Positions 1-64,000 of a stretch of DNA of 64,000 bases are shown one piece after another (the first letter of the stretch is position 1; each line of letters starts with the position of its first letter). The notes under the pieces were generated by a model. The model saw nothing but the letters and a program-made list of their open reading frames with translations, searched no databases and had not been told where the DNA came from. The position numbers and the translations under genes are program-made. The stretch is from Umezawaea beigongshangensis (GTDB lineage Bacteria > Actinomycetota > Actinomycetes > Mycobacteriales > Pseudonocardiaceae): assembly GCF_016464305.1 (NCBI RefSeq), contig NZ_JAEIOJ010000002.1:620001-684000 (forward strand). Reading direction: 5' to 3'.

Positions 1-250
1 GCACCAGCGCCCTGCCGATGCCGCGCCCGCCGTGCGCGGTGGCCACCAGGACCATGCTGACGGCGACCAGGTCGTCGTCGAACCCGGTGCTCACCGTCGT
101 CCCGACCAGCTTCCCGTCCTCGACGGCCCCGTACACCTCCGCGACGTCGAACAGCATCGCCCACTTGTCCCGATCGGGGGACCAGCCGCGGTCGAGCGAC
201 AGGGCGACGCAGGACTCCAGGTGGTCCGCGGAGAGCCGACGGATGCGCAT
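1..250 (-). CDS. GNAT family N-acetyltransferase (N-terminal part, cut by window edge)
   Basis: Reading leftward from ATG at 250, 83 residues are present before the window ends, so the C-terminal part is missing. The visible part starts MRIRRLSADHLESCVALS and carries the acetyl-CoA pyrophosphate-binding motif A, HGGRGIGRALV, after a hydrophobic strand (VSMVLVATA). This is the classic Q/RxxGxG/A arrangement of GNAT acetyltransferases. The substrate cannot be read from the sequence. It lies downstream of, and on the same strand as, the ethanolamine-type operon, but 254 bp separate the two, so they are probably not co-transcribed. Confidence 0.8.
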   Translation of the reverse strand, partial: MRIRRLSADHLESCVALSLDRGWSPDRDKWAMLFDVAEVYGAVEDGKLVGTTVSTGFDDDLVAVSMVLVATAHGGRGIGRALV

Positions 251-504
251 GTCACCGACGCTGCCAGACGGGACCGCGATCGTCCGAACAGATTTTCGTC
301 ACAGGGCGACGGCGGCCCGCGGCGGACCACCTCGTCCGTGGCGTCGCGCGGCAGCGGCACCACCCCGTGCCGGGCGAGCCGGTGCGGACGAACTCCCCCG
401 GCTCCACCGCGGCCGGGCGCGCCGTGCGGGGTCCAGGAGGCGACCGGGAGACGACCAGGCGGCGACCCGCCGGGACCCGCGCCACGGGTGTCCGGCGTCC
501 GGGG
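251..504. other. Intergenic region between GNAT gene and GntR regulator
   Basis: GC-rich spacer without a convincing gene, SD site or strong hairpin. It probably holds the end of the upstream operon and the promoter of the GNAT gene. Long open frames pass through it but have no start or family signal. Confidence 0.4.
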
Positions 505-1236
505 TCAGGCCAGAAAGCCGCGCAGCAGCGACGCGGTGCCCTCCAGGTGCTCGGCCATCGCGACGCGCGCGGCGGCCGGATCGCCGTCGAGGATGCTCGT
601 CACGATGCGCTCGTGCTGCTCGTTGGAGTGCGCCAGGTTGGGCTCCAGCAGCGGGATCGACTCCAGCAGCTCGTTGACGCGCATCCGCACGTCGGCGACG
701 GCCGCGGTGAGCGAGGGCGACCCGGTGACCTCGGCGACGGCCAGGTGCAGCCGGGAGTCCTTGCGGCGGTACTCCCCCAGGTCGGCGGCGGACGCCTCGG
801 CGAGGCGGGCGCGCAGGTTGCGCCGCTCGTCCGGTCCGAGGGAGCGGCCCGCGGCGATCTCGGCGGCGCTCGTCTCCAGGGCGCGGCGCAGGGTGATCGC
901 GTCGGCCAGCTCCGCGCCGCCACCGGGCTCCGGCTCCGGTGACGACGCGGGCAGGACGTCGTTGACGAACGTGCCGCCGTAGCGGCCTCGCCGCGACTCC
1001 ACGTACCCGGCCTGCTGCAACGACCGGATGGCCTCGCGCAGCGTGACGCGGCTGACGCCGAGCCTCGTGGCGAGCTCCCGCTCGGCGGGCAACCGCTCCC
1101 CCGGCTCGGCGACGCCGAGCCGGATCGCCTGCATCAGCCGCTCCACCGTCTCCTCGAAGGTGTTGCCCGCGCGCACCGGCCGGAAGACGGCTGCGTCCGC
1201 CGTGGACGGTCGGTCCCCCTGCCGCGGCCCGGTCAT
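505..1236 (-). CDS. GntR/FadR-family transcriptional regulator (FCD domain)
   Basis: A 243-residue regulator. An N-terminal winged helix-turn-helix (about 25-92) contains ERLPAERELATRLGVSRV, the GntR signature. An alpha-helical FCD ligand domain (about 110-235) has conserved His residues in SRLHLAVAEVTGS, NEQHERI and AEHLEGT, where FCD proteins bind a metal and a carboxylate ligand. ATG at 1236 is preferred to the GTG two codons upstream because only the ATG has a spaced AGG. It is the last gene of the minus-strand operon that starts with the GlnA4-like ligase. It therefore probably senses an intermediate of that pathway and acts on the divergent promoter at 5.5 kb, where two near-identical sites lie. 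The ligand is inferred. Confidence 0.9.
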   Translation of the reverse strand: MTGPRQGDRPSTADAAVFRPVRAGNTFEETVERLMQAIRLGVAEPGERLPAERELATRLGVSRVTLREAIRSLQQAGYVESRRGRYGGTFVNDVLPASSPEPEPGGGAELADAITLRRALETSAAEIAAGRSLGPDERRNLRARLAEASAADLGEYRRKDSRLHLAVAEVTGSPSLTAAVADVRMRVNELLESIPLLEPNLAHSNEQHERIVTSILDGDPAAARVAMAEHLEGTASLLRGFLA

Positions 1237-1245
1237 CTGCACGGC

Positions 1246-2013
1246 CTACAGGGGTGTGACGTACGCGCCGGAGATGCCGCCGTCGACGAGGAAGTTCGAC
1301 GCGGTGATGAACGACGAGTCGTCGCTGGCGAGGAACGCCACGGCCGCGGCGATCTCCTCCGGCTCGGCGAAGCGGCCCATCGGCACGTGCACCAGGCGGC
1401 GCGCGGCCCGCTCGGCGTCCTTGGCGAACAGCTCCTCGAGCAACGGGGTGTTCACCGGTCCGGGCGACAGCGCGTTGACGCGGATGCCGGAGCGGGCGAA
1501 CTGCACGCCCAGTTCGCGGCTCATCGCGAGCACACCGCCCTTGGAGGCGGTGTAGGAGATCTGCGAGGTGGCCGCGCCCATCGTGGCGACGAACGACGCG
1601 GTGTTGATGATCGATCCCCTGCCCTGCCGCTGCATGTGCGGCAGCGCGTGCTTGCAACACAGGTACACCGAGGTGAGGTTGACCTGCTGCACCCGGTTCC
1701 ACGCCTCGATGCCGGTGGTCAGGATCGAGTCGTCGTCGGGCGGGGAGATCCCGGCGTTGTTGAACGCCACGTCCACCGAGCCGAGGGTGTCGGCCGTGGT
1801 CTGGAACAGGGCGGCGACCTGCTCCTCGTCGGTGACGTCGACCTGCGTGTACACGCCGTCGACCGCGTCGGCCGCCGCCTTGCCCGCGTCGGGGTCGACG
1901 TCGGCCACGACGACCCGCGCGCCCTCGGCGGCGAGCCTGCGCACGGAGGCGAGGCCGATGCCGCTGCCACCGCCGGTCACGACGGCCACGCGGCCCTCGA
2001 GTCGCTTCGTCAT
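1246..2013 (-). CDS. SDR-family oxidoreductase, candidate gamma-glutamylethanolamide alcohol dehydrogenase
   Basis: A 255-residue classical short-chain dehydrogenase. The NAD(P)-binding loop is TGGGSGIG (13-20), the structural NNAG motif is at about 85-88, and the catalytic triad reads S140, Y154, K158 (YTASK). D38/D40 after the second beta strand suggest a preference for NAD. Its stop lies 9 bases before the GntR ATG, and its start is 16 bases after the aldehyde dehydrogenase stop, so it is operonic. In this context it could oxidise the terminal alcohol of gamma-glutamylethanolamide to the aldehyde used by its neighbour. That role is inferred, because SDR specificity cannot be read from the fold. 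Confidence 0.9.
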   Translation of the reverse strand: MTKRLEGRVAVVTGGGSGIGLASVRRLAAEGARVVVADVDPDAGKAAADAVDGVYTQVDVTDEEQVAALFQTTADTLGSVDVAFNNAGISPPDDDSILTTGIEAWNRVQQVNLTSVYLCCKHALPHMQRQGRGSIINTASFVATMGAATSQISYTASKGGVLAMSRELGVQFARSGIRVNALSPGPVNTPLLEELFAKDAERAARRLVHVPMGRFAEPEEIAAAVAFLASDDSSFITASNFLVDGGISGAYVTPL

Positions 2014-2029
2014 GTTCGCTGTTCTCCAG

Positions 2030-3391
2030 TCACGTCGCGATGAACACGTTCTTGGTCTCGGTGAACGCCGACAGCGCGTCCGGCCCGAGTTCCCGGCCGA
2101 GGCCGGACTGCTTGAACCCGCCGAAGGGGGTCGAGTAGCGCACCGAGGAGTGCGAGTTCACCGAGAGGTTCCCGGCCTCGACGCCGCGGGACACGCGCAG
2201 CGCGCGGCCCACGTCGCGGGTCCAGATCGAGCCGGACAGCCCGTAGTCCGAGTCGTTCGCCAGGCGCACGGCGTCGTCCTCGTCGGTGAACGGCAGCACC
2301 GCCACGACGGGGCCGAAGACCTCCTCGACGGCGACCCGGTCGGTGGGCGCGACGGGCGCGAGGACCGTGGGCGGGAACCAGAAGCCCGGCCCGTCCGGCG
2401 CGCTGCCGCGGAACGCCACGGGCGCGTCGTGCGGCACGTAGGAGGCGACCCGGTCGCGGTGCGCGGCGGAGATCAGCGGTCCCATCTCGGTGGCCTCGTC
2501 GCCGGGCGCACCGACGACGACGCCCCGCACTGCGGGTTCCAGCAGCTCCATGAACCGGTCGTACACCGAGGCCTGGACGAGGATGCGGGAGCGGGCGCAG
2601 CAGTCCTGCCCGGCGTTGTCGAACACCCCGTACGGCGCGGTGGCCGCCGCGCGCTCCAGGTCCGCGTCGGCGAACACGACGTTCGCGCTCTTGCCGCCCA
2701 GCTCCAGGGTCACCCGCTTCACCTGCTCGGCGCAGCCCGCCATGATCTGCTTGCCCACGGTGGTGGAGCCGGTGAAGACGACCTTGCGCACGGCCGGGTG
2801 CGTCACGAACCGCCTGCCCACGACGTCGCCTCGACCGGGCAGCACCTGGAGCACGTCGGCCGGGAGGCCGGCCTCGCGGGCCAGCTCGCCCAGGCGCAGC
2901 GCGGTCAGCGGGGTCAGCTCGGCGGGTTTGAGCACGACGGTGTTGCCCGCCGCCAGCGCGGGCGCGAAGCCCCATGCGGCGATGGGCATGGGGAAGTTCC
3001 ACGGCACGATCACGCCGATCACGCCGAGGGGTTCGGCGAACGTGACGTCCAGACCTCCCGCCACCGGGATCTGCCTGCCGAACAGGCGTTCCGGAGCGGC
3101 GGCGTAGTAGTGCAGGACGTCGCGGACGTTGCCAGCCTCCCAGCGGGCGTTGCCGATGGTGTGCCCGGAGTTGAGCACCTCCAGCCGAGCCAGCTCCTCG
3201 ACCGCGCCGTCCACGGCGTCGGCGAAGCGGCGCAGCAGGCGTGCCCGGTCGGCCGGGGCGACGGCGCGCCACGCGGGCAGCGCGGCGCTGGCCCGCTCGA
3301 TCGCCGCGTCGGTCTCCTCCAGCGAGGTGAGCGCGACCGTGCTCACCACCTGCTCGGTGGCCGGGTCGACCACCTCGTACATCGTGCTCAC
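2030..3391 (-). CDS. NAD-dependent aldehyde dehydrogenase
   Basis: A 453-residue aldehyde dehydrogenase. Visible landmarks are PWNFP with N132, the GSTTVGK nucleotide loop (208-214), general base E230 in TLELGGK, and catalytic C264 in GQDCCARSR. The GTG at 3391 overlaps the TGA of the upstream amidotransferase (GTGA), which argues for translational coupling and fixes the start. At 453 residues it is slightly shorter than the usual 470-500, mostly at the N-terminus. In the operon it should oxidise gamma-glutamyl-acetaldehyde to gamma-glutamylglycine. It resembles PuuC/betaine-aldehyde-type enzymes, so a polyamine-derived aldehyde is the main alternative. Confidence 0.92.
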
Positions 3392-4119
3392 CGCGGGGAG
3401 TCCCTCCTGTCGCGGGCGGCGTCCACCAGGGCGGTGAACAGCCGCACGTCCTCGATCTCCTGCTCGGGGTGCGACTGCACGCCGAGCGCGAAGCGCGCCC
3501 CCGCCAGTTCCACCGCCTCCACCACGCCGTCGGCCGAGGTGGCCACGACCCGCAGGCCGCGACCGAGCCGGTCCACCGACTGGTGGTGGTAGCACTGCAC
3601 GGTCGTGGTGTCCCCGACGACGCCGTGCAGGACGCTGCCCGCCTCGACGGTGATGTCGGTGCGGCCGAACACGGCGGGTCGCGGCTGGTGCCCGCCGCCG
3701 CCGACGACGTCGGGCACGTGCTGGTGCAGCGTGCCGCCGAGGGCGACGTTGAGCACCTGCGCGCCCCGGCACACCCCGAGCACCGGCAGGTCGAGGGCGA
3801 GCGCGGCGTCCAGCAGCGCGAACTCCGCCGCGTCGCGCCGCTGGCGCGGTTCCCCGGTCATCGGGTGCGGCTCGTGGCCGTAGCTGGCGGGGTCGAGGTC
3901 GGCTCCACCGGTGAGGACGAGCCCGTCCAGCCAGCCGATCGTCTCCGCGCGCCAGTCACCCTGCGGGGGCAGCAGCACGGGGTTTCCGCCCGCGCGCAGC
4001 ACGCAGTCGAGGTAGGTGCGGTGCAGCAGGGCCGCCTCGGCCTCCCACACGCCGAACCGCGCGACCTCCAGGTAGGTGCTGAGACCGACGAGGGGCCGGT
4101 CAGAGACGTTCGAAGCCAC
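3388..4119 (-). CDS. Class I glutamine amidotransferase-like gamma-glutamyl hydrolase (peptidase C26, PuuD-like)
   Basis: A 243-residue hydrolase of the family that cleaves gamma-glutamyl-GABA in the E. coli Puu pathway. The catalytic triad is visible: nucleophile C117 in GVCRGAQ, then H217 and E219 in SHPEQ. It overlaps the preceding ligase gene by 20 bases and the following dehydrogenase by GTGA, so the three are tightly coupled. In this cluster it would release the product amine or amino acid (for example glycine) from the gamma-glutamyl carrier and regenerate glutamate. The family is certain. The substrate is inferred from the neighbours. Confidence 0.92.
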
Positions 4120-5470
4120 GGACCCGCTCCCAGTCGGTGACCGCCGCGTCGAAGGCGGCCAGTTCCACCCGCGCGGCGTTGGCGTAGTGGTCGATCACGT
4201 CCTGCCCGAACGCCTCGCGCAGGATCTCGCTGCCCGCCGCCAGTTCCGCGGCGTCGCGCAGGGTCGTCGGCACGGTCTCCCGGCCGGAGCCGTAGGCGTT
4301 GCCGGTGAACGCGGGCTCCAGCGGCAGCGCGTGGTCCACGCCGTGCAGTCCGGCGGCGATGAGCGCGGCCACCGCGAGGTAGGGGTTCACGTCCCCGCCC
4401 GGCACGCGGTTCTCGAAGCGCAGCGACTGGCCGCGGCCGACGACGCGCAGCGAGCAGGTGCGGTTGTCCCGGCCCCACGCGACGGCGGTCGGCGCGAAGC
4501 TGCCCGGCACGAAGCGCTTGTAGGAGTTGACGTTCGGCGCGAGGAAGTACGTGATCTCGCGCAGCGCGGCGAGCTGTCCGGCGAGGAAGCGCTCCATCAG
4601 CTCGGAGAAGCCGTGCTCGCGGTCCCCGGCGAACGCGGGGGCGTCGCCGTCGATCGTGCGCAGGCTCAGGTGGACGTGGCAGGAGTTGCCCTCGCGCTCG
4701 TCGTACTTGGCCATGAAGGTGAGGCTCTTGCCGTGCTGCGCGGCGATCTCCTTGGCACCGGTCTTGTAGACGCTGTGGTTGTCGCAGGTGGCCAGGGCCT
4801 CGGCGAAGCGGAACGCGATCTCGTGCTGGCCGGGGTTGCACTCGCCCTTGGCCGACTCGACCTCCAGCCCGGCCCCCGCCATGCCGTTGCGGATGGCGCG
4901 CAGCACGGGTTCCACCCGCGAGGTGCCGAGCAGCGAGTAGTCGACGTTGTACTGGTTGGCCGGGGTGAGGCCGCGGTAGCCGCTGTCCCACGCGCGCTCG
5001 TAGGTGTCGTCGAAGAGGAGGAACTCCAGTTCGGTGCCGACGTAGGCGGCCAGCCCGCGCTCGGCGAGCCGGTCCAGCTGGCGGCGCAGGACCTGCCGGG
5101 GCGAGGGCGGCACGGGCGAGCCGTCCTCGCGGCGCAGGTCGCACAGCACGAGCGCGGTGCCGGGCAGCCACGGCAGCAGGCGCAGGGTGTCCAGGTCCGG
5201 CTGCATGACGAGGTCGCCGTACCCGGTGTCCCAGGACGACATCGCGTACCCCGGCACGGTCTTCATGTCGACGTCGACGGCGAGCAGGTAGTCGCACGCC
5301 TCCGCGGCGTGGTCGAGCACCTCGGACAGGAAGTACCGCGCGGCGCAGCGCTTGCCCTGGAGACGGCCCTGCATGTCGGTGACGGCGACCAGGACGGTGT
5401 CGATCTCACCCCGGTCGACCAGGGTGCGCAGTTCCTCCACCGACAGCAGGCCCTCGCTGTAGCGCTGCAT
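4100..5470 (-). CDS. glnA4: Glutamine synthetase-like gamma-glutamylamine ligase (GlnA4-type, probable gamma-glutamylethanolamide synthetase)
   Basis: A 456-residue protein with a glutamine-synthetase beta-grasp N-domain (about 15-105) and catalytic domain. Metal and ATP/glutamate residues appear in GTELEFLLFD, NPGQHEIAFRFA and FENRVPGGDVNPYLA. The usual GS segment around KPLFGDNGSGMH is replaced by MAKYDEREGNSCHVHLSL, as in GlnA-like ligases that glutamylate amines rather than ammonia. No C-terminal adenylylation-loop tyrosine is obvious. ATG at 5470 has AGAGGA upstream and is preferred to an in-frame start 54 codons earlier. Streptomyces coelicolor GlnA4 is an experimentally known gamma-glutamylmonoethanolamide synthetase. 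The divergent ethanolamine permease supports that substrate here, but a polyamine cannot be excluded. Confidence 0.85.
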   Translation of the reverse strand: MQRYSEGLLSVEELRTLVDRGEIDTVLVAVTDMQGRLQGKRCAARYFLSEVLDHAAEACDYLLAVDVDMKTVPGYAMSSWDTGYGDLVMQPDLDTLRLLPWLPGTALVLCDLRREDGSPVPPSPRQVLRRQLDRLAERGLAAYVGTELEFLLFDDTYERAWDSGYRGLTPANQYNVDYSLLGTSRVEPVLRAIRNGMAGAGLEVESAKGECNPGQHEIAFRFAEALATCDNHSVYKTGAKEIAAQHGKSLTFMAKYDEREGNSCHVHLSLRTIDGDAPAFAGDREHGFSELMERFLAGQLAALREITYFLAPNVNSYKRFVPGSFAPTAVAWGRDNRTCSLRVVGRGQSLRFENRVPGGDVNPYLAVAALIAAGLHGVDHALPLEPAFTGNAYGSGRETVPTTLRDAAELAAGSEILREAFGQDVIDHYANAARVELAAFDAAVTDWERVRGFERL

Positions 5471-5496
5471 TCCGCGTTCCTCTCGCCGTTCACCGG

Positions 5497-5522
5497 TCAA
5501 AGGTCTGCTACAGAACCATTGG
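5497..5522. promoter_or_regulatory. 26-bp putative operator, copy 1 (over the glnA4-like transcription start)
   Basis: This begins TCAAAGG and ends GAACCATTGG. It matches the second copy at 5629-5654 at 20 of 26 positions. Each copy is itself a loose inverted repeat (TCAAAGG against CCATTGG, 12-base gap). It sits just downstream of the minus-strand promoter at 5529-5557, where a repressor would block initiation. Confidence 0.6.
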
Positions 5523-5528
5523 GCGTCC

Positions 5529-5557
5529 ATGCTGCACGGACGCAACACCGGTGTCAA
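5529..5557 (-). promoter_or_regulatory. Predicted promoter of the glnA4-like operon
   Basis: On the minus strand a perfect -35 box TTGACA (5557-5552) is followed after 17 bases by CAGCAT (5534-5529), which keeps the conserved A2 and T6 of a -10 box. Initiation would fall near 5520, inside the first copy of the 26-bp repeat. Confidence 0.55.
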
Positions 5558-5589
5558 CAGATCGGAACTCGACAGACCCCTGGTGGCCC

Positions 5590-5619
5590 TTGACACTACG
5601 AGGTGACGCACGCCACTCT
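5590..5619 (+). promoter_or_regulatory. Predicted promoter of the ethanolamine permease gene
   Basis: TTGACA at 5590-5595 is followed after 18 bases by CACTCT at 5614-5619. The expected start near 5626 falls directly before the second 26-bp repeat. The arrangement mirrors the opposite promoter. Confidence 0.5.
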
Positions 5620-5628
5620 CAATGCCGT

Positions 5629-5654
5629 TCAAAGGACCGGCACGAAACCATTGG
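5629..5654. promoter_or_regulatory. 26-bp putative operator, copy 2 (at the permease transcription start)
   Basis: TCAAAGG and AACCATTGG are conserved with the copy at 5497-5522 at the same spacing. The last bases overlap the GGAG ribosome site of the permease gene, so a bound regulator could block both transcription and access of RNA polymerase to the leader. Confidence 0.6.
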
Positions 5655-5663
5655 AGAGCGCCG

Positions 5664-7124
5664 ATGGCCGCCGAGGGATCGAAGTCCGACCACGTGGCCT
5701 ACGAGCGGGTGGGCGAGGAGTACCTGGAGCAGCGGCAGCTCAGGCGCGGAGCCGCCGGGTGGGTGCTGCTCGCCGGGCTGGGCGTGTCCTACGTGATCTC
5801 CGGCGACTTCGCCGGGTGGAACTTCGGCCTGGCGCAGGGCGGCTGGGGCGGTCTGCTGGTCGCGACCGCGCTCATGGCCACGATGTACACCTGCATGGTC
5901 TTCGGCCTGGCCGAGCTCGCCGCCGCGCTGCCGGTCGCCGGAGCCGGGTACGGCTTCGCCCGCCGGGCGCTGGGGCCGCTGGGCGGCTTCGCCACCGGGG
6001 TGGCGATCCTGATCGAGTACGCCATCGCGCCCGCCGCGATCTCGGTGTTCATCGGCGGGTACGTCGAGGCGCTCGGCCTGTTCGGGCTGACGAACTCCTG
6101 GCCGGTCTACCTGGCCGCGTACGTGATCTTCATCGGTGTGCACCTCCGCGGTGTCGGCGAGGCGCTGCGGCTGATGTTCGGGATCACCGCCGTCGCCGTG
6201 GTCGCCCTGGTGGCGTTCGTCGTCGGCCTGGCCCCGAAGTTCGACGCGGACAACCTGTTCGACATCGCCCCCACCGACGCGGTGGGCGCGAGCTCCTTCC
6301 TGCCCTTCGGATTCGCCGGGATCGTGGCGGCGCTGGTCTACGGCATCTGGTTCTTCCTCGCCGTCGAGGGCGTGCCGCTGGCGGCGGAGGAGGCGCGCGA
6401 CCCGAAGCGCGACATGCCGCGCGGCATCATCGCCGCGATGAGCGTGCTGCTGGTGTTCGCCGCGCTCATCCTCGTCGTCGGTCCCGGCGCAGCGGGCTCG
6501 AACGCGATCAAGGACGCGGACAACCCGCTGCCGCTGGCCGTCCGCGAGGCGTTCGGCGGTGACAACCCGCTGGCGCAGCTGGTGAACTACGTCGGCCTGG
6601 CCGGGCTGGTGGCGAGCTTCTTCTCCATCATCTACGCCTACTCCCGGCAGCTCTTCGCGCTGTCGCGCGCGGGCTACCTGCCGCGCTGGCTGTCGCGCAC
6701 CGGTTCTCGCAAGACTCCGCACCTGGCGCTGATCGTCCCCGGCACGATCGGCTTCCTGCTCGCCGCGGTCACGCAGGACGGCGCCCGGCTGATCAACATC
6801 GCGGTGTTCGGCGCGGCGCTGTCCTACGTGCTGATGATGGTGTCGCACATCGTGCTGCGCGTGCGGGAGCCCGACGTGCCCCGCCCGTACCGCACCCCCG
6901 GCGGCGTGATCACGACCGGTGTGGCGCTCGTGCTGGCGGTCGCCGCCGTCGTCGCGACGTTCGTGGTCGACGTGGTGGCCTCGGCGATCACCGGCGGCAT
7001 CTTCCTGGTGGCGCTCGCCTACTTCTGGTTCTACAGCCGCCACCGGCTCGTCGCGAACGCGCCGGAGGAGGAGTTCGCGGCCATCGCGCGGGCGGAGCGG
7101 GAGCTGGACCCGACCGAGGACTGA
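5664..7124 (+). CDS. eat: Ethanolamine permease (APC superfamily)
   Basis: A 486-residue transporter with about 12 hydrophobic segments. A cytoplasmic N-terminal stretch ends in RQLRRGAAGWVLLAGLG. It then runs through YVISGDFAGWNFGLAQGG and the glycine-rich AGAGYGFARRALGP. That order and wording is characteristic of the ethanolamine permease branch (Eat) of amino-acid/polyamine/organocation carriers rather than of generic amino-acid permeases. ATG at 5664 follows GGAG with a 9-base gap. It is transcribed divergently from the gamma-glutamylation operon and shares its regulatory repeats, so it probably imports the amine that the ligase consumes. Confidence 0.88.
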   Translation: MAAEGSKSDHVAYERVGEEYLEQRQLRRGAAGWVLLAGLGVSYVISGDFAGWNFGLAQGGWGGLLVATALMATMYTCMVFGLAELAAALPVAGAGYGFARRALGPLGGFATGVAILIEYAIAPAAISVFIGGYVEALGLFGLTNSWPVYLAAYVIFIGVHLRGVGEALRLMFGITAVAVVALVAFVVGLAPKFDADNLFDIAPTDAVGASSFLPFGFAGIVAALVYGIWFFLAVEGVPLAAEEARDPKRDMPRGIIAAMSVLLVFAALILVVGPGAAGSNAIKDADNPLPLAVREAFGGDNPLAQLVNYVGLAGLVASFFSIIYAYSRQLFALSRAGYLPRWLSRTGSRKTPHLALIVPGTIGFLLAAVTQDGARLINIAVFGAALSYVLMMVSHIVLRVREPDVPRPYRTPGGVITTGVALVLAVAAVVATFVVDVVASAITGGIFLVALAYFWFYSRHRLVANAPEEEFAAIARAERELDPTED

Positions 7125-7138
7125 CGGCGGCGGCCGTC
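7123..7138 (+). terminator. Weak hairpin after permease gene
   Basis: GACGGC, loop GGCG, then GCCGTC, starting inside the stop codon. The stem is only 6 bp and there is no T-run, so termination is uncertain. Confidence 0.3.
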
Positions 7139-7203
7139 GGGGGGATTCCGCGACGGCCACCGCTGTGGCACGGTCTTCCCAGCGCAGAAGCGGGGGGCCG
7201 CGC

Positions 7204-8979
7204 ATGACCGTCGCCGAGGACGTCGCGGACAGTTCGAGCGCGCCGGCGCAGGCCGTGCGCCGCCGGTCGTGGCCGGTGTTCGCCGCCGCGGCGCTGCTGG
7301 CCCTGCTGCCGCTGGCGTTCCAGGCGGTCACCCTCCCGCGGGGCTTCTTCTGGCAGGACGACTTCCGCTACCTGATCCGCGTCACCGACCAGCCGCTGAC
7401 GCCGGAACTGCTGTTCACCGGCTACAACGGCCACCTCATGCCCGGCCAGTTCCTGCTGGTGTGGGCCGTCACCGCGATCTCGCCGCTGAACTTCCCCCTC
7501 GCCGTCGCTCCCCTGCTGCTCCTGCACGGCGCGGCGGCGGCGCTGCTGTGGCGGCTGCTGGTGCGCCTGTTCACCGCGCGGTGGGCGCTGCTGACGCCGT
7601 TCGCGGTGTTCACCTGCTCACCGCTGCTGCTGGTCTCCACGCGCTGGTGGGGCTTCGCGCTCCAGGTGGTGCCGATGGTGCTCACCCTGATCGGCGCGGT
7701 CGACGCCCAGGTGCGGCACGTCCTCACCGGCCGCACCCGCGATCTGGTGGCGGGTCTGCTGTGGGTGGTGACGGGCGCGCTGTGCTGGCAGAAGGCGCTG
7801 CTGGCCGTGCCGGTGCTGATCGCGGTCACCGGCATCGCGTTCGGGTTGCGGGCGCACCGGCGCTCGATCGCCGCGCACACCGCGCTGCTGCTCGCGCTCG
7901 CCGCCGGGTACGTGGCGCTCGCCGACGACGCCGTGGCCGGTGGTCCCTCCGCCGCCTCGCAGTGGCTCGCGCTGGCGCCGCGGATGATCGCCGACACGTT
8001 CGTGCCCGGCGTGCTGGGCGGACCGTGGCTGCTCAGCACCGAGGGACCGACCGCGTGGGCGGTGCCGCCGCTGCCCGTGCGGCTGACGCTGTGGGCGGTC
8101 GCGGCGGCGGTCGTCGTCACCGGTCTGCTGGTCGGCCGCCGGCGGGCGGCACTGGCGTGGCTGCTGCTCACCGGGTACCTCGCGGTCGCCGTGGTCCTGG
8201 TCGGCGTGACGCGGCTGTCGGTGATCGGCAGCGTGATCGGCGGCGATCCGCGCTACGTCGCCGACGCCGTCCCGGTGGCGGTGCTGTGCGCGGCGCTGGC
8301 GTTCTGCGCGCCCGGCGCCGCGCCCCGCCCGGTGTCCGGCCGCGGCGGTGCCGCGCTGGCCGCCCTGGGCGTCGTGGTCGTGGCCGGTTCCGCCGTGACG
8401 GTGGTGCGCGCCGACGACGGCGGCCGCACGGCGGCCACCGAGCGGTACGTGGCGACGCTGCGCGAGGGGCTGCGGCGCGATCCCGCCGTGGTGCTCTACG
8501 ACCGGCGGGTGCCGGTGGAGATGATGAACCCCTGGTTCGGCGACCTGTCGAACCTCTCGGAGGTCGTGCGGGTGGTGCCGGAGGTGGCGCCGCGCTTCGA
8601 CGGCCCGGCGGAGACGCTGCACGTCGTGGACGACCTGGGGAACCCGCGGCCGCTGACCGTGGACGTCCGGGCGACCGGCGCGGCGGGAACGGTGCCGGAG
8701 TGCGGTCACCCCGTGGGGCGCAACCCGGTGGAGATCCCGCTGAGCGCACCGATGACCGCTCCGCGTCAGGTGGTGCGCCTGGACTACTTCACCGGCGCAG
8801 CCGGGGCCGGGGTGCTGCGCGCCGGTGGCCGGGAGGTCGAGGTGCGCTTCGACACCGGCCTGCACACCCTGCACGTGGTCGTGCCCGATCCGTTCAGCTC
8901 CGTGACGCTGTGGACCACGGAGGCGACGGCCGGCGTCTGCGTGGACGGCGTGGTGGCGGGGCCGCCCGCGTCCGGCTGA
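7204..8979 (+). CDS. Polytopic membrane protein, GT-C glycosyltransferase-like
   Basis: A 591-residue protein with about 10-11 hydrophobic helices between residues 24 and 430 and a C-terminal soluble domain of about 150 residues that should be extracytoplasmic. Directly after the first helix comes FFWQDDFRYL with D52-D53. An acidic pair in the first outer loop is the hallmark of GT-C enzymes (mannosyl/arabinosyl-transferase fold) that use polyprenyl-phosphate sugars. ATG at 7204 has a G-rich upstream site. I recognise no closer family. A role in cell-envelope glycan or protein glycosylation is inference from the fold-like layout. It stands alone between a permease and a dehydrogenase gene. 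Confidence 0.75.
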   Translation: MTVAEDVADSSSAPAQAVRRRSWPVFAAAALLALLPLAFQAVTLPRGFFWQDDFRYLIRVTDQPLTPELLFTGYNGHLMPGQFLLVWAVTAISPLNFPLAVAPLLLLHGAAAALLWRLLVRLFTARWALLTPFAVFTCSPLLLVSTRWWGFALQVVPMVLTLIGAVDAQVRHVLTGRTRDLVAGLLWVVTGALCWQKALLAVPVLIAVTGIAFGLRAHRRSIAAHTALLLALAAGYVALADDAVAGGPSAASQWLALAPRMIADTFVPGVLGGPWLLSTEGPTAWAVPPLPVRLTLWAVAAAVVVTGLLVGRRRAALAWLLLTGYLAVAVVLVGVTRLSVIGSVIGGDPRYVADAVPVAVLCAALAFCAPGAAPRPVSGRGGAALAALGVVVVAGSAVTVVRADDGGRTAATERYVATLREGLRRDPAVVLYDRRVPVEMMNPWFGDLSNLSEVVRVVPEVAPRFDGPAETLHVVDDLGNPRPLTVDVRATGAAGTVPECGHPVGRNPVEIPLSAPMTAPRQVVRLDYFTGAAGAGVLRAGGREVEVRFDTGLHTLHVVVPDPFSSVTLWTTEATAGVCVDGVVAGPPASG

Positions 8980-9023
8980 CCACCACCGCACGGCCCCGGT
9001 TCCCACCTGGCAGGATCGGACTC

Positions 9024-9890
9024 GTGAGCGACATTCGACGTGTGGGAGTGGTGGGCTCGGGCCTCATGGGGTCCGGCATCGCGGAGGTCTGCGCCAGGGC
9101 GGGCCTCGACGTGCTGGTCGCCGAGGTGGACGCCGGAGCCACGCAGGCCGCGAAGGACCGGATCGCCGCCTCGCTCGGTCGCGGTGTGCGCAGCGGCAAG
9201 CTGACGGAGGCCGACCGGGACGGCGCGCTGGAGCGCCTGCGCTTCACCACCGACCTGGGCGACTTCGCCGACCGGAACCTGGTCGTCGAGGCCGTCGCGG
9301 AGAACGAGCAGGTCAAGACGGACGTGTTCGCGGCGCTGGACAAGGTGGTCACCGACCGCGAGGCGATCTTCGCGTCGAACACCTCGTCCATCCCGATCAT
9401 GAAGCTGGGCATGGCCACGAGCCGTCCCGAGCAGGTCGTCGGCGTGCACTTCTTCAACCCGGTGCCGGTGCTCAAGCTGGTGGAGCTGGTGCCGTCGCTG
9501 CTGACCGCGGAGGAGACGCGGGCCAGGGCCGAGGCGTTCGTCACCGGCGTGCTGGGCAAGGAGGTCATCCGCTCCCAGGACCGCGCGGGCTTCGTCGTCA
9601 ACGCCCTGCTGATCCCCTACCTGCTGTCGTCGATCCGGATGCTGGAGTCCGGGTTCGCCTCCGCGCACGACATCGACAACGGCATGGTGCTGGGCTGCGC
9701 GCACCCGATGGGGCCGCTGCGGCTGGCCGACCTGATCGGCCTGGACACGACCAAGGCCATCGCCGAGTCCATGTACGAGGAGTTCAAGGAGCCGCTGTAC
9801 TCCCCGCCGCCGCTGCTGCTGCGCATGGTCGACGCCGGCCTGCTGGGGAAGAAGAGCGGCCGGGGCTTCCACGACTACTCCGCCGCCTGA
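9024..9890 (+). CDS. hbd: 3-hydroxybutyryl-CoA dehydrogenase family protein
   Basis: A 288-residue NAD-dependent dehydrogenase. The Rossmann motif GVVGSGLMGSGIAEV lies at about 7-21, the catalytic-domain segment HFFNPVPVLKLVELV contains the active-site His, and SSI/NTSSIPI and DRAGFVVNALLIPYL are typical. Length matches the stand-alone FadB2/Hbd type (about 282-290). GTG at 9024 follows a GGA-rich site. The enzyme interconverts 3-hydroxyacyl-CoA and acetoacyl-CoA in short-chain fatty acid or polyhydroxybutyrate metabolism. It is monocistronic, with a hairpin directly after the stop. NAD against NADP use was not resolved. Confidence 0.93.
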   Translation: MSDIRRVGVVGSGLMGSGIAEVCARAGLDVLVAEVDAGATQAAKDRIAASLGRGVRSGKLTEADRDGALERLRFTTDLGDFADRNLVVEAVAENEQVKTDVFAALDKVVTDREAIFASNTSSIPIMKLGMATSRPEQVVGVHFFNPVPVLKLVELVPSLLTAEETRARAEAFVTGVLGKEVIRSQDRAGFVVNALLIPYLLSSIRMLESGFASAHDIDNGMVLGCAHPMGPLRLADLIGLDTTKAIAESMYEEFKEPLYSPPPLLLRMVDAGLLGKKSGRGFHDYSAA

Positions 9891-9903
9891 CCGGCGAACG
9901 CGC

Positions 9904-9932
9904 GGCGCCGGTTCTCGCGAACGCGCGGCGCC
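9904..9932 (+). terminator. Compound hairpin after hbd
   Basis: The stem GGCGCCG/CGGCGCC encloses an inner stem GTTC-TCGC-GAAC, 14 bases after the stop codon. It is built from two direct copies of a 17-bp sequence (9894-9910 and 9917-9933, beginning GCGAACGCGC). No T-run follows, as is usual for actinobacterial terminators. Confidence 0.5.
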
Positions 9933-10145
9933 GCGCGTCGTCCACCGCCGACACCCGCACCGCAGAGTGATCGGCGCACGGCCGAACGACTGAACCGCCG
10001 CCGTCCGCCACCGGCGTGCACACCACCGCTCAGAACACAACGTGAGAAACATGGTCCCGCGCGAATTAATGCTCGCACGGGGACACCTGCCGCTGGCCGG
10101 GGCGAGCGCACCCCTTACCACATCTCCTCGTCAAAAATTACCGTG

Positions 10146-10176
10146 TTGACAGAAGACGAAATACCAGCGCTATCCT
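10146..10176 (+). promoter_or_regulatory. Distal promoter candidate upstream of DMATS gene
   Basis: TTGACA (10146-10151), a 19-base spacer, then TATCCT (10171-10176), inside an AT-rich stretch. It would give a leader of about 275 bases. Confidence 0.4.
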
Positions 10177-10398
10177 GCACTGTCCGTTACCAAAACTGCC
10201 CGGACGACTACTCCATCAGGCTGATGTCCAGGCGAGCGCGGACCCGTACGATCCCTGTGGAACCATCACCACGGACTGCGGAGACGACCGCACTTCACGC
10301 CTCCAGTTCGCTCTCACATGCGCGAACAGCAACGCGGGACCAAGCGGCGCGCTCACGACCGCCCGACCGCCGGACGACGCGAGCAACACCCGCACGGG

Positions 10399-10428
10399 TG
10401 GACAAGTTTGGTTCGCTTGGCGTAACTT
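10399..10428 (+). promoter_or_regulatory. Proximal promoter candidate of DMATS-tryptophanase operon
   Basis: TGGACA (10399-10404), an 18-base spacer, then TAACTT (10423-10428), 30 bases before the GTG start. The ribosome site GAGGAG is at 10445-10450. Confidence 0.5.
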
Positions 10429-10458
10429 CTCGGGCGCACCTGACGAGGAGAAGAAACC

Positions 10459-11553
10459 GTGATGGACGACGCCGATGCCTCTCTGCGCGATTTCACCGGT
10501 CAACAACTCACCGCACTCCTCCATTCAGTGGGTTTGCAGGAAACCACTGAAACATCCGTTCGACTGCTGCACGACGCACTGGGGCCCGCCGCGGCCCGGC
10601 CGGTCTCGGAATCACCGGTGTGGCCGTCCGACGTCTCCGACGACCGGACACCGGTGGAGTTCTCCACGGCCTTCGGCGACGACGACCCCGCCGTGCGGGT
10701 GCTGGTCGAGACGATCGCCGATCCTCCCGGCAGGGCGGGCAACCTCCACACCTCGCTGCACGTCCTCGGTGCGCTGACCGAGCGGTTCGGCCTGTCGCTG
10801 GACCGCTTCCACGCGGTGCGCGACCTGTTCCTCCCGGAGAACCCGCAGGGCGCGTTCAGCCTGTGGTTCTCCCTGGTGTTCCGGCGAGGCGCGCTCCCGG
10901 CGATCAAGGTCTACTTCAACCCCGACGTGCGCGGCGTCGACCAGGGTCCGTCCCTCGTGCAGGAGGGCCTGCGACGGCTCGGCTTCAGCGCGGGCCACTC
11001 CACGATCACCGCCCACGCGCTGAGCCGCCCCGGCGGACTCGACCGGTTCTCCTTCTTCGCGCTGGACCTCGACGAGGGTGATCACTCGCGGGTGAAGGTC
11101 TACGTCTCCCACGAGGACGCCGACGTCGCCGTCGTCGAGCGCGCGGCGAGCGCCGCGCGGGGCGTCGACGCCGAGCGCGTCCCGGACTTCTGCCTGCTGA
11201 CCGGCGGACCCGGCCCGTTCACCGGCCGACCGCTGATCTCCAGCTACACCTTCGTCGACGACGATCGGGACCGGCCCAGCGGCTACTCGCTCTACGTGCC
11301 GATCCGCGACTACGTCGCCGACGACGCGGAGGCGCGGACCAGGGTGCTCGCGGTCCTGCAGCGGTGCGGCATCGACCCGACCGGTTTCGAGAACGCGCTG
11401 AACGCCGTGGCGGGCAGACCGCTCACCGACGGCGCCGGCCTCATCGCCCACGTGTCGCTGCGCCTCGGACGCCCCCGGCCCGGTGTCACCACCTACCTGT
11501 CGTCCGAGGCCTACGGCGTCACCGCTCCCCGCCCACTCCGACTGGCCAACTAG
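10459..11553 (+). CDS. Indole (tryptophan) dimethylallyltransferase, ABBA/DMATS family
   Basis: A 364-residue aromatic prenyltransferase of the DMATS type that moves a dimethylallyl group from DMAPP to the indole ring of tryptophan or a derivative. Family features include NLHTSLHVLGALTERFG and the repeated beta-strand Lys/Tyr motifs that hold the pyrophosphate: PAIKVYFNPDVRG, RVKVYVSHEDAD and SGYSLYVPIRDY. No Asp-rich motif is needed in this family. GTG at 10459 is 8 bases after AGGAG; ATG at 10462 is the alternative. It is followed after 10 bases by a tryptophanase gene, as in Streptomyces iptA-type loci. The regiochemistry (C4/5/6/7) cannot be read by eye. Confidence 0.9.
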   Translation: MMDDADASLRDFTGQQLTALLHSVGLQETTETSVRLLHDALGPAAARPVSESPVWPSDVSDDRTPVEFSTAFGDDDPAVRVLVETIADPPGRAGNLHTSLHVLGALTERFGLSLDRFHAVRDLFLPENPQGAFSLWFSLVFRRGALPAIKVYFNPDVRGVDQGPSLVQEGLRRLGFSAGHSTITAHALSRPGGLDRFSFFALDLDEGDHSRVKVYVSHEDADVAVVERAASAARGVDAERVPDFCLLTGGPGPFTGRPLISSYTFVDDDRDRPSGYSLYVPIRDYVADDAEARTRVLAVLQRCGIDPTGFENALNAVAGRPLTDGAGLIAHVSLRLGRPRPGVTTYLSSEAYGVTAPRPLRLAN

Positions 11554-11563
11554 GAGTTTCGCC

Positions 11564-12949
11564 GTGCCCCTGATGGAGCCGTACCGCATCAAGGTCGTGG
11601 AGCCGATCCCGATCACCACGCGCGCCGAACGAGAGCACGCGATGGCCGACGCGGGCTACAACCCGTTCAACCTGCGGGCCGACCAGGTCACCATCGACCT
11701 GCTCAGCGACTCCGGCACGGGGGCGATCTCCGCCGAGCAGCAGGCCGCGGGCACCAGGGGTGACGAGTCGTACGCGGGCGCGAGGTCGTACTACCGCTTC
11801 CGCGAGGTGATCGCGGACCTCACGTCCTACCCGCACTTCTTCCCCGTGCACCAGGGCCGCGCGGCCGAGCGCATCCTGTTCTCGGCGCTGCTGAAGCCCG
11901 GCCAGGTGTCGATCAGCAACACCCACTTCGACACGACGCGCGCCAACGTGGAACTGCTGGGGTGCACGGCGCGGGACCTGCCGTGCCCGGAGGCGAAGAA
12001 CCTCGACGGCGACTTCCCCTTCAAGGGCGACATCGACCTGGTGCAGCTGGAGCGCATCCTCGGGGAGCCCGGCGCGGGCAACGTCGGCGTCGTGGTCATG
12101 ACGATCACCAACAACGGCGGCGGCGGCCAGCCGGTGTCGATGGCGAACCTGCGGGCCGCGCGCGACATCTGCCGCCGCTACGGCGTGCCGTACTTCCTCG
12201 ACGCCGCCCGGTTCGCGGAGAACGCCTGGCTGGTGACCCAGCGGGAACCCGGCTACGCGAACGTCTCACCGCGCGAGGTCGCCGAGGAGGCGTTCGCGCT
12301 GGCCGACGGCTGCGTGGCGAGCCTGAAGAAGGACGGCATCGTCCACATGGGAGGGATCGTCGCGATGCGCGATCCCGAGCTCGCCAAGCGGTGCGAACTG
12401 CTGCTCATCGCCGGAGAGGGCTTCACGACCTACGGCGGGCTGTCCGGTCGCGAGCTGGACATGCTCGCGCAGGGCCTGCTGGAGGTCACCGACCCCGCCT
12501 ACCTCGGCGCGCGGGCCGCGCAGACCTCGCACCTCGCCCAGCTCGTCGCCGACGCGGGGGTGGACATCGTGCGGCCACCGGGAATCCACGCGCTCTACCT
12601 CAACGCGGGGCGGCTGCTGCCGCACCTCCCGCCGCGACTGTTCCCCGGTCACGCGCTGGCCACCGAGCTGTACCTGGCGGGCGGTGTCCGCTGCGCCGAA
12701 CTGGGCTCCCTCTACCTCGGCGAGATCGACGACGACGGCGAGTTGCAGCGACCGGCGCCCTACGAGCTGGTGCGGCTGGCCATTCCCCGCCGCGTCTACA
12801 CGCAGAGCCACCTGGAGTACGTGGCCGAGACCCTCGCGCAGATCGCGAAGCGCCCGGAGCGGGTCCCCGGCTACCGGCTGGTGGAGTCTCCCCCGATCCT
12901 GCGGCACTTCAAGTGCCGCCTGGAGCAGGTCCCGGCGGACGCCCGGTAG
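11564..12949 (+). CDS. tnaA: Tryptophanase (tryptophan indole-lyase)
   Basis: A 461-residue PLP enzyme of the beta-eliminating lyase family. The PLP lysine lies in SLKKDG and the cofactor aspartate in FLDAARFAENA. Two positions separate tryptophanase from tyrosine phenol-lyase. RCAELGS has Leu where tyrosine phenol-lyase has the phenol-binding Arg. ILRHFKCRL has His where that enzyme has Phe. Both match tryptophanase. GTG at 11564 has AGGAG 7 bases upstream; an ATG three codons later is poorly spaced. With the prenyltransferase it would turn prenyl-tryptophan into prenyl-indole, pyruvate and ammonia. It could also simply supply indole. Confidence 0.93.
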   Translation: MPLMEPYRIKVVEPIPITTRAEREHAMADAGYNPFNLRADQVTIDLLSDSGTGAISAEQQAAGTRGDESYAGARSYYRFREVIADLTSYPHFFPVHQGRAAERILFSALLKPGQVSISNTHFDTTRANVELLGCTARDLPCPEAKNLDGDFPFKGDIDLVQLERILGEPGAGNVGVVVMTITNNGGGGQPVSMANLRAARDICRRYGVPYFLDAARFAENAWLVTQREPGYANVSPREVAEEAFALADGCVASLKKDGIVHMGGIVAMRDPELAKRCELLLIAGEGFTTYGGLSGRELDMLAQGLLEVTDPAYLGARAAQTSHLAQLVADAGVDIVRPPGIHALYLNAGRLLPHLPPRLFPGHALATELYLAGGVRCAELGSLYLGEIDDDGELQRPAPYELVRLAIPRRVYTQSHLEYVAETLAQIAKRPERVPGYRLVESPPILRHFKCRLEQVPADAR

Positions 12950-12951
12950 CG

Positions 12952-13020
12952 GTGCCGGGCCCGGCACCACCACCGGCTCCACCGGCGCCCGTGCCGTCGC
13001 GTCGCCGCGACGGCACGGGC
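12952..13020. terminator. Bidirectional terminator region between tnaA and cvnD
   Basis: Two GC-rich elements. The first is a perfect 16-bp palindrome GTGCCGGGCCCGGCAC (12952-12967). The second is a perfect 15-bp stem beginning GCCCGTGCCG (12987-13001 with 13006-13020) around the loop TCGC. It separates convergent operons, so it can serve both strands. Confidence 0.8.
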
Positions 13021-13028
13021 GGGTGTCG

Positions 13029-13622
13029 TCACGCCATCGCGTCGAGCCGCGCCATGGTGTGTTCGATCAGGTCGATCAGCACGGCCTTGCTGGACTCCCG
13101 ATCGCGCACGTCGCACAGCACGACCGGGATGGCGGCGTCCACGTCGAGCGCACCCCTGACCTCCTCGACGGTGTAGCTGTGCGCACCGTCGAAGCAGTTC
13201 ACCGCCACGATGAACGGGATGTTCCTGCGCTCGAAGAAGTCGATCGACGGGAAGCTGCTGTCGAGCCGCCGCGTGTCGACCAGGACGATCGCGCCGATCG
13301 CGCCGTGAGCCAGCTCGTCCCACATGAACCAGAAGCGGTTCTGCCCCGGCGTGCCGAACAGGTACAGCACGATCGAGGGGTTGATCGTGATGCGCCCGAA
13401 GTCGAGGGCGACCGTGGTCGTGTCCTTGCCCTCGACGCCGACGACGTCGTCGACGCCGACGCTGGCCTCGGTCAGGAGTTCCTCCGTCTGCAGAGGAGGG
13501 ATCTCGCTGACGGACTTGACCATCGTGGTCTTGCCGGTGCCGAAGCCTCCGGCGATCACGATCTTCACCGCGGTGGGAACGAGCAGCTCGCCACCGCGCT
13601 GCTCAGATTCCACGGACACCAT
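13029..13622 (-). CDS. cvnD: Conservon GTP-binding protein CvnD (Rho/Roc-like small GTPase)
   Basis: A 197-residue ATP/GTP-binding protein, last gene of a four-gene conservon. P-loop GGFGTGKTT is at about 25-33, switch/G3-like LFGTPGQNRFWFMWDEL at about 88-104, and the VNCFDG segment replaces the NKxD motif, as in the CvnD/DUF-type actinobacterial GTPases. The N-terminus overlaps the cvnC end by 20 bases. In Streptomyces the Cvn proteins assemble at the membrane into a complex compared with eukaryotic G-protein-coupled receptors. CvnD is the switch component. Confidence 0.93.
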   Translation of the reverse strand: MVSVESEQRGGELLVPTAVKIVIAGGFGTGKTTMVKSVSEIPPLQTEELLTEASVGVDDVVGVEGKDTTTVALDFGRITINPSIVLYLFGTPGQNRFWFMWDELAHGAIGAIVLVDTRRLDSSFPSIDFFERRNIPFIVAVNCFDGAHSYTVEEVRGALDVDAAIPVVLCDVRDRESSKAVLIDLIEHTMARLDAMA

Positions 13623-13980
13623 CGAGCACCGCCTGCAGTAGGTTCCGGTCGGGGATTTCCGTGACCCTGGACGGGTCTCGGACGATCACGTCACCACGCT
13701 GGACGAGATCGCTGAGCAGCACCTTGACGACCTGCAACGGCAGGTCGAGGTACGCGGCCACCTCCGCCACCGACAACGGCCGCTGGCAGAGCTTCATGAT
13801 CTCCAAGTGCTCCACCGTCAGCGAATCGGGGTCCGACGCGTTGCGCATCGCCCGCACCTGGGTCACCAGGTGCAGCTCGCTGCGCACCGGCCGGGTGCGT
13901 CCCCTGACCATCGCGTACGGCCGGACCAGCGGGCCGGCCGCCTCGTCGTACCACCAGTCCTCCTGGCCGGCCCCCGCCAT
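13603..13980 (-). CDS. cvnC: Conservon protein CvnC (DUF742)
   Basis: A 125-residue DUF742 protein with a helical/winged-helix-like core. Signature pieces are GPLVRPYAMVRGRTRP, ELHLVTQV, LTVEHLEIMKLCQRPLSVAEVAAYL and LPLQVVKVLLSDLV. It is always found between the roadblock protein and the GTPase in conservons. Its ATG at 13980 shares a base with the cvnB TGA (ATGA), indicating translational coupling. Its biochemical role is unknown; it is a partner within the Cvn complex. Confidence 0.93.
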   Translation of the reverse strand: MAGAGQEDWWYDEAAGPLVRPYAMVRGRTRPVRSELHLVTQVRAMRNASDPDSLTVEHLEIMKLCQRPLSVAEVAAYLDLPLQVVKVLLSDLVQRGDVIVRDPSRVTEIPDRNLLQAVLDGVRGI

Positions 13981-14420
13981 CAGGACGACCTGCGCGCGGC
14001 CGGCATCGCGCCGGGGTTCACTCCACCCCGCGGTGCTGCGGACAAGTAGTTCCCGACGCGCTTGACGAGCATGTTCATCTCGTAGGCGATCATGCCCATG
14101 TCCGCGTCCTCGTCGCTGAGGACCGCGAGGCAGGCGCCGTGTCCGGCGGCCGTGACGAACAGGTAGGCGTGCTCCATCTCGACGATGGTCTGCCGCACCT
14201 GGCCGCCGCCGAAGTGGCGGCCGGTGCCGCGCGCGAGGCTCTGGAACGCGGAGGCCATGGCCGACAGGTGGTCCGAGTCGTCCTTGGACAGTCCGGGAGA
14301 TCTTCCCAGCAGCAGGCCGTCGGCGGACAGGACCACGGCGTGGCGCGCACCGACGACGCGGCCCACGAGGTCCTCCAACAACCAGTTCAGTTCGTTGTGC
14401 TGAGTAGTCATCTCGTTCAT
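13980..14420 (-). CDS. cvnB: Conservon roadblock/LC7-domain protein CvnB
   Basis: A 146-residue roadblock/LC7 protein beginning MNEMTTQHNELNWLLEDLV, the typical start of CvnB. The domain includes HAVVLSADGLLLGRS and IVEMEHAYLFVTAAG. Roadblock proteins act as GTPase-activating or scaffold partners, here presumably of CvnD. ATG at 14420 is chosen for family match and the AAGGGA upstream; a GTG at 14447 is in frame. It lies 41 bases after the cvnA stop. Confidence 0.92.
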   Translation of the reverse strand: MNEMTTQHNELNWLLEDLVGRVVGARHAVVLSADGLLLGRSPGLSKDDSDHLSAMASAFQSLARGTGRHFGGGQVRQTIVEMEHAYLFVTAAGHGACLAVLSDEDADMGMIAYEMNMLVKRVGNYLSAAPRGGVNPGAMPAARRSS

Positions 14421-14461
14421 GTGGAGGGCGTCCCTTTCAGTCTCCACGGATCAACGACGAA

Positions 14462-16987
14462 TCACGGTTCGAGGGTGTGGTCCGTGCGCCGGGCGTCACG
14501 GGTTCCCTGCTGGAAGGCCGAAAGTCCGGTACGGCTCCGTTCTGCCGACTTCTCGACGTCCTTGACGGGATTCAGCGGCGGAGGTGCGGGCGGGACGAAG
14601 TCTTCGTTGGCGAGCTGCGGCGCCAGGTTCTGCTGGCGACGCCGGCGGGGCAGTTGCGGACGGCCGTCCGGGCCCCTGGTGCCCTCCGGGTCGTCCACCG
14701 GCCAGCGGTTCTCACCGGTGGGTGGAGGAGGCGGAGGGAGCTGGGGGTTGCGCTGGAGATCGCGCTGGGGGTCGCGCTGGGGATCACGAGGTCGCTGTGG
14801 CATCTGGATCTCACGGGTCAGTCGCTCGTCCTCTGGCTGGGAATCCTGGTCGGCATCAGCTTCGGCCTGGGCCCAGAAGCCGTCCAGCTCGCTGGTGAAC
14901 TCGGGAAACCTGGCGTCCTGCGCCGAGTCACCCTGCTGCTGCTGCGGAACGGGGTTCTGCTCGTGGTGCTCGCCCGCGTAGCTCCGGCGCGGCAACTGGG
15001 TGGTGTCCGCCGGGTCGACGGCCGACACCGGGCCGGCGATGACCTCGCTGGGGATCAGGACCATCGCCAGCGTTCCGCCGTAGGGGGATTCGCGCAGTTC
15101 GACCTTGACGCCCCGGCGAACGGCCAGGCGCGCGATCACGAACAGACCGAGGCGGGACTCGCCCTTGAGCGACATGGCGTCGAACTCGGGCGGGTCGGCG
15201 AACATCGCGTTCGCCGCCTCGCGGTCCTCCGGACTCATGCCCAGACCGTGGTCCTCGATCTCCACGACGACGCCCTGCGGGACCTCGCTCGTGTGGACCT
15301 GCACCTGCGAGCGGGGCGAGGAGAACGCGGTGGCGTTGTCGACCAGCTCGGCGATCAGGTGGATCGTGTCGGCGACCGCCGCGCCCACGAGCGCGGTCTC
15401 GGGCACCGGGTTGACCTTCACGCGCACGTACTGCTCGGTCTCGGCGACACCGGCGCGCAGGACGTCGATCAGACGGACGGGCTTGCGCCACTGCCGCCCC
15501 GGCTGCTCACCGGCGAGGATGATCAGGTTCTCGGCGTTGCGGCGCGCGCGGGTCGCGAGGTGGTCGAGCTGGAAGAGCGAGTCGAGCTGCTCGGGGTTCT
15601 CCTCCTCGCGCTCCAGCTTGTCGAGGATCTTGAGCTGGCGGTGCACGAGGCCCTGGTTGCGGTGTGCGATGTCGAGGAAGACGCGGTTGATGCCCTCGCG
15701 GGCCTGGCCCTCCTTGACCGCCGCGGCGACCGCGGTGTACTGCGCGGCGTTGAACGCGTCGGCCACCTGGCCGATCTCGTCGCTGCCGTAGTCGAGCTGC
15801 GGGACCTCGGCCTCCACGTCGACCTGCTCACCCCGGCGCAGCCGGTCCACGATGTTCGGCAGGCCCTCGTGGGCCAGCGCCAGCGCGTCCTTCTTCAGGT
15901 CGGCCAGGCGGGTGACGAGCGCGCGGTTGACCAGGCTGTTGGAGATCCGCACGGCCGCCACGATCCCGGCGATCACGGCGAGCAGCGCGACGAGCGAGCC
16001 GATGATGACCGTCTGGAACTTGTTCTCACCGGTGGCGAGCGTGTTCTCCGCGGTCTGGGTCGCCTGCTCGGAGACCAGCGCCAGCAGCTCGTCCGAGACG
16101 GGCGCTGCCGCGTTCTGCCACGCCGAGAGCTGGACCGGGAGCGGTTCGTCGTCGCTGTTGCTGCTGCTGTTGTTCGACGACCGCTGCGGAGGGCTCGCGA
16201 CGAGCTGGTTCTCCATCTCGACGAGCGTCCGCCACTGGTCGCCGTCGATCATCCGCTGGTGGTGCGCGCGGATGTTCGGCAGGGCGAACGGCGAGGTGGT
16301 GCTCAGCAGGGAGCGGTAGGCGCCGACGAGGTTCGTGAACTCCAGGTGCTCCTCGGTGGCGAACTGGCCGGCGGCGAGCGCACCGGACGCCAGGGAGCTG
16401 GCTCGCGACATCCAGTCGGCCACCTGGAAGTACTGGGTGGCGGCGAGCGCGTCCTGCACCGCGGTCGCGTCGGGCACGACGCGCGCCTGCACGCCGAACA
16501 GCGCGCCACCGGCGTCGAGGAGGGTGTTGTAGTAGACGTACACCTCCTTCTTGTCCGCCTGACCGAGCTCGATCTGGGTGCGGCGCTGCGACAACTGTTC
16601 GAGCTGCCGGTCGAGTTCGTCGATCTTCTCCACGATCTCGGGCGGAGCCTGACCGGCCAGCTCCTGCAGCGCCACGGTCATGTCGCGGATCTCGTCGTCG
16701 GTCCGCAGCTGCTGGGCTCGCAGTTCCGAGTCGTCGACGTTCGGCTGGCTCAGCACCGTCATGCTGAGCTCGCGCTCCTTCTGGATCGCCGCGAACGTCT
16801 GCACGGCGGGGATCGACGCGTCCTTCACACCGGAGGCGACGGATCTGAGGTAGAACCCGTCGTACGCCGTGTAGGACGAGAACAGGGCCCACATCACCAG
16901 GAGGATGGCGCTGGGCACCACCACGACACCGGTGAGCCGGGACCGGATGGTCTTCTGGTTGGTCTCCGGACCGTCCTTCTGCTTCAC
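14462..16987 (-). CDS. cvnA: Conservon sensor histidine kinase-like protein CvnA
   Basis: An 841-residue membrane sensor. One TM helix is at about 19-36. A large extracytoplasmic nitrate/ligand-sensing helical domain follows (about 40-320, with an Asn/Ser-rich stretch at about 275-285). The second TM is at about 325-347, then a HAMP-like linker and a histidine-kinase-type ATPase domain with N-box LIAELVDNATAFSSP (about 545) and G1 box IEDHGLGMSPED (about 579). The long disordered tail is rich in Pro, Gln and Arg with DPQR-type repeats encoded near 14750-14800. No classical phospho-acceptor H-box is evident, as expected for CvnA. GTG at 16987 has GGAG close upstream. It heads the cvnABCD operon; no cvnE/F cytochrome P450 follows. 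Confidence 0.92.
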   Translation of the reverse strand: MKQKDGPETNQKTIRSRLTGVVVVPSAILLVMWALFSSYTAYDGFYLRSVASGVKDASIPAVQTFAAIQKERELSMTVLSQPNVDDSELRAQQLRTDDEIRDMTVALQELAGQAPPEIVEKIDELDRQLEQLSQRRTQIELGQADKKEVYVYYNTLLDAGGALFGVQARVVPDATAVQDALAATQYFQVADWMSRASSLASGALAAGQFATEEHLEFTNLVGAYRSLLSTTSPFALPNIRAHHQRMIDGDQWRTLVEMENQLVASPPQRSSNNSSSNSDDEPLPVQLSAWQNAAAPVSDELLALVSEQATQTAENTLATGENKFQTVIIGSLVALLAVIAGIVAAVRISNSLVNRALVTRLADLKKDALALAHEGLPNIVDRLRRGEQVDVEAEVPQLDYGSDEIGQVADAFNAAQYTAVAAAVKEGQAREGINRVFLDIAHRNQGLVHRQLKILDKLEREEENPEQLDSLFQLDHLATRARRNAENLIILAGEQPGRQWRKPVRLIDVLRAGVAETEQYVRVKVNPVPETALVGAAVADTIHLIAELVDNATAFSSPRSQVQVHTSEVPQGVVVEIEDHGLGMSPEDREAANAMFADPPEFDAMSLKGESRLGLFVIARLAVRRGVKVELRESPYGGTLAMVLIPSEVIAGPVSAVDPADTTQLPRRSYAGEHHEQNPVPQQQQGDSAQDARFPEFTSELDGFWAQAEADADQDSQPEDERLTREIQMPQRPRDPQRDPQRDLQRNPQLPPPPPPTGENRWPVDDPEGTRGPDGRPQLPRRRRQQNLAPQLANEDFVPPAPPPLNPVKDVEKSAERSRTGLSAFQQGTRDARRTDHTLEP

Positions 16988-17227
16988 AGCGCTCCAGCAG
17001 GATCGTGACGTTCACCAAGGGGCATTTGTCATGCACTGCGCGTGACAGCAGTACTCGCTATCAGATCACCGATTTGCAACGAGACGGTAACACCGCAAGA
17101 TCAATGTCACCAAGAGGCAGCAATCACGCGCAGCGCGCGACGTGGAGACTACTCAGCCGAGTGATAGCGGCCGAAAGGAGGCTGCCCATTCGGCTCCGTG
17201 GCGGGAAACCGGCCGCATCGGTGCTGC

Positions 17228-18136
17228 TCACGGCTCGTCCACCGCGACGACGGAGTACTCGGTCGTCGGTGTCGGAGGCGTCGTGAACCGGGCGTTCGGC
17301 AGGTACAGGCGGTGTCCGAGGGAGGCGACGGTGCTCGGGACGTCGAACCTCGGGTCGGTGATCGTCGCGACGAGTTCACCGCGGCGGCCGTCGGCGTCGA
17401 GCCGGAACCCCAGGACGGTGTTCAGCCGGTTCTGCACCACGTACAAGGTGCGGCCCTCGCGCAGCAGGCCGTCCCCGTGGGTCAGCGCGACGCCGCCCAG
17501 GTCCACGGGCGTCGCGACGCCGGAGCGCGGGTCGATCCGGTGCAGCACACCGGTGTTGCTCTGCACCACCAGCAGCGACCGGCCGTCCGGGCCGTCGACG
17601 ACGCCGTTGAGGTTCGTCGCTCCGGGCGTGATCGCAACTCCCGCGAGCGGCAGCGTCGACACCTCGCCGCGGCCGGACAGCCGGTACAGCACCGCCTTGC
17701 GCGAGTCGGTGAACCAGGCCCCGTCGCGGGTGAGCACCACGTCGTTGACGAAGGTGTCGGCGTCGGCGGCGAAGCGGTGGCTCGCCAGCAGGCGGCCGGT
17801 GCGGGTGTCGATCACCCGGCCGTCGCCGCCCGCGCCGCCCGCCACGAACAGGCGTCCGCGATCGTCGACCTTCACGCCCAGCGACTGCGTGCCCGGTCCC
17901 TCGGCGAGCACCCGGCCGCGACCGGTGCGCAGGTCGGCGGCGTAGACGTCGCCGTCGACGCGCGAGCCGAAGTACGCCGTCGTGCCCGAGATCGCGATGC
18001 CCTCCGGCTGGAAACCGGCGGGCAGGGCGAACTCGGCGGGGAACGCACCGCCGGGCCCGCCGGCCGACGCCGGTGCGGCGACTGCCAGCGAGAACGCGAC
18101 GACCACTGCTGCGACGATGCCGGATCTGCGGATCAC
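17228..18136 (-). CDS. Secreted SMP-30/gluconolactonase-like beta-propeller protein
   Basis: A 302-residue protein with a Sec signal peptide (IRRSG, then a hydrophobic core, then APASA cleavage near residue 26). It has six-bladed propeller-like repeats of the NHL/SMP-30 kind, for example FQPEGIAISGTTAYFGS, DTFVNDVVLTRDGAWFTDS, ATNLNGVVDGPDGRSLLVV and THGDGLLREGRTLYVV. These acidic/Asn positions resemble the metal-binding residues of gluconolactonases. GTG at 18136 has GAGGAG with a 7-base gap and fixes the start. An exported lactonase-like or binding role is likely; the substrate is unknown. It stands alone, convergent with nothing and downstream of the alr-ddl unit. Confidence 0.82.
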   Translation of the reverse strand: MIRRSGIVAAVVVAFSLAVAAPASAGGPGGAFPAEFALPAGFQPEGIAISGTTAYFGSRVDGDVYAADLRTGRGRVLAEGPGTQSLGVKVDDRGRLFVAGGAGGDGRVIDTRTGRLLASHRFAADADTFVNDVVLTRDGAWFTDSRKAVLYRLSGRGEVSTLPLAGVAITPGATNLNGVVDGPDGRSLLVVQSNTGVLHRIDPRSGVATPVDLGGVALTHGDGLLREGRTLYVVQNRLNTVLGFRLDADGRRGELVATITDPRFDVPSTVASLGHRLYLPNARFTTPPTPTTEYSVVAVDEP

Positions 18137-18217
18137 GGGTGCACTCCTCGTCGTTCGTCGGGGTGACGCGGAACGCCGAGCAGTGTTTCGCACCGCGTCG
18201 CGCGCGTCGACCTCCCC

Positions 18218-18233
18218 CCGGCGAACGCGCCGG
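18218..18233 (-). terminator. Short GC hairpin after ddl
   Basis: CCGGCG, loop AACG, CGCCGG, directly 3' of the ddl stop on the minus strand. It is compact but perfectly paired. Confidence 0.45.
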
Positions 18234-18234
18234 A

Positions 18235-19329
18235 TCACACCGGGTCGGGTGTCACCGCCAGCAGCCCCGCCCGCCACAGCGCCGTGTCGATCAGCACGTC
18301 CAGCAGCGCGCCGTACTCCAGGCCCGCGGCGCTCCACATGGCCGGGTACTGCGAGGCGCGGGTGAAGCCGGGGAAGGTGTTGACCTCGTTGACCACGGTG
18401 TCGCCGTCCGGGGTGACGAAGAAGTCCACCCGCAGCAGGCCGGAGCAGTCCAGCGCGCGGAACGCCCGCGCCGCCTCCTCGTGCAGCCGCGCCACGATCG
18501 CGGGGTCCACCTTCGCGGGGACGTCCAGCACCGTCTGCGCGTCGGTGTACTTGGCGGTGTAGTCGAAGAACCCGTGGTCGTTCGTGGTGAGGATCTCCAG
18601 CGGCGGGCTCGCCTCGATCTCGCCGCCCGGCCGCTCCAGCACGCCCACGTCGATCTCGCGGCCCGGCACCGACGCCTCGACCAGCACCTTGGTGTCGCTC
18701 GCGCGGGCCAGCGCCAGCGCGGCGGGCAGCTCGTCCCAGTCGTCCACCTTGGACACACCGAGGCTCGACCCGGCGCGCGAGGGCTTGACGAACACCGGCA
18801 GGCCCAGCCGCTCGCGCTCGGCCGGAGTCACGTCGTCGGTGGCCTCGCGCAGCACCACGCCGTCGGCGACGGCGAGCCCGGCGGAGGCGAGCACCTTCTT
18901 GGTGAACTCCTTGTCCATGCCCAGCGCGCTGGCGAGCACCCCGTTGCCCACGAACACGGTCCCGGCCATCTCGAAGACCGCCTGGAGCGTGCCGTCCTCG
19001 CCCTGGGGGCCGTGCAGAGCGGGGAACACCACGTCGACCGTGCTCAGCCGCGCCACGGCGGCCGCCATGCTCGACATCACGCCGGCCTCGCGACCGGAGC
19101 GGAAGCCGCTGTCCAGGAGCGCGAGGGCCTCGTCGCCTCCCCGCTGGAACACCTCGGGGGCGTCCTCGCCCACGACCCACCGGCCGTCGCGGCAGATCTT
19201 GACGGGGAGCACGTCGTAGCGCCCGCGGTCCAGGTGCGCCAGGATGCTGGCCGCGGACTTGCACGACACCTCGTGCTCACCGCTGCGCCCGCCGAACACG
19301 ACGGCCAGCGCGATCTTGGCCTCAGCCAA
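18235..19329 (-). CDS. ddl: D-alanine-D-alanine ligase
   Basis: A 364-residue ATP-grasp ligase that makes the D-Ala-D-Ala end of peptidoglycan precursors. Features: VVFGGRSGEHEVS at the N-terminus, VFPALHGPQGEDGT, the ATP-binding GLPVFVKPSRAGSSLGVSKV, omega-loop FFDYTAKYTD, and metal site NEVNTFPGFT. The Tyr-Lys-Tyr omega loop marks a D-Ala-D-Ala enzyme and not a VanA-type D-Ala-D-Lac ligase. The start is an unusual TTG at 19329, supported by GAGGAG 7 bases upstream and an 8-base overlap with the alr stop. Cytoplasmic. It forms an operon with alanine racemase. Confidence 0.94.
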   Translation of the reverse strand: MAEAKIALAVVFGGRSGEHEVSCKSAASILAHLDRGRYDVLPVKICRDGRWVVGEDAPEVFQRGGDEALALLDSGFRSGREAGVMSSMAAAVARLSTVDVVFPALHGPQGEDGTLQAVFEMAGTVFVGNGVLASALGMDKEFTKKVLASAGLAVADGVVLREATDDVTPAERERLGLPVFVKPSRAGSSLGVSKVDDWDELPAALALARASDTKVLVEASVPGREIDVGVLERPGGEIEASPPLEILTTNDHGFFDYTAKYTDAQTVLDVPAKVDPAIVARLHEEAARAFRALDCSGLLRVDFFVTPDGDTVVNEVNTFPGFTRASQYPAMWSAAGLEYGALLDVLIDTALWRAGLLAVTPDPV

Positions 19330-20485
19330 TCAGGGACTCCTCAACTCGGCCGGCGAGCGCTCGCTCACCGACGTGACGACGCGGCACTCGCGTGCCGATT
19401 CCGGTGAAGACCTCGTGCGGGATCGTCCCGGCCCAGGTCGCCCAGTCCAGGACCGTCGGCTCGCCGTCGTCGCCCGGCCCGAACAGGACGACCTCGTCAC
19501 CGGCCTGCGCCGCGGCGCCGCCGAGGTCGACGACGAACTGGTCCATCGCGACGCGTCCGGCGACCGGGTGGAGGCGTCCGTCGATCCACACCCGTGCGGA
19601 CGTCCCCGCGCTGCGGGGCACGCCGTCGGCGTAGCCCAGCGGCACGAGCCCCAGCGTGGTGTCCCGCGGTGTCGTGTAGTCGTGCTCGTAGGACACACCG
19701 CTGCCCCGCGGCACCCGCTTGGCGAGGACCAGGCGGGCCCGCAGCGTCATCGCGCCGCGCAGGCCGTGCCCGTGCCGGGGATCGGGTTCGGCGCCGTAGA
19801 GGCCGATGCCGGGCCGCACGAGTTCGTAGTGCGTCTCGGGGGCGTCCAGGGCGGCGGCGGAGTTGGCCAGGTGCCGCACCTCTGGCCGCAGACCGGCCTC
19901 GCGCGCGTGCGCCACCGCGTCGTCGAACAGCGCCACCTGGCGGCCGACGCTCTCGGCGCGGGCGTCGGACCCGCTGATCAGGTGCGACCACAGGCCGCGC
20001 ACGTGCAGCAGCCCGGCGCGCTCCAGGTCGCGCGCGCGGCGGACGAGGTCGGCCCAGTCCTGCGCGCGGGCGCCGTTGCGGTGCAGGCCGGTGTCCACCT
20101 TGAGGTGCACGTTGGCCACACCGCCGACGTCAGCGGCGCACCCGGCGATCCCGTCGAGGTGTTCCAGCGACGACACGGACAGGTCGACGTCGTTGCCGAT
20201 CAACGGCCGGAAGTCCTCGTCGTGCGCGTGCAGCCAGCTGAGGACGGGTGCGACGACGCCGCCGCGGCGCAACGCCATCGCCTCGGCGCACGTGGTGACG
20301 CCCAGCCAGGTCGCCCCCGAGGCCAGCGCCGCCCGCGCCACGGGCAGCGCGCCGTGACCGAAACCGTCCGCCTTGACCACGGCCATCACCACGGCGTCCG
20401 TGCGACCGGCGAACACGGCCGTGTTGTGCGCGATGGCGTCGAGGTCGACGGTGGCCTCGGCGGTGCGCGTCGTGGATGGTGTCAT
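19322..20485 (-). CDS. alr: Alanine racemase
   Basis: A 387-residue fold-type III PLP racemase interconverting L- and D-alanine. The PLP lysine is in AVVKADGFGHG near residue 37. The tyrosine usually found four residues after this lysine, which contacts the cofactor phosphate, is Phe here. The opposite catalytic base is the Tyr of PLGYADG. The D-Ala region also shows HLKVDTGLHRNG and ELVRPGIGLYG. ATG at 20485 is chosen; its ribosome site is weak, and a TTG at 20500 is the alternative. The enzyme feeds D-alanine to the Ddl encoded next. Confidence 0.92.
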   Translation of the reverse strand: MTPSTTRTAEATVDLDAIAHNTAVFAGRTDAVVMAVVKADGFGHGALPVARAALASGATWLGVTTCAEAMALRRGGVVAPVLSWLHAHDEDFRPLIGNDVDLSVSSLEHLDGIAGCAADVGGVANVHLKVDTGLHRNGARAQDWADLVRRARDLERAGLLHVRGLWSHLISGSDARAESVGRQVALFDDAVAHAREAGLRPEVRHLANSAAALDAPETHYELVRPGIGLYGAEPDPRHGHGLRGAMTLRARLVLAKRVPRGSGVSYEHDYTTPRDTTLGLVPLGYADGVPRSAGTSARVWIDGRLHPVAGRVAMDQFVVDLGGAAAQAGDEVVLFGPGDDGEPTVLDWATWAGTIPHEVFTGIGTRVPRRHVGERALAGRVEESLIG

Positions 20486-20968
20486 CTGATCCGTTCGCAA
20501 GGTCCTCGTCGTGATCCCGGTGCGTCGCGTCCGCGGAGCGCGCGCCGCGGGTCCTGGCGCCTCCGGGCACGCGGAGGCGAGCCGGGAGAGCTCCCACGTC
20601 GTCGCGCGCGAATCGGTCGTCCCGGCCCGTCAGCGGCGCAAGCATGCGCCACCGGCCGGTGCGAGACGAGGGTTGTCGCGAGTCGTTGCCCGAACAGGCA
20701 GGACCTCGGCGACAGGTGACACGGACCTGTTGACAGGTGGGGAGAGGATGCGTATTGCGCCGTTCGCGCCATCGCGGTGACGACCCCCACAGCACGCGGG
20801 GGCAGGGGACGCGCGGCGCTGTGCCCGCTTCACGCGGATGGCGCTGGACGTTCCGGGGAACGTCCAGCGCCATCCGCGCCGTTCTCCTGCTGCGAGTCCG
20901 GTGCACGTCGTCGACGTGGCGCCGGCGCGCGTTCGCACGCGCTTCGCGCAGCGCGCGTCGGCGACGCG
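20486..20968. other. Intergenic region between alr and the small lipoprotein gene
   Basis: About 480 bp with no convincing protein gene. It holds the alr promoter region and a 22-bp inverted repeat (20833-20878). A short direct motif, GACAGGTG, occurs twice near 20711-20740. Confidence 0.4.
20833..20878 (-). terminator. 22-bp perfect inverted repeat, probable terminator of the small lipoprotein transcript
   Basis: Arms 20833-20854 and 20857-20878 (left arm begins CGCGGATGGCGCTGG) are fully complementary with a 2-base centre. Read on the minus strand, it lies 90 bases after the 25-residue lipoprotein gene. The arms contain a GGACGTTCC-like core. Confidence 0.65.
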
Positions 20969-21046
20969 CTAACTGACCCAGAGCTGACTGCACCCGGACA
21001 CGAGCAGCACCACCGCGACGAGTGTCAGCGTCAGCGTCGTACGCAC
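20969..21046 (-). CDS. 25-residue lipoprotein
   Basis: A very short gene: GTG at 21046, 25 codons, TAG at 20971-20969. The product reads MRTTLTLTLVAVVLLVSGC then SQLWVS. That is a charged start, a hydrophobic core and a lipobox (VSGC), so after processing only a lipid-modified heptapeptide CSQLWVS would remain. GGAGG lies 4 bases before the GTG, and a strong hairpin follows downstream, which together argue for a real gene. Similar minimal lipoproteins are easily missed by annotation. Function unknown; membrane-anchored in the cell envelope. Confidence 0.65.
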   Translation of the reverse strand: MRTTLTLTLVAVVLLVSGCSQLWVS

Positions 21047-21156
21047 AGGGCCTCCGATTCGATGTGACCTGTAATCATCGGATCGAGAGTATGCACCTGG
21101 CACAACAGCTTCATTCTAACGGGGTGCTCGACAGAGCGAGATGTTCCACACCGTGA

Positions 21157-21330
21157 TTAATCGCCGAAAGGCGAATTGTCAATTACCGATCGGTAGCTGA
21201 CCTGCACGTCTGCCTGCGACAGGCTCTCGACCAGCCAATCGCGCATAACCGCACAAGAAACGTCATGTTGCACCGAGAAAACCGAACGGACGTTAGGTTC
21301 AACCACTAGCTCATCTGTGTTTCGTATCAT
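21157..21330 (-). CDS. Possible 57-residue protein overlapping the SARP-STAND 3' end
   Basis: ATG at 21330 lies 20 bases before the end of the large regulator gene, and the frame runs to TAA at 21159-21157. The product begins MIRNTDELVVEPNVRSVF and ends VSYRSVIDNSPFGD, with one Cys and no signal peptide. Its codons end in A/T about half the time, quite unlike the neighbours. The gene is therefore either foreign, a short peptide under other selection, or not real. The overlap suggests coupling to the regulator, but no good ribosome site is seen. No family recognised. Confidence 0.35.
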   Translation of the reverse strand: MIRNTDELVVEPNVRSVFSVQHDVSCAVMRDWLVESLSQADVQVSYRSVIDNSPFGD

Positions 21331-24310
21331 CACGCTCTGCTGCACGACCGGCTGGAAGTTCGCTCGGGCGCGCCTCGGGAACGGCGACGGCGCGCAGTCG
21401 CGCCAGTTCGGCGTCGAACCGCGCTGCGCGGTGCGCGTCGTCGTCCTCGCTGAGCGCCTTCGCGCTCTCCCACGCCTCCTCCGCCCCGCCGAGCCGCCCC
21501 GCCGCCAGCAGAGCGCGCGCGAGCACGTCCAGGGCGTCCGTCTCGTTCCCGGTGGTCCGCGAGCGCTGGAACAGGTGGACGGCCCGGCGAGCCGCCTTCA
21601 CGGCCTCGGCGAGGTCGTCGAGCTGCAGGTCGGCTCTCGACAGCACGAGCAGTGCGCGTGCCGCCGTCTCCGCGTCGCGGGTGCGCGTCACCGCGGACAG
21701 CGCCCGGAAGGCGAACTCCCTCGCACGCGCGGGGCGTTCGCGGTCGAGTTGCAGCGCGGCCAGACCCGCGAGAGCGATCGCCTCGCTGAACGGATCTCCG
21801 ATCTCGCGGGCCAGTTCGAGCCCCTCCTCCAGCCGCTCGGCGGCTCGCCGGTGGTCCAGTGCCAGGCGGTGGGCCTCGCCGGTGCGGCAGAGGAACAGCG
21901 CTTCCAGGCCGCTCGCCCTCGTCCGGCGCACGAGCAGCAGCGCCCGCTCGTGCGCGTCGATGCCGTGCACCAGGTCGCCCACCTCGACGAGGACGCGCGC
22001 GCCGTTGTGCACGCTCGACGCGACCCCCTCCTCGTGCGAGAGGCGCGAGAAGAGCAGGGTCGCCTCGTGCAGGCGCTCCTCGGCCAGGCCGAACTCCTTG
22101 CGCTGGAGGTGGAGGTTGCCCGCGTTGTGCAGCGCGTACGCCTCGCCGAGGACGTCGCCGGTCGCCCGCGCGACGCGCAACGCCACCCCCAGCGCGGCCA
22201 GCGCGTCGTCGAAGTGCCCCATGCGCTTGAGCATCTCCCCCGCGACGTGCGGCAGCTTCGCCGCGTAGTCGAGGTGACCGGCCGCGGCGGCCCAGGCGAT
22301 GACCGCGTTCAGGTTCAGGCGTTCCTCGTTGCACCACCGCATCGCCGAACTCGCGTCGGGGAACGTCAGCGGAACCACGTCCCCGACCGGCGGCAGTTCG
22401 AGCACCCGTGTGTGGTGGGGGAAGACGGCGACGTCCGCGTTGGCCGCCGTCCTGAAGTAGTGGTCGAGCACGCGCTGCTCCGCCGCCCGGCGCTCGACGG
22501 CGTACCGCTCGTCCGCGATCAGCGCGGCCGCGTGCTCCCGCAGCAGGTCGTGGAACTGGTAGCGGTCCAGGAGGCCGGGCTGCTCCAGCAGGTGCGCCTC
22601 GGCCAGGACGTCCAGCCGGGAGCGCACCACCGCTGCGGGCTCGCTCATCAGGGCAGCGGCCACGGCCACGGTGACGTCCGGTCCGGGGTGCAGGGCGAGC
22701 AGGCGGTACAGGCGCTGCTCGGTGTCGCCGAGCGCGCGCACCGACTGGTCGAACACGGCTCGCAGGCCGTGCTTGACGCCGTCTCCCGCAGCGCCGATGT
22801 CGAGCAGCTTGACGTCCTCGTTCACCTGCCGGAGGAAGTCCGACAGCGGTGCGCCGGGCCGGGCGGCGATGTGCTGGGCGAGGACCTTCAGCGCGATCGG
22901 CAGTCCGGAGCACAGGTCGGCGAGCGCCTCCAGCGACCGGGGCTCCCCGACCGCCCTGGCCCCCACACCGCTGGCCAGCAGCCGGCGCGCGTCGATCCCG
23001 TCGAGGGGGTCCACCTGGAACTGGTGCGGGTGGTAGCGGAAGCCGAGGCCCGTGAGCTTGCTCCTGCTCGTGATCACCACGACCGACCGGGACAGCAGCG
23101 GCATCAACCGCTCCACCTGGTCGCTGCCGCGGGCGTTGTCGAGCACCACGAGCACCCGGCGCGTGCTCAGGAGGGCAGCCAGCTTGTTGGCCCGCGCGTC
23201 GGGGTTGGGTAATCGCTCCGGCGGATGGCCCAGTCCTTCGAGGAACCGGTCGACCACCACGGCGGCCTCCACGCCGGGGCCCTCCGCGAATCCGTCGAGG
23301 TCGACGAAGAGGTCTCCGTCGGGGAACCGGTCCAGCGCGTTGAGCGCCCAGTGCACGGCCAGAGCGGTCTTCCCCACCCCGCCGAGGCCGTGCAGGACCA
23401 CGACGCAGGGCTTGGCCTCCCCGTCCTCGCGCGTCGTGACGGCGTCCACCTCGGACACGAGCACCTCCCGTCCCACCACGACGTCGGGGAAGTGGTGCGG
23501 AAGCTGGTGGGGGACCACCCGCTCGTCCCGCCGCGCCTCCCGGCCGGCGGGATCGGCGCTGCGGCGCACGAGAACGTCGTGCACGCGCCGCAGAGCGTCC
23601 GCGGCCGCGTCGTCGGCGTCCTCCCGCAACCGGCGGTGCACGGCGAGGAAGTGCTCGGTCGCCTCGGCGGCGCGCGCCAGCCCGTGCAGCGCTTCGAGCC
23701 GCTTGGTGAGCAGACCGAGGTGCGTGTGGTCCTCGACGCCGAGGTCGTCGTGCGCCGTCAGCACGGCGTGGTGCTGGCCGAGCGCGAGCTGGGACTCGAA
23801 CAGCGCCTCCCACGCGGGCAGGCGCACGTTCTCCTCCACCCGGCGCCGCCACGTGTCCGCCGCGGTGGAGCGCACGTCGGCCAGCGGCTGCTCCGTCCAC
23901 GTCCGCAACGCCCGCTGGAGGAGCTCGCACGCGGTGCGGTGGTCCCCCCCGGCCGCGGCGACCCGACCGCGCTCGACCTGCTCGCGGAAGGAGAAGAAGT
24001 CGACCGACGGTCGCGGCACCACGACCGCGAACGCGTTGTCCCGGCCGGAGAGGTCCACCCGCACGCCGAGCCCGCCCAGCGCTCTGCGGATGCGCTTGGC
24101 GTAGGTGGCGAGCGTGTCGGCGGGGTTCTGGGGGAGGTCGGCGTCCTCACCCCACACCCAGTCGACCAGTGCTCCCGTGGACATCCGCTTCCCCGCGTGC
24201 ACGAGCAGGACGCCGAGCACCGCGCGCTCCTTGGGCGCACCCCACGCGTCGACGAACCCCCCACCGGTCTTGACCTTCGTCGTTCCGAGCACGGAGAACC
24301 GCACGTCCAC
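21311..24310 (-). CDS. AfsR/SARP-type regulator with STAND (NB-ARC) ATPase and TPR repeats
   Basis: About 999 residues. The N-terminal OmpR-like winged helix (about 3-95) starts VRFSVLGTTKV and includes PKERAVLGVLLVHAGKRMS. It is followed by a bacterial transcriptional-activation domain (about 100-245). The NB-ARC ATPase has P-loop GLGGVGKTALAVHWA near 308, Walker B VLVVLDNARG near 388 and CSGLPIALKV near 470. A C-terminal TPR array runs from about 670 to 930. This is the AfsR layout that activates secondary metabolism from direct-repeat promoters. The start is approximate: GTG at 24310 with GGGTGG upstream, or GTG at 24319. It is divergent from a GT-B-like gene 270 bp away, a likely target. 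Confidence 0.9.
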   Translation of the reverse strand: MDVRFSVLGTTKVKTGGGFVDAWGAPKERAVLGVLLVHAGKRMSTGALVDWVWGEDADLPQNPADTLATYAKRIRRALGGLGVRVDLSGRDNAFAVVVPRPSVDFFSFREQVERGRVAAAGGDHRTACELLQRALRTWTEQPLADVRSTAADTWRRRVEENVRLPAWEALFESQLALGQHHAVLTAHDDLGVEDHTHLGLLTKRLEALHGLARAAEATEHFLAVHRRLREDADDAAADALRRVHDVLVRRSADPAGREARRDERVVPHQLPHHFPDVVVGREVLVSEVDAVTTREDGEAKPCVVVLHGLGGVGKTALAVHWALNALDRFPDGDLFVDLDGFAEGPGVEAAVVVDRFLEGLGHPPERLPNPDARANKLAALLSTRRVLVVLDNARGSDQVERLMPLLSRSVVVITSRSKLTGLGFRYHPHQFQVDPLDGIDARRLLASGVGARAVGEPRSLEALADLCSGLPIALKVLAQHIAARPGAPLSDFLRQVNEDVKLLDIGAAGDGVKHGLRAVFDQSVRALGDTEQRLYRLLALHPGPDVTVAVAAALMSEPAAVVRSRLDVLAEAHLLEQPGLLDRYQFHDLLREHAAALIADERYAVERRAAEQRVLDHYFRTAANADVAVFPHHTRVLELPPVGDVVPLTFPDASSAMRWCNEERLNLNAVIAWAAAAGHLDYAAKLPHVAGEMLKRMGHFDDALAALGVALRVARATGDVLGEAYALHNAGNLHLQRKEFGLAEERLHEATLLFSRLSHEEGVASSVHNGARVLVEVGDLVHGIDAHERALLLVRRTRASGLEALFLCRTGEAHRLALDHRRAAERLEEGLELAREIGDPFSEAIALAGLAALQLDRERPARAREFAFRALSAVTRTRDAETAARALLVLSRADLQLDDLAEAVKAARRAVHLFQRSRTTGNETDALDVLARALLAAGRLGGAEEAWESAKALSEDDDAHRAARFDAELARLRAVAVPEARPSELPAGRAAERDDTKHR

Positions 24311-24580
24311 CAGCGCCACCCCCCGCTGCGTCGCCGCCAGCGCCTCCCAGTCGCGACCTCGTGCAACCCCTCGACCGCTGGAAGTCCTCGACGTGCGAGC
24401 CCGACCCCTCGTCCGACCGAATTGTGACCCTTGTACGTGTTCGGCAACCCGCACTCCAGCGGAATTCACCGGTGCGCTCCCCCCACCTGGGCCGTTCGTG
24501 CGTCGACCCGCGTCCGACCGGCGCAGCTCGCGACCGTGCCACCAGCAACCGAGCACGACGAGCAGAGGGGTGCGGACACG

Positions 24581-25783
24581 ATGTCGCAACGGTGGATCAG
24601 AGGGCCGCTGGGGATCGACGCGGCCACCAGGGTGACCAGGACCGGGACGAGCACGGTCCTGCTGATGGTCCCGACGACGACCGCGGGCACGCGGCTGATG
24701 GACCTGGTGCCGCTCCTGGAGTGCGACCACCGCGTGCAGACGGTGGTGACGGTGCCGCAGACGGGCGAGTCCTGGCACGGCACCGACGAGTTCGCCCGCC
24801 GCACCGGCGCGGTCGTGCTGCCGTGGGAGCAGGCGGTGCAGCACGAGTTCGACCTCGTGCTGAGCGCGAGCCACCGGGAGATCCACCGCGTGCGCGGCCC
24901 GCTCCTGCTGCTGCCGCACGGGGTCGGTCACCTGAAGTCCCGCGAGTACAGCCGCAAGGCCGGCGGCGCGACGGTGCCGACCTCGGGGCTGGAGCGGGAG
25001 CTGCTCACCCATCGCGGCCGGGTGATCCCCTCGGCCGTCGCGCTCGCCCGCGACGAGGAGACCACGGTCCTCGCCGAACGCTGCCCGGAGGCCGCGCACA
25101 CGGGAGTCGTGGCCGGAGACGTCTGCTTCGACCGGATGCGGGCGAGTCTGCCCCTGCGGGAGCACTACCGTCGCGCGCTCGGTGCGGCCGACGGACGACG
25201 GGTGGTCGTGATCAGCTCGACGTGGGCGCCCTGGTCCACCTTCGGCCGCCACCCGGAGCTGTACCGGAGGCTGGTGGCCGAGGCGGCGGCCGAGGACGCG
25301 GTGGTGGTGGCCGTGCTGCACCCCACCGTGTGGGCGGTGCACGGCGAGTGGCAGGTCCGGGCGTGGCTGGCGGACTGCACGCGGTCGGGTCTGCTGCTGA
25401 TCCCGCCGCACGAGGGGTGGCGCGGCGCGGTGGTCGCGGCGGACGCCGTCGTCGGCGATCACGGGTCCACCACGGTGTACGCCGCCGCCCTGGGGCGACC
25501 GGTGCACCTCGCCACGATTCCCGACGGGGAGATCAGAAGGGGCAGCGTGGCCTGGCACCTGGGCCGGACGTGTCCGCGGCTGGACCACGACCGGCCGCTG
25601 CTGCCCCAGCTGGACCGGCCGTCGGACGGCACGGGGCTGCGCGGACTCGTCACGTCCAGGCCGGACCGGGCCGGCACGATCCTGCGCGGCACCATGTACC
25701 GCCTGCTCGGTCTGTCCGAACCGCCGCACGGTGCTCCGGCGTCCCCCGTGCCGCTCCCCGTGCCGCTCGCGGACGTGCGATGA
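24581..25783 (+). CDS. Hypothetical GT-B-like protein (CDP-glycerol transferase/glycosyltransferase-like)
   Basis: A 400-residue soluble protein. The N-terminal half has Rossmann-like strands (TVLLMVPTTTAGTRLMDLV, FDLVLSASH, LLLLPHGVGH). The C-terminal half has VVVISSTWAPWSTFGRHPELY and VVGDHGSTTVYAAALGRPVHLA. The GDHGS/T..A..G.P arrangement resembles the donor-binding region of GT-B glycosyl- and glycerophosphotransferases. I cannot name donor or acceptor. ATG at 24581 has GAGGGG 10 bases upstream. It is translationally coupled (ATGA) to the next small gene and divergent from the SARP-STAND regulator. Confidence 0.75.
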   Translation: MSQRWIRGPLGIDAATRVTRTGTSTVLLMVPTTTAGTRLMDLVPLLECDHRVQTVVTVPQTGESWHGTDEFARRTGAVVLPWEQAVQHEFDLVLSASHREIHRVRGPLLLLPHGVGHLKSREYSRKAGGATVPTSGLERELLTHRGRVIPSAVALARDEETTVLAERCPEAAHTGVVAGDVCFDRMRASLPLREHYRRALGAADGRRVVVISSTWAPWSTFGRHPELYRRLVAEAAAEDAVVVAVLHPTVWAVHGEWQVRAWLADCTRSGLLLIPPHEGWRGAVVAADAVVGDHGSTTVYAAALGRPVHLATIPDGEIRRGSVAWHLGRTCPRLDHDRPLLPQLDRPSDGTGLRGLVTSRPDRAGTILRGTMYRLLGLSEPPHGAPASPVPLPVPLADVR

Positions 25784-26142
25784 CCGCGCCCGGAGTCCTG
25801 CTCGTCACGTGGCGGGCACCGTCGGGAGACACCGGTGACCTCCTGCTGGTGGACGCGGCGGTCGCCGCACCGCGGTGGCACCGGCTGGCCGACGTGCTGG
25901 TCGTGGACGAGCACGTGGCCGTGCAGCCCCGGTCGTGGACGCTGCTCGTCGTCCGCGGCCCGGCCGGGTGCACCGCGGTCCTCCCCGACGGGCAGCGGGT
26001 TCTCACGGGGGCGCACCGGGTCGAGGTCGTCGCCGTGCAGGCGCTGCGGCACCTGCTCGCGGGTCAGCCGCCGCGCACCCTCTCGATGCGGCTCAGCAGG
26101 TCCGCGGCTGCCGACCCGGACGTGCGAGCGGCCAGCACGTGA
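25780..26142 (+). CDS. Small protein coupled to the GT-B-like gene
   Basis: A 120-residue protein starting MTAPGVLLVTWRAPSGDTGDLL. ATG at 25780 overlaps the preceding TGA (ATGA), so it is read from the same message. The first 85 residues look like an all-beta domain (LLLVDAAVAAPRWH, VAVQPRSWTLLVV, CTAVLPDGQRVLTGAH). The last 26 overlap the convergent STAND gene by 79 bases and may be a neutral tail. No family recognised. The coupling suggests it works with the GT-B-like protein. Confidence 0.6.
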   Translation: MTAPGVLLVTWRAPSGDTGDLLLVDAAVAAPRWHRLADVLVVDEHVAVQPRSWTLLVVRGPAGCTAVLPDGQRVLTGAHRVEVVAVQALRHLLAGQPPRTLSMRLSRSAAADPDVRAAST

Positions 26143-28181
26143 GCCCCGGTGTAGTGCTCGGAGGCGGCGGTGAGGTCGCCGGAGAGCTCGGCGACCTCGC
26201 CCCTGGCCGTCAGGACCTGGCAGCGGTGGTGCGGGGAGTCCAGATCCCCCAGCACGTCCAGGGCGTCGAGCAGGGTGACGTCGGCCGCGCCGGCGTCACC
26301 GCCGCGCGCCTGCGCCAGTCCCAGCCGCACGAGCGTCCTGGCGTGCTGGACGACGTCTCCCAGTTCCGCCATCACCGCGATCGCGGCGCGGAACTCCTCC
26401 TCCGCCTCGGCCAACCGCCCCAGCTCCACCAGCGTCTCGCCGATTCGCCTGCGGCTCAGCGCCGTCCCCCTCGGCACGCCGGCCCGCTCGTGCAGGTCCG
26501 TCGACTCCCGGTAGTGCCGCAGCGCCCCCTGCAGGTCACCGCGCGCTCGCGCGGCACGGCCGAGCTGCGACACCGTCGACGCGGCGAGCGCGACGTCCCC
26601 GACCGCCTCGGCGATGTCGCGCACCACGGCGTTCTCCTCCAGCACCTCCTCGTAGCGGCCGAGCTGGGCGCAGACGTGCGCGCGGCGCAGGCGCAACCGG
26701 CCCTCGGCCACCGGAGCGCGGTCGCGGTGCGCGGCGGGAACTCCCAGCGCGAGAGCCGAGAGCAGGTCGTCGTGGTGATGTCGGTGCAGGAAGAACCCCC
26801 ACAGCGTGTCGCACAGCTGCCACACGAGGTCGTCCCAGCCGTGCCGCGCGGCCACGTGGATCGCGGCGGTCACGGCCGTCCGCTCCGACTCCCACCACCG
26901 CAAGCCCTCCGCCCTGCTGCCGAGCGCAGCTCCCGCCGCGGCGATCACCTCGTACCGCGGTCCGAAGCGCGGTTTCTCCGGTGCCACGGCCAGATCCGCG
27001 GCCACCGCCCGGTCGAGGAGCAGGGCGAGCAGCCTGCGTCGCGTCGCGTCGCGGTCGGCGGGCGCGTCGAAGCGCTCCGCCTGCTGCCTGGCGTGCAGCC
27101 GCAGCAGGTCGTGGTAGCGGAACGTGTCGTCGTCCACCGCGGTCAGCAGGTTCTTCTCCACCAGTTCCCACAGCACGGGTTCCACCTCGCCGGAGCGCCG
27201 CTCCACCGCGGCGGCGGCGACCGCCACGTCGAACGTGGTGCCGGGGTGCAGGGCGCACCACCGGTAGACCCGCGCCTGGGCCTGCGACAACTCCTCGTAG
27301 GACACGTCGAACACCCTCTCCACCGACGGGCTGCCGGACACCGCGAGCGCCGAGAGCCGTCCGTCCTCGATCCGCAGGCCACCGACCTCGCGGGCGATCG
27401 GGCGCCGGGGCCGGGCGGAGAGCCGTGCTCCGACCACGGACAGGGCGATGGGCAGCCCACCGCACAACCGGATCAGCTCCTCGGCGGCCACCGGCTCGGC
27501 GCGCACGCGCGCACCGCCGACCGCGGCCGACAGCAACCGCAGCGACGCGTCCCCGTCCATCGGCCCCACGTCGAGGAGGCGGGCGCCGTCCAGCCCCAGC
27601 GCGGGGAGGCGGAACCTGCTGGTGACGACGACGCTCGCCGCCGACGCGGGCAGCAGGGGACGCACCTGGGCGGCACTGGCGGCGTCGTCGAGCAGGATCG
27701 CCAGCGATCGTCGTGCTGTCAACGACCGGTAGAGGGCCTGCCGGGGTGCCTGCCCGCCTGGCAGGTCCTCCTCCGGCACGCCCAGCGCCGTGAGGAACCA
27801 GCCGAGCACCTGCTCCGGGTCCACCGGGCCGCTCTCCCGGAACGCGCCGAGGTCGGCGTACAGCTCGCCGTGCGAGTGGTGCGCGCGGCAGCTTGCGAGC
27901 CAGTGCACGGCGAGGCTGCTCTTGCCCACTCCTCCCGGTCCCGTGACGACCGCGAGCAGGGGCCCCGAGTCCGTCTCCTCGCGCCACCGCCGCAGCAGGT
28001 CCAGTTCGCGCTCCCGGCCGGTGAACGCCCGTGGCGGCGGCGGGAGTTGCAGCGGAACCGGCACGCGCCGCGCCGAGTCGTGGAAGTGCACGTTCTGCAC
28101 GGTGTGCGCTTGCACCACGTTGCCCAGCGGGTGTCCGTGCACCGCGTTGCTCGTCCGGCGACCGCCGTCGGGCTCGTCCAC
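26064..28181 (-). CDS. STAND (NB-ARC) ATPase with TPR repeats and N-terminal VVQ-type tag
   Basis: A 705-residue protein without a DNA-binding domain. The N-terminus carries a short hydrophobic/His tag, VVQAHTVQNVHFHD (about 22-35). It is followed by an NB-ARC ATPase with P-loop TGPGGVGKSSLAVHW near 84, SLAILLDDA Walker B and CGGLPIALSVVG. A winged-helix-like linker and TPR-type helices then run to the end (about 440-700). GTG at 28181 has GGAGGAG 5 bases upstream. Such proteins are signalling switches that oligomerise on ligand sensing. Without a SARP domain it must act through partners. A related tag occurs in the membrane protein at 52.1 kb. Confidence 0.85.
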   Translation of the reverse strand: MDEPDGGRRTSNAVHGHPLGNVVQAHTVQNVHFHDSARRVPVPLQLPPPPRAFTGRERELDLLRRWREETDSGPLLAVVTGPGGVGKSSLAVHWLASCRAHHSHGELYADLGAFRESGPVDPEQVLGWFLTALGVPEEDLPGGQAPRQALYRSLTARRSLAILLDDAASAAQVRPLLPASAASVVVTSRFRLPALGLDGARLLDVGPMDGDASLRLLSAAVGGARVRAEPVAAEELIRLCGGLPIALSVVGARLSARPRRPIAREVGGLRIEDGRLSALAVSGSPSVERVFDVSYEELSQAQARVYRWCALHPGTTFDVAVAAAAVERRSGEVEPVLWELVEKNLLTAVDDDTFRYHDLLRLHARQQAERFDAPADRDATRRRLLALLLDRAVAADLAVAPEKPRFGPRYEVIAAAGAALGSRAEGLRWWESERTAVTAAIHVAARHGWDDLVWQLCDTLWGFFLHRHHHDDLLSALALGVPAAHRDRAPVAEGRLRLRRAHVCAQLGRYEEVLEENAVVRDIAEAVGDVALAASTVSQLGRAARARGDLQGALRHYRESTDLHERAGVPRGTALSRRRIGETLVELGRLAEAEEEFRAAIAVMAELGDVVQHARTLVRLGLAQARGGDAGAADVTLLDALDVLGDLDSPHHRCQVLTARGEVAELSGDLTAASEHYTGAHVLAARTSGSAAADLLSRIERVRGG

Positions 28182-28309
28182 CGCGTCTCCTCCCGACGAT
28201 CGGACCGTCGCCAGACGTCCCGACGGTGTCACAGGTCGCGACGGGGTGGTGCCGGCACCGGTGGAACTGCACTCGAACGCACCGCCGTCGCCCCGTGGGC
28301 CGACGACGT

Positions 28310-29782
28310 TCAGCCCATGTCGAGCGCCAGGAGGACGTCCACCCGCTGCCGGAAGTCGGACAGGTCCACGCCCAGCAGGTGCTCCACCCTGCCGATGCGG
28401 TAGCGCAGGGTGTTGACGTGGACGTGCAGGCGGGCCGCCGCCGTCGTCCAGGAGCCCGAGCAGTCCAGGAACACCCGCAGCGTGCCCAGCAGGTCGGCGC
28501 CCCCGGCCGCGTCGTGGGCCAGCACCGGGCCCAGCACCCTGCGGCGCAGCGAGTCGCGCAGCTCCTCGGGCAGACCCGCCAGCAGGAGCTGGTGCAGGGC
28601 GATCTCCTCACCGGCCGTCACGACGGCGCTGCCCGGTCTCCGCTCGCCCAGACCGTGCGCGTGGTCCGCCTCCTGCGCGGCGCCGCGCAGGCCCGCGACG
28701 CCGGCCGCGGAGCTGATGCCCACCACGACGCGGGAGCGGCCGAGGCCGGGTTCCAGGACGCGCAGCGCGGCGCGGACCGCGTCGGCGCCGTCGTCGGGCC
28801 AGTCCGGCGCCAGCGCCCACGCCCTGCCGTCGACCACGCCGATCAGCGCGCCCCGGCACAGCGGCGTCAGCAGCTCGTCCAGCACGGGGGCCGCCAGGTG
28901 GTCATCGGTGCTGGAGGCGACCAGGACGCGCAGCGGTCCGTCGGGGTCCAGTCCCGCCGCGGCCACGTGCGACGCGACGGCCGGAGCGCCGGTGGCGACC
29001 AGTCGCAGCAGCGCGGCCGCGGGGAGGTTCTCGACGAGCCGGTGCTGCGCGATCCGGTCGCGCGCCAGCCCCACGAGGCTCGCCAGCTCGGCGGCCACGT
29101 CGTCGCGGAGGTGCTCGCCGTCGACGACGAGCACCCAGCCGGTGACCCGGTCACCGCCCTCCGGCGCCGCGAACAGCGTCGCACCGCGAGTCGGCACGGG
29201 CAGGCGCGACGCGCGCAGGAAGTCCCGCACCACCCGTTCGGGATCGTCCGGGGGAACACCGGCGACGAGTCGCCCCGTCGTGGTCAGCACGGCGCACGGC
29301 GCGTCCAGCTCGGCGGTCCCGGCACGCACCAGCGCCTCGACGTCACCACCGCCCGCGACGACGGCCAGCAGCCGCTGGTGCCTGCCGAGCTGCCCGGCCC
29401 GCTCCCCCGCCAGGCGCTGCACGACGTGCTCGGTGATCACGGCGAACGACAGGTCGAGGGGGACCTCCAGCAGTGCCACGTCGAGCCCGGCGCACGCGGC
29501 CACCAGGTCCGGCGGCACGCGGCGGGCCTCGGTCTCGCTGGCGGCGAGCGCGGCCGCACCGGCGTCGGCGAGCGCGGCGACGAACACCTCCGAGTCGCGC
29601 GGGCCGGTGTGCCAGAGCAGCCCGGAGACCACCAGCTCACCGCCGGAGAGGTAGCGGCGGGGGTCGGGCAGCTCCGTGCCGTACAGGCCGCGCACCGGCC
29701 GGTCGAGCAGCTCGTGCCCGCTGAGCGGGGTCAGGCGCAGTTCGGGGGCGTCCAGCAGGTCTCTCACCAGCAACGCGATCAC
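28310..29782 (-). CDS. PucR/CdaR-family transcriptional regulator
   Basis: A 490-residue regulator. The PucR N-terminal domain starts VRDLLDAPELRLTPLSG. It includes DRPVRGLYGTELPDPRRYLSGGELVVSGLL, a GGDEF-like central part, and a C-terminal HTH_30 domain SGSWTTAAARLHVHVNTLR ... YRIGRVEHLLG. GTG at 29782 gives the best N-terminal family match; its ribosome site is G-rich but close. It is divergent from the xanthine dehydrogenase operon and by analogy with Bacillus PucR controls purine catabolism. A 17-bp palindrome in the gap is a candidate binding site. Confidence 0.88.
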   Translation of the reverse strand: MIALLVRDLLDAPELRLTPLSGHELLDRPVRGLYGTELPDPRRYLSGGELVVSGLLWHTGPRDSEVFVAALADAGAAALAASETEARRVPPDLVAACAGLDVALLEVPLDLSFAVITEHVVQRLAGERAGQLGRHQRLLAVVAGGGDVEALVRAGTAELDAPCAVLTTTGRLVAGVPPDDPERVVRDFLRASRLPVPTRGATLFAAPEGGDRVTGWVLVVDGEHLRDDVAAELASLVGLARDRIAQHRLVENLPAAALLRLVATGAPAVASHVAAAGLDPDGPLRVLVASSTDDHLAAPVLDELLTPLCRGALIGVVDGRAWALAPDWPDDGADAVRAALRVLEPGLGRSRVVVGISSAAGVAGLRGAAQEADHAHGLGERRPGSAVVTAGEEIALHQLLLAGLPEELRDSLRRRVLGPVLAHDAAGGADLLGTLRVFLDCSGSWTTAAARLHVHVNTLRYRIGRVEHLLGVDLSDFRQRVDVLLALDMG

Positions 29783-29821
29783 CCCCGCCCGCGACACCGT
29801 GCTCCGACGGGGTTGTAGGAA

Positions 29822-29838
29822 ACCACGAAGAACGTGGT
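29822..29838. promoter_or_regulatory. Candidate PucR operator (17-bp palindrome)
   Basis: ACCACG-AAGAA-CGTGGT is a perfect 6-bp inverted repeat with a 5-base spacer, 40 bases upstream of the pucR-like start and in the divergent gap with the xdh operon. Confidence 0.5.
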
Positions 29839-30041
29839 CGCACGAGGCCGGAGCTTCGTGCGCGGTGGCACTGGCCGGAACCGGCCGGGCGGCGTGTACT
29901 GGGCAGGAGAGCAGCGGACCACGGAGGAGGGTCGTCGCGGTGACCGTCTCCACGCACGTGCTCGACGCCCGGCGCGGACGTCCGGCCGCTGCTGTCCCCG
30001 TTCGCCCGCTCCACCTACCGCGGCAGCTGAGGAGGCTCCCC

Positions 30042-30926
30042 GTGGACTTCCTGCGTCCCACGACGCTCGCGGAGGCGCTGGCCGCGAAGGCCGAGCGCCC
30101 GGACCTGGTGCCGATCGCCGGTGGCACGGACGTGATGGTCGAGCTGAACTTCGACCACCGCCGCCCACCGGGCCTGCTGGACCTGACCGGGATCGCGGAG
30201 CTGGCCCGGTGGTCGGCCGACGGCGACGTGCTGCGCGTCGGCGCGGCCGTGCCGTACGCGAGGATCGTCCAGGACCTCGGCGACCGGCTGCCGGGGCTGG
30301 CGATGGCGTCGCGCACGGTCGGTTCACCGCAGATCCGCAATCGCGGCACGGTCGGCGGGAACCTCGGCTCGGCCTCGCCCGCCGGTGACACCCACCCGGT
30401 GCTGATCGCGGGGGACGCGGTCGTGGAGGTCGCGTCGGCGCGCGGCGCGCGGTCGATCCCCGCCGACGAGTTCTACCTGGGGGTCAAGCGCAGCGCGCTG
30501 GAGCCCGACGAGCTGATCACCGCCGTGCGCCTGGCCGCGGCTACCGGGCCGCAGCAGTTCGCGAAGGTCGGCACGCGCAACGCGATGGTGATCGCCGTGT
30601 GCTCCTTCGCCGTGTCGCTGCACCCGGAGCGGCTGCGGGTGGGCGCCGCCGTCGGATCGGCCGCGCCGACCCCGCGCCGGGCGAGCGCGGCGGAGGAGTT
30701 CCTCTCCGCCGAGCTGACCTCGGCGGGCCTGTGGGAGTCGCGGGAACCGTTGCCGGACTCGGTGCAGCGCCGCTTCGGCGAGCTGGTGGCGGAGGCGGCG
30801 AGTCCGATCGACGACGTGCGCGGCAGCGCCGCCTACCGGCGGCACGCGCTGGCGGTGCTGGCGCGGCGGTCGCTGGGCTGGGCGTGGCGGGAGCACTCGG
30901 GAGGGGGGAACGAGCGGTGCGCGTGA
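30042..30926 (+). CDS. Xanthine dehydrogenase-type FAD-binding subunit
   Basis: A 294-residue medium subunit of a molybdo-hydroxylase. The FAD-binding motifs are PIAGGTDVMVELNF (about 27-40) and TVGSPQIRNRGTVGGNLGSA (about 100-119). The C-terminal CO-dehydrogenase flavoprotein domain follows. It passes electrons from the iron-sulphur centres to NAD or another acceptor. GTG at 30042 follows GGAGG by 6 bases, which defines the start. It is the first gene of a four-gene operon, overlapping the 2Fe-2S gene by 10 bases. Confidence 0.93.
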   Translation: MDFLRPTTLAEALAAKAERPDLVPIAGGTDVMVELNFDHRRPPGLLDLTGIAELARWSADGDVLRVGAAVPYARIVQDLGDRLPGLAMASRTVGSPQIRNRGTVGGNLGSASPAGDTHPVLIAGDAVVEVASARGARSIPADEFYLGVKRSALEPDELITAVRLAAATGPQQFAKVGTRNAMVIAVCSFAVSLHPERLRVGAAVGSAAPTPRRASAAEEFLSAELTSAGLWESREPLPDSVQRRFGELVAEAASPIDDVRGSAAYRRHALAVLARRSLGWAWREHSGGGNERCA

Positions 30927-31384
30927 ACGTGACCGTCAACGGCGAAGCGCGGAGCGCCGACGACGTGTGGGAGGGCGAGAGCCTGCTGTACGTGCTGCGC
31001 GAGCGGCTGGGCCTGCCCGGCGCGAAGAACGCGTGCGAGCAGGGCGAGTGCGGTTCCTGCACGGTGTACCTGGACGACGTGCCGGTCTGCGCGTGCCTGG
31101 TGGCCGCGGGGCAGGTGCAGGACCGCGAGGTGCGCACCGTGGAGGGCCTGGCCGACGGCGAGACGCTCGACCCGGTGCAGGAGGCCTTCGTGCAGGCGGG
31201 CGCGGTGCAGTGCGGTTTCTGCACTCCCGGCCTCGTGGTCGCGGCCCACGACCTGCTGCGCCGCTCCCCCTCTCCCGATGATCCGGAGATCCGCGAGGCG
31301 CTGGCGGGGAACCTGTGCCGCTGCACGGGGTACGAGAAGATCCTCGACGCCGTGCGCCTGGCCGCGGCGAAGCGGGGCGCGTGA
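30917..31384 (+). CDS. Xanthine dehydrogenase-type 2Fe-2S subunit
   Basis: A 155-residue small subunit with two [2Fe-2S] clusters. The plant-ferredoxin-like cluster uses CEQGECGSC plus a later Cys (about 38-62). The alpha-helical cluster uses CGFC and CRCTGY (about 100-137). GTG at 30917 overlaps the end of the FAD subunit gene. The TGA is shared with the ATG of the next gene (TGATG). It carries electrons from the molybdenum site to FAD. Confidence 0.94.
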   Translation: MRVNVTVNGEARSADDVWEGESLLYVLRERLGLPGAKNACEQGECGSCTVYLDDVPVCACLVAAGQVQDREVRTVEGLADGETLDPVQEAFVQAGAVQCGFCTPGLVVAAHDLLRRSPSPDDPEIREALAGNLCRCTGYEKILDAVRLAAAKRGA

Positions 31385-32742
31385 TGGCGCGCCTGGTGAT
31401 CGACGGCCCCGCGGTGTCCACCGTGGACGGTTCCGGCACGGAGTTCGCCTGCGGGCACGTGATCGTCGAGGACGAGCGGATCGTGGCCGTCGGCGACGGG
31501 CCGGCGCCCGCTCAGACGGGCCAGCACACCCGCGTCGACGGCACCGGCTGCCTGCTCACCCCCGGTCTGGTCAACACCCACCACCACCTGTACCAGTGGG
31601 CGACCCGCGGGCACGCGCAGAACGGCGCGCTGTTCGAGTGGCTCACGACGCTGTACCCGGTGTGGCGCGGACTGGACGCGGAGATCACGCACGGCGCGGC
31701 GTCGGCCGGGCTCGCGAAGCTCGCGCTGACCGGCTGCACGACCGCCGCCGACCACCACTACGTGTTCCCCCGCGCCGGCGGCGACCAGTTCGCGGCCCTC
31801 GTCGCGGCCGGACGGCGGATCGGCGTGCGGCTGCACGCGGTGCGCGGGTCGATGGACCGGGGGCGCTCGTCCGGCGGCCTGCCGCCGGACGACCTGGTCG
31901 AGGAGACCGAGGCGGCGCTGATCGCGACCGAGCGGGCCGTCGCCGAGCACCACGATCCGGCGCCGAACTCGACGCTGCGCGTCGCCGTGGGGCCGTGCTC
32001 GCCGTTCTCGGTCAGCCGCGAGCTGATGACCGGGGCCGCGGACCTCGCGCGCCGCGCCGGGGTGCGGCTGCACACCCACCTCGCGGAGACCACCGACGAG
32101 GAGGAGCAGTGCCTCGCCGAGTTCGGCCGCACACCGGCGGAGCACGTCGAGCAGCTCGGGTGGCTCGGGGACGACGTGTGGCTCGCGCACACCGTGCACC
32201 TGTCCGGCGACGCGGTGAAGCGGCTCGGCGCCACGCGCACCGGATCGGCGCACTGCCCCACGTCCAACGGCCGCCTGGGCACCGGCATCGCACCGGTGCG
32301 GGACCTGCTCGACGCGGGCGTGCCGGTCGGCCTCGGCGTGGACGGCGCGGCGTCCAACGAGTCCGGCGGACTGGTCGAGGAGCTGCACCAGGCGCTGCTC
32401 CAGGCGCGGCAGCGCGGCGGTCCGGACGCGCTGAGCGCCCGCGAGGCGCTGTGGATGGGCACGATCGGCGGCGCGCGGTGCCTGGGACGGGAGCAGGAGA
32501 TCGGCTCGATCGAGCCGGGCAAGCTCGCCGACCTGGCGCTGTGGCGGCTGGACGGGCTGGACCACGCGGGCATCGCCGATCCCGTCGCCGCGCTCGTCCT
32601 CGGGCCGGTGCCGACGCCGACGTTGCTGCTCGTGGGCGGGAGGACCGTCGTGGAGGACGCCGAACTGCGCACGGCCGACGAGTCCGTCCTGGCGCGCGAC
32701 CTGCGTGCCGTCAGCGCGCGCCTGATCGCGGAGGTCTCCTGA
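31384..32742 (+). CDS. 8-oxoguanine deaminase-like amidohydrolase
   Basis: A 452-residue metal-dependent amidohydrolase (TrzA/AtzB group). Metal ligands are in TPGLVNTHHHLYQW (about 60-70), HTHLAETTDEEEQC (about 240), WLAHTVHLS and the Asp of GLGVDGAASNES. HHHLYQW with embedding in a xanthine dehydrogenase operon is typical of 8-oxoguanine deaminase, which converts 8-oxoguanine to urate and ammonia. Guanine or another aminopurine is the alternative substrate. It is coupled at both ends by TGATG. The deaminase sits between the iron-sulphur and molybdenum subunit genes. Confidence 0.86.
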   Translation: MARLVIDGPAVSTVDGSGTEFACGHVIVEDERIVAVGDGPAPAQTGQHTRVDGTGCLLTPGLVNTHHHLYQWATRGHAQNGALFEWLTTLYPVWRGLDAEITHGAASAGLAKLALTGCTTAADHHYVFPRAGGDQFAALVAAGRRIGVRLHAVRGSMDRGRSSGGLPPDDLVEETEAALIATERAVAEHHDPAPNSTLRVAVGPCSPFSVSRELMTGAADLARRAGVRLHTHLAETTDEEEQCLAEFGRTPAEHVEQLGWLGDDVWLAHTVHLSGDAVKRLGATRTGSAHCPTSNGRLGTGIAPVRDLLDAGVPVGLGVDGAASNESGGLVEELHQALLQARQRGGPDALSAREALWMGTIGGARCLGREQEIGSIEPGKLADLALWRLDGLDHAGIADPVAALVLGPVPTPTLLLVGGRTVVEDAELRTADESVLARDLRAVSARLIAEVS

Positions 32743-35054
32743 TGTCCCAGCCCGTGCGGACCCCCACCGATCTGACGTCGGCGGTCGCCGGCGGCGTCGG
32801 CGAGAGCCCCCAGCGCCCGGACGGCAACCTCAAGGTGCGCGGCGAGTTCGCCTACTCGTCCGACCTGTGGCACGAGGACATGATCTGGGGCGCGACGCTG
32901 CGCAGCCCGCACCCGCACGCGCGGATCACCGGCGTCGACCTCACCGAGGCGCTGAAGGTCCCCGGCGTGCACGCGGTGCTCACGCACGCCGACGTGCCCG
33001 GTGCGAACGCCTGCGGCGTGGAGCAGCGCGACCAGCCGGTGCTGGCCGTGGACGTCGTGCGCTACCAGGGCGAACCGGTGGCGCTCGTCGGCGCGGACCA
33101 CCCGGAGACGGCGCGGCGCGCGATGGAGCGGATCGTCGTGGACTACGAGGTCCTGGAGCCGGTGGTGGACGCCGAGGCCGCCGCGCGCGGCGAGTGCGCG
33201 CCGCTGCACGCGAGCGGCAACGTCGTGCGGCACGTGCCGGTGCGCCGCGGGGACCAGTCGGCGACGGCGGAGGTCGTCGTGACCGGCCGCTACGAGGTCG
33301 GGATGCAGGACCAGGCGTTCCTGGGCCCGGAGTCGGGTCTCGCGGTCCCGGCGGAGGACGGCGGCGTCGACCTGTACGTGGCGACGCAGTGGCTGCACGT
33401 CGACCAGGACCAGGTGGCGTCCGCGCTGGGACTGCCGCTGGAGAAGGTGCGGCTCGCGCTGTCCGGCGTGGGCGGCGCGTTCGGCGGGCGGGAGGACCTG
33501 TCGATGCAGGTGCACGCGTGCATGCTGGCGCTGCACACCCGCAAGCCGGTGAAGATGGTCTACAACCGCGAGGAGTCGTTCTACGGCCACGTGCACCGCC
33601 ACCCGGCGGTGCTGCACTACGAGCACGGCGCCGACCGCGACGGGAAGCTCGTGTACGTGCGGGCGAAGATCTACCTCGACGGCGGCGCCTACGCCTCCAG
33701 CACGGCCGCCGTCGTCGCCAACGCCGCCACCCTCGGCATCGGCCCCTACGACGTGGACAACGTGACGGTGGACTGCTGGGGCGTCTACACGAACAACCCG
33801 CCCTGCGGGGCGATGCGCGGCTTCGGCGCGGTGCAGGCGGGCTTCGCCTACGAGTCGCAGATGGACCGGCTCGCCGGCGTGCTGGGCCTGGACCCGGTGG
33901 AGGTCCGGCTGCGCAACGCGGTGCGCGAGGGCTCCACGATGCCCACGGGCCAGGTGATCGACTCCGCCGCGCCGGTGGCGGAACTGCTGGAGCTGGTGCG
34001 GGACAGGCCACTGCCCGCGGCCACGGGCGGCGAGCTGGACCTGCGGCAGATGCCGGGCGGTGTCTCGAACACCACCCACGGCGAGGGCGTCGTGCGCGGC
34101 GTCGGCTACGCGGTCGGCATCAAGAACATCTGCTTCTCCGAGGGGCACGACGACTACTCCACCGCGCGGGTGCGGCTGGAGGTCGTCGGCGGTGAGGCGG
34201 CGGCGCTGGTGCAGACGGCGGCCTGCGAGGTGGGTCAGGGCCTGGTGACGGTGGTGCAGCAGATCGTCCGCACCGAGCTGGGCGTGCAGCGGGTGAGCGT
34301 GCTGCCGATGGACACCTCGATCGGCAACGCGGGCTCGTCGTCGGCGTCGCGGCAGACCTACGTCACCGGTGGCGCGGTGAAGTCGGCGTGCGCGGCCGTG
34401 CGGGCGAGGGTCCTGGAGCTGTACTCGCGGCAGACCGGCACCGGTCCCGCCGAGGTGGGACGGCTGGGCGCGGAGCTGAGGGGTGGGAAGCTGGTGTCGT
34501 CCCACGACGTGCTGGCCGACCTGGCCGACGTGCTGGGCGGGGACGCCGTGGACGAGACGGCGGAGTGGCGGCACCGCCCGACGGAGCCGATCGACCCGGA
34601 GACCGGTCAGGGGAACGCGCACGTGCAGTTCGGCTTCGCCGCGCACCGCGCGGTGGTGGACGTCGACGTGGAGCTGGGCCTGGTGAAGGTCGTGGCCCTG
34701 GACTGCGCGCAGGACGTCGGCCGCGCCCTCAACCCGCAGGCCGTCCTGGGACAGATCCAGGGCGGTTCGGCGCAGGGCCTCGGACTCGCGGTGATGGAGG
34801 AGATCCGGACGAAGGACGGGAAGGTCCGCAACCCGTCGTTCACCGACTACCTGATCCCGACCGTGCTGGACGTGCCGCCGATGGGCGTCGACGTGCTGGA
34901 ACGCGCGGACCCGCACGCCCCCTACGGCCTGCGCGGGGTGGGCGAGCCGCCGACGATCTCGTCCACCCCGGCGATCGTGGCGGCGATCCGCGCCGCGACC
35001 GGGCTGCCGCTGACGCGGGTTCCCGTCCGTCCGGAGCACATCACGGGCACGTGA
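32742..35054 (+). CDS. Xanthine dehydrogenase-type molybdopterin-binding subunit
   Basis: A 770-residue large subunit. Molybdopterin/MCD contacts appear in GVGGAFGGREDLSMQ and GAMRGFGAVQAGFAYE, and in AACEVGQGLVTVVQQIV. The catalytic Glu is expected in YGLRGVGEPPT near the C-terminus. The N-terminal a/b hammerhead domain begins near GNLKVRGEFAYSSDL. It hydroxylates purines (hypoxanthine/xanthine) using water oxygen. No xdhC maturation chaperone gene is in the operon. The cofactor metal could come from the modABC operon 10 kb downstream. Confidence 0.93.
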   Translation: MSQPVRTPTDLTSAVAGGVGESPQRPDGNLKVRGEFAYSSDLWHEDMIWGATLRSPHPHARITGVDLTEALKVPGVHAVLTHADVPGANACGVEQRDQPVLAVDVVRYQGEPVALVGADHPETARRAMERIVVDYEVLEPVVDAEAAARGECAPLHASGNVVRHVPVRRGDQSATAEVVVTGRYEVGMQDQAFLGPESGLAVPAEDGGVDLYVATQWLHVDQDQVASALGLPLEKVRLALSGVGGAFGGREDLSMQVHACMLALHTRKPVKMVYNREESFYGHVHRHPAVLHYEHGADRDGKLVYVRAKIYLDGGAYASSTAAVVANAATLGIGPYDVDNVTVDCWGVYTNNPPCGAMRGFGAVQAGFAYESQMDRLAGVLGLDPVEVRLRNAVREGSTMPTGQVIDSAAPVAELLELVRDRPLPAATGGELDLRQMPGGVSNTTHGEGVVRGVGYAVGIKNICFSEGHDDYSTARVRLEVVGGEAAALVQTAACEVGQGLVTVVQQIVRTELGVQRVSVLPMDTSIGNAGSSSASRQTYVTGGAVKSACAAVRARVLELYSRQTGTGPAEVGRLGAELRGGKLVSSHDVLADLADVLGGDAVDETAEWRHRPTEPIDPETGQGNAHVQFGFAAHRAVVDVDVELGLVKVVALDCAQDVGRALNPQAVLGQIQGGSAQGLGLAVMEEIRTKDGKVRNPSFTDYLIPTVLDVPPMGVDVLERADPHAPYGLRGVGEPPTISSTPAIVAAIRAATGLPLTRVPVRPEHITGT

Positions 35055-35385
35055 AGGCCGAGAGCGGCAGCGGCACTCCCGGCGTGCACGCCCGAGAACT
35101 CGCGGAGACGCGCGAGCGGTGGAATCCGCACCCCGTGAAACGGCGCCTCCGCGAGAAGGCGAGGCGCTGCGACCGTGTCGGGCGCGAGCGAACCGCCCGC
35201 ACCGGCGACTCGATTCCGGAGCGCTTCAGCAGAATCTCCGCGGCAGCGGGAGAGCGTGAAAGTGTCGTATTTTTGCGATGACCGAACCACTTGCCACGAC
35301 CGAGATCACCCGAAATCGTGATCGGCCACGCCGCCCTTGTGCGCTTTTCGCGCGTGCGCGACACGGCGCGGTCGGCGAACCGCCG
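35055..35385. other. Convergent gap between xdh operon and STAS gene
   Basis: About 330 bp with no gene. It contains a hairpin GATCAC, loop CCGAAATC, GTGATC (35304-35323), the likely bidirectional terminator, and a short T-run near 35270. Confidence 0.45.
35304..35323. terminator. Hairpin between xdh operon and STAS gene
   Basis: A 6-bp stem GATCAC/GTGATC with an 8-base loop between convergent genes. Outer C-G pairs extend it partly. Confidence 0.4.
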
Positions 35386-35733
35386 TCAGCGGCCGGGGGT
35401 GTGGCGTTCGGGCGTCAGGAGGTCCTCCCCGCACAGGAGGATCACCCGGCGGACGAGGTCCTCCGCCCGGTGCAGCAGCAGGTCGCCGCCGCGCGCGCGC
35501 AGCAGCGCGCGCGCCTGCTTGAGGGCCATCACGCCCTGAGCCGAGATGAAGGTGACGCCGGCCAGTCCCACGACGACGATCGCGTGCCGCTCCGCCACCT
35601 GCTTCAACCGCTCCGTCAGCACGTCGGCCGACAGCACGTCGATCTCCCCGTACAGGCGGAGGGCGACCGCGCCGACCGGGTGCTCGGAACGGTCCCGGAG
35701 GACGATCTCCTCGACCATGAGATCCGTGGCCAT
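35386..35733 (-). CDS. STAS-domain protein (anti-sigma factor antagonist-like)
   Basis: A 115-residue single-domain STAS protein. The beta-alpha fold shows VGAVALRLYGEIDVLSADVL, then AIVVVGLAGVTFISAQGVMAL, where the SAQG turn holds the usual phosphorylatable Ser/Thr region, and LLRARGGDLLLHR. ATG at 35733 is chosen; ATG at 35718 is also possible and neither has a strong ribosome site. Proteins of this type bind anti-sigma kinases of the SpoIIAB/RsbW family. None is encoded nearby, so it is an orphan. Two further STAS genes follow within 1.5 kb. Confidence 0.85.
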   Translation of the reverse strand: MATDLMVEEIVLRDRSEHPVGAVALRLYGEIDVLSADVLTERLKQVAERHAIVVVGLAGVTFISAQGVMALKQARALLRARGGDLLLHRAEDLVRRVILLCGEDLLTPERHTPGR

Positions 35734-36296
35734 CAGGACCGCGACCCGTCCGCGGTCCCCGGTCTGCCTCCGCCGGCACCACGCTCGTCCTCGACGCCCT
35801 GCCCGGTGATTCTTCCAGGAACGTCGGCCGAGTCCCCGCTGGGTGTTCGGAAGAACCTGGTTGTTTGCACACACATTTCCACGACAATCACGTTCCTCTC
35901 CACGGGGCACCCGGCCTGCGCAAACACAGGCAGAACACGCCCAGGAGAACGCACGTCGCACGATGCGACTGGGACGCTCAGTGTTGCGCACATCAAGAAG
36001 ACCGGCAAGTCCCGAACGAACACGAAATAAGTTGTGCCGCACCTCGCCCCGTTGTGCGGTACGAAGACGACATTCCACCCGGTGCGATCGGACTCGTTTC
36101 GGGCCGGTCGGGACGGCGCTGCCCCGGAATCGCGGTCGAACCGCTCACCGGCGTTCGCGTCACGGCGCTGGCATCACGGCGCTGGCATCACGGCGCTGGT
36201 GTCACGGCGTCCGGACGCCGCCGGCCGTGACAGACTCGACCCCAGGGCCCGCACCGCGTGCCGGCCCACCCCGGCGAACCGGTCAGGAGGCCCGAC
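35734..36296. other. Divergent gap between two STAS genes
   Basis: About 560 bp, AT-richer than average between 35800 and 36030, with no gene that I can support. It contains a 14-bp tandem repeat (36160-36209) close to the rightward STAS gene. Presumably it carries both promoters. Confidence 0.45.
36160..36209. repeat. 14-bp tandem repeat, 3.6 copies
   Basis: The unit TCACGGCGCTGGCA occurs at 36160-36173 and 36174-36187 (identical), then 36188-36201 (last two bases TG), then a partial copy at 36202-36209. It lies 88 bases upstream of the STAS start codon. The unit length is not a multiple of three, consistent with non-coding DNA. Confidence 0.85.
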
Positions 36297-36677
36297 GTGC
36301 GCACCGGTCCGAGCCCGAGCGGACCACGGTCCCCGCTGGTGACGTCGCGCCCGGTCGACGGCGCGGTGGTGGTGGCCGTGGTGGGCGAGATCGACCTCGA
36401 CAACGTGGCGGAGATCGAGCAGCACCTGGACGCGGCGCTGGCAGCGGGGACCACGCCCCGCGCGGTCGTGCTCGATCTCACCGACGTGTCCTACGTGGAC
36501 TCCTGCGGGCTGAACCTGATGGTCCGCGCCCACCAGCACTGCGGTGCCGCCGGGACCTCGCTGCGCGTGGTCGCCTCCGCGCGCGCGGTCCTGATGCCGT
36601 TGCAGGTCACCGAACTGGACCGGGTGCTGACCGTGTGCACGGCGCTGGCCGACGCGCTGGCGGCGACGGCGAGCTGA
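36297..36677 (+). CDS. STAS-domain protein (anti-sigma factor antagonist-like)
   Basis: A 126-residue STAS protein with VVVAVVGEIDLDNVAEIEQHL and AVVLDLTDVSYVDSCGLNLMVRA. The DSCG loop carries the Ser that anti-anti-sigma factors present to their kinase. GTG at 36297 follows AGGAGG by 6 bases, clearly the start. Like its neighbours it has no adjacent kinase or sigma gene. The tandem repeat just upstream may affect its expression. Confidence 0.88.
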   Translation: MRTGPSPSGPRSPLVTSRPVDGAVVVAVVGEIDLDNVAEIEQHLDAALAAGTTPRAVVLDLTDVSYVDSCGLNLMVRAHQHCGAAGTSLRVVASARAVLMPLQVTELDRVLTVCTALADALAATAS

Positions 36678-36736
36678 CCGGCCCCGTCGCGATCAGCCGG
36701 AACCGCGCGATCCGGACGTCACCGCGGGGAGGCGCG

Positions 36737-37135
36737 TCACGCGGTGACGTCGCCGGCACCGCGACCGCGCTGCGGGAGGGACAGCGCGTGCAGAGCGGCC
36801 TCGGTCGAGGCGAACAGGGACAGCATCCGGTGGACGCCGGTCATCTCCAGCGTCCGCGCGGTCACCCTGCCCGCGACGACGGCCAGCGCGATGCCGTCGC
36901 GCTCGGCCCGGCGCTGCGCCCTCACCAGCACGGCGAGTCCGGCGGAGGTGAACAGCGTGACCCCGGTGAGGTCGACCACGACACCGGTGCGGCGCTGGTC
37001 GAGCAGCGCGGTCAGTTCGCGGCTCAGCGGCTCGGCGGTGAGCACGTCCACCTCACCGGCCGCGCTGAGCACCGGAGCACCGGACGGGTCGGTGACGACC
37101 TCGATCGAGAGGGACTCCTGCGGCTCTTCGAACAC
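36737..37135 (-). CDS. STAS-domain protein (anti-sigma factor antagonist-like)
   Basis: A 132-residue STAS protein with GAPVLSAAGEVDVLTAEPLSRELTALL and GVVVDLTGVTLFTSAGLAVLVRAQR. The TSAG motif holds the expected phosphorylation Ser. GTG at 37135 follows AAGGAG by 6 bases. It is convergent with the rightward STAS gene (59-base gap). The three proteins differ enough not to be a recent duplication. Confidence 0.88.
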   Translation of the reverse strand: MFEEPQESLSIEVVTDPSGAPVLSAAGEVDVLTAEPLSRELTALLDQRRTGVVVDLTGVTLFTSAGLAVLVRAQRRAERDGIALAVVAGRVTARTLEMTGVHRMLSLFASTEAALHALSLPQRGRGAGDVTA

Positions 37136-37484
37136 GGCACGCTCCTTCGGGGTTCGACGACATCACCGGCACGCCGCCGCCCCCGGAGCCTCCTGCGCCA
37201 CCACCGCGGACCGGGCGCGAGAACCCGTCACGGACGGCGGTGCTGGACGATCGGTGGACACCGCCCGTCCCGGTGTGCACTGGACGGTCCGGCTCGTCCT
37301 AGAACGACCAGCGGCCACGTCGACGCACGACCGTCGCACACCCACCAGGCTACCGGCGACCGGCCGTCTCCGGTGCGCGCCCGGCCACCGGCGCGGCGGA
37401 CGGGCCGTACCGGGCGGGCACCGGAGACGCGACGGCACCGCGTCCTACCACCGCTGGTCGTCGCGCTGTGGCACGATCGCGCGG
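37136..37484. other. Divergent gap between STAS and AraC genes
   Basis: About 350 bp of GC-rich DNA without a supported gene. It should hold two divergent promoters. No clear inverted repeat was seen. Confidence 0.35.
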
Positions 37485-37931
37485 GTGACCAGCAGAACCG
37501 GTGCGGAGCGCCTGCACGACCTCGCACGGCTGCGCCGGGTCCGCGACCGGATGGACCGGGAGTACGCGCGACCACTGGACGTGGAGGCGCTCGCCCGCGG
37601 CGCGCACATGTCGGCCGGGCACCTCAGCCGCGCGTTCCGGCTCGCCTACGGCGAATCGCCGTACGCCTACCTGATGACGCGGCGCGTGGAGCGCGCGATG
37701 GCGCTGCTGCGCCGCGGCGACCTGAGCGTCACCGAGGTCTGCTTCGCGGTCGGCTGCTCGTCGCCGGGCTCCTTCAGCACCCGCTTCACCGAGCTGGTCG
37801 GCGTGCCGCCCAGCACCTACCGGCGGGAGGCGGCGCTCGCGACGGCGGGGATGCCGTCGTGCGTGGCGAAGCAGGTGACCAGACCGGTCAGGAATCGAGA
37901 AGCGCGGCCCGCCGGGGCGCACCTAGCCTGA
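37485..37931 (+). CDS. Small AraC-family transcriptional regulator
   Basis: A 148-residue protein consisting almost only of the AraC double helix-turn-helix: RPLDVEALARGAHMSAGHLSRAF and LSVTEVCFAVGCSSPGSFSTRF with the closing VGVPPSTYRR. It lacks an N-terminal ligand domain. GTG at 37485. It is followed after 5 bases by a VOC gene. AraC-VOC pairs of this kind are common in actinobacteria, and the regulator probably controls the VOC and UvrA-like genes. Confidence 0.9.
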   Translation: MTSRTGAERLHDLARLRRVRDRMDREYARPLDVEALARGAHMSAGHLSRAFRLAYGESPYAYLMTRRVERAMALLRRGDLSVTEVCFAVGCSSPGSFSTRFTELVGVPPSTYRREAALATAGMPSCVAKQVTRPVRNREARPAGAHLA

Positions 37932-37936
37932 GCGGC

Positions 37937-38347
37937 ATGGACATCCGCATCCACTCCACGTTCCTGCCCCAGGACGACCCGGACGCCGCCCTGGCCTTCT
38001 ACCGCGACGTCCTCGGCTTCGAGGTCCGCGGTGACGTCGGCCACGACGGGCTGCGCTGGATCACGGTCGGTCCCGCCGGGCAGCCCGGCACGTCGATCGT
38101 CCTGCACCCGCCGGCCGCCGGCCCCGGCATCACCGAGGAGGAGCGCCGCACCGTCGCCGAGATGATGGCCAAGGGCACCTACGCCGGCATCAACCTCGCC
38201 GCGCGGGACCTCGACGGCGTCTTCGACCGGTTGCAGGCCGGTGGCGCCGAGGTCGTGCAGGAGCCGACCGAGCAGCCGTACGGTGTCCGCGACTGCGCCT
38301 TCCGCGATCCCGCTGGCAACCTGGTCCGCGTGCAGCAGCTGCGCTGA
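37937..38347 (+). CDS. VOC (glyoxalase/bleomycin-resistance fold) protein
   Basis: A 136-residue vicinal-oxygen-chelate protein. It has paired beta-alpha-beta-beta-beta modules: FLPQDDPDAALAFYRDVLGFEV, then GINLAARDLDGVFDRLQAGGAEVVQEP and YGVRDCAFRDPAGNLVRV. Members bind drugs or catalyse metal-dependent reactions. Here it is co-transcribed with an AraC regulator and a UvrA-like ATPase, which favours a resistance or detoxification role. It stops 38 bases before the next gene. Confidence 0.9.
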   Translation: MDIRIHSTFLPQDDPDAALAFYRDVLGFEVRGDVGHDGLRWITVGPAGQPGTSIVLHPPAAGPGITEEERRTVAEMMAKGTYAGINLAARDLDGVFDRLQAGGAEVVQEPTEQPYGVRDCAFRDPAGNLVRVQQLR

Positions 38348-38385
38348 GCCGTCACACCACGACCCGCACGGACGATGGAGACACG

Positions 38386-40776
<2,391 letters not shown>

Positions 40777-41039
40777 CCGAACGCGGTTGATCGCGGGCCG
40801 GGGCCGCGAGTAGGGTCCGCCGCGTGGCGAGCCCCGAGTCGGACAGAGCGCAGCCGCCGGTCACCCGGCGGCGAGCTCGCTGAACGGTCGTCGACCGCTT
40901 CCGCACCGCTCTCGTCCTCGGTGACCGGACACGGTTCCGCGTGTCCGGACCGGTTCTGCTCCCCTCGTCCACAGGTGGCGCGGCCCGACGACCGGCGCGC
41001 GGATCTCCCCGTCCGCACGTCACCGCTGGAGTCGATCCG

Positions 41040-42182
41040 TTGCCCCTCTTCGTCCACGTCCTGGGCCTTGCCGTCTTCGCGCAGGGCACCTCCGAGTTCG
41101 TGCTGTCCGGCCTGGTGCCGGGCATCGCACGTGACCTGTCCGTGTCGGTGGCCGCCGCCGCGAGCCTGACGTCCGCCTACGCCGCCGGCATGGTCCTCGG
41201 CGCGCCGGTGACGGCCGTGCTGAGCGCGCGCTGGCCGCGTCGTCGCGCGCTGGCGAGCCTGCTGACCGCGTTCGTCGTCGTGCACGTCGTCGGCGCGCTC
41301 ACGACGAGCTTCCCGGTTCTGCTGGCGACCAGGGTGGTCGCCGCCGTCGTCAACGCCGGTTTCCTCGCGGTCGCGATGTCGGTCGCGGCGGCCCTGGTGG
41401 CCCCGGCGCAGCGGACCCGCGCCACCGCCGTCCTGCTGGCCGGGGTGACCCTGTCCTGCCTCGTCGGCGTGCCCGCTGGCGCGCTGCTGGCCGACCGGTC
41501 CGGGTGGCGGTCGGCGTTCTGGGCGATCGCCGTCCTGTGCCTGCCCGCGCTGCTCCTCGTGTTCCGGTCCGCGCCGACCGACGCCGCCCGTCGGGACGAG
41601 GTGTCGATCCGACGGGAGGCGCGCGAGCTGCGGTCGCGTCCGCTGCAGCGGGCGCTGGTGCTCGCGGCCCTGGTCAACGGGGCCACGTTCGCGACGTTCG
41701 GCTACCTCGCCGTCATCGCGACGGACGTCGCTCACCTGTCCGGTGGTGCGGTTCCCGGCCTGCTCGCCGCGTTCGGCGCGGGCGCCTTCCTCGGCGTGAC
41801 CGCGGCCGGGCGGTGGGGCGGTCGGGTGGGACCGGATCTGGTCCTCGCCGTGTGCGCCCTGCCCACCGGGTGGGCGGCACTGGCCCTGGCCAGCACCGAC
41901 GCGGTCGCGCTGTTCGCACTGGCGGCAGTGCAGGGAGCGCTGTCGTTCGGCATCGGCTCGGCGCTCGTCGGCCGCGTCGTCCAGGTCGCGACGGACGCTC
42001 CGACGCTGAGCGGATCGTTCGCCACCGTCGCGCTGAACGCCGGCGCGTTCGCGGGTCCTCTGCTCGCGGGGGCCGTCGCCGGGACCACCGGCGACCACCG
42101 GGACGCCGCGTGGGTCAGCGCCGTCCTGGCCGCGGCGGCGACCGCCGTCGTCCTCACGTCCCGGACGCGCGTCGCCCGCTGA
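41040..42182 (+). CDS. MFS efflux transporter (Cmx/AraJ-like)
   Basis: A 380-residue transporter with 12 predicted hydrophobic helices. The start reads LPLFVHVLGLAVFAQGTSEFVLSGLVPGIA, the first helix with the FxxGTxEFxxxGLLP motif of drug-efflux DHA1 proteins. Motif A and motif C-like glycines are present (GVTLSCLVGVPAGALL). The start is TTG at 41040, with GGAG about 6 bases upstream; no ATG or GTG fits. It follows the UvrA-like gene by 263 bp on the same strand and may export the same compound. It is convergent with the TetR gene. Confidence 0.88.
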   Translation: MPLFVHVLGLAVFAQGTSEFVLSGLVPGIARDLSVSVAAAASLTSAYAAGMVLGAPVTAVLSARWPRRRALASLLTAFVVVHVVGALTTSFPVLLATRVVAAVVNAGFLAVAMSVAAALVAPAQRTRATAVLLAGVTLSCLVGVPAGALLADRSGWRSAFWAIAVLCLPALLLVFRSAPTDAARRDEVSIRREARELRSRPLQRALVLAALVNGATFATFGYLAVIATDVAHLSGGAVPGLLAAFGAGAFLGVTAAGRWGGRVGPDLVLAVCALPTGWAALALASTDAVALFALAAVQGALSFGIGSALVGRVVQVATDAPTLSGSFATVALNAGAFAGPLLAGAVAGTTGDHRDAAWVSAVLAAAATAVVLTSRTRVAR

Positions 42183-42198
42183 CCCGACCGGCTCGCCG

Positions 42199-42813
42199 TC
42201 AGGACGCGAGCAGCGCCCGCGCGGCCTGTTCGGCGAGCCAGTCCGTCGCGTCCTTCCAGGTCCAGCCGAAGTCGCGGACCGTGCGCCACGCCTCGAAGCC
42301 GAAGTAGAACCACAGGGTCTGCTCGACCTGCTTGCGGGTGAGGCCCTCGCGCAGTCCGCCGACGTCGAGCAGTCGGGCGGCGACGACGGCGAGCCGGTCC
42401 CGCACGGCGCGGGTGGCGAGATCGGCCGCCGCCGCCACGTCCGGGTCTGCGGTGCGGTTGTCGAGCAGGACGGCCAGCACCTTCTGCCTGCGGCGGCGCA
42501 CCTGCTCGGTGCCCTCGGCGACGAGTCGCAGGATCTCGCGGGGATCGGCGCACTCGCCGATGCGCCGCTCTGTCTCCACCGCCACGGCGTCGTCGGCGCC
42601 CTCGCCGGACAGCGCGGTGATCAGCGCCGGTTTGCCGCCGACGCTGGTGTAGACGGTGTTCACCGCGACACCGGCGGCGGCCGCGACCGCGGCGACGCTC
42701 GTCCGGGCGTAGCCCCGCTCGGCGAACAGTGTCGCAGCGGCCTCGACGATCGTCCGCCGCGTGTCCTCCGCGTGCTTCTCCCGCACCGGCGACCGGTAGC
42801 CCCGCACAACCAT
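42199..42813 (-). CDS. TetR-family transcriptional regulator
   Basis: A 204-residue repressor. The N-terminal TetR DNA-binding domain is DTRRTIVEAAATLFAERGYARTSVAAVAAAAGVAVNTVYTSVGGKPAL (about 16-63, given here only by its edges: residues 16 to 63). The C-terminal helical ligand domain ends in WTWKDATDWLAEQAARALL. The ATG at 42813 is only 33-45 bases from the divergent monooxygenase start. A TAGCAT -10-like box 8 bases ahead suggests a leaderless message. It probably represses the monooxygenase through the inverted repeat between them. Confidence 0.92.
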   Translation of the reverse strand: MVVRGYRSPVREKHAEDTRRTIVEAAATLFAERGYARTSVAAVAAAAGVAVNTVYTSVGGKPALITALSGEGADDAVAVETERRIGECADPREILRLVAEGTEQVRRRRQKVLAVLLDNRTADPDVAAAADLATRAVRDRLAVVAARLLDVGGLREGLTRKQVEQTLWFYFGFEAWRTVRDFGWTWKDATDWLAEQAARALLAS

Positions 42814-42835
42814 GGACCGGATGCTACCCCCGCTC

Positions 42836-42866
42836 ACATTCGTAGTATGTTCGTTCTTATGAATGT
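42836..42866. promoter_or_regulatory. Putative TetR operator between tetR and the monooxygenase gene
   Basis: ACATTCGTA (42836-42844) and TATGAATGT (42858-42866) form an inverted repeat matching 8 of 9 positions with a 13-base centre. It covers a TAGTAT -10-like box (42843-42848) and the monooxygenase start region. The AT content stands out from the surroundings. Confidence 0.6.
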
Positions 42867-44324
42867 AGATGCAGCACTGTCGAGTGAACACGATTCCCCC
42901 GAACCCGTGGTCGTGGTGGGCGCTGGCCCGGTGGGCCTGTGGACGGCGGCCGAGCTGGCGCTGGGCGGCGTCCGGACCGTGGTCCTGGAACGGGCGACCG
43001 AGCGCAGCCCGCACTCCAAGGCGCTGGGCGTGCACCCGCGCACGCTGGAGGTGCTGGCGATGCGCGGTCTGGTGCGGCAGTTCCTCGACGAGGGCGTGCC
43101 GGTACCGCGCTGGCACTTCGGGATGCTGGAGAACCGGCTGGACTTCAGCGTGCTCGACACGCCGTACCCGTTCATGCTGGCGCTGCCGCAGCTCCGCACC
43201 GAGCAGCTGCTGGAGGAGCACGCGCTCGCGCTGGGCGTGCGCGTCCTGCGCGGCCACACCGTGACGGGGCTGCGGCAGGACGCCGACGGCGTGCGGCTGG
43301 ACGTGACCGGGCCGGACGGGGAGCACGCCCGCACCGCGCGCTGGGTCGTGGGCGCGGACGGCGTCGGCAGCGCCGTGCGCACGGCGGCCGGGATCGCGTT
43401 CCCCGGCACCGCGACCACGTCCTACGGCTACGTGGGCGAGGTGCGGCTGACGTCGCCGCCGGTGGTGAGCGCGCACAACGAGCACGGCGCGCTGATCACC
43501 GTGCCCGTGCGCGACGGCCGGTACCGCATCGCCGGGGTGGACGCGCACGACGGCGGCGCACCGGGACCGTTCACCCTGGAGGACCTGCGGGCGACCACGA
43601 CGCGGGTCGCGGGCAGCGACTTCGGGATGCACGACCCCGGCTGGCTGTCCCGCTACGGCAACGCCACGCGGCTCGCCGAGCGCTACCGCAGCGGCCGGGT
43701 GCTGCTGGCGGGCGACGCGGCGCACCGGCACCTCCCGGCGGGCGGCGTCGGGCTCAACGTCGGCGTGCAGGACGCGATGAACCTGGGCTGGCGGCTGGCC
43801 GCCGTGGCACGCGGCGACGCGGACCCGTCGCTGCTGGACGAGTACCACGACGAGCGCCACCCGATCGGCGAGCAGCTCGCCGAGCACACCCTGGCCCAGT
43901 CGGCGCTGATCACCGCGACCGCTCCCGACGGCACGGCGCTGCGCTCGCTGCTGAGCAGGACGATCGCGACGGTGCCCGAGTTCGCGCTGGCCCTGGCCCG
44001 CAAGCTCTCCGCGCTGGACGTGGCGTACCCGTCGGCCGGTCACCCCCTGACCGGCTCGCGGATGCCGGAGGACTTCGAGCTGCTCCGCCACGGCCGTCCG
44101 CTCCTGCTCGTCCCGGCCGGCTCCCCCGGCCCGGCGTCCACCGCGGCGGCGGCGGAGCTGGGCGTGGAGGTGGTGCCCGGCGCCCGGTCGTGGACGGACG
44201 CGGCGGTCGTCCTGGTCCGCCCGGACGGCCACGTCGGGTGGGCGGCGGACCGGGCCGCGGACGAGGAGGTCGCCGCCGCCCTGCGCGGACTCGGCACCCG
44301 CTTCCCCCGCGCGACCCGGCCGGA

Positions 44325-44337
<13 letters not shown>
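42859..44337 (+). CDS. FAD-dependent aromatic monooxygenase (class A, PheA/TfdB/Rox-like)
   Basis: A 492-residue flavoprotein hydroxylase. The ADP-binding motif is VVVGAGPVGLWTAAELALGG (about 17-36). The DG motif is WVVGADGVGSAVR and the GD motif is RVLLAGDAAHRHLPAGGVGLNVG. A C-terminal thioredoxin-like domain follows. Such enzymes hydroxylate phenols or inactivate antibiotics (rifampicin, tetracycline). ATG at 42859 lacks a ribosome site and lies about 11 bases after a -10-like box, so the message may be leaderless; ATG at 42847 is the alternative. It ends 13 bases inside the convergent modC gene. Confidence 0.9.
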
Positions 44338-45370
<1,033 letters not shown>

Positions 45371-45374
<4 letters not shown>

Positions 45375-46180
45375 GGCGCTCCCCCGATCCACCGGTCCCG
45401 CAACCCGACCAGAACGGCGACCGACACCAGGAGCAGGACGACGCTCAGCACGACGGCGGCGTCGGGATCGGTCTCCAGTGCCAGGTAGACCGCCAGGGGC
45501 ATGGTGGTGGTCCGGCCGGGGAAGTTGCCGGCGAAGGTGATCGTGGCGCCGAACTCGCCGAGCGCGCGGGCCCAGCACAGCACGGTTCCGGCGACGACGC
45601 CGGGCGCGATCGTGGGCAGGGTGACCCGGCGGAAGATCAGCCAGCGGGACGCGCCGAGGGTGGCGGCGGCCTCCTCGTAGCGGGGGTCGGCGGCGCGCAG
45701 CGCGCCCTCCACCGAGACGACCAGGAACGGCATGGCGACGAACGCCTCCGCGAGCACGACGCCCGCCGTCGTGAACGGCAGCGAGATGCCGAACCAGGCG
45801 TCGAGGTACTGCCCCACCAGCCCGCGGCGGCCGAGGACGAACAGCAGGGCGACACCGCCGACCACGGGCGGCAGCACCAGCGGCACGGTCACCAGCGCGC
45901 GCAGCACGCCCCGGCCCGGCAGGTCGCTGCGGGCGAGCAGCCAGGCCAGCGGAACGCCCAGGAGCAGGCAGATCACCGTGGCCAGGCTCGCGCAGACCAG
46001 GGACAACCGCAGCGCCTGCCCCACCTCCGCGCGCACCAGCTGACCCGGCACCGCGCCCCAGGGCGTCCGGACGAGGAGCCCGGCGAGGGGCACGAGCAGG
46101 AACGCGAGCCCCACCAGCGCGGGCAGCACGAGGACGACCGGGAGCCGTCCTCCGACCGCCCGGCGGCGGACGCGGTTCAC
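45371..46180 (-). CDS. modB: Molybdate ABC transporter permease
   Basis: A 269-residue permease with six predicted helices and the cytoplasmic EAA loop EEAAATLGASRWLIFRRVTLP that docks to ModC. It ends ALGEFGATITFAGNFPGRTTTMPLAVYL, a typical ModB segment. GTG at 46180 overlaps the modA stop (GTGA). Inner-membrane channel of the molybdate importer. Confidence 0.94.
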
Positions 46181-46935
46181 GGGGCGGTGAACCCGGCGTC
46201 GGCGAGGACGGCACGTCCCCGGCCGGACAGGACGTGGTCGACGAACGCCCGTGCCCCGGCGGCGTTCGGCGCGTCGGCCAGCACCGCCACGGGGTAGTCG
46301 TTCACGGCCTGGTCCGCCTGCGGGAACTCGACGCCCTCGACCTCGGCGTCAGCGGCCGCGACGTCGGTCCGGTACACCAGCCCGGCGTCCACCTCCCCCA
46401 GCCGGACCTTGGTCAGCACGGCCTTGACGTCCTGCTCCAGCGTGTCGGCCCGCGGCGTCACCCCGGCGGCCTCGAACACCTTCTCCGCCGCCGCTCCGCA
46501 GGGCACCTGCTCCGCGCACAGCGCGATCGTCGCGTCGGCGTTCCCGAAGTCCGCGAGGCCGGTGATCCCGCCGGGGTTGCCCCTCGGCACGGCGATCTGG
46601 AGCCTGTTGCGCGCGAACGTGGTGGGGGTTCCGGCGGTGCCGACGCCGTCGACGACCTGCTGCATGTTCACGGGCGCCGCGGCGGCGAACACGTCGGCGG
46701 GTGCGCCCCGGTCGATCTGCTGCGCGAGCGCGGAGCTGCCGCCGAAGTTGAGGACGACCCTCGTGCCGGGGTTCGCGGCCTCGAAGTCCTCGCCCAGCTC
46801 GGTGAACGTCCCGGTGAGCGAGGCGGCGGCGAAGACGGTGACGGCGCTCGCGGCGGGCGCGGTGCCGGCGGAGCCGCAGGCGGCCGGGAACAGGGTCGCG
46901 ACGAGGACCGCGGCGAGCACGCGCGTGCGGGACAC
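46177..46935 (-). CDS. modA: Molybdate-binding lipoprotein
   Basis: A 252-residue periplasmic-type binding protein. A signal peptide ends PAACGS, an imperfect lipobox that should tether it to the membrane. Ligand-binding segments are VFAAASLTGTFTELGEDFEAANPG, NFGGSSALAQQIDRGAPADVFAAAA and EVDAGLVYRTDV, characteristic of ModA. GTG at 46935 has GGAGG 7 bases upstream and is chosen over a GTG six bases earlier that overlaps the preceding stop. Confidence 0.93.
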   Translation of the reverse strand: MSRTRVLAAVLVATLFPAACGSAGTAPAASAVTVFAAASLTGTFTELGEDFEAANPGTRVVLNFGGSSALAQQIDRGAPADVFAAAAPVNMQQVVDGVGTAGTPTTFARNRLQIAVPRGNPGGITGLADFGNADATIALCAEQVPCGAAAEKVFEAAGVTPRADTLEQDVKAVLTKVRLGEVDAGLVYRTDVAAADAEVEGVEFPQADQAVNDYPVAVLADAPNAAGARAFVDHVLSGRGRAVLADAGFTAP

Positions 46936-46937
46936 GG

Positions 46938-47336
46938 TCACGCCTCCGGGATCTCGACGACGACGTGCGTGGACTTGATCGAGGCGACCGCGACGCTGCC
47001 GACCTCCAGGCCGAGTTCGTCGGCGGACTCGCGGCTCATCAGCGACACCACCCGGAACGGCCCGGCCTGCATCTCGACCTGGGCCATCACCACGTCCTTC
47101 ACCACGCGGGTGACGATGCCGCGCATCCGGTTGCGCGCCGAGGCGGCGACGGTGACCCCGGACTCGGTGGCGTCGGCGCCGCGCTGGGCGAAGGCCGCCA
47201 GCTCGCGCCCCTCGACGGCCATGCGCCCGTTGTCGAGCTGGATCGACGCCAGCCTGCCCTGGTCGATCCAGCGACGCACCGTGTCGTCGCTGACGCCGAG
47301 CAGTGCGGCGGCTTCGCTGATCCTCAGATTCGGCAC
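46938..47336 (-). CDS. HTH-TOBE (Mop) molybdenum-responsive protein
   Basis: A 132-residue protein joining an excisionase/MerR-like helix-turn-helix (LRISEAAALLGVSDDTVRRWIDQ, residues 4-26) to a single Mop/TOBE domain (SARNRMRGIVTRVVKDVVMAQVEM ... SLMSRESADELGLEVGSVAVASIKSTHVVVEIP, given by its ends). This layout is the actinobacterial stand-in for ModE: it senses molybdate and probably controls the mod operon it heads. GTG at 47336; no strong ribosome site is visible. Confidence 0.88.
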   Translation of the reverse strand: MPNLRISEAAALLGVSDDTVRRWIDQGRLASIQLDNGRMAVEGRELAAFAQRGADATESGVTVAASARNRMRGIVTRVVKDVVMAQVEMQAGPFRVVSLMSRESADELGLEVGSVAVASIKSTHVVVEIPEA

Positions 47337-47494
47337 GACAAGCCATCGTAGTTCCGCATCAGCGGAACCGGACCGCTCGACGCGAATCCGGCCCGGATCG
47401 TTACCGGTTCCCGCGGACGCGGCTCCCGAGAGGCTTCCGGGCCGCGTTCACGGAGCTGGGACCGTCGTGCGGTGGTCGCGCCCGCGCGAGGTGG

Positions 47495-49342
47495 TCACTG
47501 GAAGCCGCGACCGATGGTGGGCACCAGGGCCAGCGCGCGCACGTCGTCGGCCAGCGCCGCCGGCGCGGCCGGCTGGACCGGCGCCACGACGGGCGCGGGC
47601 CGGTCGAACGCGCCGGGTGCCGTCAGGTCCTCGACGAAGGCGTCGATCTTCTCCTCGGTCACCGAGGGCATGACGAAGATGTGGGCGTAGTCCCGCAGCC
47701 GCCCCGAGTTCATGAGCATGGGCTGGCACGACAGCGACCACTTGTCGACGATGCGCGGGTTGGGCCGGCGGAAGCGCACCGTGAGAGCCATCGGGCTGCG
47801 GTTGACGTACAGCCCCTCCTCGGGGAGTCGGTCCTCCCGGTCGAGCAGGTCCTCCAGCTCGCGCAGCTGCGTCTCCAGGTATCGGGTCAGCCGCAAGGCT
47901 CGCACGGCCGTGGCGGCGTGCTCCTCCACCGACTTCTGCGCGAGGTGGTCCCACAGCACCAGCGGGGACAGGCCGTTGCGCGACCCGGCGAAGGTGGTGT
48001 CCGGCGAGCCGGTGTAGGCCGGGACGCTCGGGGGCTCGACCCGGAACTTGTTCTTGGTCATGAACACGCCGCACGGCCAGGGCGCGCCCGGCCACTTGTG
48101 CCCGCTCATCACGATGGAGCTGACCATGTCGACGCCCTCGACGCGCAGGCCGAAGTCGAACTCGGGGATGCCGCCCCTGATCTCCCGCCGGACGGCCCGG
48201 CCGAGTTCGTCCTCCCGCTCGGCGGCGATGCGCAGGAACGGCACGTAGCCCGCACCCAGCGCGCCGTCGACGTGGATCCAGAAGCCCCTCCTGGTGTCGG
48301 GCCTGCCGGGTTCGAACTCGAACGTGCGCTCCAGCAGGCCGTTGTCGCGCAGGACCGGGTACAGCCGCTTGGCGATCTTGCCGACGTTGTCGCAGGCGCC
48401 CTTGAAGGTGGTGCCGAAGTTGAGCAGCAGCAGGACCGGGTGCTGCTTGCGGGCGAAGAACTCCACGAGCGTCACCAGCGCGGCGACGTCGATCTCCCCG
48501 CTGCCGTCCGCGCCGCCCTTGGACGGCACCTCCATCGGCCAGTCGCCGTCCAGCGGGCACTCGCCGGGGTACTCGGTCCTCCCGACGGCGCCGAAGGTGT
48601 CGATCGCCAGCGTGCGCACCGCCTTGACGATCGAGTAGTGGGTGTCCTCGGAGTAGAAGACCACCGGCCGCAAGCGGTTGCCCGGCGCGCTGTCCGCGTC
48701 CCGCGCCTGCGGCGAGGTCTGCACGTACATCATCTGTCCCCCGTCCTCACCGCCGTCGGCGGGACGGGTGACGAGCTTCTTGCCGGACAGGTAGTCGCGG
48801 GCGTTGGAGAGGGCGTAGAGGTTGCCCTCGGTGGATCCCATCGTCAGCACGTAGCCCCAGTAGTCCTCCGGCGACGGCCGACCGGTGTTGTGGGGCCAGT
48901 TCGCCCGCCACAACGCCGCGTAGTGGTCCAGCACCGCCCGTTCGACGAGCTTCGTGTTCGGCTTGTAGTTGCCCTCCTGGAACGGGTCGCCGACGTTGTT
49001 GAGGTGGAACTCCAGGAACCGCCCCAGGTCCTGCTGGTAGTGCCCCATGTCCTGGTTGCCCTGGAAGCCGACCATGTGCTCGCGCTTCTCCACCAGGTAG
49101 GTCTCCAGCGCGTTGAGCGCGCGCTTGCGCTGCTTGGCGCTCAGCCCGCCCACCGGGATCTGGAAGTCCTCGGCCCGCAGCTCCGGCTCGCACGGGTAGA
49201 CCGTCTGCGGGTCGGCGGAGGGCTCGGTGATCAGCGAGGCGTGTCCGTCGCCCAGCCCGGAGGACCGCAGCAGCACCGACCAGGACGTGCCGTCCGGACC
49301 GAAGGCGAAGTCGGGGCGCTGTTCCGGGACGTGCTGCGTCAT
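47495..49342 (-). CDS. Large PLP-dependent group II decarboxylase
   Basis: A 615-residue fold-type I decarboxylase. GYVLTMGSTEGNLYALSNAR binds the cofactor phosphate. HVDGALGAGYVPF holds the Asp that pairs with the pyridine N. The Schiff-base lysine is in VMSGHKWPGAPWPCG near residue 415. Glutamate/tyrosine decarboxylases are usually 450-520 residues; this one has a longer N-terminal region and an insert around residues 200-225. Substrate not assignable by eye. ATG at 49342 has GGGAGA 4 bases upstream. It stands alone with several short repeats in its promoter region. Confidence 0.85.
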   Translation of the reverse strand: MTQHVPEQRPDFAFGPDGTSWSVLLRSSGLGDGHASLITEPSADPQTVYPCEPELRAEDFQIPVGGLSAKQRKRALNALETYLVEKREHMVGFQGNQDMGHYQQDLGRFLEFHLNNVGDPFQEGNYKPNTKLVERAVLDHYAALWRANWPHNTGRPSPEDYWGYVLTMGSTEGNLYALSNARDYLSGKKLVTRPADGGEDGGQMMYVQTSPQARDADSAPGNRLRPVVFYSEDTHYSIVKAVRTLAIDTFGAVGRTEYPGECPLDGDWPMEVPSKGGADGSGEIDVAALVTLVEFFARKQHPVLLLLNFGTTFKGACDNVGKIAKRLYPVLRDNGLLERTFEFEPGRPDTRRGFWIHVDGALGAGYVPFLRIAAEREDELGRAVRREIRGGIPEFDFGLRVEGVDMVSSIVMSGHKWPGAPWPCGVFMTKNKFRVEPPSVPAYTGSPDTTFAGSRNGLSPLVLWDHLAQKSVEEHAATAVRALRLTRYLETQLRELEDLLDREDRLPEEGLYVNRSPMALTVRFRRPNPRIVDKWSLSCQPMLMNSGRLRDYAHIFVMPSVTEEKIDAFVEDLTAPGAFDRPAPVVAPVQPAAPAALADDVRALALVPTIGRGFQ

Positions 49343-49704
49343 CGTGTCTCCCGATCGTCCGCGATCTCGGTGCAGCCGACTCACGAAGGACGCGACACGT
49401 GTCGGCGGACTTCGTCGGGTCGCGATCCGCGGATCGTCGACGAAGCGTGATCTTCGTCGACCGTAGCAGCGCCGGGAGCGGTTGAAACCGGACCGCGACG
49501 ACGTCCACCCGATCGTGGATCACCGCACGACGCGTGGATCACCGCACGACGTCGGCGGGCTGGGAGGAGCCGCCGCGCTGGGGACGAGCCGGGCACCGGC
49601 GCGCGAGAGCTCGATCGCGGTGTTCGCCGACGACGGCCGCGTCCGCACCCGTTCCCCGTGGCTGTTCGCGTCCAGCTCGTCGTCCGGGAGCGGCGTCCGA
49701 GCGG
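49343..49704. other. Promoter region of the decarboxylase gene with repeats
   Basis: About 360 bp without a gene. It holds GACACGTGTC (49394-49403, perfect palindrome), the inverted repeat GTCGACGAAG/CTTCGTCGAC (49436-49445 and 49452-49461) and a 19-bp tandem duplication (49514-49551). The first two lie 50-120 bases upstream of the decarboxylase start. Confidence 0.55.
49514..49551. repeat. Perfect 19-bp tandem duplication
   Basis: CGTGGATCACCGCACGACG occurs at 49514-49532 and again, identical, at 49533-49551. Confidence 0.9.
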
Positions 49705-51372
49705 TCAGCGGTAGGCGCGGACGACACCGGTGTCGACGGCGGGCCCGTGCTCGTCGGGGGACGTGAGCACCGTCCAGCGCGAGGCGGAGGTGTCCGGCGC
49801 TCCCCAGACGAACGTCCCGTCCGCGCAGCTCATGACGAGGTCCTGGCCGTCGAGGGGCGGTGGGCGGCTACCGGAGTGCGCCCTGCACACGGCGCCACCG
49901 TCGAGTTCGAGCATCCAGTGGTCCGGGCCGGTCCCCGTTCCGGGTTCGGCGGGGAGCGGTTCGGCGAGCTGGATCACCTCCAGCTCCGCCGGTGAGCGGA
50001 CGCAGGCGACGGCGGTGCCCGCGCGGCCGGCGAAGCAGGGGTCCTCGATCTCGGCGGCGTCGGTGGCGCAGCGCCAGGAGTCCGCGCGGCCGGACACGAG
50101 CGAGGACGTCCAGCAGCTCCCCGTGGTGGTGCCGGTCGCGGTGAACCCGGAGGCGATGCGATCGCCGTCCCACGGCCGCACGTCGACGACCTCCGTGGGC
50201 TCCCCGGCGTGCGCCGTGGTCGTGGTGACGACCGGCGCGGCCGTCTGCGCGGGGTGCGTCGTGGGATCGGTCCACACGTGCAGTTCGGAGCTTCCGAACC
50301 CGCCCTCGACCCCGAGCAGGAAGGTCGCGGTGGTGGTGGTCACGGCAGCGACGAACCGGTCCACGTCGTCGAAGTGGTTGTCGCGCACCGGCGCGCGCGT
50401 CCACGTCGCGCCGTCCGGCGAGGTCCACGTCGCGGCGGTGGTCGGTTCCTGGTGGGTGACCCCGAGTGCGAGGAACCCGTCGTGCCACGGGCGCACGGAG
50501 ACGACCTGCTGGTACTCGCGGGGCGCGACTCCGGCGTCGGGCAGGTGTCCGACGTCGACGACGCCGGAACGCCACACCGGGTCGTCGTCCCTGCGGTACC
50601 GGACGGTGAGGTCGTCGGCGAACACCACGGTGGTGGAGCCCGAGCGGGCGGCCGCGCCCGACGAGTCCTCGGAGAGACCGGCACCGATGTCCTGCCAGTG
50701 CAGGCCGTCGGTCGAGGAGTGCACGGCCGGGGTGCCGCTCGCCGGGGAGGGCAGGAGGAGGAAGCCGTCTGCGGTCGCGACGACCTGTGGCGCCATCCCC
50801 TCGAAGACGTCCGCCGACGGCGTGCGCACCGTCTTGTCGAACGAGACGCCGTCCGGCGAGTACCACACCCGCAGACCGGCACCGGCTCCGAGCACACCCG
50901 CGGGGCGGGTACCGGCGACGACCACGCCACGCGGTCCCGCCGCGATGCCGAGGTGCTGGTCGCCCCCGGTGTCGGGGACCGGCGTGGCGCTCCAGTCCCG
51001 GCCGTCGCGCGAGTGCCACACGGCCGCGCCGTCCGCGGTGGTGCCGAGCACGTGCACCGTCGACCCGTGCCCGGCGACCCCGGTCCCGGACACGACCCCC
51101 GCCAGGCCCTCCAGCTCGGCGACGGTCCACGCGCGTCCGTCGGAGGAGACCAGCACGGTCGGCGGATCGGTGCCGGTGAGCAGGGCGACGCCGCCGTCCC
51201 ACCCCGCCGCCGCGCCGTAGCTCGACAGGCCGCTGTCCGCTGACGACCACACCCGGCCGAGCGCCGTCCACCGCGGCGACCGCTCCACCGGCTCAGCGGG
51301 TCCGGGGTCGGGCGTGCAGGACACCGCGAGCAGCAGGGCTGCCAGCACGACGCAGGTCCGACGGTTCAGCAC
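49705..51372 (-). CDS. Secreted lipoprotein with BNR/Asp-box-like beta-propeller repeats
   Basis: A 555-residue exported protein. A short signal peptide ends LLLAVSCTPD (lipobox-like, Cys near 18). At least five propeller repeats contain the S-x-D-G-x-x-W motif (VSSDGRAWTV, HSRDGRDWSA, YSPDGVSFDK, HSSTDGLHWQ, TSPDGATWTR), the Asp-box theme of sialidase-type propellers. It lacks the arginine triad of sialidases as far as I can see. GTG at 51372 follows GAGGAGGAG. It overlaps the end of the upstream membrane-protein gene by 7 bases, so the two act together at the cell surface. Confidence 0.82.
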   Translation of the reverse strand: MLNRRTCVVLAALLLAVSCTPDPGPAEPVERSPRWTALGRVWSSADSGLSSYGAAAGWDGGVALLTGTDPPTVLVSSDGRAWTVAELEGLAGVVSGTGVAGHGSTVHVLGTTADGAAVWHSRDGRDWSATPVPDTGGDQHLGIAAGPRGVVVAGTRPAGVLGAGAGLRVWYSPDGVSFDKTVRTPSADVFEGMAPQVVATADGFLLLPSPASGTPAVHSSTDGLHWQDIGAGLSEDSSGAAARSGSTTVVFADDLTVRYRRDDDPVWRSGVVDVGHLPDAGVAPREYQQVVSVRPWHDGFLALGVTHQEPTTAATWTSPDGATWTRAPVRDNHFDDVDRFVAAVTTTTATFLLGVEGGFGSSELHVWTDPTTHPAQTAAPVVTTTTAHAGEPTEVVDVRPWDGDRIASGFTATGTTTGSCWTSSLVSGRADSWRCATDAAEIEDPCFAGRAGTAVACVRSPAELEVIQLAEPLPAEPGTGTGPDHWMLELDGGAVCRAHSGSRPPPLDGQDLVMSCADGTFVWGAPDTSASRWTVLTSPDEHGPAVDTGVVRAYR

Positions 51373-52202
51373 CGGGGCGACTCCTCCTCCGGGACCCAGC
51401 GCAGCAGGGACGTCCCGTCGACGCAGAAGTGCCTGGCGGCGGTCGTCGCCGTGGTGCGCAGAGGCCGCCCGTCGTCGTCGACGACGAGGTCCCCCCGGCG
51501 GTCGCCGGAGGTCCAGCTCAGGTGCAACCGCCACTCGACGTCCTCGACCGGCGAGAACGGGGTGATGACGAACTGCTCCGGATCGACGTCGCTGATCTTG
51601 TAGGGGAAGTCCTTCAGGGGCTCGTCGTCCGCGCCGGGCTCGCCCTCGGTCCAGGGGACGAGAGCGGGCGCGGGGTCCGTCAGGTCCACCCGGAAGAACC
51701 GCGGAGCGACACCGCTCTCGCACCCGGAGGCCAGGAAGGTCCCGGTCATCGCGGGACGCCGTGCGACGACCTCCACGCGCGCGGACTGGAGCACCACGGA
51801 GTCCCCGGTCAGCCCCTGCACGGTCACCCGCACCTCGCCCCCGGTCGCGAGCACGCCACCGGCCGGGCGCTCGTCGGTGCGGTCGACCGGGCCGTCGAGC
51901 ACTTCGGGGACGACCCAGCCGCTCACGCAGTCGTTCTTGGGCAGCAGCGCGGTGATCGCGGCCAGCGGCTCCTCGTCCGCCGGTTCCTCCCCAGCGGGGG
52001 GCGACTCCCGCGAGGCGAGCACCCACGCCAGGAGCGCCAGCAGCAGCACGACCACGCCGGACAGGGCGGCGATCCCACGCCGGTCGTGGTTCACCTGGTG
52101 GCGATCACCGACGTGCACCTGGTCGATCGTCCCGGACTGCACCACCTTCTCGATCCGCCCGCTCGCGGAGTTGGTGGGGCGCCGGTCCTCGGGCGTGGTC
52201 AT
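51366..52202 (-). CDS. Single-pass membrane protein with cytoplasmic VVQ-type tag
   Basis: A 278-residue protein. The N-terminal cytoplasmic part contains KVVQSGTIDQVHVGD (19-33), similar to the tag of the STAND protein at 28.1 kb. One TM helix (about 45-65, AALSGVVVLLLALLAWVLA) follows, then an outside domain of about 210 residues with three or four Cys (NDCVSGW, SGCESG, FCVDG, C-terminal Cys) that may form disulphides. ATG at 52202 has AGGAG 5 bases upstream. No known family. It is co-transcribed with the propeller lipoprotein. Confidence 0.75.
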   Translation of the reverse strand: MTTPEDRRPTNSASGRIEKVVQSGTIDQVHVGDRHQVNHDRRGIAALSGVVVLLLALLAWVLASRESPPAGEEPADEEPLAAITALLPKNDCVSGWVVPEVLDGPVDRTDERPAGGVLATGGEVRVTVQGLTGDSVVLQSARVEVVARRPAMTGTFLASGCESGVAPRFFRVDLTDPAPALVPWTEGEPGADDEPLKDFPYKISDVDPEQFVITPFSPVEDVEWRLHLSWTSGDRRGDLVVDDDGRPLRTTATTAARHFCVDGTSLLRWVPEEESPRC

Positions 52203-52329
52203 CCGCACTCCTGATCAGCTGCCGGAGCGGCCCGGCACGATCCGCGTGCCCGCACCGTAGAGCCGACCGCGCCCGAGCGGTACGCACTCGTGCGTCTTTC
52301 GGGCCGCGCACGCCCCCGGCCGGGCCGGG

Positions 52330-53118
52330 TCAGCTCGCCGTGATCAGCGCGCCGATCACGCTGATCACGGCCGCGGCGATCGTCCCGGCGAACCCGACGA
52401 TCAGGGTCAGGCGCTGGTCGAGGGTGAGCCGGTCCTCCCGCTGGGGCGCGTCCGCGGCCACGGCGACCGGCGGCTCCGCCGCTCCGGGACCGGGAGGCGC
52501 GGGCGGCAGGACCCGCGGGGGCCGTCCGGCCGGGAGGTGTCCGGGAGGGAGGTGTCCGGGAGGGAGGTGTCCGGGAGGGAGGCGTCCGGCGAGCACCATC
52601 CCCGCCGACGCGGCGGCCACCAGGACGCCGAGCAGGACCGCGACGTCCAGGGTCACGTCCAGCCAGTCCGAGGCGCTGACCGTGCGCCGCACCACCACGG
52701 CGGTCACGGAGGTGCCGATCCCGCTGACGCCGACCGCGGCGAACACCCCCGCGGCGCCGAGCAGCGTGGTCCGTCCGGCGATCGTCCACACCAGCGCGGG
52801 CGTGCCGACGGTGACCAGCGCGAGCGCGACGACCGTCAGCGAGTCGTCGACCTCCACCAGCACCTCGACCAGTCCGCAGGCCAGGCCGAGCCCGAGCAGC
52901 GCGGGACCGGCGCCCCGCAGCCCGGCGCGGCGCGCGAGGCCGTGCAGGGTGAGCACCAGGCCCACGCCCGCGACCAGGGCGGCGACGACCAGCACGCGCT
53001 GGTGGACGTCCCAGTCGAGGTCGACCAGTCCCGCCGCCGCGAAGACGCCCAGTCCGGCGCCGGTCGTCCAGGCTCCGGCACCGGCGGTGCCGGAACCCGC
53101 GCCACGGGACCCCGTCAT
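52330..53118 (-). CDS. Hypothetical multi-pass membrane protein with Pro-rich repeat linker
   Basis: A 262-residue protein with about six hydrophobic helices in the first 165 residues. A linker of four LPPGH-type pentapeptides follows (about 170-190), then a Pro/Ala stretch, and finally a helix near the C-terminus (LTLIVGFAGTIAAAVISVIGALI) preceded by a charged LTLDQR segment. The pentapeptides come from a 15-bp DNA tandem repeat at 52531-52590, so their number probably varies between strains. ATG at 53118. No function recognised. The C-terminal helix resembles a lone membrane anchor of effector-type proteins. Confidence 0.65.
   Translation of the reverse strand: MTGSRGAGSGTAGAGAWTTGAGLGVFAAAGLVDLDWDVHQRVLVVAALVAGVGLVLTLHGLARRAGLRGAGPALLGLGLACGLVEVLVEVDDSLTVVALALVTVGTPALVWTIAGRTTLLGAAGVFAAVGVSGIGTSVTAVVVRRTVSASDWLDVTLDVAVLLGVLVAAASAGMVLAGRLPPGHLPPGHLPPGHLPAGRPPRVLPPAPPGPGAAEPPVAVAADAPQREDRLTLDQRLTLIVGFAGTIAAAVISVIGALITAS
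52531..52590. repeat. 15-bp tandem repeat coding for LPPGH units
   Basis: The unit GTGTCCGGGAGGGAG (plus-strand sense) is repeated about four times, in frame within the membrane-protein gene. Confidence 0.85.
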
Positions 53119-53239
53119 GCGGCCCAGTTTCGCGGCAACGCGGCCCGGTGACCACCGATCGGCCGCAGAACGACCCGAATGCCGCTGCCACGGCTGTGCG
53201 CGCACACGTCGCCGGGCGGGAGCGCGCGGGCCGCGGCCC

Positions 53240-53513
53240 CTCCGTCCCGCCGACTCGTTCTGCGAGGTGCACCCCGAGGACCTCGAAGCGGATCTGGCGC
53301 GGTTGCGGCCCGATCTCGTGGTGCACGAGTGGGGCGTGCCGGGTGACGTCGTCGTCCGGAGCCGGGTGCCGCAGGCGGACCCGGTGCCGCACGTGGGTTC
53401 GCCCACGCCGAGGCCGTCGATGCCGCGGGGGCCGGGCTGCGCGCCTGCTCCCCGGCGAGCTGAGCGCGGACGAGGTCGCGCGCCGCCTGCCGGAGTTCGC
53501 GCGTCGCGGGTGA
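53240..53513 (+). pseudogene. Frameshifted remnant of an unidentified gene
   Basis: Coding-like sequence continues across all three plus frames. SFCEVHPEDLEADLARLRPD and VVHEWGVPGDVVVRSRVPQ are in one frame (from about 53250). GFAHAEAVDAAGAGLRA is in a second. LLPGELSADEVARRLPEFAR is in a third, closing at TGA 53513. Each piece has the acidic/Ala/Leu bias of a real protein, and together they could form one C-terminal region. At least two frameshifts separate them. No start or family recognised. Confidence 0.5.
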
Positions 53514-53571
53514 ACCTGCGCCGGGGGCCGGGACACGGCAGGATCGTCGCCGTGGACACGACAGGAGGACG

Positions 53572-54018
53572 ATGAGCAGGACCGTCACCGGCGACCGCTT
53601 CGGCGCCTGGTTGATCAAGTGCAATCCGGGGGTCACCGACGTCACCGGGGTGCTGCGGCACGAGGTGCCGCCCGCCGAGAGCTGGTGCGTGAACCGCAGC
53701 TACCGCCTCGACCTGGTCGAGGAGGGGCAGCGCGTGCTGTTCTGGGTCACGGGGACCGCCGGTGCCACGCCCGAGCCGGGCCTGTGGGGGCACGGGGTGG
53801 TGACCGGCGACGTCGAGCGCACCGGCGCCCGGCCGCAGCTCCCCCTGCGCCTGGAGGTCTGGGACTCCCCGCTGGGCCGCGCCGAGCTGCGCGCCGACCC
53901 GCGGCTGGCCGGGATGGAGGTCTTCCGGCAGCCGCAGATGGGCAACCCGCTGCACGTGACGAAGGAGGAGCTGGCCGCGCTCGCCGAGCACGGGGCGGCG
54001 CTCAGCCTCCCGGCGTGA
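53572..54018 (+). CDS. EVE-domain-like (PUA superfamily) protein
   Basis: A 148-residue protein. The opening FGAWLIKCNPGVTDVTGVL, then SWCVNRSYRLDLVEEGQRVLFWVTG and GLWGHGVVTGDVE, follow the EVE pattern (WxxxxNP..., SVNR.Y..., GD.VLLWVSG, G..A.G.V). EVE/PUA domains bind modified bases in DNA or RNA and are often linked to restriction or RNA modification. ATG at 53572 follows AGGAGG closely. It is a single gene with no partner nuclease next to it. It reads toward the response-regulator gene, overlapping its end by 17 bases. Confidence 0.7.
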   Translation: MSRTVTGDRFGAWLIKCNPGVTDVTGVLRHEVPPAESWCVNRSYRLDLVEEGQRVLFWVTGTAGATPEPGLWGHGVVTGDVERTGARPQLPLRLEVWDSPLGRAELRADPRLAGMEVFRQPQMGNPLHVTKEELAALAEHGAALSLPA

Positions 54019-54646
54019 GCAGGCCCCGCTCGCAGGCGGTGGCCACGGCCGACGCCAGGTCCTCGGCGCCCAGCTTCGCGCACACGTGCAGCAGGTGCGT
54101 CTTCACGGTGGCCTCGCTGATGAACAGCAGCTTCGCCGCCTCGCGGTTGGTGCAGCCGCGGGCGACGAGGCCCAGCACGTCCAGCTCGCGCGGGCTCAGC
54201 GGATCGCTCACCGGTTCCGGTGTGCGCACCCGGCCCAGCAGCCGGGTCGCCACCGGCGGCGACAGCACGTCCTCGCCGCGCGCGGCGGAGCGGACGGCGC
54301 GGAACAGCTCCTCGCGCGGGGCGTCCTGGAGCAGGTAGCCGATGGCACCGGCCCTGATCGCGGGCAGCACGTCGCCGTCGGTGTCGCGGGTGGTGAGGAC
54401 CAGGACGCGAGCCGGGTTGCCGGCGTCGCGCAACCGCTCGATCGCGGTCACGCCGTCGACGCCGGGCATCCGCAGGCCCAGCAGCACCACGTCGGGTTCC
54501 AGGGCGGTCGCGAGCGTCACGGCCTCCTCTCCCCCGGCGGCCTCGCCCACGACGTCGAACCCGGCGTCACCGGCGAACACGCCGCGCAGCCCGTCGCGCA
54601 CGACGGGGTGGTCGGCGACGACGAGGAGCCTGATGGGCGTGATCAC
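54002..54646 (-). CDS. NarL/LuxR-type response regulator with degenerate receiver
   Basis: A 214-residue regulator. A receiver (about 5-120) is joined to a LuxR helix-turn-helix (LSPRELDVLGLVARGCTNREAA ... ISEATVKTHLLHVCAKLG). The receiver is altered at two key sites. The phospho-acceptor in VVLLGLRMPGVDG is Gly in place of Asp (codon GGC, one change from GAC). The acidic pair before HPVVRDGL is Ala-Asp. It therefore probably cannot be phosphorylated in the usual way. GTG at 54646. It sits behind the ruins of an ABC exporter operon and has no intact kinase partner. Confidence 0.88.
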   Translation of the reverse strand: MITPIRLLVVADHPVVRDGLRGVFAGDAGFDVVGEAAGGEEAVTLATALEPDVVLLGLRMPGVDGVTAIERLRDAGNPARVLVLTTRDTDGDVLPAIRAGAIGYLLQDAPREELFRAVRSAARGEDVLSPPVATRLLGRVRTPEPVSDPLSPRELDVLGLVARGCTNREAAKLLFISEATVKTHLLHVCAKLGAEDLASAVATACERGLLTPGG

Positions 54647-55021
54647 CGCGCCACCTCGGCCGGGGCGCCGACGGCGACGGGCACGGCCGAGGTCGCGGCC
54701 GGCACGACGTGCGGGGTCGCCCGCGACGGGGTGGAGAACCCGCGTTCCCCGGCGTCGAGATCCGGTTCTGCCACGCGTACCCGCTCTCGGTCGAACGTTC
54801 TGGTGGCCACCGCCCCGGCCGCCGGTGCGACCACGGCCATCGTCCCGGGCGCGGGGCTCGCGGGGCGGCGCCGGTCCGGAGCTCCTGCAACGCGCACGCC
54901 GGGCGGCGTCACGTCGCCGATGCGCACGAGCGGCAGCAGGGCCGGGAACAGCGCGGCGAACTCCCGGTTCACGCGGGAACAGCCCGGTCTCGACGGTGAC
55001 GATCCCTGTGAACGCGGACAC
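54643..55021 (-). pseudogene. ABC-2 type permease remnant, frameshifted and truncated
   Basis: A good start (GTG at 55021 with GGGGAGAGG upstream) opens VSAFTGIVTVETGLFPREPG, the usual N-terminus of ABC-2 permeases. Near 54965 the homology jumps frame into EFAALFPALLPLVRIGD. After that the sequence loses membrane character and ends at 54643, overlapping the response-regulator start. A full permease would need about 240 residues and six helices. Confidence 0.6.
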
Positions 55022-55271
55022 CTCTCCCCGTGCCGCGGGTGACCAGCACAACCGTGACGCCGCGGTCCCGGACGCCCTCCACGACCGACCACGTGCCGCG
55101 TCGCGCCTGCGGGTCCGGTCCGGTGGTCAGCTCGTCGAGCACGGCGATCTCCGGGTCGCCGATCAGCGCGAGCACGTCCGCCGGCTCGCGCCGGTCGGCC
55201 GGGTTCCGGCAGGAGGAGCGCAGGTCGAACTCCGCCACCTGCCGCCCGTACCTCGCGACGAGGCCGTCCAC
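54969..55271 (-). pseudogene. ABC exporter ATPase remnant
   Basis: The fragment VLALIGDPEIAVLDELTTGP followed by DPQARRGTWSVVEGVRDRGVTVVLVTR is the Walker B/D-loop/H-loop region of a drug-type ABC ATPase, where intact relatives read ELTTGLDPQARR. The P-loop and the LSGGQ signature are absent, and the frame turns into non-homologous sequence after VLVTR. It was originally the partner of the permease remnant that follows. Confidence 0.65.
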
Positions 55272-55357
55272 CTCGACGATCCCCGTGCGAGAAGCCTGGC
55301 CGGAGCGGGCGCACCGCTCGACCGGTCAGACCCGGCATCAACCGATCGGTCGATGCA

Positions 55358-55981
55358 TCAGCCGAGACCGAGCGCCCTCATCCGGGCGATCTCGTCGGAC
55401 TGGGTCGCGATCACGTCGGTCGCCATCTCCTCGACGTACTCGGTCGAGCCCTTCGTCAGCACGTCGTTCGCCATCTGGATCGCACCCTCGTGGTGCGTGG
55501 TCATCAGCTGGACGAACAGCCGGTCGAACTCGGCCCCGGAAGCGGCCGCCAGCTGCGCGAGCTGCTCGGCGGAGGCCATGCCGGGCATCGTGGAGTGGTC
55601 GTGCGAGCCGTGTGCGGCGTGCGGGCCGCCGCGCTGGTTCTGCCAGGTCTTCATGGCCTCGACCTCGGGGCCCTGGCTGTCCGCGATGCGCGACGCGAGG
55701 CCCTTGACGGTCTCGTGGGACGCCCGGTCCGGGGCGAGCGCGGTCATCTCCAGCGCCTGTCCGTGGTGCGCGATCATCATCTGGACGTACTCCAGGTCGG
55801 CCTCGTTCGGCGGGACCTCCGGCGCGGTCGCCCCCTCGGTCAGGGTGGCCGCGGCCTCACCCGGCTTGCCGGGAGCGATCACGGGCGTCGTGCCACCGGC
55901 GGGCTCTCCCGTGCAGGCGACCAGGCCGAACACCCCGGCCGCGGACAGGACGACCGCTGCCGCAGTCACACCGATGCGCAT
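55358..55981 (-). CDS. DUF305 family lipoprotein
   Basis: A 207-residue exported protein. The signal peptide ends FGLVACTGEP (lipobox VAC). Two DUF305 half-repeats contain the His motifs VQMMIAHHGQALEMTALA and VQLMTTHHEGAIQMANDVL, the latter in a four-helix ferritin-like fold. A His/Met-rich linker (GPHAAHGSHDHSTMPGM) suggests metal binding, possibly copper. ATG at 55981 has GGGGGAG 4 bases upstream. It is divergent from the LVIVD gene, a recurring pairing in actinobacteria. Role in the envelope unknown. Confidence 0.9.
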   Translation of the reverse strand: MRIGVTAAAVVLSAAGVFGLVACTGEPAGGTTPVIAPGKPGEAAATLTEGATAPEVPPNEADLEYVQMMIAHHGQALEMTALAPDRASHETVKGLASRIADSQGPEVEAMKTWQNQRGGPHAAHGSHDHSTMPGMASAEQLAQLAAASGAEFDRLFVQLMTTHHEGAIQMANDVLTKGSTEYVEEMATDVIATQSDEIARMRALGLG

Positions 55982-56136
55982 CCCGCTCCCCCTTCGAACC
56001 CGCTCGCGTCGTGCCAAAGTACCTGGAAGTTCCCGACGGCCGGGAATCTTTCGCATTACCTCCGATCGGACCTGGTCCTTAGCGAGGCGAAGGGGACATA
56101 CTGCGCCGGTCGTCCCTGTTCGAGGAAGGATCAACC

Positions 56137-57624
56137 GTGACTTCACGCGATTCGACCCGTCGGCGCAGAGCGCCGTTCGCGGTCCTGGGGGCATTCGCGC
56201 TCGCGGTCTCCGCAGTGGCCACCGCCCCTGCCGCCGTCGGCTCGCCCGACGACGACGCCCTGGCCGGACTGTCCGAGGCGGAGCTGTCCGCTCCCGCGAC
56301 GCCGTCCGCCGGCATTCCCGCTGAGGACGAGATCGTCCGCAGCCGCAACGTCCAGCTCGTCAAGAACCTGCCCAAGGAAGCCCCCTTCACCGCGTCGACC
56401 ACGAACTCGGACCTCGCGTTCCAGGGCGACTACGCCTTCCAGGGCAACTACGACGGCTTCACGATCTTCAACATCAAGAACCCGACCGACCCGAAGGTCG
56501 TCAGCAAGGTCCTGTGCCCCGGCTCGCAGAACGACATCAGCGTGTCGGGCGACCTGCTCTACCTGTCGACGGACTCCTCGCGCAGCGACGACTCGTGCAC
56601 CAGCACGACGCAGTCGGCGACGATCAAGGAGTCGTGGGAGGGCGTCAAGGTCTTCGACATCAAGGACAAGCGCAACCCGCGCTACGTCGCCGCCGTCGAG
56701 ACCGACTGCGGTTCGCACACCCACACCCTGGTGCCGGACGAGCGCGGCAAGAACGACTACCTCTACATCTCGTCGTACTCGCCGAACGCCACGTTCCCGG
56801 ACTGCCAGCCGCCGCACGACAAGATCAGCATCGTGAAGGTGCCCAAGCGCAACCCGGAGGCCGCGTCGCTGCTGTCGGCTCCGGTGCTGTTCCCGGACGG
56901 CGGCAACCCCGGCGTTCCCGGCACCATCGCGACCGGCATGACCAGCGCCACCACGGGTTGCCACGACATCACCGTGTACCCGGCGCAGAACCTGGCCGCC
57001 GGCGCCTGCATGGGTGACGGCGTGCTGTTCGACATCTCCGACCGCGAGCAGCCGCGCGAGATCGACCGCGTGCAGGACGACGCGAACTTCGCGTTCTGGC
57101 ACTCCGCCACGTTCAACAACGAGGGCACGAAGGTGATCTTCACCGACGAGCTCGGCGGTGGCGGCGCCCCGACCTGCAACGAGACGATCGCGAAGACCCG
57201 CGGCGCCGACGGCATCTACGACATCGAGGGCCGCGGCGACGACCGCAAGCTCGTGTTCAAGAGCTACTACAAGATCGACCGCCTCCAGGGACCGACCGAG
57301 AACTGCGTCGCCCACAACGGCTCGCTGATCCCGGTCCAGGGCCGCGACATCATGGTGCAGTCCTGGTACCAGGGCGGCGTGTCGATCTGGGACTTCACCG
57401 ACTCGACCAAGCCGCGGGAGATCGGCTTCTTCGAGCGCGGTCCGCTCCCCAACGGCGCGGGCGGCGGCACGTGGTCGGCGTACTACTACAACGGCTACAT
57501 CTACTCCTCCGACATGGCCAAGGGCTTCGACGTCCTGAAGATCCGCGACCCGCGGGTGCACGGCGCCGAGCGGGTCAAGTTCAAGGAGCTGAACGTGCAG
57601 ACCCAGCAGGGCTACCGCGAGTGA
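56137..57624 (+). CDS. Secreted LVIVD-repeat protein
   Basis: A 495-residue protein with a Sec signal peptide (RRRRAPFAVLGAFALAVSAVATAPAA, cleavage near 32). The beta-propeller repeats end in strand motifs such as GFTIFNIKNPTDPKVVSKV, VKVFDIKDKRNPRYVAAVE, GVLFDISDREQPREIDRV and GVSIWDFTDSTKPREIGFF, the LVIVD pattern. Conserved Cys and His (ETDCGSHTHTLVPD, TENCVAHNGS) may bind metal. GTG at 56137 follows AGGAAGGA. It ends in a strong terminator. Function unknown; probably exported with the divergent DUF305 lipoprotein. Confidence 0.88.
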   Translation: MTSRDSTRRRRAPFAVLGAFALAVSAVATAPAAVGSPDDDALAGLSEAELSAPATPSAGIPAEDEIVRSRNVQLVKNLPKEAPFTASTTNSDLAFQGDYAFQGNYDGFTIFNIKNPTDPKVVSKVLCPGSQNDISVSGDLLYLSTDSSRSDDSCTSTTQSATIKESWEGVKVFDIKDKRNPRYVAAVETDCGSHTHTLVPDERGKNDYLYISSYSPNATFPDCQPPHDKISIVKVPKRNPEAASLLSAPVLFPDGGNPGVPGTIATGMTSATTGCHDITVYPAQNLAAGACMGDGVLFDISDREQPREIDRVQDDANFAFWHSATFNNEGTKVIFTDELGGGGAPTCNETIAKTRGADGIYDIEGRGDDRKLVFKSYYKIDRLQGPTENCVAHNGSLIPVQGRDIMVQSWYQGGVSIWDFTDSTKPREIGFFERGPLPNGAGGGTWSAYYYNGYIYSSDMAKGFDVLKIRDPRVHGAERVKFKELNVQTQQGYRE

Positions 57625-57643
57625 CGCTCGGCTGAACACCGGG

Positions 57644-57678
57644 GAGGGGGCCGCGTCGCACGTCGACGCGGCCCCCTC
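57644..57678 (+). terminator. Terminator of the LVIVD gene
   Basis: A 14-bp perfect stem (GAGGGGGCCGCGTC with its complement) around the loop GCACGTC, 19 bases after the stop codon. Confidence 0.85.
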
Positions 57679-57882
57679 GTCGTCAGCTCGCCCTCACCAG
57701 CACACCGCTGTCGCGCACCGCCCCCGGCGACAGCGCGCGGTGGCCGACGTCGCCGAAGAGCACGGTGAGGCCGCACCACCACGTCGTCGCCCCGGCCGCA
57801 GCACCCCGGCGACGCCGCTCCCGGCCGGTCCGACCCCCGGTGATCTCGCACCGGGGACGGGACCGGCGTTCGCGGCGGGACG

Positions 57883-60120
57883 TCAGCGGAGCACGTCGGC
57901 ACCGTCGCTGAGCGGGGAGAACGCCGTGCGGTCGTCGGTCAGCAGGGACAGCCGCGCGCCACCGATGTCGAAGTACAGGCCCAGCACCTTCAGCCGACCC
58001 TCCCGCACCGCCGTGCGCACCACCGGCAGCCGCTCCAGGGCGGCGACCTGCACGGCCACGTTCACCATCGACAGCTGGTCGGCCTCGCTGCTCCCCTCCG
58101 GCGCGGCGGGGTGCCCGGCGCGCAGGGCGGCCAGGCTCGGCACCCCGGCCTCCAGCCACCGGCCCAGCGGGTCGTCACCGCCAGCCGCTCCGGCCAGCAG
58201 CGCCTGCATCGCGCCGCAGCCGGAGTGACCGCACACCACCAGCGCCGGGACCCGCAGCACGTCCACCGCGTAGTGCACCGACGCCTCGACGCCGTCGTCG
58301 CCGTGCGGGGCGAGGTTGCCCACGTTGCGCACGGTGAACAGGTCCCCCGGCCCGCTGCTGGTGATCACGTTGGGCACCACGCGGGAGTCGGCGCAGGTCA
58401 GGAACAGCGCGTGCGGTTCCTGCGACCCGCTCAACCCCTCGAACACCGGCCGCAGCAGCGGCGCCGACCTCCGGTGGTACTCCTGCACACCGGACACCAG
58501 GGGACGCGCCGCTTCGTCGTGCTCGCCGTGGCGCTGCTCGGGCAGGGAGCCCTGCCAGGACGACCACGGCCCGAACCACCGGGGCGGCACGAGCCGCGGA
58601 TCGCGGTGCGACATGCCGCTGCCGATGCCCGACACCTCGTCCACGTGCACCGGACCGCCACCGCGCTCGTGCTGCTCGCGCCACGTCGACAGGTGCTCGA
58701 ACGCGGTGTGGTCGAGGAAGTCCACGACGAGTTCGACGTCGACCGGTGCGCCGTCGGGAATCCTGGCCAGCACCCGCGACAGGCGCGGGACGGACAGGAA
58801 GCTCAGCGTTCCCTCGACCACGACCGTCCAGTGCTCCGGTGCCCCGGACTGCGGCGTGGGCCGCGCGGTGACCTTCGCCCACACCACGCGGCGGACCATC
58901 AGCGCGACCGAGAGGACGAGACCGATGACGACTCCCGTGAGCAGGTCGAGGAACACGACGCAGAGAACGGTCACCAGGTAGACGGGCAGCTCGGAGTGCC
59001 GGTGCGCGGTGCGCACGTCGACCGGCTTGACGAGCTTGAGGCCGACGTGGACCAGCAGTCCGGCGAGCGCCGCCATCGGCACCTGCTCGATCAGCGCCAC
59101 GAGCAGCAGGGAGAACAGCAGCACCCACACGGCGTGCAGGACCGCCGAGGCCCTGGTGCGCGCACCGGAGGCGACGTTGGTGGAGCTGCGCACGATGACC
59201 CCGGTGACGGGCAGGCCGCCGAGCAGACCGGACAGGGTGTTGGCAGCGCCCTGTCCGACCAGCTCGCGGTCCAGGTCGGCGCGCTTGCCGCTGCCGCTGA
59301 GCTTGTCCACCGCGACGGCCGACAGCAGGCTCTCCACGCTGGCGATGACCGTCATGGTGAACACGGCCAGCGCGAGCGCGCCCCACCGGCCGTCGGGCAG
59401 CGCCGGGAGCTGGACGGAGTCCAGCAGCGAGCCGGGCAGCTCCACCCGGTCGACGTTCCAGGAGAGCGCCGAGCTGAGCGCGGTGACGCCGACGACCGCG
59501 ACCAGCGAGGCCGGGACGCGCCGCACGAGCTTCGGCAGCAGCGGCCAGACGAGCAGGACGGCCAGCACGAGCAGGCCGACCACGGCGGCGGGGGTGTGCA
59601 CGCCGAGGAGCTGCGCGGGCAGCTCGACCACGTTCTCCAGCGCCCCGGTGCCCGGACTGCCGCCCAGCAGCACGTGGAGCTGGGCGAGCGCGATGGTGAT
59701 GCCGATGCCCGCCAGCATCCCGTGCACGACGGCGGGTGAGATGGCGAGCGCCACGCGCGCGACCCGGCTGAGCCCGAGGACGATCTGGAGCAGACCCGCC
59801 ACGACGGTGACGGCGCAGGTGACGGCCCAGCCGAACTGGTCGACGAAGCCCGCCACGACGACGGTGAGACCAGCGGCGGGACCGCTGACCTGCAACGAGG
59901 AGCCGCCGAGCACCCCGGCGACGATTCCGCCGACGACGGCGGCGATGAGCCCGGCGGTAACCGGGGCGTCGGAGGCGATGGCGATGCCGAGCGAGAGCGG
60001 CACGGCGACGAGGAACACGACCAGCGACGCGGGCAGGTCGTGCCGCAGATCTTCTCGGGCCCACCGGCGCGCGGCCCGGAGGGGCGACGGCCGGTTCGTG
60101 GGCGCAGGACGTGCGTCCAA
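57883..60120 (-). CDS. SulP anion transporter fused to beta-carbonic anhydrase
   Basis: A 745-residue fusion. The SulP/SLC26 transporter domain (about 25-420) includes LPASLVVFLVAVPLSLGIAIASDAPV and VSGPAAGLTVVVAG. It is followed by a degenerate STAS-like region (about 425-520). A beta-carbonic anhydrase domain (about 540-745) has the zinc ligands Cys-Asp in FLTCADSRVVP (about 575) and His-Cys in VVCGHSGCGAMQ (about 631). It should import bicarbonate (or sulphate) and equilibrate it with CO2 inside the cell. The start is TTG at 60120, backed by GGAGGA 5 bases upstream. Mycobacteria carry the same fusion. Confidence 0.93.
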   Translation of the reverse strand: MDARPAPTNRPSPLRAARRWAREDLRHDLPASLVVFLVAVPLSLGIAIASDAPVTAGLIAAVVGGIVAGVLGGSSLQVSGPAAGLTVVVAGFVDQFGWAVTCAVTVVAGLLQIVLGLSRVARVALAISPAVVHGMLAGIGITIALAQLHVLLGGSPGTGALENVVELPAQLLGVHTPAAVVGLLVLAVLLVWPLLPKLVRRVPASLVAVVGVTALSSALSWNVDRVELPGSLLDSVQLPALPDGRWGALALAVFTMTVIASVESLLSAVAVDKLSGSGKRADLDRELVGQGAANTLSGLLGGLPVTGVIVRSSTNVASGARTRASAVLHAVWVLLFSLLLVALIEQVPMAALAGLLVHVGLKLVKPVDVRTAHRHSELPVYLVTVLCVVFLDLLTGVVIGLVLSVALMVRRVVWAKVTARPTPQSGAPEHWTVVVEGTLSFLSVPRLSRVLARIPDGAPVDVELVVDFLDHTAFEHLSTWREQHERGGGPVHVDEVSGIGSGMSHRDPRLVPPRWFGPWSSWQGSLPEQRHGEHDEAARPLVSGVQEYHRRSAPLLRPVFEGLSGSQEPHALFLTCADSRVVPNVITSSGPGDLFTVRNVGNLAPHGDDGVEASVHYAVDVLRVPALVVCGHSGCGAMQALLAGAAGGDDPLGRWLEAGVPSLAALRAGHPAAPEGSSEADQLSMVNVAVQVAALERLPVVRTAVREGRLKVLGLYFDIGGARLSLLTDDRTAFSPLSDGADVLR

Positions 60121-60600
60121 GGGGGTCCTCCACGACTGCTGCGGGTGAATCGGACGGTGCAGCGGAGAACGCGCGGCGGTGCGCGCGACGCCCGCACTGG
60201 CGCCGATTCCGCGTACGACGGCCCCAACGACCGATATGTCCGGTTGGTTTCCCCACAGAGCGTATCCGTGCGATTGCTCACAGTCGATCGGCCACAGTGG
60301 ACCCCACCCGAAGGTGTGCGCTACGTGCCCCCCGGACAGCGGTCGCGCACGCTGTCGCACCCCCCGCACGACGAACGCTCCACCCGCGCGGGTGATCGCG
60401 GACCGGGTGATCACGTTCCCGGCCACCGCACGTGTCCGGACACGGACGAGCCCCGGTCGAGAGCCGGTCGGGTCGTGCGACGAACAGCGGGGCGCGCACG
60501 TGCGGCCCACCACCCGCCCAGCGCCTCGTCGGCACCCCGCCGAGCTCCTCCGCGGTGGACGGAGCCGAGCCGGTTCGACCGCGCGGGAGCCTGGTACCTA
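60121..60600. other. Divergent promoter region (SulP-CA gene and membrane-protein gene)
   Basis: About 480 bp with no gene supported. It carries both promoters. A run reading CCGATATGTCCGG occurs near 60228. The striking element is the palindrome at its right end, listed separately. Confidence 0.4.
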
Positions 60601-60604
60601 ATGT
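60574..60604 (+). promoter_or_regulatory. Promoter candidate of the DUF2269-like gene
   Basis: TTCGAC (60574-60579), 19 bases, then TAATGT (60599-60604). The -10 box overlaps the left end of the 38-bp palindrome. Confidence 0.45.
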
Positions 60605-60638
60605 GTAGGCGTGCTACACATGTAGTACGCCTACACAT
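60601..60638. promoter_or_regulatory. 38-bp double palindrome (operator)
   Basis: The whole element is self-complementary except at two symmetric pairs. Outer arms are ATGTGTAGGCGT (60601-60612) and ACGCCTACACAT (60627-60638). It also resolves into two 15-bp palindromes, TGTAGGCGTGCTACA (60604-60618) and TGTAGTACGCCTACA (60621-60635), each TGTAG-N5-CTACA. It ends one base before the GGAGGA ribosome site of the next gene. Confidence 0.85.
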
Positions 60639-60647
60639 GGAGGACCC

Positions 60648-61358
60648 GTGGTGGCACGCAGATCCAGACACCTTCTGGTGTGGTTGCACGTGGTGACGTC
60701 GGTGGGCTGGGGCAGTCAGGCGGCGGCGCTGTTCGCGCTGGTGCAGTTCGGCTTCCGGATCGGCGACACCGCGGCGTTCGCCCTCGCGGAGCTGGTGGAC
60801 GTGCAGGTGCTCCAGTTCTGCGCGACCACCTCGGCGTTCAGCGGGATCGCGCTGTCCGCCCTCACGCCGTGGGGCTTCTTCCGGCACTGGTGGGTGCTCG
60901 CGAAGTTCGCGATCACGACCTCGCAGCTGTACGCGGGGATCTTCCTGCTCAGCCCGCGCCTCGGGGACGCCGCCGAGGGCGGCCCGCCGTCACCGGCGCT
61001 GCGGGTCGGGTCGCTGCTGATGGCCTCGGCCATCGCCTTCCAGGCGTGGTTGTCGACGGCCAAACCGGGACGGCGCACGCCGTGGGCACGCCACGACCGG
61101 CAGCCGGTCGCCTCCACTCGCGCGTTCGCGTTCTGCACGGCGGTCCCCGCGGCCGACCTGCTGCTCGGCGAGTTCGTGCTGGGACGGTCGATCCCGGTGC
61201 TGTCGCTGCTGGTCGCCGTCGGCCTGCCGGTGATCGGAGCGGTGCGGAGCAGGAGGTCGCGCGGCTCCGGCCGCCCGGCTCACCCGACCGGCTCGGCCTC
61301 GTTCAGGTCCTCCACCCGCACCGGGCGACGCCGGTCGAACGCCACGCCCAGACCGTAG
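60648..61358 (+). CDS. DUF2269-like integral membrane protein
   Basis: A 236-residue protein with five to six hydrophobic helices. It begins RHLLVWLHVVTSVGWGSQAAALFALVQF, where the His in the first helix followed by SxGW resembles DUF2269/CopD-like membrane proteins. The rest includes FRHWWVLAKFAITTSQLYAGIFLL. The last 40 residues are Arg-rich and overlap the convergent gene by 79 bases, probably without function. The start is GTG 60648 or GTG 60651; GGAGGA lies just upstream. It sits directly behind the 38-bp palindrome and is probably tightly repressed. Confidence 0.75.
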   Translation: MVARRSRHLLVWLHVVTSVGWGSQAAALFALVQFGFRIGDTAAFALAELVDVQVLQFCATTSAFSGIALSALTPWGFFRHWWVLAKFAITTSQLYAGIFLLSPRLGDAAEGGPPSPALRVGSLLMASAIAFQAWLSTAKPGRRTPWARHDRQPVASTRAFAFCTAVPAADLLLGEFVLGRSIPVLSLLVAVGLPVIGAVRSRRSRGSGRPAHPTGSASFRSSTRTGRRRSNATPRP

Positions 61359-61765
61359 GGGTCGCACACCGGCAGCTCCCCCTCGGTGAACACGACCAGC
61401 CACTCGTCGCCCGCGTAGAAGACGAGCCGGGGCCCGTGCAGCGGAAGCTCGGCGGGAGAGGCGTCGCGGAGCGCGGCGAGGTCGTCCCCCGCCACGCCGA
61501 AGAAGTCGGGGTGGCCCTGGATCGACTCGTGCACGAACTCCAGCGCGGCGTCGACGGCCGCGTCGACGTCGGCCAGGACCTCGGTGATCAGGGCGAGGTC
61601 GACGGCGTCGAGGTCCTCACCACCGTCGAGCACGACGTCGACGTCCACCCGCGCGCCGGAGCGCGACGTCGGCGGGGTCGCCACGTGCCACACGCGCAGC
61701 TCGTCCGGACCGCGCTCCAGGACGAGGTCGCCGACACCGGGGCGGGACGTGGTCTCCGTTTCCAT
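61280..61765 (-). CDS. Hypothetical 161-residue acidic protein
   Basis: A soluble, acidic protein (METETTSRPGVGDLVLERGPD at the start) with a helical centre (EVLADVDAAVDAALEFVHESI) and a beta-rich end (GPRLVFYAGDEWLVVFTEGELPVCDPYGLGVAFD). ATG at 61765 has AGAGGA 7 bases upstream. I recognise no family. The final WLVVF...DPYG.GV.FD stretch looks like the terminal sheet of an SMI1/SUKH-like immunity fold, but the match is too weak to claim. It is 47 bases downstream of a STAS gene on the same strand. Confidence 0.7.
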   Translation of the reverse strand: METETTSRPGVGDLVLERGPDELRVWHVATPPTSRSGARVDVDVVLDGGEDLDAVDLALITEVLADVDAAVDAALEFVHESIQGHPDFFGVAGDDLAALRDASPAELPLHGPRLVFYAGDEWLVVFTEGELPVCDPYGLGVAFDRRRPVRVEDLNEAEPVG

Positions 61766-61811
61766 GCCGTCATCCTCTCCGCCGGGCGCCGGGGCGCAAC
61801 CGGCGGGGCCG

Positions 61812-62195
61812 CTACGCGGTGCTGCGCTCGACCGCCCGGAGGGCGCTGTCCACCGTGGGGTGCAGCGACAGCAGCGCGTCGACGCCGGTCGCGCGCAGCG
61901 GGCGCAGCACGCCCCTGTGAGCGCCCACGACCGCGAGGGCCGCGCCCACGCGCTCGGCGCGGTGGTGGGTCGCGACCAGCACCTCGATGCCGGCGGAGCC
62001 CAGGAACCGCACACCGCTGAAGTCGACCACGAGCGCCGCCGGGCGGCGCGACAGCAGGTCGTCGACCTGCTCGCGCAGAGCCGGGCTGCTGCTCATGTCG
62101 AGATCACCGATCACCCGCACCACAGCGGTGTCGCCGTCGTACTCGGTGATCATCCGTGGTGAGCGGGCCGTCTCCGCGCGCACGTCCTCCAGCAC
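61812..62195 (-). CDS. STAS-domain protein (anti-sigma factor antagonist-like)
   Basis: A 127-residue STAS protein with DTAVVRVIGDLDMSSSPALREQVDDLL and AALVVDFSGVRFLGSAGIEVLVATH. The GSAG loop has the phosphorylatable Ser. GTG at 62195 follows AGGAGG by 9 bases, which rules out the long upstream frame. It may be co-transcribed with the adjoining genes. No kinase is nearby. Confidence 0.88.
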   Translation of the reverse strand: MLEDVRAETARSPRMITEYDGDTAVVRVIGDLDMSSSPALREQVDDLLSRRPAALVVDFSGVRFLGSAGIEVLVATHHRAERVGAALAVVGAHRGVLRPLRATGVDALLSLHPTVDSALRAVERSTA

Positions 62196-62298
62196 GATGA
62201 CACACCTCCTCCGAGCGCGAGGCCGCAGCGCACACCGGCCCGGCCGGGCCCATCGAGCACACGCGGCGGAAGCCGAGTCGTTTCCGTCGCGAAGGACG

Positions 62299-62724
62299 TT
62301 ACGCACTTCCCGGGGAGCCGCAACCCGTGCGCGGGCCGATCGCGGCGCGTCGCACCCGGCCGCGCGCGGAGTCCGCGACCTCCAGGACGTCCTCCTCGTG
62401 GCAGAGCTCCAGCACCCGCGTCACCACCCGGCTGGGCAGCACGCGCAGTGGAGTGCCCTGCCGGGCGCACCGACCCCTGGCCTCCAGCAGCACGGCCACC
62501 CCCACCGCTCCGAAGAAGTCCACGTCGCGCAGGTCCGCCACGACGGAGGCCGGAGCGCCGGCGAGCGCCGCGGCGAACCGGAGCTGGCGCTCCAGCATCC
62601 ACGCGGTGACCGTGTCCACCTCGCCGCTGGCCCGCACCACCACGGCGCGGCTCTCGACCCGCCGCTCGACCCGCAACCACCGCGGAGGAGAACGCCGCTC
62701 GTCCCGGCCGAACACGTCGGTCAC
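62299..62724 (-). CDS. STAS-domain protein (anti-sigma factor antagonist-like)
   Basis: A 141-residue STAS protein. RAVVVRASGEVDTVTAWMLERQLRFAAAL and ASVVADLRDVDFFGAVGVAVLLEARGR are visible. The usual Ser in the loop is replaced by Ala (FFGAVG), so phosphorylation control may be lost. GTG at 62724 follows GGGAGG by 8 bases. It lies 103 bases ahead of the next STAS gene on the same strand. Confidence 0.83.
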   Translation of the reverse strand: MTDVFGRDERRSPPRWLRVERRVESRAVVVRASGEVDTVTAWMLERQLRFAAALAGAPASVVADLRDVDFFGAVGVAVLLEARGRCARQGTPLRVLPSRVVTRVLELCHEEDVLEVADSARGRVRRAAIGPRTGCGSPGSA

Positions 62725-63151
62725 GGTGATCGCCTCCCGCTGGTTCCGCTGGTGACGACTCCGATGGTCCACCCGGTGGCCGTCGAGCGCCCGGCGAGAG
62801 GGCGTGGCGTCTCGGACTGCGGGGCAGCCGCTCAGCACCGTCGCCGAGGGTGCGCTCCGGTCCGTCCGCCACCCTCACAGCGACACGAAAGTGCGTCATG
62901 GTGACTTCGCGTTGATACGAAGCGGCGAATTCACCTTCTTCATCACCCGTACAGGTGACCGTTACTGGAAGACATCGTCTTCTCTCACACGATGGTGTGG
63001 TGGGATGGATATCGCCGAAGATCGTCGTGTATGTTCATGTCACGGCGGCCAGAAACGCCTTGCATTTGCGTCGTGAGGTTTCACCTTCGAATTGTCGATG
63101 CATTGTTGGCTGCCGCCCGATGTGACCATCCTGCTTGTTGAGGAGATCTTT
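62725..63151. other. Promoter/leader of the small secreted protein
   Basis: About 430 bp, AT-richer than the window average. No gene is supported. It carries the divergent promoters of a STAS gene and the secreted-protein gene; an unusually long leader for the latter is possible. No riboswitch fold is recognisable by eye. Confidence 0.4.
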
Positions 63152-63502
63152 GTGTTTAAGAAGGCTAGTGCTGCGGTTGCCGCAACCGCCGCCGGCATGG
63201 TGATGCTGGGTGGCATGGCGTCGGCCGATGTGGGCCCCGAGGACAGCGTCGACAACAGCGACTTCGGTCAGGTCGGCCTGCTCAACCTGAACAACACCGA
63301 CATCCTGCACAACGTCAACGTGGTTCTCGGCGTGTGCGACAACAACATCAACGTTCTGGGCATCCAGGTGCCGATCGAGGACGTGGCCAACGGCCTCAAC
63401 GTGCCGATCCTGTCCCCGGGCGAGAACGAGGCCGAGGGCAACACCCCCGACGTGTGCGCCACCGGCGGCGTGCTCGACGGCGGCTCCGGCCAGTCCAGCT
63501 GA
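63152..63502 (+). CDS. Small secreted rodlin/chaplin-like surface protein
   Basis: A 116-residue protein with a signal peptide (FKKASAAVAATAAGMVMLGGMASA, cleavage near 26). The mature part has about 90 residues, rich in Asn, Val, Asp and Gly. It starts DVGPEDSVDNSDFGQVGLLN, then LNNTDILHNVNVVLGVCDNN, then the hydrophobic INVLGIQVPIEDVANGLNVPIL, with two Cys (CDNN, VCATG). Small size, export, Asn/Val repeats and a VPI-D-V core resemble rodlins and chaplins that coat aerial hyphae. GTG at 63152 follows GAGGAG by 6-7 bases. The exact family is uncertain. Confidence 0.75.
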   Translation: MFKKASAAVAATAAGMVMLGGMASADVGPEDSVDNSDFGQVGLLNLNNTDILHNVNVVLGVCDNNINVLGIQVPIEDVANGLNVPILSPGENEAEGNTPDVCATGGVLDGGSGQSS

Positions 63503-63600
63503 GTTCCGCACCAGGGGCAGGGAGTTCACCGGGAAACACGCGGGCCTCGCGCTCGCGTTGTTCTCCGAACGTTCTCGCCACCTGCTCGGTCTGAACTGAA

Positions 63601-63649
63601 CACGAAGATGGGGCGAGACGCGCTGCACGCGTCTCGCCCCATCTTCGTG
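63601..63649 (+). terminator. Strong terminator with 22-bp perfect stem
   Basis: Arms 63601-63622 (beginning CACGAAGATGGGGCGAGACG) and 63628-63649 are fully complementary around the loop CTGCA, about 100 bases after the secreted-protein stop. Confidence 0.9.
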
Positions 63650-64000
63650 CGTTCACAGATGACCACACCGTCTGCTTCCTGCACCACGACCACGTCGTTC
63701 CCGTTGCTGGCGTCCGGCAGTGGTCGAGGCAGCTCGCACGTACGACCGAAGCGCATTTCCCCAGCACGATTTCTCGCCGTTCTTCCACGGCATCTCCCAG
63801 GGCATCTCCCACGACATCTTCCACGGCACGCAGCACTGCTCCCGTTGCCGAGCGGACGCACCAGCGAAAACGGCTTCACCGGCCGGGCGACGACGACGAA
63901 CGCGGAGCAGAGCACCGCCGGCCCGGCACCGGTTGCCGCGAGAGAAACAGCACGACGTTCCAGCACGGAGCGGGAAGTGCCGTGCCCGGCGTCGCGGTTC
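63650..64000. other. Right end: frame-broken coding-like sequence, no intact gene
   Basis: On the minus strand, protein-like stretches appear in alternating frames (for example VSLAATGAGPAVLCSAFVVV, then GAVLRAVEDVVGDALGDAVE, then NDVVVVQEADGVVICE). No single frame links them, so this is either a decayed gene or chance. A 12-bp tandem repeat lies at 63784-63830. Confidence 0.35.
63784..63830. repeat. 12-bp imperfect tandem repeat, about 4 copies
   Basis: TTCCACGGCATC, TCCCAGGGCATC, TCCCACGACATC and TTCCACGGCA follow one another. The 12-bp period keeps the reading frame. Confidence 0.75.

Follow-up and report, generated by a model that had tools for sequence, protein, structure and literature searches.

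A 38-bp palindrome in the genome of Umezawaea beigongshangensis is very probably the double operator of an unlinked, autoregulated repressor of the PadR family, the orthologue encoded at C44:422563-422874. The palindrome lies directly before a gene for a predicted membrane protein in the window, by which we mean the whole stretch of 64,000 nucleotides that was analysed. As judged by sequence comparison, its recognition unit, GTAG-N5-CTAC, is kept in many relatives at three places: the promoter of this membrane-protein gene, the start of padR, and the region before a divergent cydA gene. An earlier note on the window had read the palindrome as a very strong operator whose regulator must be encoded elsewhere. 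The operator reading gains from the fact that other genera carry the unit, singly or as a pair, and that it recurs at further promoters. The missing regulator can now be given a specific candidate, a PadR gene on another contig.

The symmetry described in that note holds on recounting. In the 38-bp palindrome, 17 of 19 pairs are complementary, and a repeat search returns two arms of 18 nt each (60601-60618 and 60621-60638) that are 94% complementary. The element also splits into two TGTAG-N5-CTACA dyads with centres 17 bp apart: TGTAGGCGTGCTACA at 60604-60618 and TGTAGTACGCCTACA at 60621-60635. When the two are compared on opposite strands, 14 of 15 positions are identical. Exact TGTAG-N5-CTACA occurs twice in the 64-kb window, both times inside the element. 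A genome-wide search for this sequence had been suggested as a way to define the regulon; among the matches listed, in which exact ones rank first, the same two dyads are the sole exact ones.

How much weight can the symmetry bear? Of 30 windows simulated with a first-order Markov model, one contained a 38-bp palindrome of 17 pairs, and the real window holds three with at least 17 pairs (starting at 12985, 20837 and 60601). Because of these two counts, the symmetry by itself is moderate evidence for an operator; it is the conservation of the sequence that makes the evidence strong. The other two palindromes of the window (12985-13022 and 20837-20874) are GC-rich and near-perfect, reach 17 and 18 pairs and look hairpin-like; perhaps they are terminators.

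At its right end the element stops at 60638 and abuts GGAGGA, as the earlier note had it in saying that the element reaches the ribosome site; three nucleotides separate GGAGGA from the GTG start codon. The overlap with a -10 box claimed in the same place fared less well. A consensus scan of 60400-60800 gave no sigma-70-like promoter, and the hexamer TAATGT, which would overlap the left end of the element, was picked out by eye only. The same scan found no terminator at the element. Table 1 lists the features. On the other side of the element, a gene for a fusion of a sulfate permease (SulP) with a carbonic anhydrase (57883-60513, minus strand) is divergent from the membrane-protein gene.

Table 1. 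Features of the 38-bp element and its surroundings (window coordinates)
Feature	Position	Strand	Basis
Double operator (predicted), whole palindrome ATGTGTAG...CTACACAT	60601..60638		Repeat search; architecture kept at orthologous promoters
Putative PadR-type box 1, GTAGGCGTGCTAC (GTAG-N5-CTAC)	60605..60617		Motif search
Putative PadR-type box 2, GTAGTACGCCTAC	60622..60634		Motif search
Central dyad CTACACATGTAG, containing TACANNTGTA	60614..60625		Sole exact CTACANNTGTAG of the genome
Possible -10 element TAATGT	60599..60604	+	By eye; missed by consensus scan
Ribosome-binding site GGAGGA	60639..60644	+	By eye
Candidate target gene for a DUF2269-like protein, predicted to be a helical membrane protein	60648..61358	+	ORF, orthologues, model

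The gene behind the element has 236 codons. The earlier note called it DUF2269-like, and a weak likeness stands, by way of a sister protein that scores 10.3 bits against DUF2269, for which the gathering score is 28; a likeness to UPF0093 falls below the cut-off in the same way. Membership of the family does not stand: the product itself matches no Pfam family, DUF2269 (PF10027) included, up to E 0.1. We keep 'DUF2269-like' as a label for the gene and its orthologues. With 60651-61256 as the query stretch, matches were found in 30 of 60 genomes searched, the genome of the window counted, and 80 relative loci of up to 12.6 kb were collected. His13, Trp20, Trp81, Lys85, Gln92 and an AKP motif are among the positions invariant in 38 sequences of the family. 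An AlphaFold model of the product is a confident helical bundle (pLDDT 93). A fold search with the model gave no significant match (best Foldseek E 0.39). Subunits of cytochrome bd are among the better-covered structural matches, aligning over 154-165 residues with Z 9.0-10.2, although for helical bundles such values may mean little, and no decisive fold emerged.

Conservation of the box was assessed in the 70 bp before each DUF2269-like gene of 81 promoters (the window and the 80 relative loci), with eight control dyads for comparison. Exact GTAG-N5-CTAC is present in 36 of the 81, and in 39 with at most one mismatch; the control dyads were never found exactly (0/81) and with one mismatch in at most 10. 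By type, 19 promoters carry a double box, 20 a single box and 42 none. When up to three mismatches are allowed, 18 of the 80 relatives have a double box spaced at 15 bp before the gene. The doubles belong to Saccharothrix, Umezawaea, Nonomuraea and Thermocatellispora, in addition to the window. The singles belong to Lentzea and to a strain labelled Nocardia sp. NRRL S-836, which falls among Lentzea. Amycolatopsis, Saccharopolyspora, Kutzneria and others lack the box before their DUF2269-like genes. Within the relative loci, exact boxes are confined to the DUF2269-like promoter. On the gene tree the promoter types need four changes, as against 33.9 with shuffled labels, and the window falls in a set of 14 rows (support 99/80), 13 of them double. 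Inside the double-box clade, Actinosynnema has kept padR and lacks the box at both the DUF2269-like gene and padR.

Sequence outside the boxes is kept as well. In doubles, A stands at -4 in 16 of 17 and T at +31 in 15 of 17, and the ATGT...ACAT ends of the window's element agree with these conserved flanks. Its spacing is unusual: 17 bp, where nearly all relatives have 15 bp, and for this reason cooperativity may differ from that in the relatives. Only one other genome of a class-wide sample has the 17-bp spacing, before a gene for an ABC transporter ATPase (L227, G765:C33:65458-65487). In doubles of the Saccharothrix type, TACTAT, a plausible -10 element seen by eye, lies inside the operator. 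We also noticed by eye an element resembling CAGGG-N4/5-CCCGATGTG that recurs, in many of the loci L014-L020 and L069-L117, some 40-90 bp ahead of the DUF2269-like gene. It occurs before box-less orthologues, before the single-box genes of Lentzea and in padR-cydA intergenic regions, and is perhaps a second regulatory or promoter motif.

A search for double boxes across the family gave matches in 52 of 390 genomes, a count that alone proves nothing, as a reversed control pattern also matches many genomes by chance. The neighbours of the matches are more telling. Thirty loci were analysed from two genus groups, g22 and g16, which we took as Saccharothrix and Amycolatopsis; the assignment of g16 follows from its cydA start, which matches that of named Amycolatopsis loci (L196, L197, L199). 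In the former, 13 of 14 double boxes have the HWWVL signature of the DUF2269-like gene within 300 bp; in the latter, 15 of 16 have a padR signature on one side and a cydA signature on the other. The exceptions are one place in each group without the expected neighbours. A third group, g8, taken as Lentzea, has 12 matches, and all six that were inspected are likewise flanked by padR and cydA. In two g5 genomes the neighbours of the box are a padR signature and a gene of the DUF2306 type (L167 was tested with Pfam). At three places in g16 (L169, L170 and L172, the last of which is the same place as L137) the double box stands before small genes whose products have, by eye, starts like those of secreted proteins; the L172 product is DUF4440-like, below the Pfam cut-off. 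These small genes are possible further targets of the same regulator.

The class-wide sample gave a match in 12 of 394 genomes, the genome of the window included, with 13 further places in the other 11. A padR signature stands beside 10 of these 13 places, which lie outside the family, a cydA signature beside nine, and both beside seven. The arrangement of Amycolatopsis and Lentzea recurs in Streptosporangiaceae: there too a padR-family gene stands on one side of the double box and, on the other, a divergent cydA, which encodes a subunit of cytochrome bd. Pfam searches on examples returned PadR for L161, L222, L231 and the Amycolatopsis query, and Cyt_bd_oxida_I for L161, L140 and L219. In two genomes of another family of the order (L219 and L220) the double box stands before cydA with no padR signature adjoining.

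Which protein of the window's genome would bind the element? The genome has one close orthologue of the Amycolatopsis PadR query, G000:C44:422563-422874, which is 76% identical to it; seven other PadR-like genes (E up to 0.001) are at most 40% identical. The candidate belongs to the PadR family (PF03551) with 77.7 bits against a cut-off of 27 (E 7e-22), and its best sequence relatives of solved structure are PadR proteins. It is about 113 amino acids long and has tyrosines in HGY26 and GTVY48, features that place it in the PadR-2 subfamily.

Two observations point to this gene. The first is a dyad in the regulator's own promoter, as would be predicted for a PadR operator. Directly before the padR start codon, GTAG-N5-CTAC stands in a single register with at most one mismatch in 20 of 31 promoters, that of this genome included; the background is 31 of 8060 positions, some of them real boxes. 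Of the 11 promoters without a box in that register, nine carry one at another place within 260 bp, again with no more than one mismatch; the remaining two, L193 and L198, have none within that distance. The box at this genome's own padR, GTAGACTTCCTGC, has one mismatch and is weak there. In this box TAGACT or TAGAGT may be a plain -10 element; if so, the GTAG half would be partly explained by the promoter, but not the CTAC half.

The second observation is co-occurrence. Among 41 genomes searched, a padR match (E up to 1e-20) was found in all 18 with the box and in 13 of 23 without it, and the 10 genomes with no padR match all lack the box at the DUF2269-like gene. The one-sided p value of 0.001 treats the genomes as unrelated and so ignores kinship. 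This distribution would be expected if the box served PadR. Since 13 box-less genomes also have a padR match, the DUF2269-like gene is not always in the PadR regulon.

Is padR only a neighbour of the box, and the true ligand some other regulator, such as a PadR paralogue or a TetR, MarR or other winged-helix protein with a similar dyad code? Short dyads are used by many regulator families, and the genome has the seven further PadR-like genes, one of which (L154, in the region G000:C22:221736-221993) has paired dyads of its own at 15 bp. We nevertheless consider this improbable. In the 300 bp upstream of each of the seven paralogues there is no exact or one-mismatch GTAG-N5-CTAC, all having at least two mismatches, whereas orthologues of the C44 gene carry the box at the start codon. 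The L154 dyads, CTAGAACTACTAT and CTAGTACATCTAG at -84 and -69 from the match start (CTAG-N5-CTAT/CTAG), have the same architecture as the 38-bp element with a different half-site.

Quite improbable, too, is a repressor of the BlaI/MecI/CopY family bound to the central dyad TACACATGTA (CTACA-NN-TGTAG), with the outer halves secondary. This dyad matches TACANNTGTA exactly, which we take to be the cop-box/BlaI (CopY/BlaI-like) core, and in L219 and L220 a BlaI-type gene and a gene for a peptidase-like protein of the M48/M56 type stand ahead of the box-bearing cydA (Penicillinase_R and M48 by Pfam in L219). The BlaI-type gene in those genomes, however, is itself preceded by CTAC-N5-GTAG, the opposite dyad (by eye). 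At 15-bp spacing the sister promoters lack the two extra bases and read CTAC/T-NN-GTAG, and the Lentzea promoter has no central dyad. In the window's genome, which is 97.1% complete so that a BlaI-family gene could be missed, the only match to PF03965 is partial (25.1 bits, cut-off 22.6) and falls in a protein of the MarR family (PF01047, 60.1 bits). That the palindrome forms an RNA hairpin in the leader, for translation control or attenuation, is scarcely credible: a long near-perfect inverted repeat does adjoin the ribosome site, but the box outlasts the long stem in relatives (the Lentzea promoter holds a single 13-bp dyad, and self-complementarity is only partial in several doubles), GTAG-N5-CTAC occurs also at other promoters and between divergent genes, and the terminator scan at the site was negative.

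How far, then, would the regulon of the favoured PadR candidate extend in this genome? The single cydA match here has no box with up to two mismatches in the 400 bp before the gene, and for this reason the predicted regulon is limited to padR and the DUF2269-like gene. Besides the two boxes at the latter's promoter, the genome holds three exact copies of GTAG-N5-CTAC, which we left out of the regulon; each looks like another regulator's dyad. One (L174:2678), the dyad GTAGGAGTCCTAC, is flanked by a MarR-family gene and a protoglobin gene. Another (L176:2549), AGAGGTAGATCATCTACCTCT, stands before an Rrf2-family regulator gene that is followed by a flavohaemoglobin-like gene, and looks like an Rrf2 (NsrR-like) operator. 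At the third (L175:2549) ACAAGTAGCTTGTC occurs twice in a short stretch, there and about 33 bp further on, the apparent operator of another regulator. Further 15-bp double boxes with up to three mismatches number 38 in the genome, as against 170 for the reversed control, and the best has two mismatches.

The simplest model for the PadR candidate, we infer, is repression by occlusion, relieved by a signal. One PadR dimer would bind each 13-bp dyad through GTAG and CTAC; with their centres 9 bp apart, each half-site would receive one winged helix, and the two helices would enter adjacent major grooves. A pair of adjoining dimers would cover the transcription start up to the ribosome site, and the membrane-protein gene would be repressed. 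Two cooperating dimers, and with them the 'very strong' binding that the earlier note had foreseen, are plausible. A ligand or respiratory signal would release PadR and thereby lift the repression of padR too, as well as that of cydAB in other genera. That the signal is a respiratory or membrane one is suggested by the autoregulation and by the padR-cydA arrangement in relatives. We put forward, as a tentative conjecture, that in filamentous actinomycetes this PadR senses haem or respiratory status. Cytochrome bd and the conserved helical-bundle membrane protein would then share a regulon, the latter perhaps handling haem or quinol as a partner of the oxidase, and spacing (15 or 17 bp) and box number would tune repression between genera.

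These results tie an orphan palindrome to a specific candidate regulator gene, which makes the proposal directly testable. They point to a small regulon common to Pseudonocardiaceae and Streptosporangiaceae that comprises a PadR repressor, cytochrome bd oxidase and a family of uncharacterised membrane proteins. They also suggest a recognition rule, read from the operators of several species, GTAG-N5-CTAC, usually paired at 15 bp, which may help to assign PadR sites elsewhere.

How does the proposed system compare with those already described? VanR of Corynebacterium glutamicum, reportedly a PadR-like repressor that controls genes for vanillate use, is likewise actinobacterial and differs in these targets. 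Operators of the BlaI/MecI/CopY type share the core at the palindrome centre, but the genome has no real BlaI-family gene and the sister promoters lack the core. In one relative examined here (L163) padR is followed by a HAAS-domain gene, and HAAS and DUF1700 are presumably one family. LltR and LstR of Listeria are described, in the accessible text, as PadR repressors that control their own genes along with operons for membrane proteins, with partners of the DUF1700 type (PMC6624303). The likeness lies in the autoregulation and in the control of uncharacterised membrane proteins; the difference lies in the organism and in the cytochrome bd link, which that text does not describe (PMC6624303).

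The PadR-2 repressor LftR of Listeria monocytogenes has, in the available part of its report, tyrosines Y28 and Y48 and an operator, palindromic in part, within the promoter of its own gene (PMC6457526). The candidate described here resembles it in its length of about 110 residues, its PadR winged helix, its two conserved tyrosines (Y26 and Y48 in the C44 protein) and the operator in its own promoter. LftR, on the same partial account, acts on a drug pump, whereas the double dyad described here belongs to a membrane-protein gene not linked to padR and, among relatives, also to cydA (PMC6457526). In the open-access literature, outside which most subscription papers lie, we found no description of an actinobacterial cydA or DUF2269-like gene under the control of a PadR protein. 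PadR-2 repressors with palindromic operators in their own promoters, and PadR repressors of membrane-protein operons that control their own genes, were already known; what is new here is an operator and a regulon proposed for a PadR-type repressor.
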